Below, in pieces: positions 1 to 44,421 of a stretch of 44,421 nt of DNA. The stretch spans positions 1-44,421 of the forward strand of contig JAKSCL010000014.1 of NCBI GenBank assembly GCA_022360615.1. The letters run 5' to 3'. How positions within the stretch are numbered: the stretch's first letter is position 1; the number at the start of each line of letters is the position of its first letter. This DNA comes from Hyphomicrobiales bacterium. Lineage in GTDB: Bacteria > Pseudomonadota > Alphaproteobacteria > Rhizobiales > JAKSCL01. The notes under the pieces were generated by a model, which made no database searches, was not told the DNA's origin, and saw only the letters and a list, made by a program, of their open reading frames with translations. Both the position numbers and the translations under genes were made by a program.

Positions 1-190
1 TTACACATTTTATAGGAAATTTTTCCAACTTTTGCCGCTATCATTTCCGTTGCATATGCAAGCGTCTCGTCGTTGCGGCTCGCAATGACGACGTCAGCGC
101 CGAAATCGGCCAGCCCGCCGGCAATCGCGAACCCCAGCCCACGCGCGCCGCCGGTGACAACCGCAACGTGCCCTTCAAGCGAGAAAACAT
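1..190 (-). CDS. Short-chain dehydrogenase/reductase, N-terminal part only (runs off the window)
   Basis: Reverse strand from CAT at 188-190 reads MFSLEGHVAVVTGGARGLGFAIAGGLADFGADVVIASRNDETLAYATEMIAAKVGK..., with the SDR TGxxxGxG cofactor motif; no stop before the window edge. Confidence 0.85.
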
Positions 191-232
191 CTTATTTCTG
201 AGACACTTGTGACGGGACGGACACCAATTGGT

Positions 233-1408
233 TCATTGCATCCGCCCTTCAAGAACGCGCCGTCCGAGCGCCCAACGGTGCACTTCGGAGGGGCCGTCAT
301 AAACCCGAAATGCGCGGGATTCTCGGTAGATGCGCTCGACAATGGTGTCGCGTGTGATGCCGGGCCCGCCGAGGATTTGCAATGAACGGTCGGCGACCCG
401 GTCAATGGCTTCCGAACAGAAGACTTTGGCCATCGAACTCTGAGCCGATGCCCGGTCGCCTTTGTCGAGGAGCCAGGCCGTATGCCAGATCGCAAGTCGG
501 GCCATATGGATGTCCATTTCGTTGTCGGCGAGCATGAAGCTCACGCCCTCATGCGCGCCAAGCGGTTTGCCGAAAGCGGTTCGGCTGCGGGCATGCCCGG
601 TGGCGATATCGTGGGCCCGGATCGCGGAGCCGAGCCAGCGCATGCAATGGGTGAGGCGGGCAGGGGCTAGCCGTACTTGTGCATATCGGAAGCCCTTCCT
701 CCCCACCTCACCCAAAACGGCGTCACCGGAGACGCGCAAGCCCTCGTTTGAGACCGATGCATGGCCGCCGGTGAAGCTTGAGTCGAGCGTGTCGATGACC
801 TGTTCGATTTTGAAAGCCGGGTTCGGCAACTCGGTGAGGAACAAGGTGGCTTCGCCCTCACCATTTCCGGTCCTTGCCATGATGATGGCGAAGGCCGCGC
901 CCTCAGCGCCGCTGATGAGCCATTTCTTGCCATTCAGGATGAAACCGTTGCCGTCCGGTTCGGCCGTTGTCTGGAGCTGGCCCGGATCGGAACCCGCGCC
1001 CGGCGCCGGCTCCGTCATGCAGAAGCAGGAGCGCGTTTCGCCCTTCGCGAGCGGTTCGAGGAACCGCTTTTTCTGCTCGGGGTTCGCGACCTCTTCGAGG
1101 AGGCGGATGTTGCCTTCATCCGGGGCAGCGCAGTGAAGCGCAATCGGCCCGAGCATCGAATAGCCCGCGGCCTCGAACGCAATCGCCTTTCCGAAATGCG
1201 AAAGGCCAAGCCCGCCATAACCCTTTGAGACATGGAAGGGGAAAAGTCCTGCCGTTTTCGCCTTGCCGTTCAGTTCTTCGCGCAGATCGTCGGTCGGCCC
1301 GTGCGATGTCCACCGGGGATCATGTTCGTGCGGAATGATGTCATCGCGCACGAAGGTCCCGATGCGCGCTGAAAGCGTTTGAAGTTCTTCAGGTACGGCG
1401 AATTCCAT
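233..1408 (-). CDS. Acyl-CoA dehydrogenase family protein
   Basis: 391 aa; ACAD motifs CFCMTEPAPGAGSDP, KWLISGAEGA, QILGGPGITRDTIVERIYRESRAFRVYDGPSEVHRWALGRR. Confidence 0.93.
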   Translation of the reverse strand: MEFAVPEELQTLSARIGTFVRDDIIPHEHDPRWTSHGPTDDLREELNGKAKTAGLFPFHVSKGYGGLGLSHFGKAIAFEAAGYSMLGPIALHCAAPDEGNIRLLEEVANPEQKKRFLEPLAKGETRSCFCMTEPAPGAGSDPGQLQTTAEPDGNGFILNGKKWLISGAEGAAFAIIMARTGNGEGEATLFLTELPNPAFKIEQVIDTLDSSFTGGHASVSNEGLRVSGDAVLGEVGRKGFRYAQVRLAPARLTHCMRWLGSAIRAHDIATGHARSRTAFGKPLGAHEGVSFMLADNEMDIHMARLAIWHTAWLLDKGDRASAQSSMAKVFCSEAIDRVADRSLQILGGPGITRDTIVERIYRESRAFRVYDGPSEVHRWALGRRVLEGRMQ

Positions 1409-1434
1409 CGATCATGCCTTTGGTGTGCGGCCGC

Positions 1435-2594
1435 TCAAAGGAGCGGCGCGTCGCCACGCTGAATGTCGCGGGTGAACAGGAGAAGCTCTTCGCCGAGAGC
1501 GCCGAAGCGGGCATAGCGCGGATCGGAATTGGTTCCGGAGGTGTAGAGCGCGTGAAGCTGCAGGAACACGACGCCGAGCTTGAACATGGTGAGCACCCGG
1601 AACGCCGGGAAATCCGAGATGTCTTCGTTGCGGGCCCGGGCGTAAAGCTCCACCACCTCCGACCGTCTCGGGAACCCTGGCGCCGTGCTCGGCATCTGGG
1701 CGAGCCGGTACATGACGGGCGGGTCGTCCCGATCGGTCCAGTAACTCAGCATGGTTGCAAGGTCGAAGAGGGGATCGCCCCTCGTGCCCATGTCCCAATC
1801 GATGACCGCGTGCGGTTCGAACGACGCATCGCTGAGGATGACATTGTCGAGTTTGAAGTCGCAGTGGAGGAGGGTGGGCGTACGCTCTCGTAATGTCTGG
1901 CGATTGAGCCAATCACCGATCTCAGCGGTCAAAATGGCGGTAGGGGCGCTCGGTGTCAGCCGTTCGGCCCGGTTCCGCCATCCCGCAATGGCCCGCGCGA
2001 CGAAGCCTTCGGGCCTGCCGAGATCGCCAAGGCCAATGGTGTCAGCGTCGACGCTGTGGATGGTTGTGAGAATGCCGACCAGCGTCGTGCCGAGTGCCCG
2101 TGCCCGGCCGGGATGGTGTTCAAGGAGCGATGCGTCGTCGCCTTTGATGACGATGCCGTTGCGGTATTCGAGAAGCTGGAAGGGAACGCCGAGGATGTCC
2201 ACATCCTCACACAGGTGAAGGCTCTTCGGTGCAAGCGGAAAGGCGGCGGACAGCCGGGACAGGATGCGATGTTCGCGCGCCATGTCGTGCGCGCCGGGCG
2301 GCAGGTCTCCGCTTGGCGGCCGCCGCAGCACGACCGGGCGTCCGTCCACAGACAGAGGTAGTTGATGTTGGCGAGACCCGACGCGAATTGCTTCGCCGGG
2401 ATGCGCCGGTCGAGTGTCAGCCCAACCCGCTCCAAATACGCACCGAGACTCTCCAGATCGATCGGTACCATGTCGCGGTTCGCCCGGAAGCGGCGCGTGG
2501 CGCGCTGGGCGCTTGGACTCGTATTGTCCCGTGCAACAGCATCATTTTCCCGCTCTTTGATGGCAGCCAAATCTGTTTCGGCTTGCTGGTGCAT
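1435..2594 (-). pseudogene. Phosphotransferase family (APH/ACAD10-type kinase-like), split by an apparent single-base frameshift near 2345-2360
   Basis: ORF 1956..2594 gives N-term ...FASGLANINYLCLW; ORF 1435..2349 continues DGRPVVLRRPPSGDLPPGAHDMAREHRILSRL... with LLHCDFKLDNVILS and VIDWDMGTRGDPLFDLA. Adding one base in the CTCTG context restores NYLLSVDGRPVVLRRPP. Confidence 0.8.
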
Positions 2595-2613
2595 AGCGAC
2601 ACAATCGTCCTAA

Positions 2614-2626
2614 TTTATCCGACAAT
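2614..2626 (-). promoter_or_regulatory. Imperfect FadR/GntR-type operator-like dyad (minus strand ATTGTCGGATAAA)
   Basis: Shares ATTGTCGGA with the perfect dyad at 2797-2809; upstream of the minus-strand phosphotransferase gene. Confidence 0.4.
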
Positions 2627-2775
2627 TTTGATACGGTCGGCAATGGGTGGTTGTCAAGTGACGCTTTTCATAACTCTCTATTAAATCTAAAAAACAATAT
2701 TAAACAGATATTTAAAGGGAATTTCGAATATCTATGTGGAGCCGTCAGACAACTCCGCACTAAAATGAGTTGACA

Positions 2776-2788
2776 ATTGTCCGACATA
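2776..2788. promoter_or_regulatory. Operator-like dyad ATTGTCCGACATA
   Basis: Near-palindrome; its centre is 21 bp from the centre of the next dyad. Confidence 0.45.
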
Positions 2789-2789
2789 A

Positions 2790-3733
2790 ATGGCTGATTG
2801 TCGGACAATAATGAAAAGACCCCGTGTAAGAGTGGGCCATCAAGACCTGCTGCGGGCGGCCGGAGATCGCCGAGGAAAAAACAGGCTCGTCATCATCTCC
2901 GGCGCAGCGGCGCCGCTGATTACCGGTGAGCAATGCGTGCCGACCGGGCTGCACTGGACCTACAACGCCAGCGCCGTTGCCGCGACGACCGCGAGGGAAG
3001 TCGTGGGTGAGGGCGGTAGGACATGGTATTTCATGACGGCCGACTATGTCGGTGGCTATGTCCTTGAAGAAGCAGCCGAGAACGCGCTGATTGAGGCGGG
3101 AGGCGAGGTTGCCGGCAAGATCGCCCATCCCTTCCCCGGCCAAGACTTCTCGTCTTTCCTCTTAAGCGCCCAGGCATCGGGTGCAGACGTGATCGGTCTC
3201 GCAAATGCCGGGAATGACACGATCAACTCCATTAAGCAGGCTGCCGAATTCGGCATCAACCGGACCCAGTCTCTGGCCGCCACGCTTCTTTTCATCACAG
3301 ACGTTCAAAGCCTCGATCTTGAAGCAGCCCAGGGCATGTATCTGACCGAAGCCTTTTACTGGGACTTTGATGAGCAGGCCCGCGAATGGTCAAACGCCTT
3401 CTTTGACGAGCAGGGCCGCATGCCCACGATGATTCAGGCGGGCGTCTATCAGCGGTGCTCCATTATCTGAAAGCCGTTCACGAGACGGGCACCGACGATA
3501 CCGACACGGTGCTTGCCAAAATGCGCGAAATGCCGGTCGAGGACATGTTCGCCCGCAATGGCAGGCTGCGTGAGGACGGTCTGATGGTCCACGACATGTA
3601 TCTTCTTCAGGTCAAGAGCCCTGAGGAATCGAAGTTTTCGTGGGACTACTACCACGTCCGCGCGGTCATCCCGGGTGACGAGGCGTTCAGGCCGCTGTCT
3701 GAAAGCAAGTGCCCGCATGTGGCGGCCAACTAG
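2790..3733 (+). pseudogene. Branched-chain amino acid ABC transporter substrate-binding protein (LivK-like) remnant, N-terminus missing and frameshifted
   Basis: ORFs 2790..3470 (KNRLVIISGAAAPLITGEQCVPTGLHWTYNASAVA...TWYFMTADYVGGYVLEEAAEN) and 3455..3733 (LHYLKAVHETGTDDTDTVLAKMREMPVEDMFARNGRLREDG); no signal peptide or N-terminal lobe; adding one T at about 3450 restores QAGVYSAVLHYLKAV. Confidence 0.8.
2797..2809. promoter_or_regulatory. Perfect 6+1+6 palindrome ATTGTCGGACAAT, FadR-subfamily GntR operator-like
   Basis: Inner TTGTCGGACAA fits the FadR-subfamily consensus TNGTNNNACNA. Confidence 0.5.
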
Positions 3734-3883
3734 GCAGGCCTTTAGGGGAACTTGGGCGGCGGGTTTCGGCTTCCTCACCGGACAGCACCGCCCCTTTTTC
3801 CAAAAGCGATCGCAGCCTTTTCTCCCTGAAACGCTCGAACCGGGTACCTCCGGCGACAAACCGATTTCCCACCGCAGCGCACC

Positions 3884-4749
3884 TTGCGGCTGCGCATCAA
3901 TATGAGACGTAAAATGGCTTATGCGGCCAGAGATCAGGAGATGCCCGTGCCGCCCTCACCGGATGGGCACAGGGGCGCCGGCACAGAAGGCGTGATTTTG
4001 GACGCGCGCCGGCTGGTGAAGGAATTCAAGGGCTTTGTTGCGGTCGACGATGTGTCGATCAATGTGGAGACCGGAACCATCCACGCCCTCATCGGCCCAA
4101 ACGGCGCCGGAAAGACGACGGTCTTTAATCTTCTAACGAAGTTCCTTGCGCCAACCTCAGGCCAGATCGTCTACAAGGGCCGGGATGTCACGAAGCTCGC
4201 CTCTGCCGAAATCGCGCGGATGGGCATTGTCCGCTCTTTTCAGATTTCAGCGGTTTTTTCCCATTTGACCGTTCTGCAAAATGTCCGCGTCGCGCTTCAG
4301 CGCCACACGGGCACGGCCTTCGCCTTCTGGAAACCGGCAAGCAGCCTCAAGGTCTTGAACGCGCGGGCAGAAGACCTTCTGCGCTCAGTCGGCCTCCACG
4401 CTTATCGCGACTTCAGGCCGGAGAACTTCCCTATGGCCGCAAGAGGGCGCTGGAGATTGCCATCACGCTGGCGCTTGAGCCGGAGCTCATGCTCCTCGAT
4501 GAGCCGACGCAGGGCATGGGCCACGAGGATGTCGATCGGGTGATGGAACTCATCAAACGGGTGGCGGAAGACCGCACGGTCCTAATGGTCGAGCACAATA
4601 TGCGCGTCGTCTCGACGATTGCCGGCCGTATCACGGTGCTGTCGCGCGGCGCCGTCATCGCCGAGGGCGACTACGGCACCGTCTCAAACGACCCGCAGGT
4701 GATCGAGGCCTATATCGGCACCAGCAATCCCGAGGAGGAGATGTGGTGA
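3884..4749 (+). pseudogene. Branched-chain amino acid ABC transporter ATPase (LivG-like), frameshifted at about 4428
   Basis: Walker A GPNGAGKTT in ORF 3884..4543; Walker B MLLDEPTQGMGHEDVDRVMELI in ORF 4489..4749. The alternative frame reads YGRKRALEIAITLALEPELMLLDEP across the break, so one base appears missing before TATGGCCGC. Confidence 0.85.
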
Positions 4750-5047
4750 GTATGGCTGCGTCTTTAAGGGAACCTGCCGTCTGCGAGCCTGAGCCAAAGC
4801 AGGCTTGCGGGTGATCATTCCCATGAGAACCGGGGCTTCGGATTGCGGAAACCGGACAAGGGGCGCGTCCGTCTCCTCAGACGGGTCGATGCGGACAAAG
4901 GGCACGGTTTTCAACACCTTTTCGGCTCGCCGGTCCTTCACCGCATGTGGCGAGCAGCTCGCACGATGCATGCACGCACCGAAAGAAGCGTTTTTGAAAA
5001 CAAGCGGTTAAAGAAAGAAACGGAATCAATTTGAACGGAGTCTCAAG

Positions 5048-6163
5048 TCATGCTTGAGCGTGCCGCAAGGCCTCTTCGTTGACCGTGAAACCAAGGCCCG
5101 GAACGATGGGCGCAGGCAGTTTTCCACCCTCAAGTGTCAGCGGTTCACCGAGGATGAGCCGCGCCATCCGGTCCTGCCCGCGGTGGACTTCAACCGCGCC
5201 ATCGGGCTGGGTGCCGCACATGAAAAGAAGGTTCAGAAAATCCCAGCCGCCGGCAGGTGAGATGGCGCATCCCGCAGCGCGTCCGATGGCAGCCGCGCGG
5301 ACCGCTGCACTGAACCCGCCTGCAAAGACCACATTGGGCTGAAGGACGGAAACGCCCGCCTGTTCAGCAAGGCTGCCGAAGCGCTCGTCTGACTGCTCCA
5401 TCTGCCCGGCGCCAATGGGGCAGAGGTTTTCGGTCTGAAGGATGGCGAGCCCCCGCACATCGTTCCTGCGGATGGGTTCCTCGAACCAGGCAAGGTCGCA
5501 ATCTGCCATGAGCCGGGCAAGCGCCAGCGCCGTATCGAGATCGAAGGCGCAGTTCGCATCGACAATCAGATCGGCATCAGGTCCGATGGCATCGCGGACG
5601 GCACGCACGCGGGCGGCATCCTCTTCGACCGAGCGGCCCTTCGCACCGGCGAGCATTTTCACACCCGCCGCCCCTGCCTCAACCTCGCGCGCCGTCGCCT
5701 CAATGAGCGCATCGATGTCGAGATGCGGCATGCCGCAGGTCACGTGGACAGGCGCCTCAGATCGTACACCGCCCAGAAGCGCGCTCACATTCACGCCCGC
5801 TGCTTGGGCGCGCAGATCGTGGAGCGCCACATCGAGGGCGGAGAGGGCGGACACCACCACGCCCGTCATGGCGCGTGGATTGAACCGCCGCATCATCTGA
5901 TCGGAAAGACCAGTCTCTGTAACGGGGTCGCGGTTGAGGAGTGCGTCACCCAGCGCGCCGTTCAGGAAATGCGCAACCTCCGCCGCAAGGAACCGGCCCG
6001 TGAAGCCATGGCCCGCACGCCCGTCGGCGAGTTCGACCTTCAGCCAGACGAAAAGGAAACCGTCGGCACCCGCATAAGGCGCAGGATCGCCTTCGCGAAG
6101 GGGAGGGCGATGGACGCTTGCCGTGACGCGCGCAATCGGCGCGCCTCCATCCTCTTGGCTCAC
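5048..6163 (-). CDS. Mandelate racemase/muconate lactonizing enzyme family protein (enolase superfamily)
   Basis: 371 aa; DADLIVDANCAFDLDTALALARLMADCDLAWFEEPIRRNDVRG and GAGQMEQSDERF motifs; start overlaps the tctA stop. Confidence 0.88.
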   Translation of the reverse strand: MSQEDGGAPIARVTASVHRPPLREGDPAPYAGADGFLFVWLKVELADGRAGHGFTGRFLAAEVAHFLNGALGDALLNRDPVTETGLSDQMMRRFNPRAMTGVVVSALSALDVALHDLRAQAAGVNVSALLGGVRSEAPVHVTCGMPHLDIDALIEATAREVEAGAAGVKMLAGAKGRSVEEDAARVRAVRDAIGPDADLIVDANCAFDLDTALALARLMADCDLAWFEEPIRRNDVRGLAILQTENLCPIGAGQMEQSDERFGSLAEQAGVSVLQPNVVFAGGFSAAVRAAAIGRAAGCAISPAGGWDFLNLLFMCGTQPDGAVEVHRGQDRMARLILGEPLTLEGGKLPAPIVPGLGFTVNEEALRHAQA

Positions 6164-7653
6164 GCTTCTTGCATGCGGGCCCGCCGCCGCGCGCGCGCCG
6201 CGCCGATGGCCGGGAGCGAGATCGAAAGGGCGGTTAGCACAAAGAGCGTAACCACAATCGGGCGCTCGAAGAACATCAGCCAGTTATGGTCGAAAATGAT
6301 CAGCGACTGCTTGAGGCTGCCTTCTACGAGTTCGCCGAGGATGAGCCCCATGATGATGGGCGCCGCCGAAAAGCCATAGCGCTGCAGGACAAAACCAAGC
6401 AGCCCCGCGCCTACCATGATCCAGACGTCGAGAACGGCCTGATCGAGCGCATAGGAGCCGATGCAGGCGAGCATGAAGACGGCGGGCCAGAGATACTCGA
6501 CCGGGATAAGCGTGATACGCGCGAAAAGCTTCGCGCCGAAGAAGCCGAAAAACGCAAAGGCGATATTGGCAAGCAGCATGGCAAGGAAGATGGCGTAGAG
6601 CAGGGTCGGCTGTTCGGTAAAGAGGTGCGGTCCGGGCCGCAGCCCGTGCACGACGAGCGCGCCCAAAATGATTGCCGTCGTCGCGCTTCCGGGAATGCCA
6701 AGCGCCAGTGTCGGCACCATCGCGGCGCCTGTCGCGGCGTTGTTCGCGGCTTCCGGCCCGGCGATACCGCGGATATCGCCCTTGCCGAATTGCGACTTGT
6801 CCTTCGCCCAGCGTTTTGCCTCGTTGTAGCCGATCATGGCGGCGACCGTGCCGCCCTCGGCCGGCAGAAGGCCTATGAAGGAGCCGATGCCGCAGGAGCG
6901 CGCAATCGTGCCGAGACAGCGCTTGATGTCCGCCCGGCTCGGCAGGCGGACGGCATCGACCGCGACCCGGAAGCGCTTCTGATCGAGCTTGCCGGCCTGT
7001 TTCAGGAACTCCGCGCCCGCGAAGAGCCCGATCATGACCGGGATGAAGTGGATGCCTTCCGAAAGCTCCCAAAGCCCGAAGGTGAAACGGTCGACGCCCG
7101 TCGTGAAGTCCATCCCGACAGTCGCAAGCAGCACCCCGAAGGCCCCGCCGATGAGGTTCTTGACCGCGCTTTCGCCGCTGATCGTGGCAAGCATCGAGAG
7201 CCCGAAAACGGCGAGCGCGAAGTATTCGGGCGGCCCGAAATTATAGGCAACGCGGCTCAAGAGCGGGGCCGCAACGATGAGAACCAGAACCGAGAACAGC
7301 CCGCCGATCACGCTGCTGATGGCAGCAAGTCCGAGCGCCCGCCCCGCAAAGCCTTGCTGGGCGAGGGGATAGCCGTCAAAGGCCGTTGCGGCAGCCGGTG
7401 GCGCGCCAGGCGCGTTGACAAGAATCGCCGTGATCGACCCGCCGAAGGTGCCCGCGCAATAAAGCGCGCTCAAAAGCGCAATGGCTGGGATCGGGTCCAT
7501 GGTCAACGTGAACGGAAGGAGAAGCGCCGTCGCCATCGTCGAGCTGAGCCCCGGCATCGCGCCCACCAGCACGCCGCCGAGCGTGCCGATCAGGACGATT
7601 CCGATCAGATAAGGGTCAGTGAAAGAGACGAGCGCTGTGCCGAATGCATCCAT
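6160..7653 (-). CDS. tctA: Tripartite tricarboxylate transporter permease TctA family
   Basis: 497 aa; VGAMPGLSSTMATALLLPFTLTMDPIPAIALLSALYCAGTFGGSITAILVNAPGAPPAAATAFDGYP, GIPGSATTAIILGALVVHGLRPGP. Confidence 0.95.
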   Translation of the reverse strand: MDAFGTALVSFTDPYLIGIVLIGTLGGVLVGAMPGLSSTMATALLLPFTLTMDPIPAIALLSALYCAGTFGGSITAILVNAPGAPPAAATAFDGYPLAQQGFAGRALGLAAISSVIGGLFSVLVLIVAAPLLSRVAYNFGPPEYFALAVFGLSMLATISGESAVKNLIGGAFGVLLATVGMDFTTGVDRFTFGLWELSEGIHFIPVMIGLFAGAEFLKQAGKLDQKRFRVAVDAVRLPSRADIKRCLGTIARSCGIGSFIGLLPAEGGTVAAMIGYNEAKRWAKDKSQFGKGDIRGIAGPEAANNAATGAAMVPTLALGIPGSATTAIILGALVVHGLRPGPHLFTEQPTLLYAIFLAMLLANIAFAFFGFFGAKLFARITLIPVEYLWPAVFMLACIGSYALDQAVLDVWIMVGAGLLGFVLQRYGFSAAPIIMGLILGELVEGSLKQSLIIFDHNWLMFFERPIVVTLFVLTALSISLPAIGAARARRRARMQEA

Positions 7654-7656
7654 TGG

Positions 7657-8160
7657 TTAGAGCCCTTGGAATAAGGTGCCGACCAAGCCCGGTGCGAAAT
7701 AGACACCGAGACCGACCGCGAAAACCGAGTAGATCGCTGCTGGGAAAAGGGCGGCGTAAGCGGCGAGGTGGATGGGCCGGCGCTCGCCCCACATCATCGG
7801 CATGGCGATCGAAAAGAGAACCATCGCACCGATAATGCCGAGCACATCGAACGCGATGACGAAGCCCACCATCATCGCGGCTGTGATGAAGACGCTGATT
7901 TTCGGCAAGGGCCGCGGGTTGCCGGGCTTGCCAATGCCAAACGCGATCATCAGCACGGTGAGTGCGGCAATGACGCCGATCACCATGCGCGGAAAACTGG
8001 CAGGCTGCACGTTTTGAGCGAGGGCGGGTGGAGCCTCGGCAAAGCCAAGCGTGATCCAATAGGCGACCGCGCAAAAGGCAAGGATTGCAAGCCCGATGAT
8101 AAGATCACGGGGGAGGCGGCCCGCCTTGGCGAGCCGCTTCACAGGTTGTGTGTCGGTCAT
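7657..8160 (-). CDS. tctB: Tripartite tricarboxylate transporter small subunit TctB family
   Basis: 167 aa with four hydrophobic segments, between tctA and tctC. Confidence 0.85.
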   Translation of the reverse strand: MTDTQPVKRLAKAGRLPRDLIIGLAILAFCAVAYWITLGFAEAPPALAQNVQPASFPRMVIGVIAALTVLMIAFGIGKPGNPRPLPKISVFITAAMMVGFVIAFDVLGIIGAMVLFSIAMPMMWGERRPIHLAAYAALFPAAIYSVFAVGLGVYFAPGLVGTLFQGL

Positions 8161-8163
8161 CGG

Positions 8164-9162
8164 TTAGATCAGACCGAGTTCCTTAAGCGCGACCTCGCTC
8201 TCGGTGAAGATGCGCTCGATATTGGCGTTCCACCCGTCCATGCCGACGACGCTCGCAGCCGCCATGCCGCCGCTTTCAAGGTAACCTTGGTAGACGGTGT
8301 GCCGCATGGCCGAGACGAGGCCTTCCTCCAGCTTCGCCATGTGGGCGTCCGGCACGCCGGAGAGGACGGCAAAGCCGCGCACGGTCGAGGCGAAGGCTTC
8401 GACGCCGAGTTCTTTAGCCGTGGGTACATCCGGCAGCCCCCCAATCCGCTCCTGCGCGAGCGCCACGACCGGCTTCAGATCGCCCGAGCCATATTGGCTC
8501 TCGCCTTCGGCGTAGTTCAGGATGGCCGCGTCCACATTGCCGCCGACAAGGTTCGTGACGATGTCGCCGCCGCCCTTGAAGGGCACGATGGTGTATTCGA
8601 TGCCATCGGCTTTCTTGGCGAAATTGTGGATCCCGACGTGATCGGCGCCACCGGCAAAGGTGGTGCCCCATTTCAGCCCGCCGCCCTTGGCTTTAGAAGC
8701 CGCAATAAGGTCGTCGAGTGAGTTGATCTCGCTGTTGGCCGGAACGGTGACGATGGTCGGGTCATCGGTCGCGCGGGCAAGCCCGACGAGCTGATCGATG
8801 GTGAGCGGCACTTTCTTCTGGATGATCTGGAAGACGTGGCTCTGGGTGATGGTCATGAAAGTATGGCCGTCGCGCGGCTGGCTGTTGGTGTACATCAGCG
8901 CCGCAGCACCGCTGCCTCCGCGCTTGTTGACGACAACCATATCCTGGCCGAAGACCCGGCGGCCACGCAGCATCATCATCCGCGTGGTGATGTCCGTGCC
9001 CCCGCCCGGGCCCGCATGGGTGACCACGTTTAGCGTCTTTGATGGAAACTCATCTTTGGCAAATGCGTTGCGCGCGAACCCCGTGCCGAGTGCAAGCCCC
9101 CCGATGCCCGCAGCACCTGCTTTCAGAAAGCCACGGCGTGTCGGCCGGTCAAACTGTGTCAT
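8164..9162 (-). CDS. tctC: Tripartite tricarboxylate transporter substrate-binding protein (TctC/Bug) with a Tat-like signal
   Basis: 332 aa; N-term PTRRGFLKAGAAGIGGLALGTGFARNAFA; FPSKTLNVVTHAGPGGGTDITTRMM, GGLPDVPTAKELGVEA. Confidence 0.92.
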   Translation of the reverse strand: MTQFDRPTRRGFLKAGAAGIGGLALGTGFARNAFAKDEFPSKTLNVVTHAGPGGGTDITTRMMMLRGRRVFGQDMVVVNKRGGSGAAALMYTNSQPRDGHTFMTITQSHVFQIIQKKVPLTIDQLVGLARATDDPTIVTVPANSEINSLDDLIAASKAKGGGLKWGTTFAGGADHVGIHNFAKKADGIEYTIVPFKGGGDIVTNLVGGNVDAAILNYAEGESQYGSGDLKPVVALAQERIGGLPDVPTAKELGVEAFASTVRGFAVLSGVPDAHMAKLEEGLVSAMRHTVYQGYLESGGMAAASVVGMDGWNANIERIFTESEVALKELGLI

Positions 9163-9285
9163 GGCATTTCTCCCTAGATGGGCCGTTTCGGCCCGTTCTC
9201 TTCGCTTTTACTCTTCGTTTTGCGTCCGCTTTTCGCGGCTTCCAATGAGTGGTAGTACGTTTCAGCCGAGCGTCCGCCCAGGCTC

Positions 9286-9984
9286 TCAAGCCTCCTCGTC
9301 CAGTGTTTTTAGGAACCGCTTAAGCCCTTCATCGATGTGGCGCTGCGCGGCCCGCCGGGCGCTGTCGGCGTCCCCGCCGTCAATGGCATCGACAATCGCC
9401 GCATGCTCTTCAATCGAGCGCGCAATGTTAGGTGAGACCGACAGGCCGCGCCGGCGGAAGAGATGCATCTCCTTCACAAGGCCCTCATAGACCGCCTTGG
9501 CGCGGGGGTTCTTCGCCTCATCCATCAAAAGCGCATGGAAAGCGATGTTCAATTCGTAATAAGCGGTCCTGTCGTCATCGCGGTAAGCGACGCGCATGGC
9601 ATCGAGATTGGCCTGCAGCGCGGTCAGCACGTCCGCGATGTGCTCATATCTTGCGCGTGCGGCGACCGAGGCGCAGGCCATGGCGAAGACGGCGCCGCGC
9701 AGATGGTAAAGATTGCGGATCTCTTCGACGGTCGGACTGCGCACGAAGGCGCCGCGATTGGCGAGAAGGTCGATAAGGCCCGATTCCGCAAGCGTGCGGA
9801 TGGCCTCGCGCACCGTGCCGCGGCTGACATCGAGCCGTTCCGCCAGCGCCACTTCGTTCAGCTTCTCCCCCGCCTGCAGGTCGCCTGCCAGAATCTGTCG
9901 CTCGATCTCGGACCGGACACTGCCTGCGAGCGTTTCCCGGCGGAGTGAAAAGGGCTTTTCAGCGGTGTTTGTAGCGGTGCTCAT
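9286..9984 (-). CDS. GntR family transcriptional regulator, FCD (FadR) subfamily
   Basis: wHTH IERQILAGDLQAGEKLNEVALAERLDVSRGTVREAIRTLAESGLIDLLANRGAFVRSPT plus helical FCD domain. Start set at the internal ATG (MSTATNTA...); the longer ORF start overlaps the repeats at 10013-10048. Confidence 0.92.
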   Translation of the reverse strand: MSTATNTAEKPFSLRRETLAGSVRSEIERQILAGDLQAGEKLNEVALAERLDVSRGTVREAIRTLAESGLIDLLANRGAFVRSPTVEEIRNLYHLRGAVFAMACASVAARARYEHIADVLTALQANLDAMRVAYRDDDRTAYYELNIAFHALLMDEAKNPRAKAVYEGLVKEMHLFRRRGLSVSPNIARSIEEHAAIVDAIDGGDADSARRAAQRHIDEGLKRFLKTLDEEA

Positions 9985-10012
9985 GGGGCGCATCGAACCG
10001 TGTTGTATGTCA

Positions 10013-10048
10013 ATTGTCAACATTCAACATTCGGATTGTCAACATTCA
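10013..10048. promoter_or_regulatory. Tandem 14-bp direct repeat ATTGTCAACATTCA (10013-10026 and 10035-10048), candidate operator pair
   Basis: Exact repeats 22 bp apart in the gntR/CoA-transferase divergent intergenic region. Confidence 0.55.
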
Positions 10049-10096
10049 GCAATTGCCATATAGAGACGAAAAGAACGAATTCAGCTTGGAGGCGCC

Positions 10097-11389
10097 ATGT
10101 CCACGGTCACCGGAAACAAGCCCCTTTCGGCTTATGATGGAGGAGAGGGCGACAGCAGCGCCGCCGATGAGGACAATATCGAGAAGCAGCGGCTTCGGAC
10201 ACGGACGCCGCCCGCAAGCGAAGCGCTCAAGCGGTTCTTCGTTCTCGATTTAACAAGGGTGCGCTCAGGTCCGACCTGCGTGCGCCAGCTTGCCGATTGG
10301 GGCGCGCATGTCGTCAAGGTGGAGATGCCCGAGGCAGCCGATGGCGCGAAACTGGGCGGGCCGCGCGGCGGACCCGATTTCCAAAACCTTCACCGCAACA
10401 AGCAAAGCCTGTCCCTGAACCTCAAATCGGAGGAGGGAAAGGCGGTCTTCCGTAAACTTGCCGCCCGCGCCGATGTGATCGTGGAGAATTTCCGCCCCGA
10501 TGTGAAAGCGCGTCTTGGGATCGATTACGACACGCTCTCAAAGGACAATCCGGGCCTCGTCTATGCCTCGATCTCAGGCTTCGGCCAGGACGGCCCTTAT
10601 AAGGAGCGGCCCGGCTTCGACCAGATCGCGCAGGGCATGGGCGGGTTGATGTCGATCACCGGTAAACCGGGCGAAGGGCCGATGCGCGTCGGTATCCCGA
10701 TTGCCGATCTCTCCTCCGGGCTTCTCGCGGCGCAGGGGATTCTGATTGCGCTTCTCGAACGCGAAGTGTCAGGACGCGGGCAGTGGGTCCAGACCTCGCT
10801 TCTTCAGGCCCAGGTCTTCATGCTCGATTTCCAGGGCGCGCGTTATCTCTTAAACCGCGAAGTGCCGAAGCAGGCTGGCAATAACCACCCAACCAGCATT
10901 CCGACCGGGGTTTTCAAGACCGCCGACGGCTATATGAACATCGCTGTCGCTGGGCAGGTGATCTGGAAACGGTTCTGTCAAGCGGTCGGCCGTGGGGATT
11001 GGGCAACAAACCCTGACTATGAAACGCCCGAACAACGCTCAAAAAACCGGGATGCGCTTGGCGCCGAAATCGAGGCCGAGACCCTGAGGGACACCACCGC
11101 GACCTGGATTGCGCGCTTCAACGCAGCGGGCGTTCCCTGCGGCGAGATCAATGACATCGGCCAGGTCTTTGAGGATATCCAGGTGAAGCATCTGGGCCTT
11201 GCCCAGCCGGTGAAAAGCCATGAACGCGGCGACACGCGTCTCATCGGCCAGCCGATCCTGATGAGCCGTACGCCAAGCCGCATCGCAGCGCCGCCGCCTT
11301 TGTGCGGCGAGCATTCGACGGATGTGCTCAGCGAGTTGGGCTACACACCTGAAGAGATCGAAAATTTCAGAGCGAACGGCGTGATCTGA
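10097..11389 (+). CDS. CaiB/BaiF CoA-transferase family protein (class III)
   Basis: 430 aa; VLDLTRVRSGPTCVRQLADWGAHVVKVE, ADVIVENFRPDVKARLGIDYDTLSKDNPGLVYASISGFGQDGPY. Confidence 0.95.
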   Translation: MSTVTGNKPLSAYDGGEGDSSAADEDNIEKQRLRTRTPPASEALKRFFVLDLTRVRSGPTCVRQLADWGAHVVKVEMPEAADGAKLGGPRGGPDFQNLHRNKQSLSLNLKSEEGKAVFRKLAARADVIVENFRPDVKARLGIDYDTLSKDNPGLVYASISGFGQDGPYKERPGFDQIAQGMGGLMSITGKPGEGPMRVGIPIADLSSGLLAAQGILIALLEREVSGRGQWVQTSLLQAQVFMLDFQGARYLLNREVPKQAGNNHPTSIPTGVFKTADGYMNIAVAGQVIWKRFCQAVGRGDWATNPDYETPEQRSKNRDALGAEIEAETLRDTTATWIARFNAAGVPCGEINDIGQVFEDIQVKHLGLAQPVKSHERGDTRLIGQPILMSRTPSRIAAPPPLCGEHSTDVLSELGYTPEEIENFRANGVI

Positions 11390-11414
11390 CGCAGCGCCAG
11401 CAAGGACCATCGAT

Positions 11415-12200
11415 ATGACCGACAAGATACTGACCGAACGCGCGGGCGATACCGCCCGCATCATCTTCAACCAGCCTGAAAAGCGCAATGCCGTATCGCT
11501 CGAGATGTGGGAGGCCGTTGAATGGGCGCTGGATGATTTCGCCACCGACAATGGCGTGCGGGTGCTGATCCTTTCCGGAGCGGGCGGGAAAGCCTTCGTT
11601 TCGGGCGCCGATATCTCGAAGTTCGAAAGCGAGCGCTCAACCGCTGAAGCCGTCGCACACTACAACACAACGACTGCCCGCGTTTACGGAAAGGTTGAGA
11701 GCTTCCCAAAGCCCGTGATCGCGCAGATCGACGGTTTCTGCGTCGGCGGCGGAGTGGCGCTGGCTGTGTGCAGCGACATTCGTATTTGCGGAGAGGGCTC
11801 GCAATTCTCCATTCCGGCGGCGAAGCTCGGTCTTGGTTATGGCTTTGCCGGCATCAACCGGCTCGTGAATGTGGTCGGGCCGTCTTTCGCGAAGGAAATC
11901 TTCTTCACCGCCCGCCGTTTCGATGCCGAGGAGGCCCGCATCATGGGGCTCGTTAACCGGGTTGTGCCCGACGGTATGGTGGAGGAGGCGGCCATGGCCA
12001 TGGCCGAAACGATCTCGGCCAATGCCCCGATGACCGTCAATTCGGTCAAATACATTGTGAACCAAACGCGGGTCCCTGAAAGCGCGCGCGATCTCGATCG
12101 CTGCGCCGCGCTTGTGAAAGGGTGCTTCGACAGCGAGGACTATATTGAGGGACGCCGCGCCTTCATGGAGAAACGCAAGCCCAACTTCGTCGGGGCGTAG
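11415..12200 (+). CDS. Enoyl-CoA hydratase/isomerase family protein
   Basis: 261 aa; NQPEKRNAVSLEMW, SGAGGKAFVSGADISKF, KPVIAQIDGFCVGGGVALAVCSDIRI. Confidence 0.94.
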   Translation: MTDKILTERAGDTARIIFNQPEKRNAVSLEMWEAVEWALDDFATDNGVRVLILSGAGGKAFVSGADISKFESERSTAEAVAHYNTTTARVYGKVESFPKPVIAQIDGFCVGGGVALAVCSDIRICGEGSQFSIPAAKLGLGYGFAGINRLVNVVGPSFAKEIFFTARRFDAEEARIMGLVNRVVPDGMVEEAAMAMAETISANAPMTVNSVKYIVNQTRVPESARDLDRCAALVKGCFDSEDYIEGRRAFMEKRKPNFVGA

Positions 12201-12300
12201 AGCAAATCCAGGAAAAGTGAGAACCGGTTTTCCGGCCGGATTTGCAACAGAATAAGGGCTTGCGGAAATTGAACGATGTTAAGAGAGACGGAATTGCTCT
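12199..12300. repeat. REP-like palindromic intergenic repeat, copy 1 (terminal inverted repeats AGAGCAAATCC / GGAATTGCTCT)
   Basis: Core GAACCGGTTTTCCGGCCGGATTTGCAACA and end CGGAATTGCTCT shared with 15641-15730; overlaps the upstream stop codon. Confidence 0.8.
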
Positions 12301-12772
12301 GAGTACAACGGGCGAAGTTCGCCGCATCGACACCGACGCGGCCAGAGAATCCTTCGAAAGAGCGCTTACGGATCACGCGCAAGCGTTCGAGACGTTCTTC
12401 GTCGCGCGTCTCCTGGACCTGAGCTTCACCTATTTGCCTGAAGACGCGCCCGATGCGGAAAAAGAGGTCTGCCGGCTTCGCTTCCCGGTCTCCGAGTTTC
12501 TTTTTAACCCGCAAGGTTCGCTCCATGGCGGCGCGATTGCCGCGGCCATGGACATCTCGATGGGTCACTTGGTGAATAAGGTTACCGGGGCGGGCGCCAC
12601 AATCGAGATGAAAATCCAATATATGCGGCCGATCACAGCCGGGATGGCCACATGCGAGGGCCGTTTCCTCAGACGCGGGCGGCAGATCAGTTTTCTGGAA
12701 AGCCGCTTATGGGACGAGGCCGAACGGCTCGTGGCCGTTGCCACCGCGACCTGGAAAATGCCCTCCGGTTGA
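12242..12772 (+). CDS. PaaI-type hotdog thioesterase; start codon uncertain
   Basis: FLFNPQGSLHGGAIAAAMDISMGHLVNKVTGAGATIEMKIQYMRPI is hotdog-thioesterase-like. The first about 20 codons, starting at a TTG, lie in the repeat. Confidence 0.82.
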   Translation: MQQNKGLRKLNDVKRDGIALSTTGEVRRIDTDAARESFERALTDHAQAFETFFVARLLDLSFTYLPEDAPDAEKEVCRLRFPVSEFLFNPQGSLHGGAIAAAMDISMGHLVNKVTGAGATIEMKIQYMRPITAGMATCEGRFLRRGRQISFLESRLWDEAERLVAVATATWKMPSG

Positions 12773-12875
12773 CGCGACCGTAGCCGCCATTGCAGGTTGG
12801 TTCTTGTTGAGACCGCAGAGTTTCTCGCATGCTTTCCTTTCTTTAGAAGAGAGATGAACGGTAGGGGGGGGGCAT

Positions 12876-13655
12876 GTGAGCTTCAGCATTGCGCAGTTGT
12901 TTTCGCTTGAAGGGCGCGTTGCTCTGGTGACCGGGGCGTCCGGAGCGCTTGGCGGGCGTTTTGCCGAAACACTCGCATTGGCAGGTGCCCGTGTCGTGCT
13001 TGCAGCGCGGCGGCTTGAGCCGATGCAAGCCCTGCGTGAGCGCTTGGCGGGTGGTTCCGGCCGGCACATGACGGTGCGCATGGATGTGGCGGAGAAGGCC
13101 TCGGTCGATGCCGCAATCGATGAAGCGGCGGCGGAATTGGGGATGATCGATATTGCGGTCAACAATAGCGGTATCGCGTTGACCGCGAGCGCGCTTGACG
13201 AGCCGGATGAGGAATGGGACCGGCTTATGCGAGTCAACCTCGATGGCGCCCGCACTGTCGCGCTTGCGGTGGCGCGGCGCCTTGTCGATGCGAAAAAGCC
13301 CGGTTCAATCATCAACGTCGCATCCGTCACGGGATTGCGCCAAGCAGGCGCTGTCACGGCCTACGCCACGTCGAAGGCGGCGCTCATCCAGATGACCAAG
13401 CAGCATGCGCTTGAATGGGCGCGGCATGGCATCCGTGTGAACGCGATTGCGCCCGGTTACATCGAAACCGATTTGAACCGGGACTTCTTTGCGACCGACG
13501 CCGGCAGGGCGCTGATCAAGCGCATCCCCCAACGCCGCCTTGGCCACACCGGAGATCTCGACGGTGCGCTTCTCCTTCTCGCCTCAAATGCCGGTGCCTA
13601 TATGACCGGGACGGTCGTTTCCGTCGACGGCGGACATCTGGTTTCATCGCTTTAG
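12876..13655 (+). CDS. SDR family oxidoreductase
   Basis: 259 aa, GTG start; TGASGALGGRFA, VNNSGIA, YATSKAALIQMTKQHALEWARHGIRVNAIAPGYIETDLN, GTVVSVDGGHL. Confidence 0.95.
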   Translation: MSFSIAQLFSLEGRVALVTGASGALGGRFAETLALAGARVVLAARRLEPMQALRERLAGGSGRHMTVRMDVAEKASVDAAIDEAAAELGMIDIAVNNSGIALTASALDEPDEEWDRLMRVNLDGARTVALAVARRLVDAKKPGSIINVASVTGLRQAGAVTAYATSKAALIQMTKQHALEWARHGIRVNAIAPGYIETDLNRDFFATDAGRALIKRIPQRRLGHTGDLDGALLLLASNAGAYMTGTVVSVDGGHLVSSL

Positions 13656-13683
13656 GGTCTGTTGAGGTTCAACAGGCCCTAAA
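13651..13683 (+). terminator. Hairpin TTTAGGGTCTGTTGA-GGT-TCAACAGGCCCTAAA overlapping the SDR stop codon
   Basis: 15-bp arms with one T/C difference (a G-U pair on one strand) and a 3-nt loop; TAG stop lies in the 5' arm; no strong T-tract. Confidence 0.6.
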
Positions 13684-13956
13684 CTGCTATTCCGCCGCAG
13701 GGAAAACCCTGCCGCGTTCGTCAGAACAAAATATTGGAAGACTTCCGCGAGCTTAGTTGGTTTTCGGTCAAGGCGACACTTTTCGCGTATCTGAACAAGC
13801 ACGTTTAACAGCAACGTGATCATCGCGTTCTGCCCCATTGACTATGGTCCGTCCCATTCCGACATCGGCGGGAGTCGAACGTGTCCTGTGCAACCGGATT
13901 GCGACGCGGCCGCCCCGCCTGATCGATGTTATGTCAAACACGAACGGACACACCGC

Positions 13957-14559
13957 ATGTGGCAGCCACTGACGTCCTTTAATCGCATGAACCGTTCGCC
14001 TGGCGCACAGGCGGCAAGCCTCTTGGTGCTACGCCTCTCCATGGCGGGGCTGATGTTCTGGTGGGGCTTGATAAAAGTGTTGAACACGGGAGTGGGGCAG
14101 GCGGTATCGAATACCTTTTACTGGGGGCTTTTCACTGACGACCTACTGCTCATTGGGTTTGGCTGGTTTCAGATCGTCATTGCCGCTCTCATGGCAGTTG
14201 GCTTGTTGCGTGGACCGGTCTTGTGGCTGCAGCTGATCATCAGCGTGTTTGTCGCTTTGACGATTTGGGATAGCTTGATCGACCCCTTCTGGCTCTGGAT
14301 GCCCGGCGAAAAGCCGCCCAGGGTGAATTCCCTCTTTTATCCCTCGCTGATTATTGCTGCCGCGTCCTGGGTGCTTATTGCCTTGCGAGAGGCCGACACA
14401 ATCGCGCTAGACCGGTGGATGGTAAATGCCGGCAAGAAGGCCGGAAGGCGCCCAGCCACCGGCAGAGCGGCGGGCGCGGAAGCATCCAGCCCTCAAGCGC
14501 CACGGCAAACAAGGCCAACGCAAGGCTCGCATTGGTCGGGAAACCATCCTATGTCGTAA
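13957..14559 (+). CDS. DoxX-like integral membrane protein
   Basis: From MWQPLTSFNRMNRS; LRLSMAGLMFWWGLIKVLN and several hydrophobic helices; basic low-complexity C-terminal tail. Confidence 0.65.
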   Translation: MWQPLTSFNRMNRSPGAQAASLLVLRLSMAGLMFWWGLIKVLNTGVGQAVSNTFYWGLFTDDLLLIGFGWFQIVIAALMAVGLLRGPVLWLQLIISVFVALTIWDSLIDPFWLWMPGEKPPRVNSLFYPSLIIAAASWVLIALREADTIALDRWMVNAGKKAGRRPATGRAAGAEASSPQAPRQTRPTQGSHWSGNHPMS

Positions 14560-14628
14560 GCTCTCGAGCGAGTGCCGGAATGCTCGGCGGCCGACAGACC
14601 GGCTTCAGCTTTCACCGGGAGAAACCGC

Positions 14629-15015
14629 ATGCTTTTTCCGGACAATCCCGTCGCGAGCATCGCTGTCTACACGGCTTTTGCGATCGCAGCTTTGTCGCCC
14701 GCCTTTGCCGAAGGCGATCCCGGACGCGGCGAAACAGTCTACCGGCAGTGCGCGGCTTGCCACAGCTTCGATCCTGCCGACCGGCGGCCGGGCCCGCATT
14801 TGCAAGGGATTTTTGGCCGGACCGCTGGTGCAGTGGAGGGCTTCCGCTATTCCGAAGCCATGGCGGCGTCGGAGATCGTCTGGACCGGCGAAACCCTCTC
14901 CGCCTATCTCCTCAATCCCCGCGCTAGTCTGCCTGGCACCCGCAAGCCGGTTGGGCTTCGCCGCGAATCCGACATCCAGGACGTTTTGGCCTTTCTGCGT
15001 CAGGAAGGCGGGTAG
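14629..15015 (+). CDS. c-type cytochrome (class I), secreted
   Basis: Signal peptide MLFPDNPVASIAVYTAFAIAALSPAFAE; CAACH haem motif; GPHLQGIFGRTAG; C-terminal LLNPRASLPGTRKPVGLRRESDIQDVLAFL. Confidence 0.88.
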   Translation: MLFPDNPVASIAVYTAFAIAALSPAFAEGDPGRGETVYRQCAACHSFDPADRRPGPHLQGIFGRTAGAVEGFRYSEAMAASEIVWTGETLSAYLLNPRASLPGTRKPVGLRRESDIQDVLAFLRQEGG

Positions 15016-15026
15016 GCGGGCGAATC

Positions 15027-15623
15027 CTAGAAGATTACCCAGCCGCCAATCGCAACAAGAATCATGGTCAAGGCAAAGCTGGCGACAATCAGCAGCCCGT
15101 CCTGCGTTATGAGCCCCAAAGCGAGAATCAACATCGGCAAGGCCGGAGGCACAATTCCGCCCGGCACCAGCGCACCGAGCGCCATGCCAATGGCAAGCAC
15201 GGTGGCGAGTAGCCCTTCGAGCCAGACGAAGGGTGCTGACATCAGAAACCGCCAGCGCGGTCTGAGGGCGACTTCAATGCGCTTCGCCCAGGGCTTTAAG
15301 CGATGAATGGCCCCATCCAGATGATCGCGCCGGAAGCTGAAGTCCAGAATCCGGCGCGGTAGCCACAATGTGCGGCAGCCAATCAACATCTGGACCGACA
15401 CAAAAAGGGCAAGCCCCGCCATGGTCAAGGAAACGCCCGGCAGCGCGCCGATGACGGGCAGGATCGCAATCAGCGCGGCAAGCAGCAAGAACGGTCCGAA
15501 AGTCTTCGGGCCGAAATGTTGAAAAAGCGAGCCAAGGCTCACACGCTCTCCGTTCGCGTTTTGCTCAATCCGCTCGAGAATTTCAGAAAGCGGAGCAGTT
15601 TGCGAAGCAGTGCTGTCTGTCAT
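15027..15623 (-). CDS. Exopolysaccharide synthesis protein ExoD family
   Basis: SLGSLFQHFGPKTFGPFLLLAALIAILPVIGALPGVSLTMAGLALFVSVQMLIG; start at MTDSTAS (15621-15623), as the longer ORF enters the repeat. Confidence 0.88.
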   Translation of the reverse strand: MTDSTASQTAPLSEILERIEQNANGERVSLGSLFQHFGPKTFGPFLLLAALIAILPVIGALPGVSLTMAGLALFVSVQMLIGCRTLWLPRRILDFSFRRDHLDGAIHRLKPWAKRIEVALRPRWRFLMSAPFVWLEGLLATVLAIGMALGALVPGGIVPPALPMLILALGLITQDGLLIVASFALTMILVAIGGWVIF

Positions 15624-15640
15624 ATTCGATACGAGAGGCA

Positions 15641-15730
15641 AGTAAAGCGGAGACCGGTTTTCCGCCCGGATTTGCGACAAAACGAGGACCGGGAGCCATT
15701 GAGCGGTTTAAAGAAAAGCGGAATTGCTCT
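15641..15730. repeat. REP-like palindromic intergenic repeat, copy 2
   Basis: GAGACCGGTTTTCCGCCCGGATTTGCGACAAAAC ... AAAAGCGGAATTGCTCT, similar to 12199-12300. Confidence 0.75.
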
Positions 15731-16943
15731 AACGCCCATGGCGTTCGGTCACACGCACGCCTTCGAAGATCTTGTCGCTGGGATGAATGATAACTTGGGT
15801 GCCTTCTTCAACGCCTGAAAGGATTTCCGTTTCGATACCGTCGCTGTGCCCGGTTTCCACCCGCATCAGCCGGGCCTCGCCATTGCGGACGGTGAAAAGC
15901 GTCCATTCTCCATCGGTCCGGAAAAGCGCCGTAAGCGGGACTTTCAGAACGTCCTCTCCGGTCCAGGTGACAATGCGCGTATCCACCTGAAAGCCATGGC
16001 CGAGCGCTTCATAATATGACTGGTCACCTTTGAAATCGATAATCACATTCACCCGTTGTTCCTCGATTCCAAGTGCTGAGACTTTCGTGAAGCCAAAGGG
16101 TTCGACGCGGGCAACGACACCTTCGAGGGCTGGGCTGCCGCCCCAGTTCTCGATAATCACACGGTGGCCTTCCTGAACGCGGACAGCGTCTTTTGAGAGA
16201 AGATCGGTAACGATTTCCAGATCGGTCGGATCGCCGATCTCGACGAGAGGCGTACCAACCTGTACGACGCCTTCGCTTTCGTGCAGAACTTGCAGAACCT
16301 CACCGTCGACAGGCGCAGTGATGACGACACAGTCGAAGGTTTCACGGTTAAGTGCGATCTGTGAGGTCGCCGTCAACTGTGCCTGTGTGCGCGCCAATTC
16401 ATGGCCGCGCATGACGAGTTCCGCCTCGGCACGCGACCGTTCGGCTTGGCGGGCGCGATAGGCCCGTTCGGCGGCATCCAGATTGCGAGTCGGAATAATA
16501 CCGCGGGGGGCAAGCGTACGGGCCCGCTCGACCTCGGCTTTGGCATAGGTCAGCTCGGCATTGACCCGTTCAAGCTCGGCCTTGGCGAGCACTTCTGCGG
16601 CCTCGGCAGCCCGTACGGCGGCTTGCAACTCCGCTTCGGTGCGCAGGTCGAGGAAGGCAGGGTCCGCGGGTTCGAGGCGAACGACAACCGTCTCCCCCGC
16701 GACGACCTTGTCGCCTGGATCCAATTCGATCCTAAGCGCTCGGCTCGCAACGGGTGCTGAAAGGGCAAATACGTCTTTAATACGTGTTTCGCCTTCCTCC
16801 CCAATGGTGACCATCAAAGGTCCCCGGGTGACCTGCGCCATGTCGACGGGTACGGGCCGCGGCCAGAACGCAAAGGTCAAACCGGCGGCCACAAGAGCCA
16901 GCAGCGTTCCCCAAACGAAAAGGCGTTTTGTGGCGACGGCCAT
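15729..16943 (-). CDS. HlyD/MacA-like periplasmic adaptor subunit
   Basis: 404 aa; N-terminal TM, PVDMAQVTRGPLMVTIGEEGETRIKDVFALSAPVASRALRIELDPGDKVVAGETVVRL, coiled-coil hairpin. Confidence 0.88.
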   Translation of the reverse strand: MAVATKRLFVWGTLLALVAAGLTFAFWPRPVPVDMAQVTRGPLMVTIGEEGETRIKDVFALSAPVASRALRIELDPGDKVVAGETVVVRLEPADPAFLDLRTEAELQAAVRAAEAAEVLAKAELERVNAELTYAKAEVERARTLAPRGIIPTRNLDAAERAYRARQAERSRAEAELVMRGHELARTQAQLTATSQIALNRETFDCVVITAPVDGEVLQVLHESEGVVQVGTPLVEIGDPTDLEIVTDLLSKDAVRVQEGHRVIIENWGGSPALEGVVARVEPFGFTKVSALGIEEQRVNVIIDFKGDQSYYEALGHGFQVDTRIVTWTGEDVLKVPLTALFRTDGEWTLFTVRNGEARLMRVETGHSDGIETEILSGVEEGTQVIIHPSDKIFEGVRVTERHGR

Positions 16944-16947
16944 GCAA

Positions 16948-19311
16948 TCACTCCCGGGTCTTGAGGACGGCGATCAGATCGAGCCGACCGAGCTTGCGGT
17001 TAACGAGAAGAGCGGACAGAAAGGCAGCGGCGATCGCTACCACCATCGCCACGCCATAGCTCGCGGGCGAAACTATCAGTGGTATGCGGTACAATTCGGT
17101 GTCGAAAGCCGTCGTAATCGTTAGCGCGAGAAGCCACCCCGCAGCACAGCCGATCGGCAGGGCCAAAGCCACCAGCAGCGCGCTTTGGCCAAGCAGGATG
17201 TAGGAGATTTCAAAGCGCGTGAAACCGAGAACCCGCAAGGTGGCAAGCTCGCGCGCCCGCTCCGACAAGGCAATGCGCGCGGAGTTGTAGACGACACCGA
17301 TGCACAAGGCGGCAGCGAAGGCCGAAAAAAAGCCGATAAAGATGAGTATGGTCTGGGCGACCGTCTCGTTGAAATTGTCGATTGCAGCTTGGACGACGAG
17401 AATGCCTGACACCCCCGGGGTGTCTTTCAGTTCACGGAAGAATCGCGGCGTCTCCTGGGAATCGAGGCTGATATGGACGGTATCCACAGCCGGGCGCTCG
17501 CGCATGATCCGGTTCAGCGTCTCGATCCGCGCATAGGCGGGAAAGCCCAGATAGGTCTCGAACAATCCCGTCACTTTCATATCGACGATGGGCCGCCGGT
17601 CTTCGAGCACTTCAACCGTGACCGTGTCGCCGACGCCCACATTCAGGATGTCGGCAAGCTTTGTCGACAGGATGAGGCCGTCACCGACAAGCGGCACTTC
17701 GCCCCCCTCCACATCATAGATCAGGTTGAGGTGGGGGTGTTCGATGCGGCTGTTGAGGCCAACCCGTTTCTCCCGGTGCTCTGCGCGCATGATCGCGGAA
17801 AGGTTGCGTTCTGGTTCAACGGCTTCGACGCCTGGCATATGCCGGAATTCGGCGAGGACCGTGCTCGACCGCACTTCGGTGAGGCCGATGCTCACATCCT
17901 GGCGTTGGCCGGCGACATAATAGCTGTCGATCATATGGTCGATCGCGTCGAGCCACTGAAGGGCGCTCACGACGACTGCGACCGACATGCCGACACCGAA
18001 GGATGTAACGAGAGAGCGTCCAGGCCAGCGCAAGGTGTGGCGGAAGATCATGCGTGTCGGCTGGTCCAGTCCGGTGACGAAGCCGAGACGCGAGAACGCG
18101 CCCTTCGAGAACACCGGCGGAGAGGGCGGGCGCATGGCCTCGGCGGGCGCAAGGCTGATGGCCGCTCTCACCGCAAGCGCTGCCCCTGCGAGCGCTGCTG
18201 CAAGGCTGGCGATCGCGCCGATGGCGAAGCTTGCCGGGCTTGGCCGGAAAATTAGGAACGGCATGCTGAAGTGATCAGCATAAACCGCTGTATTGTAGTG
18301 GCCCAGCGCCGCGCCAACGGCCCAGCCGACAAGAACGCCGACCATGGTGATGGCAACGACGATTTTGGTGTAGTGAAAGACGATCTCGACATTCGAATAT
18401 CCGAACGCCTTGAAAAGCCCGATGGTGCTGCGCTCGGTCGCGATCAAACGGCTTATGACCATGTTGGTCAAAAAGGCTGCGACCGACAGAAAGACCGTCG
18501 GCAGGATGACGGCCATCGATGCAAGCTGGTCGAGTTCGCTCATCAAGAACCAGTTCGAAATCTGGTCCTTGCGGGCGACCGCGAAACTCCCGCCATAGGG
18601 TTCTAGAAGCTGATCGAGACGGTCGATGACGTCTTCCGCCGCCGTGCCCGGCAGCAAGGTGAGGGAGACGTTGTTGAAGGCTTCCTTGAGATCGAAGGCA
18701 GCCGCCAGCGCGTCCTCTCCCATCCACAATATGCCAAAGCGCAGATGGTCAGGGATCAACGCATCCGGGGCTATCGCATAGGCGTACTCCGGCGACAGCG
18801 CGATGCCGACGACGGTGAGGGTCCGTTTCTTGCCGTTGATGATCGCCTTGAAGGTGTCGTTCAAGGCAAGTCCATGCGCCTCGGCAAACGGTTCATTGAC
18901 GATCACCTCGTCCGGCGCGTTCAGCGCGACGAAACGTCCTTCGCGCAACACCAGTTGGTTCAGAACCGGCTGCTTGTTTTCCGGCACGGAGTTGATGATG
19001 CTCATCACCGGTTCTTCAAAACCGTCGATATCGAGAAGCGCGGCTTCGACGATCCGTGTTTCGACCGTTTGGACACCGGGGATGTCGGCGATGCGCTCGG
19101 CAAGGCTTTGCGGCGCACGCTTCAGCTGGGCGAAGACGTTCGCGAAACGGTAGCGCTCATAATAGGCTTCTGTGGTTGTTCGCAGCGCTTCCTGAGCGGA
19201 CAGCGACATTACCATCAGCCCGACGCCCGAGCCGATGACAAGCGCAACGGCGATCACCTGTGTCCGAAGCCGCCACAAATCCCGCCACATCTTTTTGTCA
19301 AGGGGATGCAT
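16948..19311 (-). CDS. ABC transporter permease, FtsX/MacB-like domain pair
   Basis: 787 aa; FtsX-type segments in both halves (IGLFKAFGYSNVEIVFHYTKI; ELATLRVLGFTRFEISYILLGQSALL). Confidence 0.92.
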   Translation of the reverse strand: MHPLDKKMWRDLWRLRTQVIAVALVIGSGVGLMVMSLSAQEALRTTTEAYYERYRFANVFAQLKRAPQSLAERIADIPGVQTVETRIVEAALLDIDGFEEPVMSIINSVPENKQPVLNQLVLREGRFVALNAPDEVIVNEPFAEAHGLALNDTFKAIINGKKRTLTVVGIALSPEYAYAIAPDALIPDHLRFGILWMGEDALAAAFDLKEAFNNVSLTLLPGTAAEDVIDRLDQLLEPYGGSFAVARKDQISNWFLMSELDQLASMAVILPTVFLSVAAFLTNMVISRLIATERSTIGLFKAFGYSNVEIVFHYTKIVVAITMVGVLVGWAVGAALGHYNTAVYADHFSMPFLIFRPSPASFAIGAIASLAAALAGAALAVRAAISLAPAEAMRPPSPPVFSKGAFSRLGFVTGLDQPTRMIFRHTLRWPGRSLVTSFGVGMSVAVVVSALQWLDAIDHMIDSYYVAGQRQDVSIGLTEVRSSTVLAEFRHMPGVEAVEPERNLSAIMRAEHREKRVGLNSRIEHPHLNLIYDVEGGEVPLVGDGLILSTKLADILNVGVGDTVTVEVLEDRRPIVDMKVTGLFETYLGFPAYARIETLNRIMRERPAVDTVHISLDSQETPRFFRELKDTPGVSGILVVQAAIDNFNETVAQTILIFIGFFSAFAAALCIGVVYNSARIALSERARELATLRVLGFTRFEISYILLGQSALLVALALPIGCAAGWLLALTITTAFDTELYRIPLIVSPASYGVAMVVAIAAAFLSALLVNRKLGRLDLIAVLKTRE

Positions 19312-19317
19312 GAGGCC

Positions 19318-20067
19318 TCACCATGTGATCTCGTGGGCCGATTTTTTCGTGCTGTTCACCGTAACGTCGGCGATCATGCCATCGGCAAGGCGAATCACGC
19401 GGTCGGCCATGTCGGCGAGCCCGGCGTTATGCGTGATCAGCGCCGTCGTCGTTCCAAGTTCCTTGTTGATCTTTTCAATGACTTCGAGGACGACGACGCC
19501 CGTCTGGCTGTCGAGCGCGCCCGTGGGCTCGTCGCATAGAAGGAGGCGGGGGCGCTTCGCGATGGCCCGCGCAATGGCGACCCTCTGCTGCTCGCCGCCC
19601 GAAAGCTGCGCTGGGAAATGCTCAAGCCGTTCCCCGAGGCCGACAAGGCGCAACGCGTCGGAGGGCGTCATCGGGTCGGGCGCGATTTCGGTGACAAGGG
19701 CCACATTTTCCTCAGCCGTGAGGCTTGGAATGAGATTGTAGAACTGGAAAACGAAGCCGACATTGTCCCGGCGGTAGCGCGTCAGCGCCGAATCGCCAAA
19801 GGACGACAATTCAACGCCGTCGAAAAACACCGTTCCGGCAGTTGGATGATCGAGACCGCCCAGAATATTCAGCAAGGTGGACTTGCCGCTTCCCGATGCC
19901 CCGAGAAGAACGATCAGCTCAGACGGGTAGAGTTCGAGATCGATACCGCGAAGAGCATGAACAGACACCTCGCCGGAATGATAGACCTTCGTCAGCCCCG
20001 ACGCCGAAAGCACTGAGGGTCGCGATGTCCTATCGGTTTCGGCGGTGGCTGTTTGCTTCATCGTCAT
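19318..20067 (-). CDS. ABC transporter ATP-binding protein (LolD/MacB-like)
   Basis: [57 protein letters not shown]. Confidence 0.95.
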
Positions 20068-20187
20068 GGCGCGTCCATCGAATTACAGAAAGACCCGATA
20101 CATCCGGTTATCACTACTCAGCGTTCCGCGGGGACAAAATGATGAAACCGCAGCCTCTTTCTTTGATTTATGTCGGACTTCGGCAAG

Positions 20188-20216
20188 GTTGTGTCAGGGA
20201 CAACACGCATTGTGTT
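20188..20216. promoter_or_regulatory. Two overlapping small dyads (GTTGTn7ACAAC; AACACn5GTGTT) upstream of the P-type ATPase gene
   Basis: GTTGTGTCAGGGACAACACGCATTGTGTT read directly. Confidence 0.25.
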
Positions 20217-20293
20217 CATTGGGGAAAGTCAAATTCTGTGCGGGTGAGGGCGTTATGATTGGTGTTCCGGTGGAGCGTAGAGGGTAGTCTGGC

Positions 20294-23200
20294 GTGAACG
20301 AACAGGACCCGCTTCGGCATTCGCGGGAGCTGAAATTCAGTGTTGAGCACAGCACGGTCCCGGGCCGCATGCGCTTGCGTTGCGCGGATTTGAAAGGCGT
20401 GACCTTGAGGTCGAAGCGGCTTGCGGAAGCGCTGCGCAGCGCGCTTTCCGACCAAAGCGTCGACGTGCGTCATCACACCGGTAGCGTGATTATCCGCTTC
20501 GACCCCTCGGTCGATGCCGCTCAGATCATTGCAAAGGCGGGCGCGGCCCTCGATACGCCGCCTGCTTTCAGGCGTGCCGGCGCACCGCCCGAAATCCAGA
20601 TCGGCGATCTGTTCATCTTGTCCGCAAGAGCGGCTCCGGCGGAAACCATGCCCCGGCCCGAGTTCGTCCCAAAGGCGAACTGGCATGCCCTGCCCGTGAA
20701 CACGCTTGCGGAGAAACTCGGCCTTGAAAGTCTCAGCGGCCTGAGCGCAGACAAGGTTCCGGAGCAACGGGCACGTTTCGGCGGAAATGTGCTCCGTACC
20801 GACGCGCCGCCCTCTCAGTTCAAACTCTTGATGCGGCAGTTCGACACGCTGCCGGTAAAGATGCTGGTAACGTCGGCGGTGGTGTCCATCGGCACGGGCG
20901 GCGTGTTCGATGCATTGGCGACCCTGTCGATTGTGGCTGTCAATGGCGTCCTTGGCTATGTCACGGAAGGAGAGGCGGAGCGCACTTTGCGGCGATTGAC
21001 GGAGCCGACGCAGGAGAAGGCTTCTGTCATCCGCGATGGCGTCGAGCAGGAGGTGCTCTTTAGCGAGGTGGTGCCTGGCGACCGGTTGGTGCTGCGGCCC
21101 GGTACGCAGATCCCGGCCGATGCACGCATTGTCGGGGCCACCGATCTGCTGATCGATGAATCGGCACTCACCGGCGAAAGCGTTCCCGTCGACAAGACCG
21201 TGGAGGATGTACTATCGGCGGCCCTGCCGCTGTCCGAACGCGCCAATATGGCCTACACGGGCACGCTCGTTGCGAACGGCAGCGGCGAGGCGGTTGTCGT
21301 CGCCACCGGACGCGCCACCGAGGCGGCGCAGGTGCTGCTTTTGAGCGAAGGGGCCGAGCGTCCGCGTGCGCCGATTGAAGACGATCTCGACAAGCTGGGC
21401 GCCCGCCTCGCCCGATACTGCATTGTCGCATGCGGGGTCTTTTTCGGGATCGGCGCGCTGCGCGGCTACGGACTCTCGGTGATGCTAAAGGATGCATTGG
21501 CGCTCGCCGTTGCCGCTGTGCCGGAAGGACTGCCGGCGGTCGCGACCACCACCCTTGCCCTCGGTCTGAGGCGCATGGAGAAGAAGGGGATTTTGATCCG
21601 CCGCCTCGACGTGGTCGAAACCATCGGTGCGGTCGAAACCATTTGCCTCGACAAGACAGGCACGCTGACCGCAAACCGCATGACCGTCGAGATGGCGATT
21701 GCCGGTGGGCGCGAATGGAGCGCCGATGCGTTTGCGTCGGCCAATGATCCGGTGCTCCATGCCCTTGCCGAAAGCGCCGCGCTCAACAACGACGCCGGCA
21801 TCGCGGACGGAGAAGCCTCGCCATCCGGCTCGTCGCCGACCGAGCACGCTTTGCTGGAGTTTGCCATTGCCGCGGGTGCCGATGTCGCTCAACTGCGCGA
21901 ACAACATCCGCGCCTTGAAACGGTTGGGCGCAGCGCCGGGCGGCGCTTCATGTCCACCGTTCACCCCGCGGGTCCGCGCAAACGCCGGCTGATTCTCAAA
22001 GGGTCGCCCGAGGAACTTCTCGACCGATGCGGGTGGCAAAAAACGGCGACAGGGCGCAGGCGCCTTAAACAGGAGGATCGCGAACGTATCCTCGCCGAAA
22101 ACAAAGCCCTCGCGGCGCGGCCTTCCCGGGTTCTCGGATTCGCCGAGGGAAAACCGGACGGCGCTGGTGATGAAGATCCGCGGGATCTTACTTGGCTCGG
22201 CCTTGTCGGCATGGTCGATCCAATCCGGCCCGGTGCCAAAGACTTCATCAAGGCGCTACACCGCGCGAGCATCGACACGGTGCTGATCACCGGCGACCAG
22301 GCGGCAACCGCAGAGGCCGTTGCCCGCGATCTCGACCTTTCGAACGGCGCACCGGTACAGACGGTTGATTCAGCCCATATCGAAGATCTCGATCCGGAAT
22401 TGCTGGCGGGTCTTGCAAAGCACACGCATGTTTTTGCACGCGTCAGTCCCCGCCAGAAGCTTCATATCGTTTGCGCGCTTCAGGCGGCGGGCCGTGTGGT
22501 TGCCATGACCGGCGATGGCGTGAACGACGGTCCCGCATTGAAGGCCGCCAATGTGGGCATCGCGATGGGTGAAAGCGGTACGGATCTGGCCCGCGATGTC
22601 GCGAATGTCGTTATCACCGACGACGAGTTGTCGACCCTCATCGATGCGATTGCGCAAGGCCGTGCGCTTTACCGCAATATACGCCGATCCATCGAATTCC
22701 TGGTCACGACGAACCTTTCGGAAATCGTGGTGGAGATGATTGAGGCCATCCACGGGCCGGGCGAACTCGAAACGCCTCTGGAGCTGTTGTGGATCAATCT
22801 GGCAAGCGATGTTGCGCCGGGGCTCGGTCTCGCACTCGCCGATCCCGATTTCGACGCCATGTCGACACCGCCGCGCGACCGCGACGAACCCATTATCCCG
22901 GAGCGCGATCATCGGCGTATCGCCGTCGATACCGCAACGCTTTCAGCCATGGCGCTGACGTCGCATTTCGTTGGTTTGGCGCGTCATGGGCCCGGTCCGC
23001 AGACCCGCGGCATGACCTTCGTTACCCTTGCTGTGGGGCAACTTCTTTTCACGCTCGGCTGCCAGCGCACCGACCCCCGCCGCCTCGACCTTCTGTTTGA
23101 GAACAGGACGCTTGATCTTGCCGTGCTGTCCTCGATCGGCTTCACTGCGCTACCCTTCTTCGTTCCGCCGCTCGGCCGGTTGCTTGGCGTCGCGCCCCTT

Positions 23201-23326
23201 GCCGGGAGAGACCTTTCTATCGCGCTAACGGCAGCCGTGATCCCGCTCGCTCGCAAGCTTGCAAGCCGGGGGCTGATATTCCCGAAATCTGAAACGATCG
23301 ATCTCTCATGCAAGACTTCATCCTGA
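20294..23326 (+). CDS. P-type (P2-like) cation-transporting ATPase with N-terminal HMA2-like domain
   Basis: 1010 aa, GTG start; N-term STVPGRMRLRCADLKG...HTGSVIIRF; DESALTGESVPVDK, AVAAVPEGLPAVATTTLALGLRRM, CLDKTGTLTANRMTVE, MTGDGVNDGPALKAANVGIAMG. Confidence 0.95.
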   Translation: MNEQDPLRHSRELKFSVEHSTVPGRMRLRCADLKGVTLRSKRLAEALRSALSDQSVDVRHHTGSVIIRFDPSVDAAQIIAKAGAALDTPPAFRRAGAPPEIQIGDLFILSARAAPAETMPRPEFVPKANWHALPVNTLAEKLGLESLSGLSADKVPEQRARFGGNVLRTDAPPSQFKLLMRQFDTLPVKMLVTSAVVSIGTGGVFDALATLSIVAVNGVLGYVTEGEAERTLRRLTEPTQEKASVIRDGVEQEVLFSEVVPGDRLVLRPGTQIPADARIVGATDLLIDESALTGESVPVDKTVEDVLSAALPLSERANMAYTGTLVANGSGEAVVVATGRATEAAQVLLLSEGAERPRAPIEDDLDKLGARLARYCIVACGVFFGIGALRGYGLSVMLKDALALAVAAVPEGLPAVATTTLALGLRRMEKKGILIRRLDVVETIGAVETICLDKTGTLTANRMTVEMAIAGGREWSADAFASANDPVLHALAESAALNNDAGIADGEASPSGSSPTEHALLEFAIAAGADVAQLREQHPRLETVGRSAGRRFMSTVHPAGPRKRRLILKGSPEELLDRCGWQKTATGRRRLKQEDRERILAENKALAARPSRVLGFAEGKPDGAGDEDPRDLTWLGLVGMVDPIRPGAKDFIKALHRASIDTVLITGDQAATAEAVARDLDLSNGAPVQTVDSAHIEDLDPELLAGLAKHTHVFARVSPRQKLHIVCALQAAGRVVAMTGDGVNDGPALKAANVGIAMGESGTDLARDVANVVITDDELSTLIDAIAQGRALYRNIRRSIEFLVTTNLSEIVVEMIEAIHGPGELETPLELLWINLASDVAPGLGLALADPDFDAMSTPPRDRDEPIIPERDHRRIAVDTATLSAMALTSHFVGLARHGPGPQTRGMTFVTLAVGQLLFTLGCQRTDPRRLDLLFENRTLDLAVLSSIGFTALPFFVPPLGRLLGVAPLAGRDLSIALTAAVIPLARKLASRGLIFPKSETIDLSCKTSS

Positions 23327-24462
23327 CATCGGAATCCGTCACCGTCGGGCATCCGGACAAGCTTTGCGACCAGATCTCCGACGCGGTTGTCGATGCCGCC
23401 CTTGGCAATGGCGTTCCGGTTCCCCTTCATGCGGAATGTGCGCTTGCGAACGGTATCGTTTTCTTGTCTGTCCACCATGGTCAGGCCGCAAGTCTTGACC
23501 TGATTGAAACCACGCGCCGCGTCATCACCGATGCTGGCTATATTGAGGGCGCGTTCACGGCTGAGCGCTGCACGGTTCTAACGAATACCAGCGTCGTTGC
23601 TGTCGAAAGCGGCTGGACGGACTCCGACGCCATGACCGCAAGCCGGGCTGTGACGGCCTTCGGTTTTGCCTGCAGCCACACGCCCGAATTCATGCCCTAT
23701 CCCGTTTGGTGCGCCCACCGTATCACGCGCGCGCTGGATGCTGCGCGGAGAGGAGACGCACTCGCCTATCTCATGGCCGATGGCCAGGCCCAGGTGGCGG
23801 TCCGCTTTAAAGACCGGCAGCCTATTGGCATTGACAGCATGGTTTTAACGACGGCGTTGAACCAGGATGCACCGAGTGACGACGACGACTTGCGCGATGA
23901 TCTCATGCGGCATGTCGTCAGCGCCGCATTCGACAACGCGCCGGTTATGCCCGGCAATTCCACCCGCGTTGTTGTCCGCCGCGCGGAACCTTCTCCAGCA
24001 GGCGGCCCGGCGAACCACGCCGGCCTCACCGGCCGCAAGATCGCCGATGACGGTTATGGCGGCTATGCGCGGCAAACGGCGACGGCCCTGAGCGGGAAGG
24101 ATCCTTCCCGGATCGACCGCATCGCAGCCTACGCAGCACGTCATGTGGCGAAATGCGTGGTGGCGGCGGAACTGGCAGACGAGTGCGAGGTCCAGCTTTC
24201 CTACTCAATCGGCGATAGTGCCCCTGTGAGCTTTGAAATTGATACCTTCGGTTCGGGAAAAGACCCCGATTCATCGCTTTCCGGGCGGTTGGCGGATGTT
24301 TTCGATTTGCGTGTCGGTGCCATTGTCGAGCGCTTCGGCCTTTGGAACCTTGTGCGCATGAGGGGCGGGCGATTTTACCGCGATCTCGCCGTCTATGGCC
24401 ATTTCGGCCGTAACGACCTGGAAGCGCCTTGGGAAAACACCGGCATGGCGGCTGAAATCTGA
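23308..24462 (+). CDS. Divergent S-adenosylmethionine synthetase (MetK)-like protein
   Basis: 384 aa; GHPDKLCDQISDAVVDAAL, GLTGRKIADDGYGGYARQ, SGKDPSRIDRIAAYAARHVAKCVVAAELADECEVQLSYSIG; starts inside the ATPase gene (19-nt overlap). Confidence 0.88.
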   Translation: MQDFILTSESVTVGHPDKLCDQISDAVVDAALGNGVPVPLHAECALANGIVFLSVHHGQAASLDLIETTRRVITDAGYIEGAFTAERCTVLTNTSVVAVESGWTDSDAMTASRAVTAFGFACSHTPEFMPYPVWCAHRITRALDAARRGDALAYLMADGQAQVAVRFKDRQPIGIDSMVLTTALNQDAPSDDDDLRDDLMRHVVSAAFDNAPVMPGNSTRVVVRRAEPSPAGGPANHAGLTGRKIADDGYGGYARQTATALSGKDPSRIDRIAAYAARHVAKCVVAAELADECEVQLSYSIGDSAPVSFEIDTFGSGKDPDSSLSGRLADVFDLRVGAIVERFGLWNLVRMRGGRFYRDLAVYGHFGRNDLEAPWENTGMAAEI

Positions 24463-24501
24463 CACACCGTCCTTGTCCGCGGTTCCGGTCGCAACGGTCT
24501 G

Positions 24502-24981
24502 TTATTTCTTGCCGTTGCCGCTCATGAGCGAAAAGACACTCATCATCAAGGTCGCGGTTGGCCCGATGAGGCGGCCTTGGGTGGCCTGAAAAACCGCCGC
24601 CCCGAAAAGCAGAATGCCGAGCGCGGTCTTTGCGTCGAGTGCGCCCTTCGTTTGCTTACGTACCGCCCAGTCCAGTTGAGCGGCGCTGAACCGGGTGATC
24701 TGGGAGATGGGCAGAACCTCCTTCGGCCTTGGCGTAATGGTGACGCGGCCGGTCCCGACAAGCGCCTTGGTGACCGCCGCCGCGTTTCCTTCAAACTCAA
24801 GGATGATGGTGCCGGTGCTCGGCCGGCCGACAATGCGGGTTAGGTTCGGCAAGGCCGAAAGCGCATCGGCGAACGCCGCCATCCGTTCGTGGTTTTCCGC
24901 AAGATCGGGCGCGCGTAGCCGGAGACGGCCCGGCGCTGCGTGAACAAGGCGCATTCGAATGGGCGGGGGAGAGGCTTTCAT
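24502..24981 (-). CDS. HMA2-like domain protein (no CxxC), paralogous to the ATPase N-terminus
   Basis: 159 aa; HAAPGRLRLRAPDLAENHERMAAFADALSALPNLTRIVGRPSTGTIILEFEG resembles ATPase N-term HSTVPGRMRLRCADLKG...GSVIIRFD; C-terminal hydrophobic segment. Confidence 0.75.
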   Translation of the reverse strand: MKASPPPIRMRLVHAAPGRLRLRAPDLAENHERMAAFADALSALPNLTRIVGRPSTGTIILEFEGNAAAVTKALVGTGRVTITPRPKEVLPISQITRFSAAQLDWAVRKQTKGALDAKTALGILLFGAAVFQATQGRLIGPTATLMMSVFSLMSGNGKK

Positions 24982-24999
24982 TGCTCCAGGGTTCTGCTT

Positions 25000-25302
25000 C
25001 TAGCCAGCTTTGGCGGCCGCCTCGGCTTCCTTTGCAGCCCGTTCCACATCGGCGGCGGTCTGTTCCACCGTTGTGCCCTCAGGTTCTGTCATCTCGGCGC
25101 GAATCTCAGCGACGATGTCCTCGATGTGCTCGAAGGTTTCAGCACCTGCGTGCCGGAACTCCTCATAGGCCGTTGCGCCGGTTTTGACGGCAGCCTTCAC
25201 GAGGGGGCGCGCCGCGCGTGCGAGCGCGGCCGCAACACCTGGAACCAGAAGCACGGCACCGGTCGCAATCGCCGCGCCGATAATGATTTTTCGGTCAACC
25301 AT
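25000..25302 (-). CDS. DUF5132-type small membrane protein
   Basis: 100 aa; MVDRKIIIGAAIATGAVLLVPGVAAALARAARPLVKAAVKTGATAYEEFRHAGAETFEHIEDIVAEIRAEM. Confidence 0.7.
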   Translation of the reverse strand: MVDRKIIIGAAIATGAVLLVPGVAAALARAARPLVKAAVKTGATAYEEFRHAGAETFEHIEDIVAEIRAEMTEPEGTTVEQTAADVERAAKEAEAAAKAG

Positions 25303-25372
25303 TCTTTCTCCCTACACGCTTACGCTTTGTCATTGACCCGATGATACATGAAACACGACGCGATGCGTTGTC

Positions 25373-25610
25373 CTATCGGAAATCAGCAGGTCCCGGAGCA
25401 GCAACGCACACCTTCCTAGATGTCGATTCACGCCATGGTTTACCAGTGCAGCGCTTTCGGCGCAGCAGCCGGGTTTGTCCAACGGTCTCCAGGCTCCGCC
25501 GGGTCATGAACGGCACAATCAATTCGAAGATCACAGTCGCGCGCGAAAGCTGACCGCCAAGCAGAAATGCCGCCATCGCCAGCGCGACATTGGCGAAGAC
25601 GGGATATCAG
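25373..25610 (-). pseudogene. Possible membrane-protein gene fragment
   Basis: Reads YPVFANVALAMAAFLLGGQLSRATVIFELIVPFMTRRSLETVGQTRLLRR, hydrophobic with an upstream in-frame stop and no plausible full gene. Confidence 0.3.
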
Positions 25611-25697
25611 GCCTTCACGTCGGCCGGGTTGCGTCCCAACCGGAAACACCCCTCGTTACCTCTCCATCAAACGCGTTTCGCCGTTCCTGCCCGTCAA

Positions 25698-26864
25698 TCA
25701 TGACGCGAGAGTGCGCATCACCGGAATGAGGTCGCTTTTGGCCTCAAAGCCGATACCGGGGGCCTCCGGCAAAGTGACAAAACTGTCCTCAACCGGATGC
25801 CCGTCCGCAAAGCCGCCAAATGGTTTGAAAAGGTCCGGATAGCTTTCATTGCCGCCAAGTCCGAGACCTGCGGCAATGTTCAAGGAGAGTTGATGTCCGC
25901 CATGGGGCACGCAGCGGCGTGGCGACCAGCCGTGGTTTTTCAGCATGTCGATTGTGCGCAGGTATTCAACGAGCCCATAGCTCAACGCACAATCGAATTG
26001 CAGGTAATCGCGGTCAGGCCGCAGGCCGCCATAGCGGATGAGGTTGCGCGCATCCTGCATGGAGAACAGGTTCTCGCCCGTTGCCATGGGGTTTTTGTAA
26101 ACCTCAGCCATCGCAGCCTGAAGACCGTAGTCGAGCGGGTCGCCGATTTCCTCGTACCAGAAGAGATTGAGTGGCTCGAGCGCTTCGGCATAGGCGATCG
26201 CCGTCTTCAGATCGAAGCGGCCGTTCACATCGACGGCAAGGTTTTGCCCCTCGCCGACGATCTCAAGTGCGGCCTCGATCCGGCGCAAATCCTCATCCAA
26301 GGACGCGCCGCCGATTTTCATCTTGCAGACCCGGTAGCCACGATCGCGGTAGCTCTTCATCTCCGCTTTGAGTTGGTCGTAATCCTTTCCTGGGTAGTAG
26401 TAGCCACCGGCTGCATAGACGAAGACTTTCTCATCGACCGTACCGTCTCCATAGCGCTCCGCAAGAAGCTGGTAGAGCGGTTTTTCCTCGATCTTCGCGG
26501 CTGCATCCCAAACGGCCATGTCCACGACCCCGACGGCGACGGACCGCTCGCCATGCCCGCCGGGTTTTTCATTGGCCATCATTATATCCCAGATTTTGAA
26601 GGGATCGAGATTGCTGGCATCATCGGTGATGAGGGCGGCCGGTTCCGCTTTTGAAAGGCGCGGCAGGAAACGGTCTTCCAAGAGTGCGGTGGGACTGTAG
26701 CGGCCGTTCGAGTTAAAGCCGTAGCCGACAACCGGCTTGCCATTTCGGACAACGTCCGTGACGACGGCCACCAGCGAGCACGTCATCGTTGAAAAATCGA
26801 TATAGGCGTTGCGGATATCGGACGCGATTGGATGGGTTTCGATTTTGATGTCAGTGATGCGCAT
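25698..26864 (-). CDS. tarD: D(-)-tartrate dehydratase-like enolase-superfamily enzyme
   Basis: Start at MRITDIKIETHPIASDIRNAYIDFSTMTCSLVAVVTDVV; GFNSNGRY, NEKPGGHGERSVAVG, CKMKIGG, VDVNGRFD, MATGENLFS, CVPHGGHQLSLNIAAGLGLGGNESYPDLF closely match the Bradyrhizobium D-tartrate dehydratase as I recall it. The upstream ORF extension (to 27971) is antisense to the asparaginase. Confidence 0.88.
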   Translation of the reverse strand: MRITDIKIETHPIASDIRNAYIDFSTMTCSLVAVVTDVVRNGKPVVGYGFNSNGRYSPTALLEDRFLPRLSKAEPAALITDDASNLDPFKIWDIMMANEKPGGHGERSVAVGVVDMAVWDAAAKIEEKPLYQLLAERYGDGTVDEKVFVYAAGGYYYPGKDYDQLKAEMKSYRDRGYRVCKMKIGGASLDEDLRRIEAALEIVGEGQNLAVDVNGRFDLKTAIAYAEALEPLNLFWYEEIGDPLDYGLQAAMAEVYKNPMATGENLFSMQDARNLIRYGGLRPDRDYLQFDCALSYGLVEYLRTIDMLKNHGWSPRRCVPHGGHQLSLNIAAGLGLGGNESYPDLFKPFGGFADGHPVEDSFVTLPEAPGIGFEAKSDLIPVMRTLAS

Positions 26865-26882
26865 GGTTAGTCTCGTTGTTCT

Positions 26883-27962
26883 TTGTTGCAGCCTGTGGTG
26901 AAGGGTGAGAGGCGAGAGCGCGTGCGGTCTTTTGAAGAATTTGCCCAGGTCTGGCGTGGTGAAACGGTTGAAAGCCGACATTTCGGCGCCGCCGTCGTGG
27001 CCAATGCCGCAGGCGAAATCATCGCCGGCTGGGGCGATCCGGATTTCGTAACCTATCCGCGCTCGGCCATGAAGCCCTTTCAGGCGCTTGCCCTGCTTGA
27101 GACGGGTGCAGCAGATGCCTTTTTCCTGACACCGGAACATCTGGCGCTCAGCTGTGCGTCCCATCTGGGTGAGCCACACCATACAGCGCTCGCGCAATCC
27201 TGGCTGGACGCCATCGGATTCTCGGCCAATGATCTCGCATGCGGGCCGGAATATCCAACCCATCCAGCCACTTATGAGCGGATGCTGCGGGATCGGATCA
27301 TGGCGACGCCCATTCATCACAATTGCTCGGGCAAGCATGTGGGCTTTCTGACGGTTTGCCGCCATTGCGGTTATTCGAGCCACGATTACCGCGATCCGGG
27401 CCATCCAACCCAGCATCTTTATCTCGAGGCGCTCACCGATCTTGGAGCGCCTTCCAATTTGCCGCTTGGCAGCGACGGCTGCACTTTGCCGACACCTGCG
27501 CTCGGCATGGCGGATGCGGCGCGGCTGGCGGCGAGGTTTGCGGCGAAGCGTGCGCCTGCATCGCGTGCCGCCGCCATGGAGCGGCTTATCGAGGCGATGG
27601 CTCGGCATCCGGAATACACTTCCGGCACAGCGCACGATATGGTGGCCGTCGCGAAAGCCACGAAACGCCGGGTCGTCTTCAAGGTCGGGGCGGAAGGCTA
27701 TCTGCTCGCCTTTCTTCCAAAAGACGAATTGGGCGTGTCTCTCAAAGTTGCGGACGGCAATCAGCGGGCGCGCACGGTCGCACTTCTTGCGATCCTTAGG
27801 GGTATCGGTCTGTTGAGCGAATCCGAGACCCGCGAACTGGAAGCCATCGCGAAGCCGGTCGTCCGAAACAGCTGCAACGAGGTGGTGGGCCACATCGAAG
27901 CGCCGGCCGGGCTGGCCTGCTTCCAGGGAAAAGCGGGTCTTCGTCCATTCAACCGGGCATGA
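26883..27962 (+). CDS. L-asparaginase II family protein
   Basis: 359 aa; ETVESRHFGAAVVANAAG, YPRSAMKPFQALALLETGAADAF, LSCASHLGEPHH, HHNCSGKHVGFL, SDGCTLPTPALGMA. Start may instead be GTG at 26898 or 26922. Confidence 0.93.
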   Translation: MLQPVVKGERRERVRSFEEFAQVWRGETVESRHFGAAVVANAAGEIIAGWGDPDFVTYPRSAMKPFQALALLETGAADAFFLTPEHLALSCASHLGEPHHTALAQSWLDAIGFSANDLACGPEYPTHPATYERMLRDRIMATPIHHNCSGKHVGFLTVCRHCGYSSHDYRDPGHPTQHLYLEALTDLGAPSNLPLGSDGCTLPTPALGMADAARLAARFAAKRAPASRAAAMERLIEAMARHPEYTSGTAHDMVAVAKATKRRVVFKVGAEGYLLAFLPKDELGVSLKVADGNQRARTVALLAILRGIGLLSESETRELEAIAKPVVRNSCNEVVGHIEAPAGLACFQGKAGLRPFNRA

Positions 27963-28071
27963 TACATGCAATCCGATTGATCCGGCGGGGATAGGTTCGC
28001 CTTTCGAGCCTTTGTCTCAGGGCATGCTCGGCACCGATTGCAACACAGCGAAATGGGATGAAGCGCAACGC

Positions 28072-29280
28072 ATGGAAACGAAGCCTTTCACGGGCAGTTT
28101 TACGCTGCAGGAACCAATCGGCGAGGAGGGAATCTCAGCCGCCGTCAAGGTGATGCGCTCCGGCAGGCTGCACCGCTACAACACCGCCGGAGACGAATTA
28201 TCCGAAACCGCGTTGCTCGAGCGTGAATACGCCGCCTATCAGGGCAGCCGGTATTGCCTTGCCTGCGCTTCTGGCGGCTATGCCATGCAGATCGCGCTCC
28301 GTGCGGCCGGACTTAGACCGGGAGAGCCGGTACTCACCAATGGCTTCACGCTTGCACCCGTTCCAGGCGCCATAGCAGGGGCAGGCGGGCGGCCCGTTCT
28401 GGTGGAGATTACGCCTGACCTGGTGCTCGACCTTGCCGACTTGGAAGCAAAGGCCGGGTCAGGCAAAGCGCGTTTTCTGCTGTTGTCGAACATGCGGGGT
28501 CATCTTGTCGACATGGAGCGTCTCGCGGCACTGGTGGATGCGCATGGCCTCATCCTCGTCGAGGACTGCGCGCACACGATGGGTGCCGCCTGGCGGGGCA
28601 AGAAAAGCGGCAATTTCGGGATCGCCGGCTGTTTTTCAACCCAGACCTACAAGCACCTGAATTCGGGCGAGGGCGGATTCCTGACCTCGGACGACCCCGA
28701 ATTCATGGCGCGGGCCGTCATGCTGTCGGGGTCCTACATGCTTTACGGACGCCATGGCGCGGCACCCGATCCGTCCGTCTTTGCCGGCATTCGTCTTGAT
28801 ACGCCGAACTGCTCCGGGCGGATGGACAATCTACGCGCTGCGATCCTTAGGCCGCAGCTTGCTGTCCTTGAAGACAGCATCGAGCGCTGGAACGAACGCT
28901 ACCGGATCGTTGAGCAAAAGCTTAGAGCGGTCGACGCTTTTCATGTGCCGGTGCGCCCGCCCGAAGAGCGCTATGTCGGTAGCTCAATCCAGTTCCTGAT
29001 CGAGGGGATTTCGAAGCCTGAAGCCCACGATTTCGTTGCCGCCAACAAGGCTTTGGGCGTCGAATTGAAATGGTTTGGCGATGACGAACCGGTCGCTTTC
29101 ACCAGCAATCACAAGAGCTGGGGCTACGTTGAGGCGCAACAGCTGCCAAAGACGGACGCGATCCTATCTGGCCTTTTCGATATGCGCATACCATTGACAT
29201 TCTCAAGCGATGACTGTGCCCAGATCGGTGAGATCATAGCGTCTTGTGCCAAGGCCATGCCGCTGAAGGGTGCGGCCTGA
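28072..29280 (+). CDS. DegT/DnrJ/EryC1 family PLP-dependent aminotransferase
   Basis: METKPFTGSFTLQEPIGEEGISAAVKVMRSGRLHRYN; VEDCAHTMGAAWRGKKSGNFGIAGCFSTQTYKHLNSGEGGFLTS including the PLP lysine. Confidence 0.93.
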   Translation: METKPFTGSFTLQEPIGEEGISAAVKVMRSGRLHRYNTAGDELSETALLEREYAAYQGSRYCLACASGGYAMQIALRAAGLRPGEPVLTNGFTLAPVPGAIAGAGGRPVLVEITPDLVLDLADLEAKAGSGKARFLLLSNMRGHLVDMERLAALVDAHGLILVEDCAHTMGAAWRGKKSGNFGIAGCFSTQTYKHLNSGEGGFLTSDDPEFMARAVMLSGSYMLYGRHGAAPDPSVFAGIRLDTPNCSGRMDNLRAAILRPQLAVLEDSIERWNERYRIVEQKLRAVDAFHVPVRPPEERYVGSSIQFLIEGISKPEAHDFVAANKALGVELKWFGDDEPVAFTSNHKSWGYVEAQQLPKTDAILSGLFDMRIPLTFSSDDCAQIGEIIASCAKAMPLKGAA

Positions 29281-29293
29281 CCGACCGCTTCCC

Positions 29294-29971
29294 TCACTTG
29301 TCGCACAGCCTGTAGCCCGCGCCGCGCACGGTTCTAAGGTTCTTGCCGTGTGGGCCCATCTTGCGGCGCAGCCGCCCGATATAGACATCGACAATGTTGG
29401 TGAGTGGATCCTCGCTAACCCCCCAGACGGAACTCAGAATCCGCTCGCGCGACAGCACACGGCCGGGATTGCTCAGAAAAAGCTTCAGGATTTCCCGTTC
29501 GGTCGGCGTGAGTTCGACAGGTGTGCCGTCGATTGTCGTTTCGAACGTCTCAAGATCGAGCGTCACGCTTTCCGTCTCAAGGCGTTGCTCTTGGGGGTCG
29601 GTCTTGAATTCGGTAGACCGGCGCGCCAAAGCCTCGATCCGCGCGATCAGTTCATCGAATTCGAACGGCTTGACCAGATAATCGTCCGCGCCGAGCCGGA
29701 GCCCGCCAACGCGATCGTCCAGCGCATCGAGGGCTGAAAGCATGAGGATCGGCGTCCGGTCGCCTCTTGCCCGGAACATACGGCAAAAATCCTGTCCCGG
29801 CAGGCCGGGAAGCATCAAATCCAGGACGATGACCTCATAGTTTTCTTGACGTGTCATCTGAAGGGCTGTTTCGGCATCAGGCAGGTGGGTAACGGACCAG
29901 CCTTCTCCGCGAAGGCCGCGGAGGATGAAATCGGCGACCCGTAGTTCGTCTTCTACAAGGAGGACATTCAT
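29294..29971 (-). CDS. OmpR/PhoB family response regulator
   Basis: MNVLLVEDELRVADFILRGLRGEGW, VIVLDLMLPGLPGQDFC, wHTH ELTPTEREILKLFLSNPGRVLSRERILSSVWG. Confidence 0.96.
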   Translation of the reverse strand: MNVLLVEDELRVADFILRGLRGEGWSVTHLPDAETALQMTRQENYEVIVLDLMLPGLPGQDFCRMFRARGDRTPILMLSALDALDDRVGGLRLGADDYLVKPFEFDELIARIEALARRSTEFKTDPQEQRLETESVTLDLETFETTIDGTPVELTPTEREILKLFLSNPGRVLSRERILSSVWGVSEDPLTNIVDVYIGRLRRKMGPHGKNLRTVRGAGYRLCDK

Positions 29972-30139
29972 GACTGTGGTTCTTCTAAGTGTGATCCGAA
30001 CGTCACATCGAGAACGAATGGCGTGCAGAGTTATTCCACCGCTAGATCGAGAAAGATCGGGGCCGCCTAAAGGCGTCGCTGCGCCATGCCCTAAGTTATG
30101 ACATTTTGACGCAGAAGCGGTGTCTGAGTGTGCCGCGGG

Positions 30140-31735
30140 TTAGCTTCCGATTGCAGCTTGGGGGACCGCCGCTAAATAGGCGCGTCCCGGCAGTGTGAAC
30201 CGAGCCTCGACGCCCTCGCCTGGGGTGCTTGTGAGCGCGATTTGGCCGCCATGGGTTTCGACAATGGCTTTCGCGACCGGTAGGCCTAGACCTGCGCCGC
30301 CGTCATAGCGCAGCGCCGCGTTTGAGCCGCGGAAGAAGCGCTCAAAGACATGGGCAAGGTCATCCTCTGCAAGACCGGTCCCGTTGTCGGAAACGGAAAC
30401 AGCATAGCCGTTCGGTGTATCGTCAAGCCGGACACTGATCTGGCTTCCACCATAAAGACGGGCGTTTTCAAGAAGGATCATCACCACCTGCCGCACCCGC
30501 CCCGGATCAACGCTCAGACGGGCCTGCTCGACGTTTGATGCATAGCTAATCTCGGCGTTCGGGTCAGCGAGGCCTTGGCTGGCTTCAATCGCACTTTGAA
30601 GAAGTTCGCCCAGATCGACCTCCTCGCGGCGGATGCGCACTTCACCGACCTCCTGGCGCGCTACGAAAAGAAGGTCGTCGACAATTCGCGATGTGTGATC
30701 GGCGGCCTCGCGCGTGCGGGTCAGGACATCGCGATACTGTTCTTCGGTTTGATGTTTTGCGCGCAAAGCGACGTCTGCCTCGCCCCTGATAATGGTGAGG
30801 GGCGTGCGTAATTCGTGGCTGACATCGGCCAGGAGCCGCCGCCGGTTCGCATCGGCGCGGCGGAGCGCTTCCAACAGTTTTTCAAGCTGCTCGGTCCGCG
30901 CCGACACCTCGCGTTCCAGCTCATCGCGGGACGCGTTCAAATCACCCTGCCGTGCTTCGACCTTCTCAGCCATGTCGTTAAAGGACTTGGCCACGCGGTC
31001 GAATTCGGTATTCCCTAAAATGGGAATGCGATGACCGAGGTCGCCGTGTCCGACGGCTTCGGCGCCCTTAAGAAGACGTTGAACGGGAAGGGTCAGTGCC
31101 CGGCGCAGCAATGCGATACCGAAAATCGACGTGATCGCAGCGAGCAGGCCCGCCGCAATGGCAGCCCATTCGAAGCGTATCATGGCCGCCTGCATTTCGG
31201 CTTCCGTGCGGGCGACTTCACCCTCTTCCTGTTCGACCGCCTGGCTGATGAGGGCGCGGAATTCGGCATTCATTTTCTGATTCAGCGCTTGCGCCTCCTG
31301 CGTCTTGGTGGCGAAAGAACCCCGCGCATCCTCAAGCGACTGTAGCGCGGCGAACTCGCGCAGGAGGGCTTCAAACTGGCGTTCGACTTGGCTAAGCAAT
31401 TGCAGGTCGGCAATCTTCCGTTCCCCGCCATAGACGATTTCACGGGCAATCAGGCCGCGCAGACGCGTGATATTGCTACGGATTTGATCAAGTAATGGGC
31501 TAATGGTCTCTTGCCTGTCGAAGTTTCCGCTGACCAAGGCATCGCTGTGCTTCTTGAAGAGCTGATAGATGTTGTTCGAAAGCGACAGGTATTCTTGGTG
31601 GACGCGGTGCGCCAAACGCGATTGTTCGAGGTGGTGTTCGGCGGAACGGGCGCTCCAATAGGCCAACCCAGCGCTGGTGAGAGCGATGATGAGAAGCCCG
31701 CTGAAGGAAACCGTCAGCTTGGTGATGTACCGCAT
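30140..31735 (-). CDS. Sensor histidine kinase (HAMP, HisKA, HATPase)
   Basis: 531 aa; two TM segments, HAMP, LLADVSHELRTPLTIIRGEADVAL, VSDNGTGLAEDDLAHVFERFFRG, GAGLGLPVAKAIVETHGG. Confidence 0.96.
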   Translation of the reverse strand: MRYITKLTVSFSGLLIIALTSAGLAYWSARSAEHHLEQSRLAHRVHQEYLSLSNNIYQLFKKHSDALVSGNFDRQETISPLLDQIRSNITRLRGLIAREIVYGGERKIADLQLLSQVERQFEALLREFAALQSLEDARGSFATKTQEAQALNQKMNAEFRALISQAVEQEEGEVARTEAEMQAAMIRFEWAAIAAGLLAAITSIFGIALLRRALTLPVQRLLKGAEAVGHGDLGHRIPILGNTEFDRVAKSFNDMAEKVEARQGDLNASRDELEREVSARTEQLEKLLEALRRADANRRRLLADVSHELRTPLTIIRGEADVALRAKHQTEEQYRDVLTRTREAADHTSRIVDDLLFVARQEVGEVRIRREEVDLGELLQSAIEASQGLADPNAEISYASNVEQARLSVDPGRVRQVVMILLENARLYGGSQISVRLDDTPNGYAVSVSDNGTGLAEDDLAHVFERFFRGSNAALRYDGGAGLGLPVAKAIVETHGGQIALTSTPGEGVEARFTLPGRAYLAAVPQAAIGS

Positions 31736-31754
31736 TGCCGCCTTTTCGCCTCCC

Positions 31755-33434
31755 TCACGCCGCTGCGCGGAGTTTAAGAAAACCTGCCGCCGGTCCGTTT
31801 CCGTTCAGGACTTCGTCCGGTGACCCTGTCTCAAGAAGCTTGCCGCCTTCCAAATACCAAATCTCATCCATGGCGCGGGCGATGGCCAGATTGTGGGTGA
31901 TGAGAAGCGTGGTGGCGTCAACGCCGCGCACAAGCCGGTTCACAAGCGAAGGTCCGGCGGCATCGAGCGTATCGTCAGGCTCGTCAAGCAGCATCAATGA
32001 CGGTTTGGAAAGGGCGGCCCGGGTAAGCAGGAGGCGCCGGACCTCACCGGCGGACAAGTTTCGGCCGCCTTCCGTGACCCGGCCATCGAGCCCGCCCAGG
32101 CGTTCAATGGCATCAGACAATCCGAACGCCTCGGCTTCTGCGAGGATGGCATCGTCTTCCGGGCGTTCCTCCGCGCCCATGACAAGCGCGCGGCGCAACG
32201 ACCCCGCCAGAATCGGCGACCGGCTGCCAACAAACGACACCATCCGGCGGCGTTCGCTGGCGTTCAAGCTTTCGGGCGGCGCACCGCCGAAGGTGACCGA
32301 TCCCTCCACTGGCTGTTCGAGACCTGCCGCAAGGCTTAGAAGGCTCGATTTGCCGGCGCCATTTCCGCCGATGACGGCGATCTTGCGGCCGGGTGCGGCT
32401 TCGATATCGACACCGCGCAGGACTGGCGTCGACACCTTTTCGTAAAGGAGTGCGTGCGGTTGATCGGCAAGCGCGTCATCGGAACTGCGTGCCGGCCGTT
32501 CAAGCGGCGGCACCGCCAGCAACGCCTCGCACTTGTCCCGCGCGGCAACCCAGCCGCGATGCCTGTCCCAGACGCCTGCGAGATCGCGCATGGGCTGGAT
32601 CATCAGCGCGACGGCCGCGAGCGCGCCAGCGGCTTCGGCGCCTGAGTTTCCGCTCACGAGAGCGGCAAGAAACAGGCTCCCGGCGGCCACGCCCGCAACC
32701 GCGTCTGGAATGGAGCGCAGGAGCGCTGCACCGCGCGCGCGTATGAGTGCTGAATCAACCAGGGCGTCCGTGCGGCGCGCAAGATGCTGCATCTCGGTTT
32801 GGATGCGTCCGAGGAGGCGAAGTTCCGGTGCATGCGGGATGCGCTCGCTCATGTCGGCCGCAAGCTTGGCACGCCGGGCGCGCAAGCGCTTGTGCGCGGG
32901 GCCAAGACGCGGTGCTGCAATGACCATCGCGGCAAGGCCGATGCCGATCGGAATACTGGCGGCCGCGCCCAGCGCCGGATCGAGGAGGAAAAGCACAAGA
33001 CACGCGCAGGGCAGTACGATACTTGCCGAGATTAGCCGGGCTAGACCAAGGCTGACCCAGCCGCGCACAGCCGCCAGATCGCCCACAAAGCGCATGGAAA
33101 GCCCGCCTGCGCGGCGTTTCGCGACGGCGCGGGCGGAAAGCTTGGTCAAATGCCGGAACAGTTTGGCGCGCAACGCAGCAGCATAGTTCTGGCCGACCCG
33201 TTCCGCGACGACGCGCTCCGCATACCGCAAGACGCCGATCGCCACTCCCGAAAGCCCGATCAGCGCCAAGGCGGTAAGGGGAAGGGTGTCTGCATTGTCC
33301 CGGAACGCGACGAACACATCACGCGTTGCAAAGGCGGCAACGGCGGCGGCGGCGGCCTGGCCGAGTGCGCAGGCCGCAATCCGCGCAATCCCGCGGCCGC
33401 GGCCTGCGGCCGTTATCGAAGGAAGCGCACTCAT
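31755..33434 (-). CDS. ABC exporter, fused permease and ATPase (CydCD/exporter type)
   Basis: Start MSALPSITAAGRG, ATGA overlap with the upstream gene; Walker A GGNGAGKSSLL, signature NLSAGEVRRLLLTRAALSKPSLMLLDEPDDTLDA. Confidence 0.9.
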   Translation of the reverse strand: MSALPSITAAGRGRGIARIAACALGQAAAAAVAAFATRDVFVAFRDNADTLPLTALALIGLSGVAIGVLRYAERVVAERVGQNYAAALRAKLFRHLTKLSARAVAKRRAGGLSMRFVGDLAAVRGWVSLGLARLISASIVLPCACLVLFLLDPALGAAASIPIGIGLAAMVIAAPRLGPAHKRLRARRAKLAADMSERIPHAPELRLLGRIQTEMQHLARRTDALVDSALIRARGAALLRSIPDAVAGVAAGSLFLAALVSGNSGAEAAGALAAVALMIQPMRDLAGVWDRHRGWVAARDKCEALLAVPPLERPARSSDDALADQPHALLYEKVSTPVLRGVDIEAAPGRKIAVIGGNGAGKSSLLSLAAGLEQPVEGSVTFGGAPPESLNASERRRMVSFVGSRSPILAGSLRRALVMGAEERPEDDAILAEAEAFGLSDAIERLGGLDGRVTEGGRNLSAGEVRRLLLTRAALSKPSLMLLDEPDDTLDAAGPSLVNRLVRGVDATTLLITHNLAIARAMDEIWYLEGGKLLETGSPDEVLNGNGPAAGFLKLRAAA

Positions 33435-34540
33435 GCCGCGAGCCCGACACCTTGCGCGCGTTTCTCGGCATTGGGAAGGGGTGTCATCCGCACCGTATCC
33501 GACAGCATGTGGTCGAGAAGAGCTGCGGCCTCCTGCGGATCGCGCAGGGCCTCCCGGGTCATCACGGCGATACCGCAGGCGGCTTCCGCTTCCAGTGTCG
33601 CAAGCGGTGAGCAACTGACCGTGCCGGTCACCGCGGCAGGTTCGATGCCCATGCCCCGAAGGGCCGCGCAGCCGCCCGCAACCGCCAGCGCATCTGGCCC
33701 TGCGAACACGACACCCGCAAAGCCTTCACGGATGTGCGGCGTTTTCAGAAGTTCCGCCGTTTCGTTTTGGAACACACCATCGGCCAGTTCCATGACAGCG
33801 ACATCGCAATCAGCGTCCTTGGCATGGGCGAGGAGTGTGTCGAAACCCGACGCAATCCGTTGCAAAGGCTGGCGGTAGGTGGAAACCATGCCCGCATCCG
33901 TGAAGTCGGCGACAAAGGCTGCGCCTGCATCAATGAAAGCATTGTAGTCGCCAAAGGCGCCCGTTCCGGTGCCTTTGATGGCGGCAACACGGCGTCCGGC
34001 GCGTGTGAGACCATGCGTGAGGCTCGCGACGGCCGTTGTCTTTCCGGAGTTCATGGAGGCTCCAACGACGCCGATGACCGTCAGCGCTGAGGGGCGGGTC
34101 AGCGGCTGAAGGGCATAGGCACCCAGATTGAGGACGGTTCCCGTTTGGCCGGCAAGACGCCCGAGCGGAACAATACGGGTCGGAGGCAACATACGCCCAT
34201 GGCTATGGCGCATGCGGCCAATGACGCCGCCTCCGGCCAGCATGTCCGCGCCTTCCGGATCGAGTTCGGCAATACCCTCGAATTGATCGGGCGCGTAGCG
34301 GTCGCCGCAAGCGAGCACGACAAGATCGCCCACATAGAGTTCCGAATTCCGGCCAGTGGTGAGCTGCACGCGTTTGTGCGATCCGATTTGTATCACTTCG
34401 CCGATGATGAGATCGCCGGACGCCGCGCTCTGAAGGTCGGCGTCGATCAGCACAGCCTGATGTTTTGGGACGCGGCGGGTCGAGAATGCCCATTTGGCCC
34501 GCGCCAACATCTCCGGTTTCAGCGGTTCGGTCGTTGTCAT
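33431..34540 (-). CDS. P-loop NTPase of uncertain family with N-terminal beta-rich domain
   Basis: Start MTTTEPLKPEMLARAKWAF with AGGAG about 7 nt upstream; Walker A VIGVVGASMNSGKTTAVASLTHGLTRAGRRVAAIKGTGTGAFGD; C-terminal CDVAVMELADGVFQNETAELL. Confidence 0.78.
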   Translation of the reverse strand: MTTTEPLKPEMLARAKWAFSTRRVPKHQAVLIDADLQSAASGDLIIGEVIQIGSHKRVQLTTGRNSELYVGDLVVLACGDRYAPDQFEGIAELDPEGADMLAGGGVIGRMRHSHGRMLPPTRIVPLGRLAGQTGTVLNLGAYALQPLTRPSALTVIGVVGASMNSGKTTAVASLTHGLTRAGRRVAAIKGTGTGAFGDYNAFIDAGAAFVADFTDAGMVSTYRQPLQRIASGFDTLLAHAKDADCDVAVMELADGVFQNETAELLKTPHIREGFAGVVFAGPDALAVAGGCAALRGMGIEPAAVTGTVSCSPLATLEAEAACGIAVMTREALRDPQEAAALLDHMLSDTVRMTPLPNAEKRAQGVGLAA

Positions 34541-35461
34541 TTGAAATCTCCTGACGGTCTTCCCGCACGAAACTGCCGGCGGGCGCTTTGATGGAAAGCA
34601 AGGTGTCGGGGTGAGGGCGGTTCCTGCACCGGTGGATGCGCCAAAGATCAGGCGGTCCAGTCCGCCTTGTTCGACGCAGGCCGCGAAATCGTGTCCGCAG
34701 CCGGGTAAAATCTCATGGGAGATATCGGCTGAAAGGCCGCGTTTACGGGCGGCGCACCGCAGAGCCTCGGCCCAGCGCGATGCCCGGGCCGCCCTGTCGC
34801 GGCCCTGTTGCCGTTCGATGTCCGGTCCGCTTCGCGTGTTGCGGTCTGGCCTGTTATCGAACGCTCCGACACACACTGTGATCGGGAGCTGGAGAAATGC
34901 GTCAAGCCGTTCGGCAAACCTCGATCCCCAATCCCGTGTCTGCCCTGGCCTTGACGCGAGGCCATAGGGGAAAAGCGTATCGTCTGGGAAAGTATACCAG
35001 CCGGCGGCCACGACGGTGAGACGGTTGATCGTTTCGGGATGAAGCATGGCGAACCGGTGTGCGAACTGCCCGCCGCCAGAAAAGCCCGCCAAGTCGAAAG
35101 TGGCGGTGAGCCACACACCTTCGTCCTTCAGAGCCCGCATAAGACGGAGAAGCGCTTGATCCGCCCGTCCCTCGCGCACAACCTGTTGGTAGTAGGGCCA
35201 GCTGGTCTGGTCGAAATGCGGGGCGATCACGGGCCGTCCCAATTCCGCTGCCCGCGATGAGAGAAGCGCCGCCTGCTCCTCTGCGTCACGGCGGATCCCA
35301 TGGGTGGCCACAAGAGGCGGCCTTTCAGCGGCAATCATGGCCGGCATGGCAAGCCAGCACGCAAGCGGCACGCGTGCGTCGGCTGGGCGGCGCAGAACGG
35401 TGACGTTCTGCGCCTCGCCGGCTTCACTGGGAAGGGCTGATAAGGTCATGATCAGAGACAC
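34538..35461 (-). CDS. Alpha/beta-hydrolase (PHB-depolymerase/esterase-like); ORF continues in frame into the downstream NTPase without a stop
   Basis: LVATHGIRRDAEEQAALL, nucleophile motif LAGFSGGGQFAHRFAMLHPETINRL, late His ILPGCGHDF; provided ORF 33431..35461 is continuous. Confidence 0.75.
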
Positions 35462-35464
35462 CCG

Positions 35465-36040
35465 TTAGGCGGCTTTGCCGAAGACTTCCTCGGCACGCGC
35501 ACGCGGCAGCATGTCGAAGATCATATGGATACGGTCCTGATCGCCATCGTTGTACGCTTCATGCATCTGATCGTTGTCGAACCACCAAAGCTCGCCTTCT
35601 TTCATCCGCACTTCTTCGTCGGCCGCCTTCATCCACGAGCCGGCTGTTGAGTGCAGGACGAAATGATAACGGTTGCGCACGCGGTAATATTCCCCGCGGT
35701 CGATATGCGGATAAACGCGTTTGCCTGCCGGAAGGCAGACGATCTTGCCGCGTCCGAGGATGCTGTCCTGTTCTTCGGCAAATGCTTCAAGAAACGAGCA
35801 AGCGAGCGGATAAAGTTTCGACGTCGTGGTCCAACGGCTTTCGTGGACGTCACGGCGCTGGCGGCCGCCGATTGCGGATTTGCGCAACCCCCGAAGCGGA
35901 ATGGCGAGGGCTTCACGCTGCACTTCGATCTTGTTCTGACGACCGGTCGCCATATCCCAAGCACCGTCAATCGATGCGATTTCGTCCAGATAGGGCTTCG
36001 GATCGATGTCCGATTTCATGCACTGAAAATATTTCATCAC
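35465..36040 (-). CDS. Aspartyl/asparaginyl beta-hydroxylase family protein (2OG-Fe(II) oxygenase-like)
   Basis: 191 aa; GKIVCLPAGKRVYPHIDRGEYYRVRNRYHFVLHSTAGSWMKAADEEVRMKEGELWWFDNDQMHEAYNDGDQDRIHMIFDM. Confidence 0.85.
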   Translation of the reverse strand: MMKYFQCMKSDIDPKPYLDEIASIDGAWDMATGRQNKIEVQREALAIPLRGLRKSAIGGRQRRDVHESRWTTTSKLYPLACSFLEAFAEEQDSILGRGKIVCLPAGKRVYPHIDRGEYYRVRNRYHFVLHSTAGSWMKAADEEVRMKEGELWWFDNDQMHEAYNDGDQDRIHMIFDMLPRARAEEVFGKAA

Positions 36041-36287
36041 AGGCTCCCATGTACGCCCGAGGGCTGTTGCGTTGTCATGCGCCGCAGCGGTGAGCGCCGG
36101 ACAAACCGGCTGCTGTCCGCGGCGGCGTTTTACGCGGTGGGAGATAGCGAGGATCTGAACTTAAACAACTAAGATATTGATATTTAATAGGTTTTTAAGT
36201 TTTCTGTCATTTTATGTTTAGACAGGCTTCATACGTATTTCACCTAATATTCATGTTCGAAATTGGCTGATTGACGCCAAACGGCTG

Positions 36288-36317
36288 GGAAGCGCATTTA
36301 ATCCTGGAGGCGCTTCC
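36288..36317 (-). terminator. Hairpin GGAAGCGC-n14-GCGCTTCC downstream of coxG
   Basis: 8-bp perfect arms just after the coxG stop; long loop and no T-tract, so a weak terminator candidate. Confidence 0.4.
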
Positions 36318-36327
36318 GAGCCCCATA

Positions 36328-36783
36328 TCAAGCGCTCGCCGCTTCTTCCGTCATCACCTTCTCGAAATTCTGAAAGAAGGTTTTCGAGAGCTTGCGCGCA
36401 GTGCTCATGACAAGGCGGCTGCCGAGCTGTGCGAGCTTGCCGCCGATTTCCGCCTTGGCCGTGTAGCGCAGCACCGTGTTGTCGCCTTCTTCCTCCAGTT
36501 GCACATCGGCGCCGCCTTTCGCAAAGCCGGCGACCCCGCCATTGCCTTCGCCGGTGAGCTTGAAGGCGTCCGGTGCCTCGCTCGGATCGAGGGTGACTTT
36601 ACCGGCGAAACGCGCTTTGACCGGCCCGATCTTCAGAACCACCTTCGCCTCCAAGTCTGTGTCGTTGTTTTTGACGAGCTCCTCGCAGCCTGGGATGCAC
36701 TGCTTCAGGATGTCTGCATCGTTGAGGGCGGCATAGACCTTGTCGCGCGGGGCGGGGATCGAAATTTCGTCGTGAAGTTCCAT
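36328..36783 (-). CDS. coxG: CoxG, carbon monoxide dehydrogenase subunit G family (SRPBCC)
   Basis: 151 aa; MELHDEISIPAPRDKVYAALNDADILKQCIPGCEELVKNNDTDLEAKVVLKIGPVKARFAGKV. Confidence 0.95.
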   Translation of the reverse strand: MELHDEISIPAPRDKVYAALNDADILKQCIPGCEELVKNNDTDLEAKVVLKIGPVKARFAGKVTLDPSEAPDAFKLTGEGNGGVAGFAKGGADVQLEEEGDNTVLRYTAKAEIGGKLAQLGSRLVMSTARKLSKTFFQNFEKVMTEEAASA

Positions 36784-36810
36784 CGGTGTTTCCTTGGGCT
36801 GGTTACGTTG

Positions 36811-37644
36811 TCATGATGCCATCTCAGCGACAACGTCTTGCGTTTGCCGTCTGAGTTGCGTGATCTCAGCAAGGATCGAAAGAGCGATCTCCTGCGGCGT
36901 AATGGCGCCGATATCGAGCCCCGCCGGTGCTTTCACCCCGTGCAGGGCTTCCGCCGGAAGCCCCTCGGCGCTGAGGCGCTCGCGCAGCTTTGCCATCTTC
37001 TTCCGGCTGCCGACAAATGCAATCTGGCGGGCATTGATTGGAAGTGCCGCGCGCAGTGCCGCTATGTCGCCGGCGCCTTGCGTGGCGATGACGATATAGC
37101 GTTCACGTGGATCGCAGGCATCGAGTTCGAAGCCTGTGGAATGCCGGTCCACATCGCCAAATATCGCGGCTGTGGTCTTGGGCGCGCAGGCGGTGACACG
37201 GTAGCCGAATTGCTTTCCCAATCCGGCGAGCGCGATCGCGACCGCACTTGCTCCAAAGATGGCCAGTTCAGGCTTCGGCAGCATCGGCTCGACAAAGATG
37301 TCCATGGTGCCCTGGCTCGGGCACATATTGCGGGCGAAGCGCACACCTCCGGCCTCATCGCCCGCGGTTACGCCTTGTTCCTGCAGGAGGTTTTCCGGCT
37401 GGATTGAAACCAATCGCGGCCTTCCATCGGCAATTGCCTCGCGGGCGGCTTTCAGTACCGCCGCGCGGGCGCAGCCTCCGCCGATCCAGCCTTCCGAGAT
37501 CGTGCCGTCGGGCCGGATTACCGCCTTGGCGCCAGCCTTCGCGGCGGTGACGGCGATAGTTCGCACGACGGTCGCGAGTGCGAACGCCTCCCCTGTCGCT
37601 TTCAGATCGGAGACGACATCGAGAATATCCGGAGCGGGCGTCAT
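36811..37644 (-). CDS. coxF: XdhC/CoxI family protein (CoxF position)
   Basis: FALATVVRTIAVTAAKAGAKAVIRPDGTISEGWIGGGCARAAVLKAAREAI; position between coxE and coxG. Confidence 0.88.
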   Translation of the reverse strand: MTPAPDILDVVSDLKATGEAFALATVVRTIAVTAAKAGAKAVIRPDGTISEGWIGGGCARAAVLKAAREAIADGRPRLVSIQPENLLQEQGVTAGDEAGGVRFARNMCPSQGTMDIFVEPMLPKPELAIFGASAVAIALAGLGKQFGYRVTACAPKTTAAIFGDVDRHSTGFELDACDPRERYIVIATQGAGDIAALRAALPINARQIAFVGSRKKMAKLRERLSAEGLPAEALHGVKAPAGLDIGAITPQEIALSILAEITQLRRQTQDVVAEMAS

Positions 37645-37656
37645 CGGCAGTCTCCG

Positions 37657-38847
37657 TCAAACCCGTGCAAGATAGGGTTCGAGCGCTGCAAGGTTTTCAA
37701 GGGTGTTGGCGGGCGCAAAAAGGTCAAGGTGGGGGAGCGCAGCCGCCATGCCCTTGGCCACGGGCTCATAATCCTTCCAGCCCTTCAGCGGATTGAGCCA
37801 GACAATGCGGCAGCCGCGTTTTTTCAGCCGCTCCAATGCGGAATCGATCACCTCTGGCGGGTCGGTGTCGTAACCATCGGAGAGGATGATCACCACGCTG
37901 CGGCCATTGACCATTTGCGCCGCATATTGAGTGTTGAAGTGCGCAAGGTTGGTGCCGATCTTCGTGCCGCCGCCAAACCCTTCAGCCATAAGGGACAGGC
38001 GGTTGACCGCGTGAAGCGTGTCATGGTCGCGCAGGGCATCACTGATCCGCACGAGCCGTGTGTGAAAGAGATAGGCATCGGTGCGCTGGTCGGTGTTCAC
38101 AAGACCTTTCAGGAACGCCAGAAACACCCGCGCATAAACGGTCATGGAACCGGACACATCAAGCAGGGCGACAAGATGCACCGGCCTGTCCGGGCGGCGG
38201 CGCTTAACCAGATGGATTGGCTCGCCGCCCGCACCCACGCTCTTCCGGGCGATACGTCTTAAATCCAGCTGCGCGCCCCGTCTTGCCGCTTTGCGTCGGC
38301 GCGACCGCCGGTCTCTTATGCTTTTGGCGAGACGCTCCGCCACCTGTTCGGCGCGTCTGAGGTCGTCTGGCGTCATCAACGTGCGCAAATCGACCTTTTC
38401 GATGTTGCTGACACGTGATGCAACGAGTTTGCCGAAGCCCGAATGGGCGGCCTCATGATCGCTGTCATCGGCGTCCGGCTGACCGAAGCCTCCGGTTCCG
38501 TCATGGCCTGATCTTTCATCGGCACCGGGCGCGAAGGCGGATTTGCTGGATGGGTTGTCGCGCGTGTGCGTAAGAGCGAGGCCGGGCCGCTCGCGGCCGG
38601 CGTTCCGCCAATAGGCATCGAACAAATCGTCGAAACGGGCGAAGCGGTCGGCGTCGTTGGCGCAAATGGACTTGAGTGCCAAACGCGTTTCGTAAGTCTC
38701 GCAAAGATCTATGGTTGTGAGCGCCCGAAGGGCTGCTTCCGTTTCCGGCAAGCCGACGGCCATCCCATTTGCCCTTAAATGCGCCATGAAGCCCGCAATA
38801 CGTTCGGCGGTCCCGTTCGCGCGGGTGGAGAAGCGTGTTACCGGCAT
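37657..38847 (-). CDS. coxE: CoxE, VWA domain-containing protein
   Basis: VALLDVSGSMTVYARVFLAFLKGLV, FGGGTKIGTNLAHFN, VVIILSDGYDTDPPEVIDSALERLKKRG. Confidence 0.95.
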   Translation of the reverse strand: MPVTRFSTRANGTAERIAGFMAHLRANGMAVGLPETEAALRALTTIDLCETYETRLALKSICANDADRFARFDDLFDAYWRNAGRERPGLALTHTRDNPSSKSAFAPGADERSGHDGTGGFGQPDADDSDHEAAHSGFGKLVASRVSNIEKVDLRTLMTPDDLRRAEQVAERLAKSIRDRRSRRRKAARRGAQLDLRRIARKSVGAGGEPIHLVKRRRPDRPVHLVALLDVSGSMTVYARVFLAFLKGLVNTDQRTDAYLFHTRLVRISDALRDHDTLHAVNRLSLMAEGFGGGTKIGTNLAHFNTQYAAQMVNGRSVVIILSDGYDTDPPEVIDSALERLKKRGCRIVWLNPLKGWKDYEPVAKGMAAALPHLDLFAPANTLENLAALEPYLARV

Positions 38848-39731
38848 CAGGCAGCCTTTCCGGCAAGGCGCTGCGCCACTTCTGTTGGTATGGCCGCTTG
38901 ATCGCTTTGCGTCTTCAAAAGGCAGACGAGAGAAGCCTGCAGCACAACCGGGTCATCGGCAAGATCGTTCACCCCGAGACCGGCGATGGCCGCGGCCCAG
39001 TCGAGCGTTTCGGCGACGCCCGGTTTCTTTTCCAGGTCCTCTTTGCGCAATGCTTGAACGAAACCAACGATCTGCTCCGCCAGACGTGAGTCAAGACCTG
39101 GGTGGCGCTTGGCGAGGATGGCAAGCTCCGTTCGTTTATCGGGGTATTCGACGAAGGAATAGATGCAGCGCCGCCTGAGCGCGTCTGAGAGGTCGCGTGC
39201 ACCGTTGGCCGTCAAAACCACATGCGGTCTGATTGTTGCGGTGACAGTGCCGAGTTCGGGGATGGAGATCTGAAAGTCGGAGAGCACTTCCAGGAGATAG
39301 GCTTCGAATTCCTCATCCGCGCGGTCGATCTCATCGATCAGGAGCACAGGCGGCTTGTCCTGCTGAATGGCCTCAAGAAGCGGGCGGCGGAGCAGGAATT
39401 TTTCGGAAAAGATGTGGTCCTCGATTTCGGTCGCCGGCACATGCTCATTCGCCGCAGCCCTGATCGAGAGAAGCTGGCGCTGATAGTTCCACTCATAGAT
39501 GGCTGCCGCGGCGTCGAGCCCCTCATAGCATTGCAGCCGGATGAGCTTCGTGCCTTTCAACTCGGCCAGCGTTTTCGCGATTTGCGTTTTGCCGACGCCG
39601 GCCGCACCTTCAAGCAGGAGAGGACGGCCAAGCGCCAGCGACAGATGCAGCGCCATCGCCAGTTCGTCCGAGGCGACGTAGCCGGTCTGAGCCAGATCGG
39701 ATTTCAGTTGGGTCCAGGTCATCGGGTTCAT
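38847..39731 (-). CDS. coxD: CoxD, MoxR-type AAA+ ATPase
   Basis: LLLEGAAGVGKTQIAKTLAE, PVLLIDEIDRADEEFEAYLLEVLSDFQISIPE; start taken at MNPMTWTQL. Confidence 0.95.
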   Translation of the reverse strand: MNPMTWTQLKSDLAQTGYVASDELAMALHLSLALGRPLLLEGAAGVGKTQIAKTLAELKGTKLIRLQCYEGLDAAAAIYEWNYQRQLLSIRAAANEHVPATEIEDHIFSEKFLLRRPLLEAIQQDKPPVLLIDEIDRADEEFEAYLLEVLSDFQISIPELGTVTATIRPHVVLTANGARDLSDALRRRCIYSFVEYPDKRTELAILAKRHPGLDSRLAEQIVGFVQALRKEDLEKKPGVAETLDWAAAIAGLGVNDLADDPVVLQASLVCLLKTQSDQAAIPTEVAQRLAGKAA

Positions 39732-39767
39732 GTCGGTGCGGAGCCGCGCCCCGCACACTTGTGTCGC

Positions 39768-42188
39768 TTAATCGTGCAAGCCGAGCTGATTGGCGGTCTT
39801 CCATATCCGCCAATGGTCATGCGGCATGTGCGTATGCGTGAGGCCGAAGGCTCGGAACGCGTCGTTCACCGCATTGGAAAAGCACGGCACGCCGCCGACA
39901 TTCGGGCTTTCGCCCACCCCCTTTGCCCCAATCGGGTGATGCGGGCTCGGCGTTTCAGTGAAGTCGGTGATGTAATTCGGCGTCTCCCATGCCGTCGGCA
40001 GGAAGAAATCCATCAAGGTGCCGGTCTTCACATTGCCGATCTCGTCATAGGCGATTTCCTGGCCCATGGCGATGGCGAGCGCTTCCGTCAGCCCGCCATG
40101 CACCTGACCTTCGATGATGAGGGGGTTGATTCGCGTGCCGCAATCATCGAGGGCATAGAATTGGCGGATATCGGCGGTGCCCGTGTCGACATCGATATCG
40201 AGGACGCAGATATAGGCGCCGAAGGGGTAGGTCATATTCGGCGGGTCGTAATAGCTGACCGCCTCGAGGCCGGGTTCTACGCCGGGGATCGCCTGGTTGT
40301 AGGCCGCGTAGGCAATCTCCTTCATCGTCTTGAAACGTTCGGGCGCGCCCTTAACGGCAAAACGGTCAACGTCCCACTCGACATCGTCATCGTGGACTTC
40401 GAGCAGATAGGCGGCGATCATCTGGGCTTTGGCGCGGATTTTCCGCCCCGCCATGGCGGTCGCGGCGCCGGCGACCGGCGTCGAGCGCGAGCCATACGTC
40501 CCGAGACCGTAGGGCGCGGTATCGGTATCACCTTCCTCGACGGTGATGTCGTCGGCCGGAATACCGGTCTCGGTTGCGAGGATCTGCGCGAATGTCGTCG
40601 CATGGCCCTGGCCCTGGCTGATCGTGCCGAGGCGGGCAATCGCCGATCCGGTCGGGTGGATGCGGATTTCGCAACTGTCGAACATGCCCATCCCGAGGAT
40701 GTCGCAGTTCTTTACCGGACCCGCGCCCACAATCTCTGTGAAATGGGTGAGGCCGATGCCCATCAGCTTGCGCGTCTCGCCGCGCTTGAAAGCCTCGAGT
40801 TGCTCGGCTTGTTTCTTGCGCAACCCTTCATAGTCGACGGCTTTCAGCGCCTTCTCCCAGGCGGTGTGGTAATCGCCTGAATCGTACTCCCAGCCTAGCG
40901 CGGACCGATAGGGGAACTGCTCCTTTTTGATGAAGTTCTTCGCCCGCAATTCGGCGGAGTCCATGCCAAGCTTGATGGCGAGCACCTCGATCATCCGCTC
41001 GATGAAGTAGGCGGCCTCCGTGACCCGGAACGAGCAGCGATAGGCGACACCGCCCGGCGCCTTGTTGGTGTAGATGCCGTCGACGGCGAGATAGGCCGTC
41101 TGGATGTCGTAGGAGCCCGTGCAGATGTTCATGAAACCGGCCGGGAACTTGGTCGGGTCCGCGCAGGCGTCGAATGCCCCGTGATCGGCGGTCGTGTGGC
41201 ACCAGAGGCCTGTGATCTTGCCATCCTTCGTTGCCGCGATCCGGCCCGTCATCCAGTAGTCGCGGGCGAAGGCCGTGGACATCAGGTTCTCCATTCTGTC
41301 TTCGACCCACTTCACCGGCTTGCCGGTGACGATCGAGGCAACGATGGAGCAGACATAGCCCGGATAAACGCCGACCTTGTTACCGAAGCCGCCGCCGATA
41401 TCGGGCGAGATAACCCTGATATTATGCTCGGCGATGCCTGAGAGCAGCGAGGCGACCGTGCGGACCACATGCGGCGCTTGGAAAGTGCCCCAGAGCGTTA
41501 GCTTGCCATTCACCTTGTCCATCGAGGCGACGCAGCCGCAAGTCTCAAGCGGGCAGGGGTGGGTACGATGGTAATAGACCATCTCCTCGGCCACCACATC
41601 GGCTTCGGCAAGAACCGCTTCGGTTGCGTCCTTGTCGCCCTGTTCCCAGGTGAAGATGTGGTTGGGATGGCGGCGGGGACCGTGCGCGCCTTCCTTGGCG
41701 TCGGCGATATCCTCGCGCAGAACCGGCGCATCCGGCAGTTCGGCCTTCATCGGGTCGACGAGAACCGGCAGTTCTTCGTACTCAACTTCGACAAGGTCGA
41801 CGCCATCGGCGGCGGCATAGCGGTCGGTCGCGACCACGAAGGCCACTTCCTGCCCCTGGAACAGTACCTTGCCATCCGCGAGCACCATCTGCTTGTCGCC
41901 TGCAAGCGTCGGCATCCAATGCAGATTGAGCGGTTCGAGGTCTTTGGCTGTGAGGACAGCCAACACGCCGGGGTGGGCGAGCGCGGCCTCAGGGTTGATC
42001 GATTTCACCCGCGCATGCGCATAGGGCGAGCGGACGAAATCGCCGAAAAGCATGCCAGGCAGGTTCACATCGTCGATGTAATTGCCCTTGCCTTGGGTGA
42101 AACGGACATCTTCGACGCGCCGGCGCGATGTTCCAAGCCCCTTGAGCGCGGCCGCGCGCTCGGCTTTCGGTGGGGTCATCTCATTCAT
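39768..42188 (-). CDS. coxL: Aerobic carbon monoxide dehydrogenase large subunit, form I
   Basis: About 806 aa from [19 protein letters not shown]; active-site loop GVAYRCSFR (41025-41045); [28 protein letters not shown] overlap with coxS. Confidence 0.97.
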
Positions 42189-42676
42189 TGGGCCGCCTCC
42201 TTCGCTGCGTTCATTTCGGCCGCGGCTGCCATGATCGCCTTGACGATGTTCTGATATCCGGTGCAACGGCACAGATTGCCCGCCATTCCGAAACGCACTT
42301 CCTCCTCGGTCGGATCCGGGTTCTCCTGTAACAAGCGGTAGGCGCGGGTAATCATACCGGGCGTACAATAGCCGCATTGCAGGCCATGATGCTCACGAAA
42401 CATCGCCTGAAGGACATGCAGATTGTCAGGCGTTCCGATCCCCTCAATCGTGGTGATGTCGGCGCTCTCGGCCTGAACCGCGAAAACGGTGCAGGCTTTG
42501 ACGGACTTGCCGTCCATATCGATGGTGCAAGCACCGCAGTGCGATGTCTCGCAGCCAATATGCGGACCCTTCATACCGAACTGCTCGCGCAGAACGTGGA
42601 TCAGAAGCTCGCGCGGTTCGGCGAGCGTTTCCATTTCCTGACCGTTGACGGTCATCTTCACGTGGACTTTTCCCAT
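42185..42676 (-). CDS. coxS: Aerobic carbon monoxide dehydrogenase small (2Fe-2S) subunit
   Basis: [71 protein letters not shown]. Confidence 0.97.
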
Positions 42677-42691
42677 GATCTCCTCCCGGCT

Positions 42692-43546
42692 TCAGGCGCG
42701 CGACCAGGCGCGCTCGACGGTGCGGGCGAGAATCACGCCTGCGACATGTTTCTTGAATTCAACCGGTCCGCGATTGTCCTCCGCCGGGTCGATGGCCGCG
42801 ACCGCCGCTGCGGTCGCGGCCTTGATCGCAGCATCATCGACGGACGTTCCGACCAGCGCGTCGCTTGCCTCATCGCTGAAGACCGGCGTATCGGCGAGGT
42901 TGGTCATCGCGATTGAGGCGGATGCGCATTGGCCACCGTTTTTGGTGATAAGGACGGCGGATGCCGCCGTGGCGTAGTCGCCGATCTTGCGCTTTTGTTT
43001 TTCGTAGGCATACCCCCCTGCCGTTCCGGCGAATGAGATGGACGTGAGAATTTCCTCGTCCTCGCGCGCGGTGAAATATGCGGCTTCGTAAAACTCACGG
43101 GCGGCCACCTGCCGCTCGCCATCAGGGCCGGCGAGCGTATAGGTGGCGTCCAGGCACTGCATAAGGCCCGGCATGTCGTTTCCCGGATCGCCGTTGGCGA
43201 CATTGCCGCCAATGGTGCCGCAGTACCGCACTTGGGGATCGGCGATTTGCAGCGCGGCTTCGCGAACGATCGGAGCGGCATCGGCCAGCATTTTACTTTC
43301 GATGAGTTCGTGCTGGGTCGTCATGGCGCCAATGGTGACAGTGCCGCCGTCGATGGATATGCCTTTCAAGGCTTCGATACGACGCAGATCGATGAGATGG
43401 CCGAGATCGGCCATCCGCAGCTTCATCATGGGGATTAGGCTGTGCCCGCCTGCAACGACGCGGGCCTCATCGCCAAGATCCTGCAAGAGACGGATGGCGC
43501 CTTCGACATCATGTGGCTGGTGGTACTCGAACGAGCCCGGTATCAT
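42692..43546 (-). CDS. coxM: Aerobic carbon monoxide dehydrogenase medium (FAD) subunit
   Basis: FEYHQPHDVEGAIRLLQDLGDEARVVAGGHSLIPMMKLRMADLGHLIDL; YCGTIGGNVANGDPGNDMP. Confidence 0.97.
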   Translation of the reverse strand: MIPGSFEYHQPHDVEGAIRLLQDLGDEARVVAGGHSLIPMMKLRMADLGHLIDLRRIEALKGISIDGGTVTIGAMTTQHELIESKMLADAAPIVREAALQIADPQVRYCGTIGGNVANGDPGNDMPGLMQCLDATYTLAGPDGERQVAAREFYEAAYFTAREDEEILTSISFAGTAGGYAYEKQKRKIGDYATAASAVLITKNGGQCASASIAMTNLADTPVFSDEASDALVGTSVDDAAIKAATAAAVAAIDPAEDNRGPVEFKKHVAGVILARTVERAWSRA

Positions 43547-43579
43547 CTTTTCCTCCCGCACGGCTGCGACATCGCGCTA

Positions 43580-43603
43580 CCTTAGAATTCATCTGAATCT
43601 AGG
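43580..43603. promoter_or_regulatory. Imperfect inverted repeat CCTTAGAATTCATCTGAATCTAGG upstream of coxM
   Basis: Arms CTTAGAATTCA and TGAATCTAGG (reverse complement CCTAGATTCA) around a short centre, in the coxC-coxM gap. Confidence 0.4.
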
Positions 43604-43722
43604 ATGTAGGTTTGGCGTGCGGGCGCATGTATCCCCTCATGGGCGGCATTCAATTTGTCACGAGATGCGAAAGACGCGCACGAACGGCGAAGCCGTGATC
43701 ACCCTCATTGCGGGAAAAAGTC

Positions 43723-44421
43723 TCAGATACCCAGCGCTTTGCGGAGCGGTTCAATCCGCGTCCGGCTGACCGGGACCGTCTTGAGCTGCGGATGGGTCTC
43801 GAACATGCAGACGCCGTTATCCTTGCGCCGCTCAAAACCCGTCACATGGTCGATATTGACGAGATAGCTGCGGTGCGTTCGATGGAACCGCGTTTCAGCA
43901 AGTCTGTTTTCCGCTTCGGAGATCGACCATGGGCAAAAGAGTTTTTCGTCAGGCACATAGAGAAAGCTGTAGTGGCCTTCGGCCCGGATTGCGGCGATAT
44001 CGTCGCTTGAAATGAAATAGGTGCGGTTGTTCCGCTCATAGGGAACCCTGATGCGGCGTCTGTCCGAGACGGTTGGCTCCGGTTGCGGAGACTGCACGGG
44101 GTTTGACGCTTTTGCTTTGCGCGCCGGTTTGGGCGGGGTGACCGGTTCGGTTGCAAGACCGGCGGCGTCGATGGTGGGTCCTATAGCGGCAAATGCTTCC
44201 CGAGGCTTAGGTCCGCCAGGCGACAGAAACGTAACCGCCGACAAAAGGAACGTTCCGCAAATGACGAATGCCGCCAGCATGATGATGATGGCGAGCGTGC
44301 TGTTCTCGAGCCGAAGGGCGGGGACGATCACCTCATCGGCGGGAAGCCGCGCGAACCCGGTCCAGTACATGGCGGCGAAATGGACGACAACCACGGACAT
44401 GCCGAACACAAGCGCACCGAA
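43723..44421 (-). CDS. coxC: CoxC-like MHYT membrane sensor with C-terminal LytTR DNA-binding domain (5' end beyond the window)
   Basis: GMSVVVVHFAAMYWTGF (MHYT-type segment); C-term RTYFISSDDIAAIRAEGHYSFLYV...FHRTHRSYLVNIDHVTGFERR...VPVSRTRIEPLRKAL (LytTR). Reading frame is open to the window end. Confidence 0.88.
   Translation of the reverse strand, partial: FGALVFGMSVVVVHFAAMYWTGFARLPADEVIVPALRLENSTLAIIIMLAAFVICGTFLLSAVTFLSPGGPKPREAFAAIGPTIDAAGLATEPVTPPKPARKAKASNPVQSPQPEPTVSDRRRIRVPYERNNRTYFISSDDIAAIRAEGHYSFLYVPDEKLFCPWSISEAENRLAETRFHRTHRSYLVNIDHVTGFERRKDNGVCMFETHPQLKTVPVSRTRIEPLRKALGI

Follow-up and report, generated by a model that had tools for sequence, protein, structure and literature searches.

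A stop-free hydrolase–NTPase reading frame in a conserved six-gene cassette of a Hyphomicrobiales bacterium

The window, that is the whole 44 421-nt stretch of Hyphomicrobiales DNA analysed here, carries on its minus strand (35461-33431) a single open reading frame (ORF) of 676 codons from a GTG, in which an alpha/beta-hydrolase is followed by a P-loop NTPase with no internal stop. With moderate confidence we regard this ORF as genuine and specific to its lineage, the outcome of an in-frame join between two neighbours in a conserved, probably two-component-regulated operon. We infer from the sequence that the join is present in the living organism and that both of its predicted products, described below, would be made. 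The sequence-only reading of this DNA had described a hydrolase running in frame and without a stop into an NTPase; this was borne out by the confirmed ORF, and the linker and the 'AGGAGATTTCAAATG' which it had placed at the junction both read as claimed.

The joined frame and its two domains

An alternative start of the joined ORF is the ATG at 35449, and residue numbers of the joined protein are counted from this codon. The features of the ORF are the following:

33431-35461, minus strand: joined ORF hydrolase-linker-NTPase, stop-free, from GTG 35461 (676 codons) or ATG 35449 (672 codons)
34634-35449, minus strand: alpha/beta-hydrolase domain, residues 1-272 (PDB sequence matches, family alignment, confident model)
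34541-34633, minus strand: linker, residues 273-303, translated hydrolase tail and former spacer (low pLDDT, no counterpart in relatives)
34548-34552, minus strand: Shine-Dalgarno sequence AGGAG, 7 nt before the NTPase ATG (-7.1 kcal/mol)
33431-34540, minus strand: P-loop NTPase from its own ATG at 34540-34538, 369 aa (orthologous start, complete domain, SIMIBI-type fold)
34537-34539, minus strand: +1-frame TGA that shares bases with the NTPase ATG (as ATGA) and would end the hydrolase after a one-base shift of the reading frame in its tail

The 96-nt junction contains no stop in any of its three frames. This alone proves nothing, because in a given frame a stretch as long as this is free of stops with a probability of 0.52 in random window DNA and of 0.72 in dinucleotide shuffles. 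A model of the joined protein (pTM 0.58) showed both domains with confidence, while residues 273-304 had a pLDDT below 50 and no secondary structure. The modelled protein thus looks like two folded domains with a flexible tether of ∼31 residues between them.

The hydrolase half matches the sequences of solved chains in the PDB, namely 3d0k (LpqC, a putative PHB depolymerase; E 3.4e-15) and the poly(aspartic acid) hydrolase 6ve6 (E 1.1e-10). In the hydrolase family alignment S124 (in GFSGGG), D198, D202 and H253 are invariant. Neither Pfam nor NCBIfam provided a curated family for the hydrolase or the NTPase half. The likeness to LpqC/PHB-depolymerase and poly(aspartic acid) hydrolase-like esterases lies in these sequence matches; the window hydrolase differs from LpqC-like esterases in its setting, an operon with a hydroxylase, an NTPase and an exporter.

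Modelled from its own Met, the NTPase half forms a complete domain with a pLDDT of 94, and its P-loop residues are kept. Its fold matches SIMIBI-class proteins (SRP GTPases, HypB, dethiobiotin synthetase) in the P-loop part only, and no clear match to a solved structure was obtained for the N-terminal domain. In sequence it leans weakly to MobB, CbiA and DUF1611, under the Pfam gathering score for each; for DUF1611 (PF07755) it scored 13.3 bits against a gathering threshold of 25. What it shares with DUF1611/MobB/CbiA-like SIMIBI P-loop proteins is therefore the P-loop fold and this sequence leaning, and its plasmid homologues carry the RefSeq name DUF1611. A second NTPase paralogue, ∼40% identical and without an adjacent hydrolase, is found on contig 279 of the same genome (G000; L157:10265-11314, plus strand). 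Another NTPase relative (L043:724-2529, minus strand) has a C-terminal extension resembling part of an IS transposase; this extension was considered as a fused hydrolase and rejected, as it looks like a transposase fragment.

The cassette and the junction in relatives

Synteny revealed a conserved cassette with the order Asp/Asn-hydroxylase, hydrolase, NTPase, ABC exporter, histidine kinase and response regulator. In addition to the joined ORF, its members in the window are:

35465-36040, minus strand: Asp/Asn beta-hydroxylase-type gene, first in the cassette (PF05118, E 9.5e-17; synteny)
31755-33434, minus strand: ABC exporter gene, in a 4-nt ATGA overlap with the NTPase stop (PF00005, PF00664; synteny)
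30140-31735, minus strand: sensor histidine kinase (domain search; synteny)
29294-29971, minus strand: OmpR/PhoB-type response regulator (PF00072, PF00486; synteny)

The junction was inspected at all loci where hydrolase and NTPase are adjacent in the window order (∼30, with some duplicates between collections). The two genes are separate at every one of them, the nearest being at ∼61-65% identity, and likewise in two annotated plasmid regions that we viewed. In the relatives, a variable C-terminal tail of some 5-35 residues, closed by a stop of its own, ends the hydrolase; the NTPase begins at the ATG orthologous to that of the window, in most cases with an AGGAG-like site in front. Spacing differs between lineages: hydrolase stop and NTPase start overlap as a 4-nt ATGA in L005, L006, L062 and L112, and the genes overlap by 29 nt in L008 and by 22 nt in L026. 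In other genomes the cassette order differs, or hydrolase and NTPase lie apart. Among these relatives no stop-free hydrolase–NTPase join was found, so that the join is seen in this genome alone. The comparison of hydrolase C-termini proposed in the sequence-only reading has thereby been run: relatives do have a stop and separate genes, and the samples of genus, family, order and class yielded no relative closer than ∼61-65%. A natural fusion as a family-wide trait is not supported, since a stop follows the short variable tail in all adjacent pairs inspected. G778, G780 and G795 seemed to hold further fusions, with frames of 718-735 aa, but direct translation revealed in-frame stops and these candidates were rejected.

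Two further arrangements were observed. In genome G093 the ABC exporter and the hydrolase of a related cassette are joined in a 922-aa ORF (L162:7706-10474, plus strand), an independent in-frame fusion. The hydroxylase-hydrolase-NTPase-ABC part of the cassette is carried by a conjugative plasmid of Sulfitobacter (L160; NZ_CP040754.1), and this part may thus be transferable between species. In PADLOC neither the fused protein nor the hydroxylase had a match, and the ABC gene matched nothing beyond generic ATPase-type entries; an Rfam search gave no match, and a limited literature search found no description of the cassette. The likeliest role of the cassette, proposed with low confidence, would be to modify a small molecule or peptide and export it, under the control of the two-component system.

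The main alternative to a real join is a single-base indel in the hydrolase tail, due either to an error of assembly or sequencing or to a lesion in the strain, with two genes in a 4-nt ATGA overlap as the true state. We consider this possible and give it a substantial minority share of our confidence. In the +1 frame the junction has no stop before the TGA that overlaps the NTPase ATG, and one sister lineage (the four loci named above) regularly has such an ATGA overlap, which is also found at the window's own NTPase-ABC exporter junction. However, the +1 TGA carries little weight, because every NTPase that begins with Met-Thr (ATGAC) will have it. The species is represented by a single assembly (418 contigs, completeness 92.6%, contamination 4.7%), and frame-broken genes at 2790-4760 of the same contig imply that indels, real or artefactual, exist there; most window genes, on the other hand, are intact. 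The variable hydrolase tail offers no homology that would reveal a frame jump. Codon usage cannot settle the question either, because the real tails of relatives (mean score -0.06, sd 0.25) score as poorly as the window linker (-0.22, like non-coding DNA). The choice that the sequence-only reading had posed, between a fusion with a free NTPase and a lost stop or indel, has thus been narrowed in part: the NTPase start is inherited and the join is local to the lineage or the assembly, whereas fusion and indel are not fully separable.

Repeats in the spacer and upstream of the cassette

In ten loci of the clade (L033, L003, L061, L090, L091, L093-L097) the spacer between hydrolase and NTPase contains four TTCA boxes at offsets 0, 11, 33 and 55, all on one helix face. 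This four-box repeat is present in 10 of 10 element-type spacers, where 0 of 200 shuffles equalled the match in any of them, and within 535 kb of cassette DNA it is confined to those ten spacers. It is absent from the window spacer (best match 8/16, no better than shuffles) and was not found elsewhere in the window's genome. The sequence-only reading had passed over this difference from the usual spacer of most clade members. The spacer measures 106 nt in the window versus 145-242 nt in the element-bearing loci; two other clade lineages without the repeat have short spacers as well (87 and 107 nt), and their genes are still separate. A phylogenetic tree placed the window and the element-bearing loci in one clade (support 98/98), within which the position of the window is not separated. 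It is simpler to suppose that the window lineage lost the repeat, and we call this loss likely rather than proven because the tree leaves the forks inside the clade unsettled.

A second repeat, related to the first, precedes the cassette:

36228-36254, minus strand: three-box repeat ATGAA-N6-GTGAA-N6-ATGAA upstream of the cassette, a direct repeat with an 11-bp period

It occurs as a single copy in the 3.9-Mb genome (control 0), and most clade members have matching three-box sites upstream of their hydroxylase gene. As in OmpR/PhoB-type operons, a direct-repeat site with an 11-bp period stands before an operon that encodes a histidine kinase and a winged-helix response regulator. Because the cassette encodes a regulator of the OmpR/PhoB type, we read the repeats as regulator sites: the three-box and the four-box repeats are probably binding sites of the cassette's own response regulator, and the intra-operon four-box repeat is possibly an internal promoter or operator. 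With the upstream repeat in single copy and the spacer repeat in most clade members, the pairing of the regulator with its putative site can be tested directly. Should the fusion be real, the species would be a natural test of the internal site's role, since the site is missing there. We consider the conserved, apparently uncharacterised six-gene cassette with its dedicated candidate control site a by-product of this analysis that is of more use than the join itself.

Origin and predicted products of the joined gene

Our preferred reading, a real join of two neighbours in the window lineage, can be put as a sequence of steps. The ancestor would have had a hydrolase with its own stop, a spacer (with the four-box repeat in most of the clade) and an NTPase with its own Shine-Dalgarno sequence and ATG. 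A collapse of the spacer in the window lineage would have removed both the repeat and the hydrolase stop, and the residual GC-rich junction would by chance have been open in the NTPase frame. Initiation at the hydrolase start would now give a fusion of ∼71 kDa, two folded domains with a floppy linker of ∼31 residues, and initiation at the conserved internal site would give a free NTPase of ∼39 kDa. Such joins can occur, because the ABC exporter and hydrolase of L162 have been joined independently.

Both partners are separate in relatives and form one stop-free ORF in the window, as expected of a natural two-gene fusion; the fusion is not common to related species, all inspected adjacent relatives being separate. 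In-frame fusion of adjacent operon genes is known elsewhere in bacterial evolution, and the join resembles it in that functionally linked neighbours have become one ORF. It differs in that the downstream Shine-Dalgarno sequence and start are intact in the window and that all inspected relatives are unfused. Fusions born from deletions, in which distant gene fragments were joined, have been reported across bacteria (preprint PMC12803068). Common to these and to the proposed history of the window is the loss of intervening DNA with the joining of coding parts; in the window, however, two whole neighbours are joined across a short spacer, and the deletion is deduced rather than observed. The join belongs to known kinds, the operon-neighbour fusion and the internal-start gene, with no new mechanism. 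It is a further example of operon neighbours becoming one ORF while the old start persists.

The second product depends on the internal start. Shine-Dalgarno sequence and ATG at the junction span 34552-34538, and the NTPase Met is residue 304 of the joined protein; an in-frame start codon with a properly spaced Shine-Dalgarno sequence therefore lies at the domain boundary, as expected of an internal start. The pairing of AGGAG with the anti-Shine-Dalgarno sequence (-7.1 kcal/mol) ranks 7th among 187 in-frame internal ATGs of the window genes, so this Shine-Dalgarno sequence is strong but not unique among internal ATGs. At the NTPase starts of L033, L103, L124 and L008 the pairing energy is identical to that in the window. 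We consider the internal start credible because the separate NTPases of relatives begin at the same place, several of them with a very similar AGGAG. The earlier proposal that the NTPase Met has its own ribosome-binding site is in this way supported by orthology, as an inherited start. Two products are accordingly predicted from the sequence, the fusion of ∼71 kDa and the free NTPase of ∼39 kDa.

Single genes with two products of this kind have been confirmed experimentally for phage endolysins, where an internal in-frame start gives two polypeptides that are partly co-assembled (PMC9430671). The arrangement in the window resembles that of the endolysins in having one ORF, a second in-frame ribosome-binding site, and a long and a C-terminal short product that are predicted to share a stop. 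It differs in that the two products are a prediction in a recently joined pair.

The join may also have been selected. In this case an established fusion enzyme would exist in the species or genus, with tethering being functional and the internal start tuning the product ratio. Neither domain looks damaged, the catalytic and P-loop residues being conserved, the internal start is retained in the fused gene, and a separate genome has an independent join involving the hydrolase (L162). On the other hand, the genus is represented by one genome, and tethering is not generally needed because several relatives have NTPase and hydrolase apart or reordered. On balance we think a selected fusion rather unlikely. 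The confidences of these readings overlap, since a real join could be selected or not, and could yield both products or only one.

Strongly doubtful to us is a gene whose internal NTPase ATG is unused and whose sole product is the fusion: internal in-frame Shine-Dalgarno-like sites as strong or stronger do arise by chance (the site is 7th of 187) and this one could be occluded by elongating ribosomes, but its ATG is the orthologous start of the relatives' separate NTPase, with the same pairing energy in several of them, and the domain is complete from this Met. We see equally little prospect for the more specific proposal that the dual-product gene (fusion plus free NTPase) arose from a separately controlled hydrolase and NTPase when the internal response-regulator site was lost, so that a fixed translational ratio would have replaced transcriptional control of the downstream half.

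Elsewhere in the window, the plus strand at 2790-4760 carries a substrate-binding protein without its N-terminus and with a frame change near 3450 and, after it, a branched-chain-type ABC ATPase with a frame change near 4430. These are either decayed transporter genes or sites of local sequence errors.
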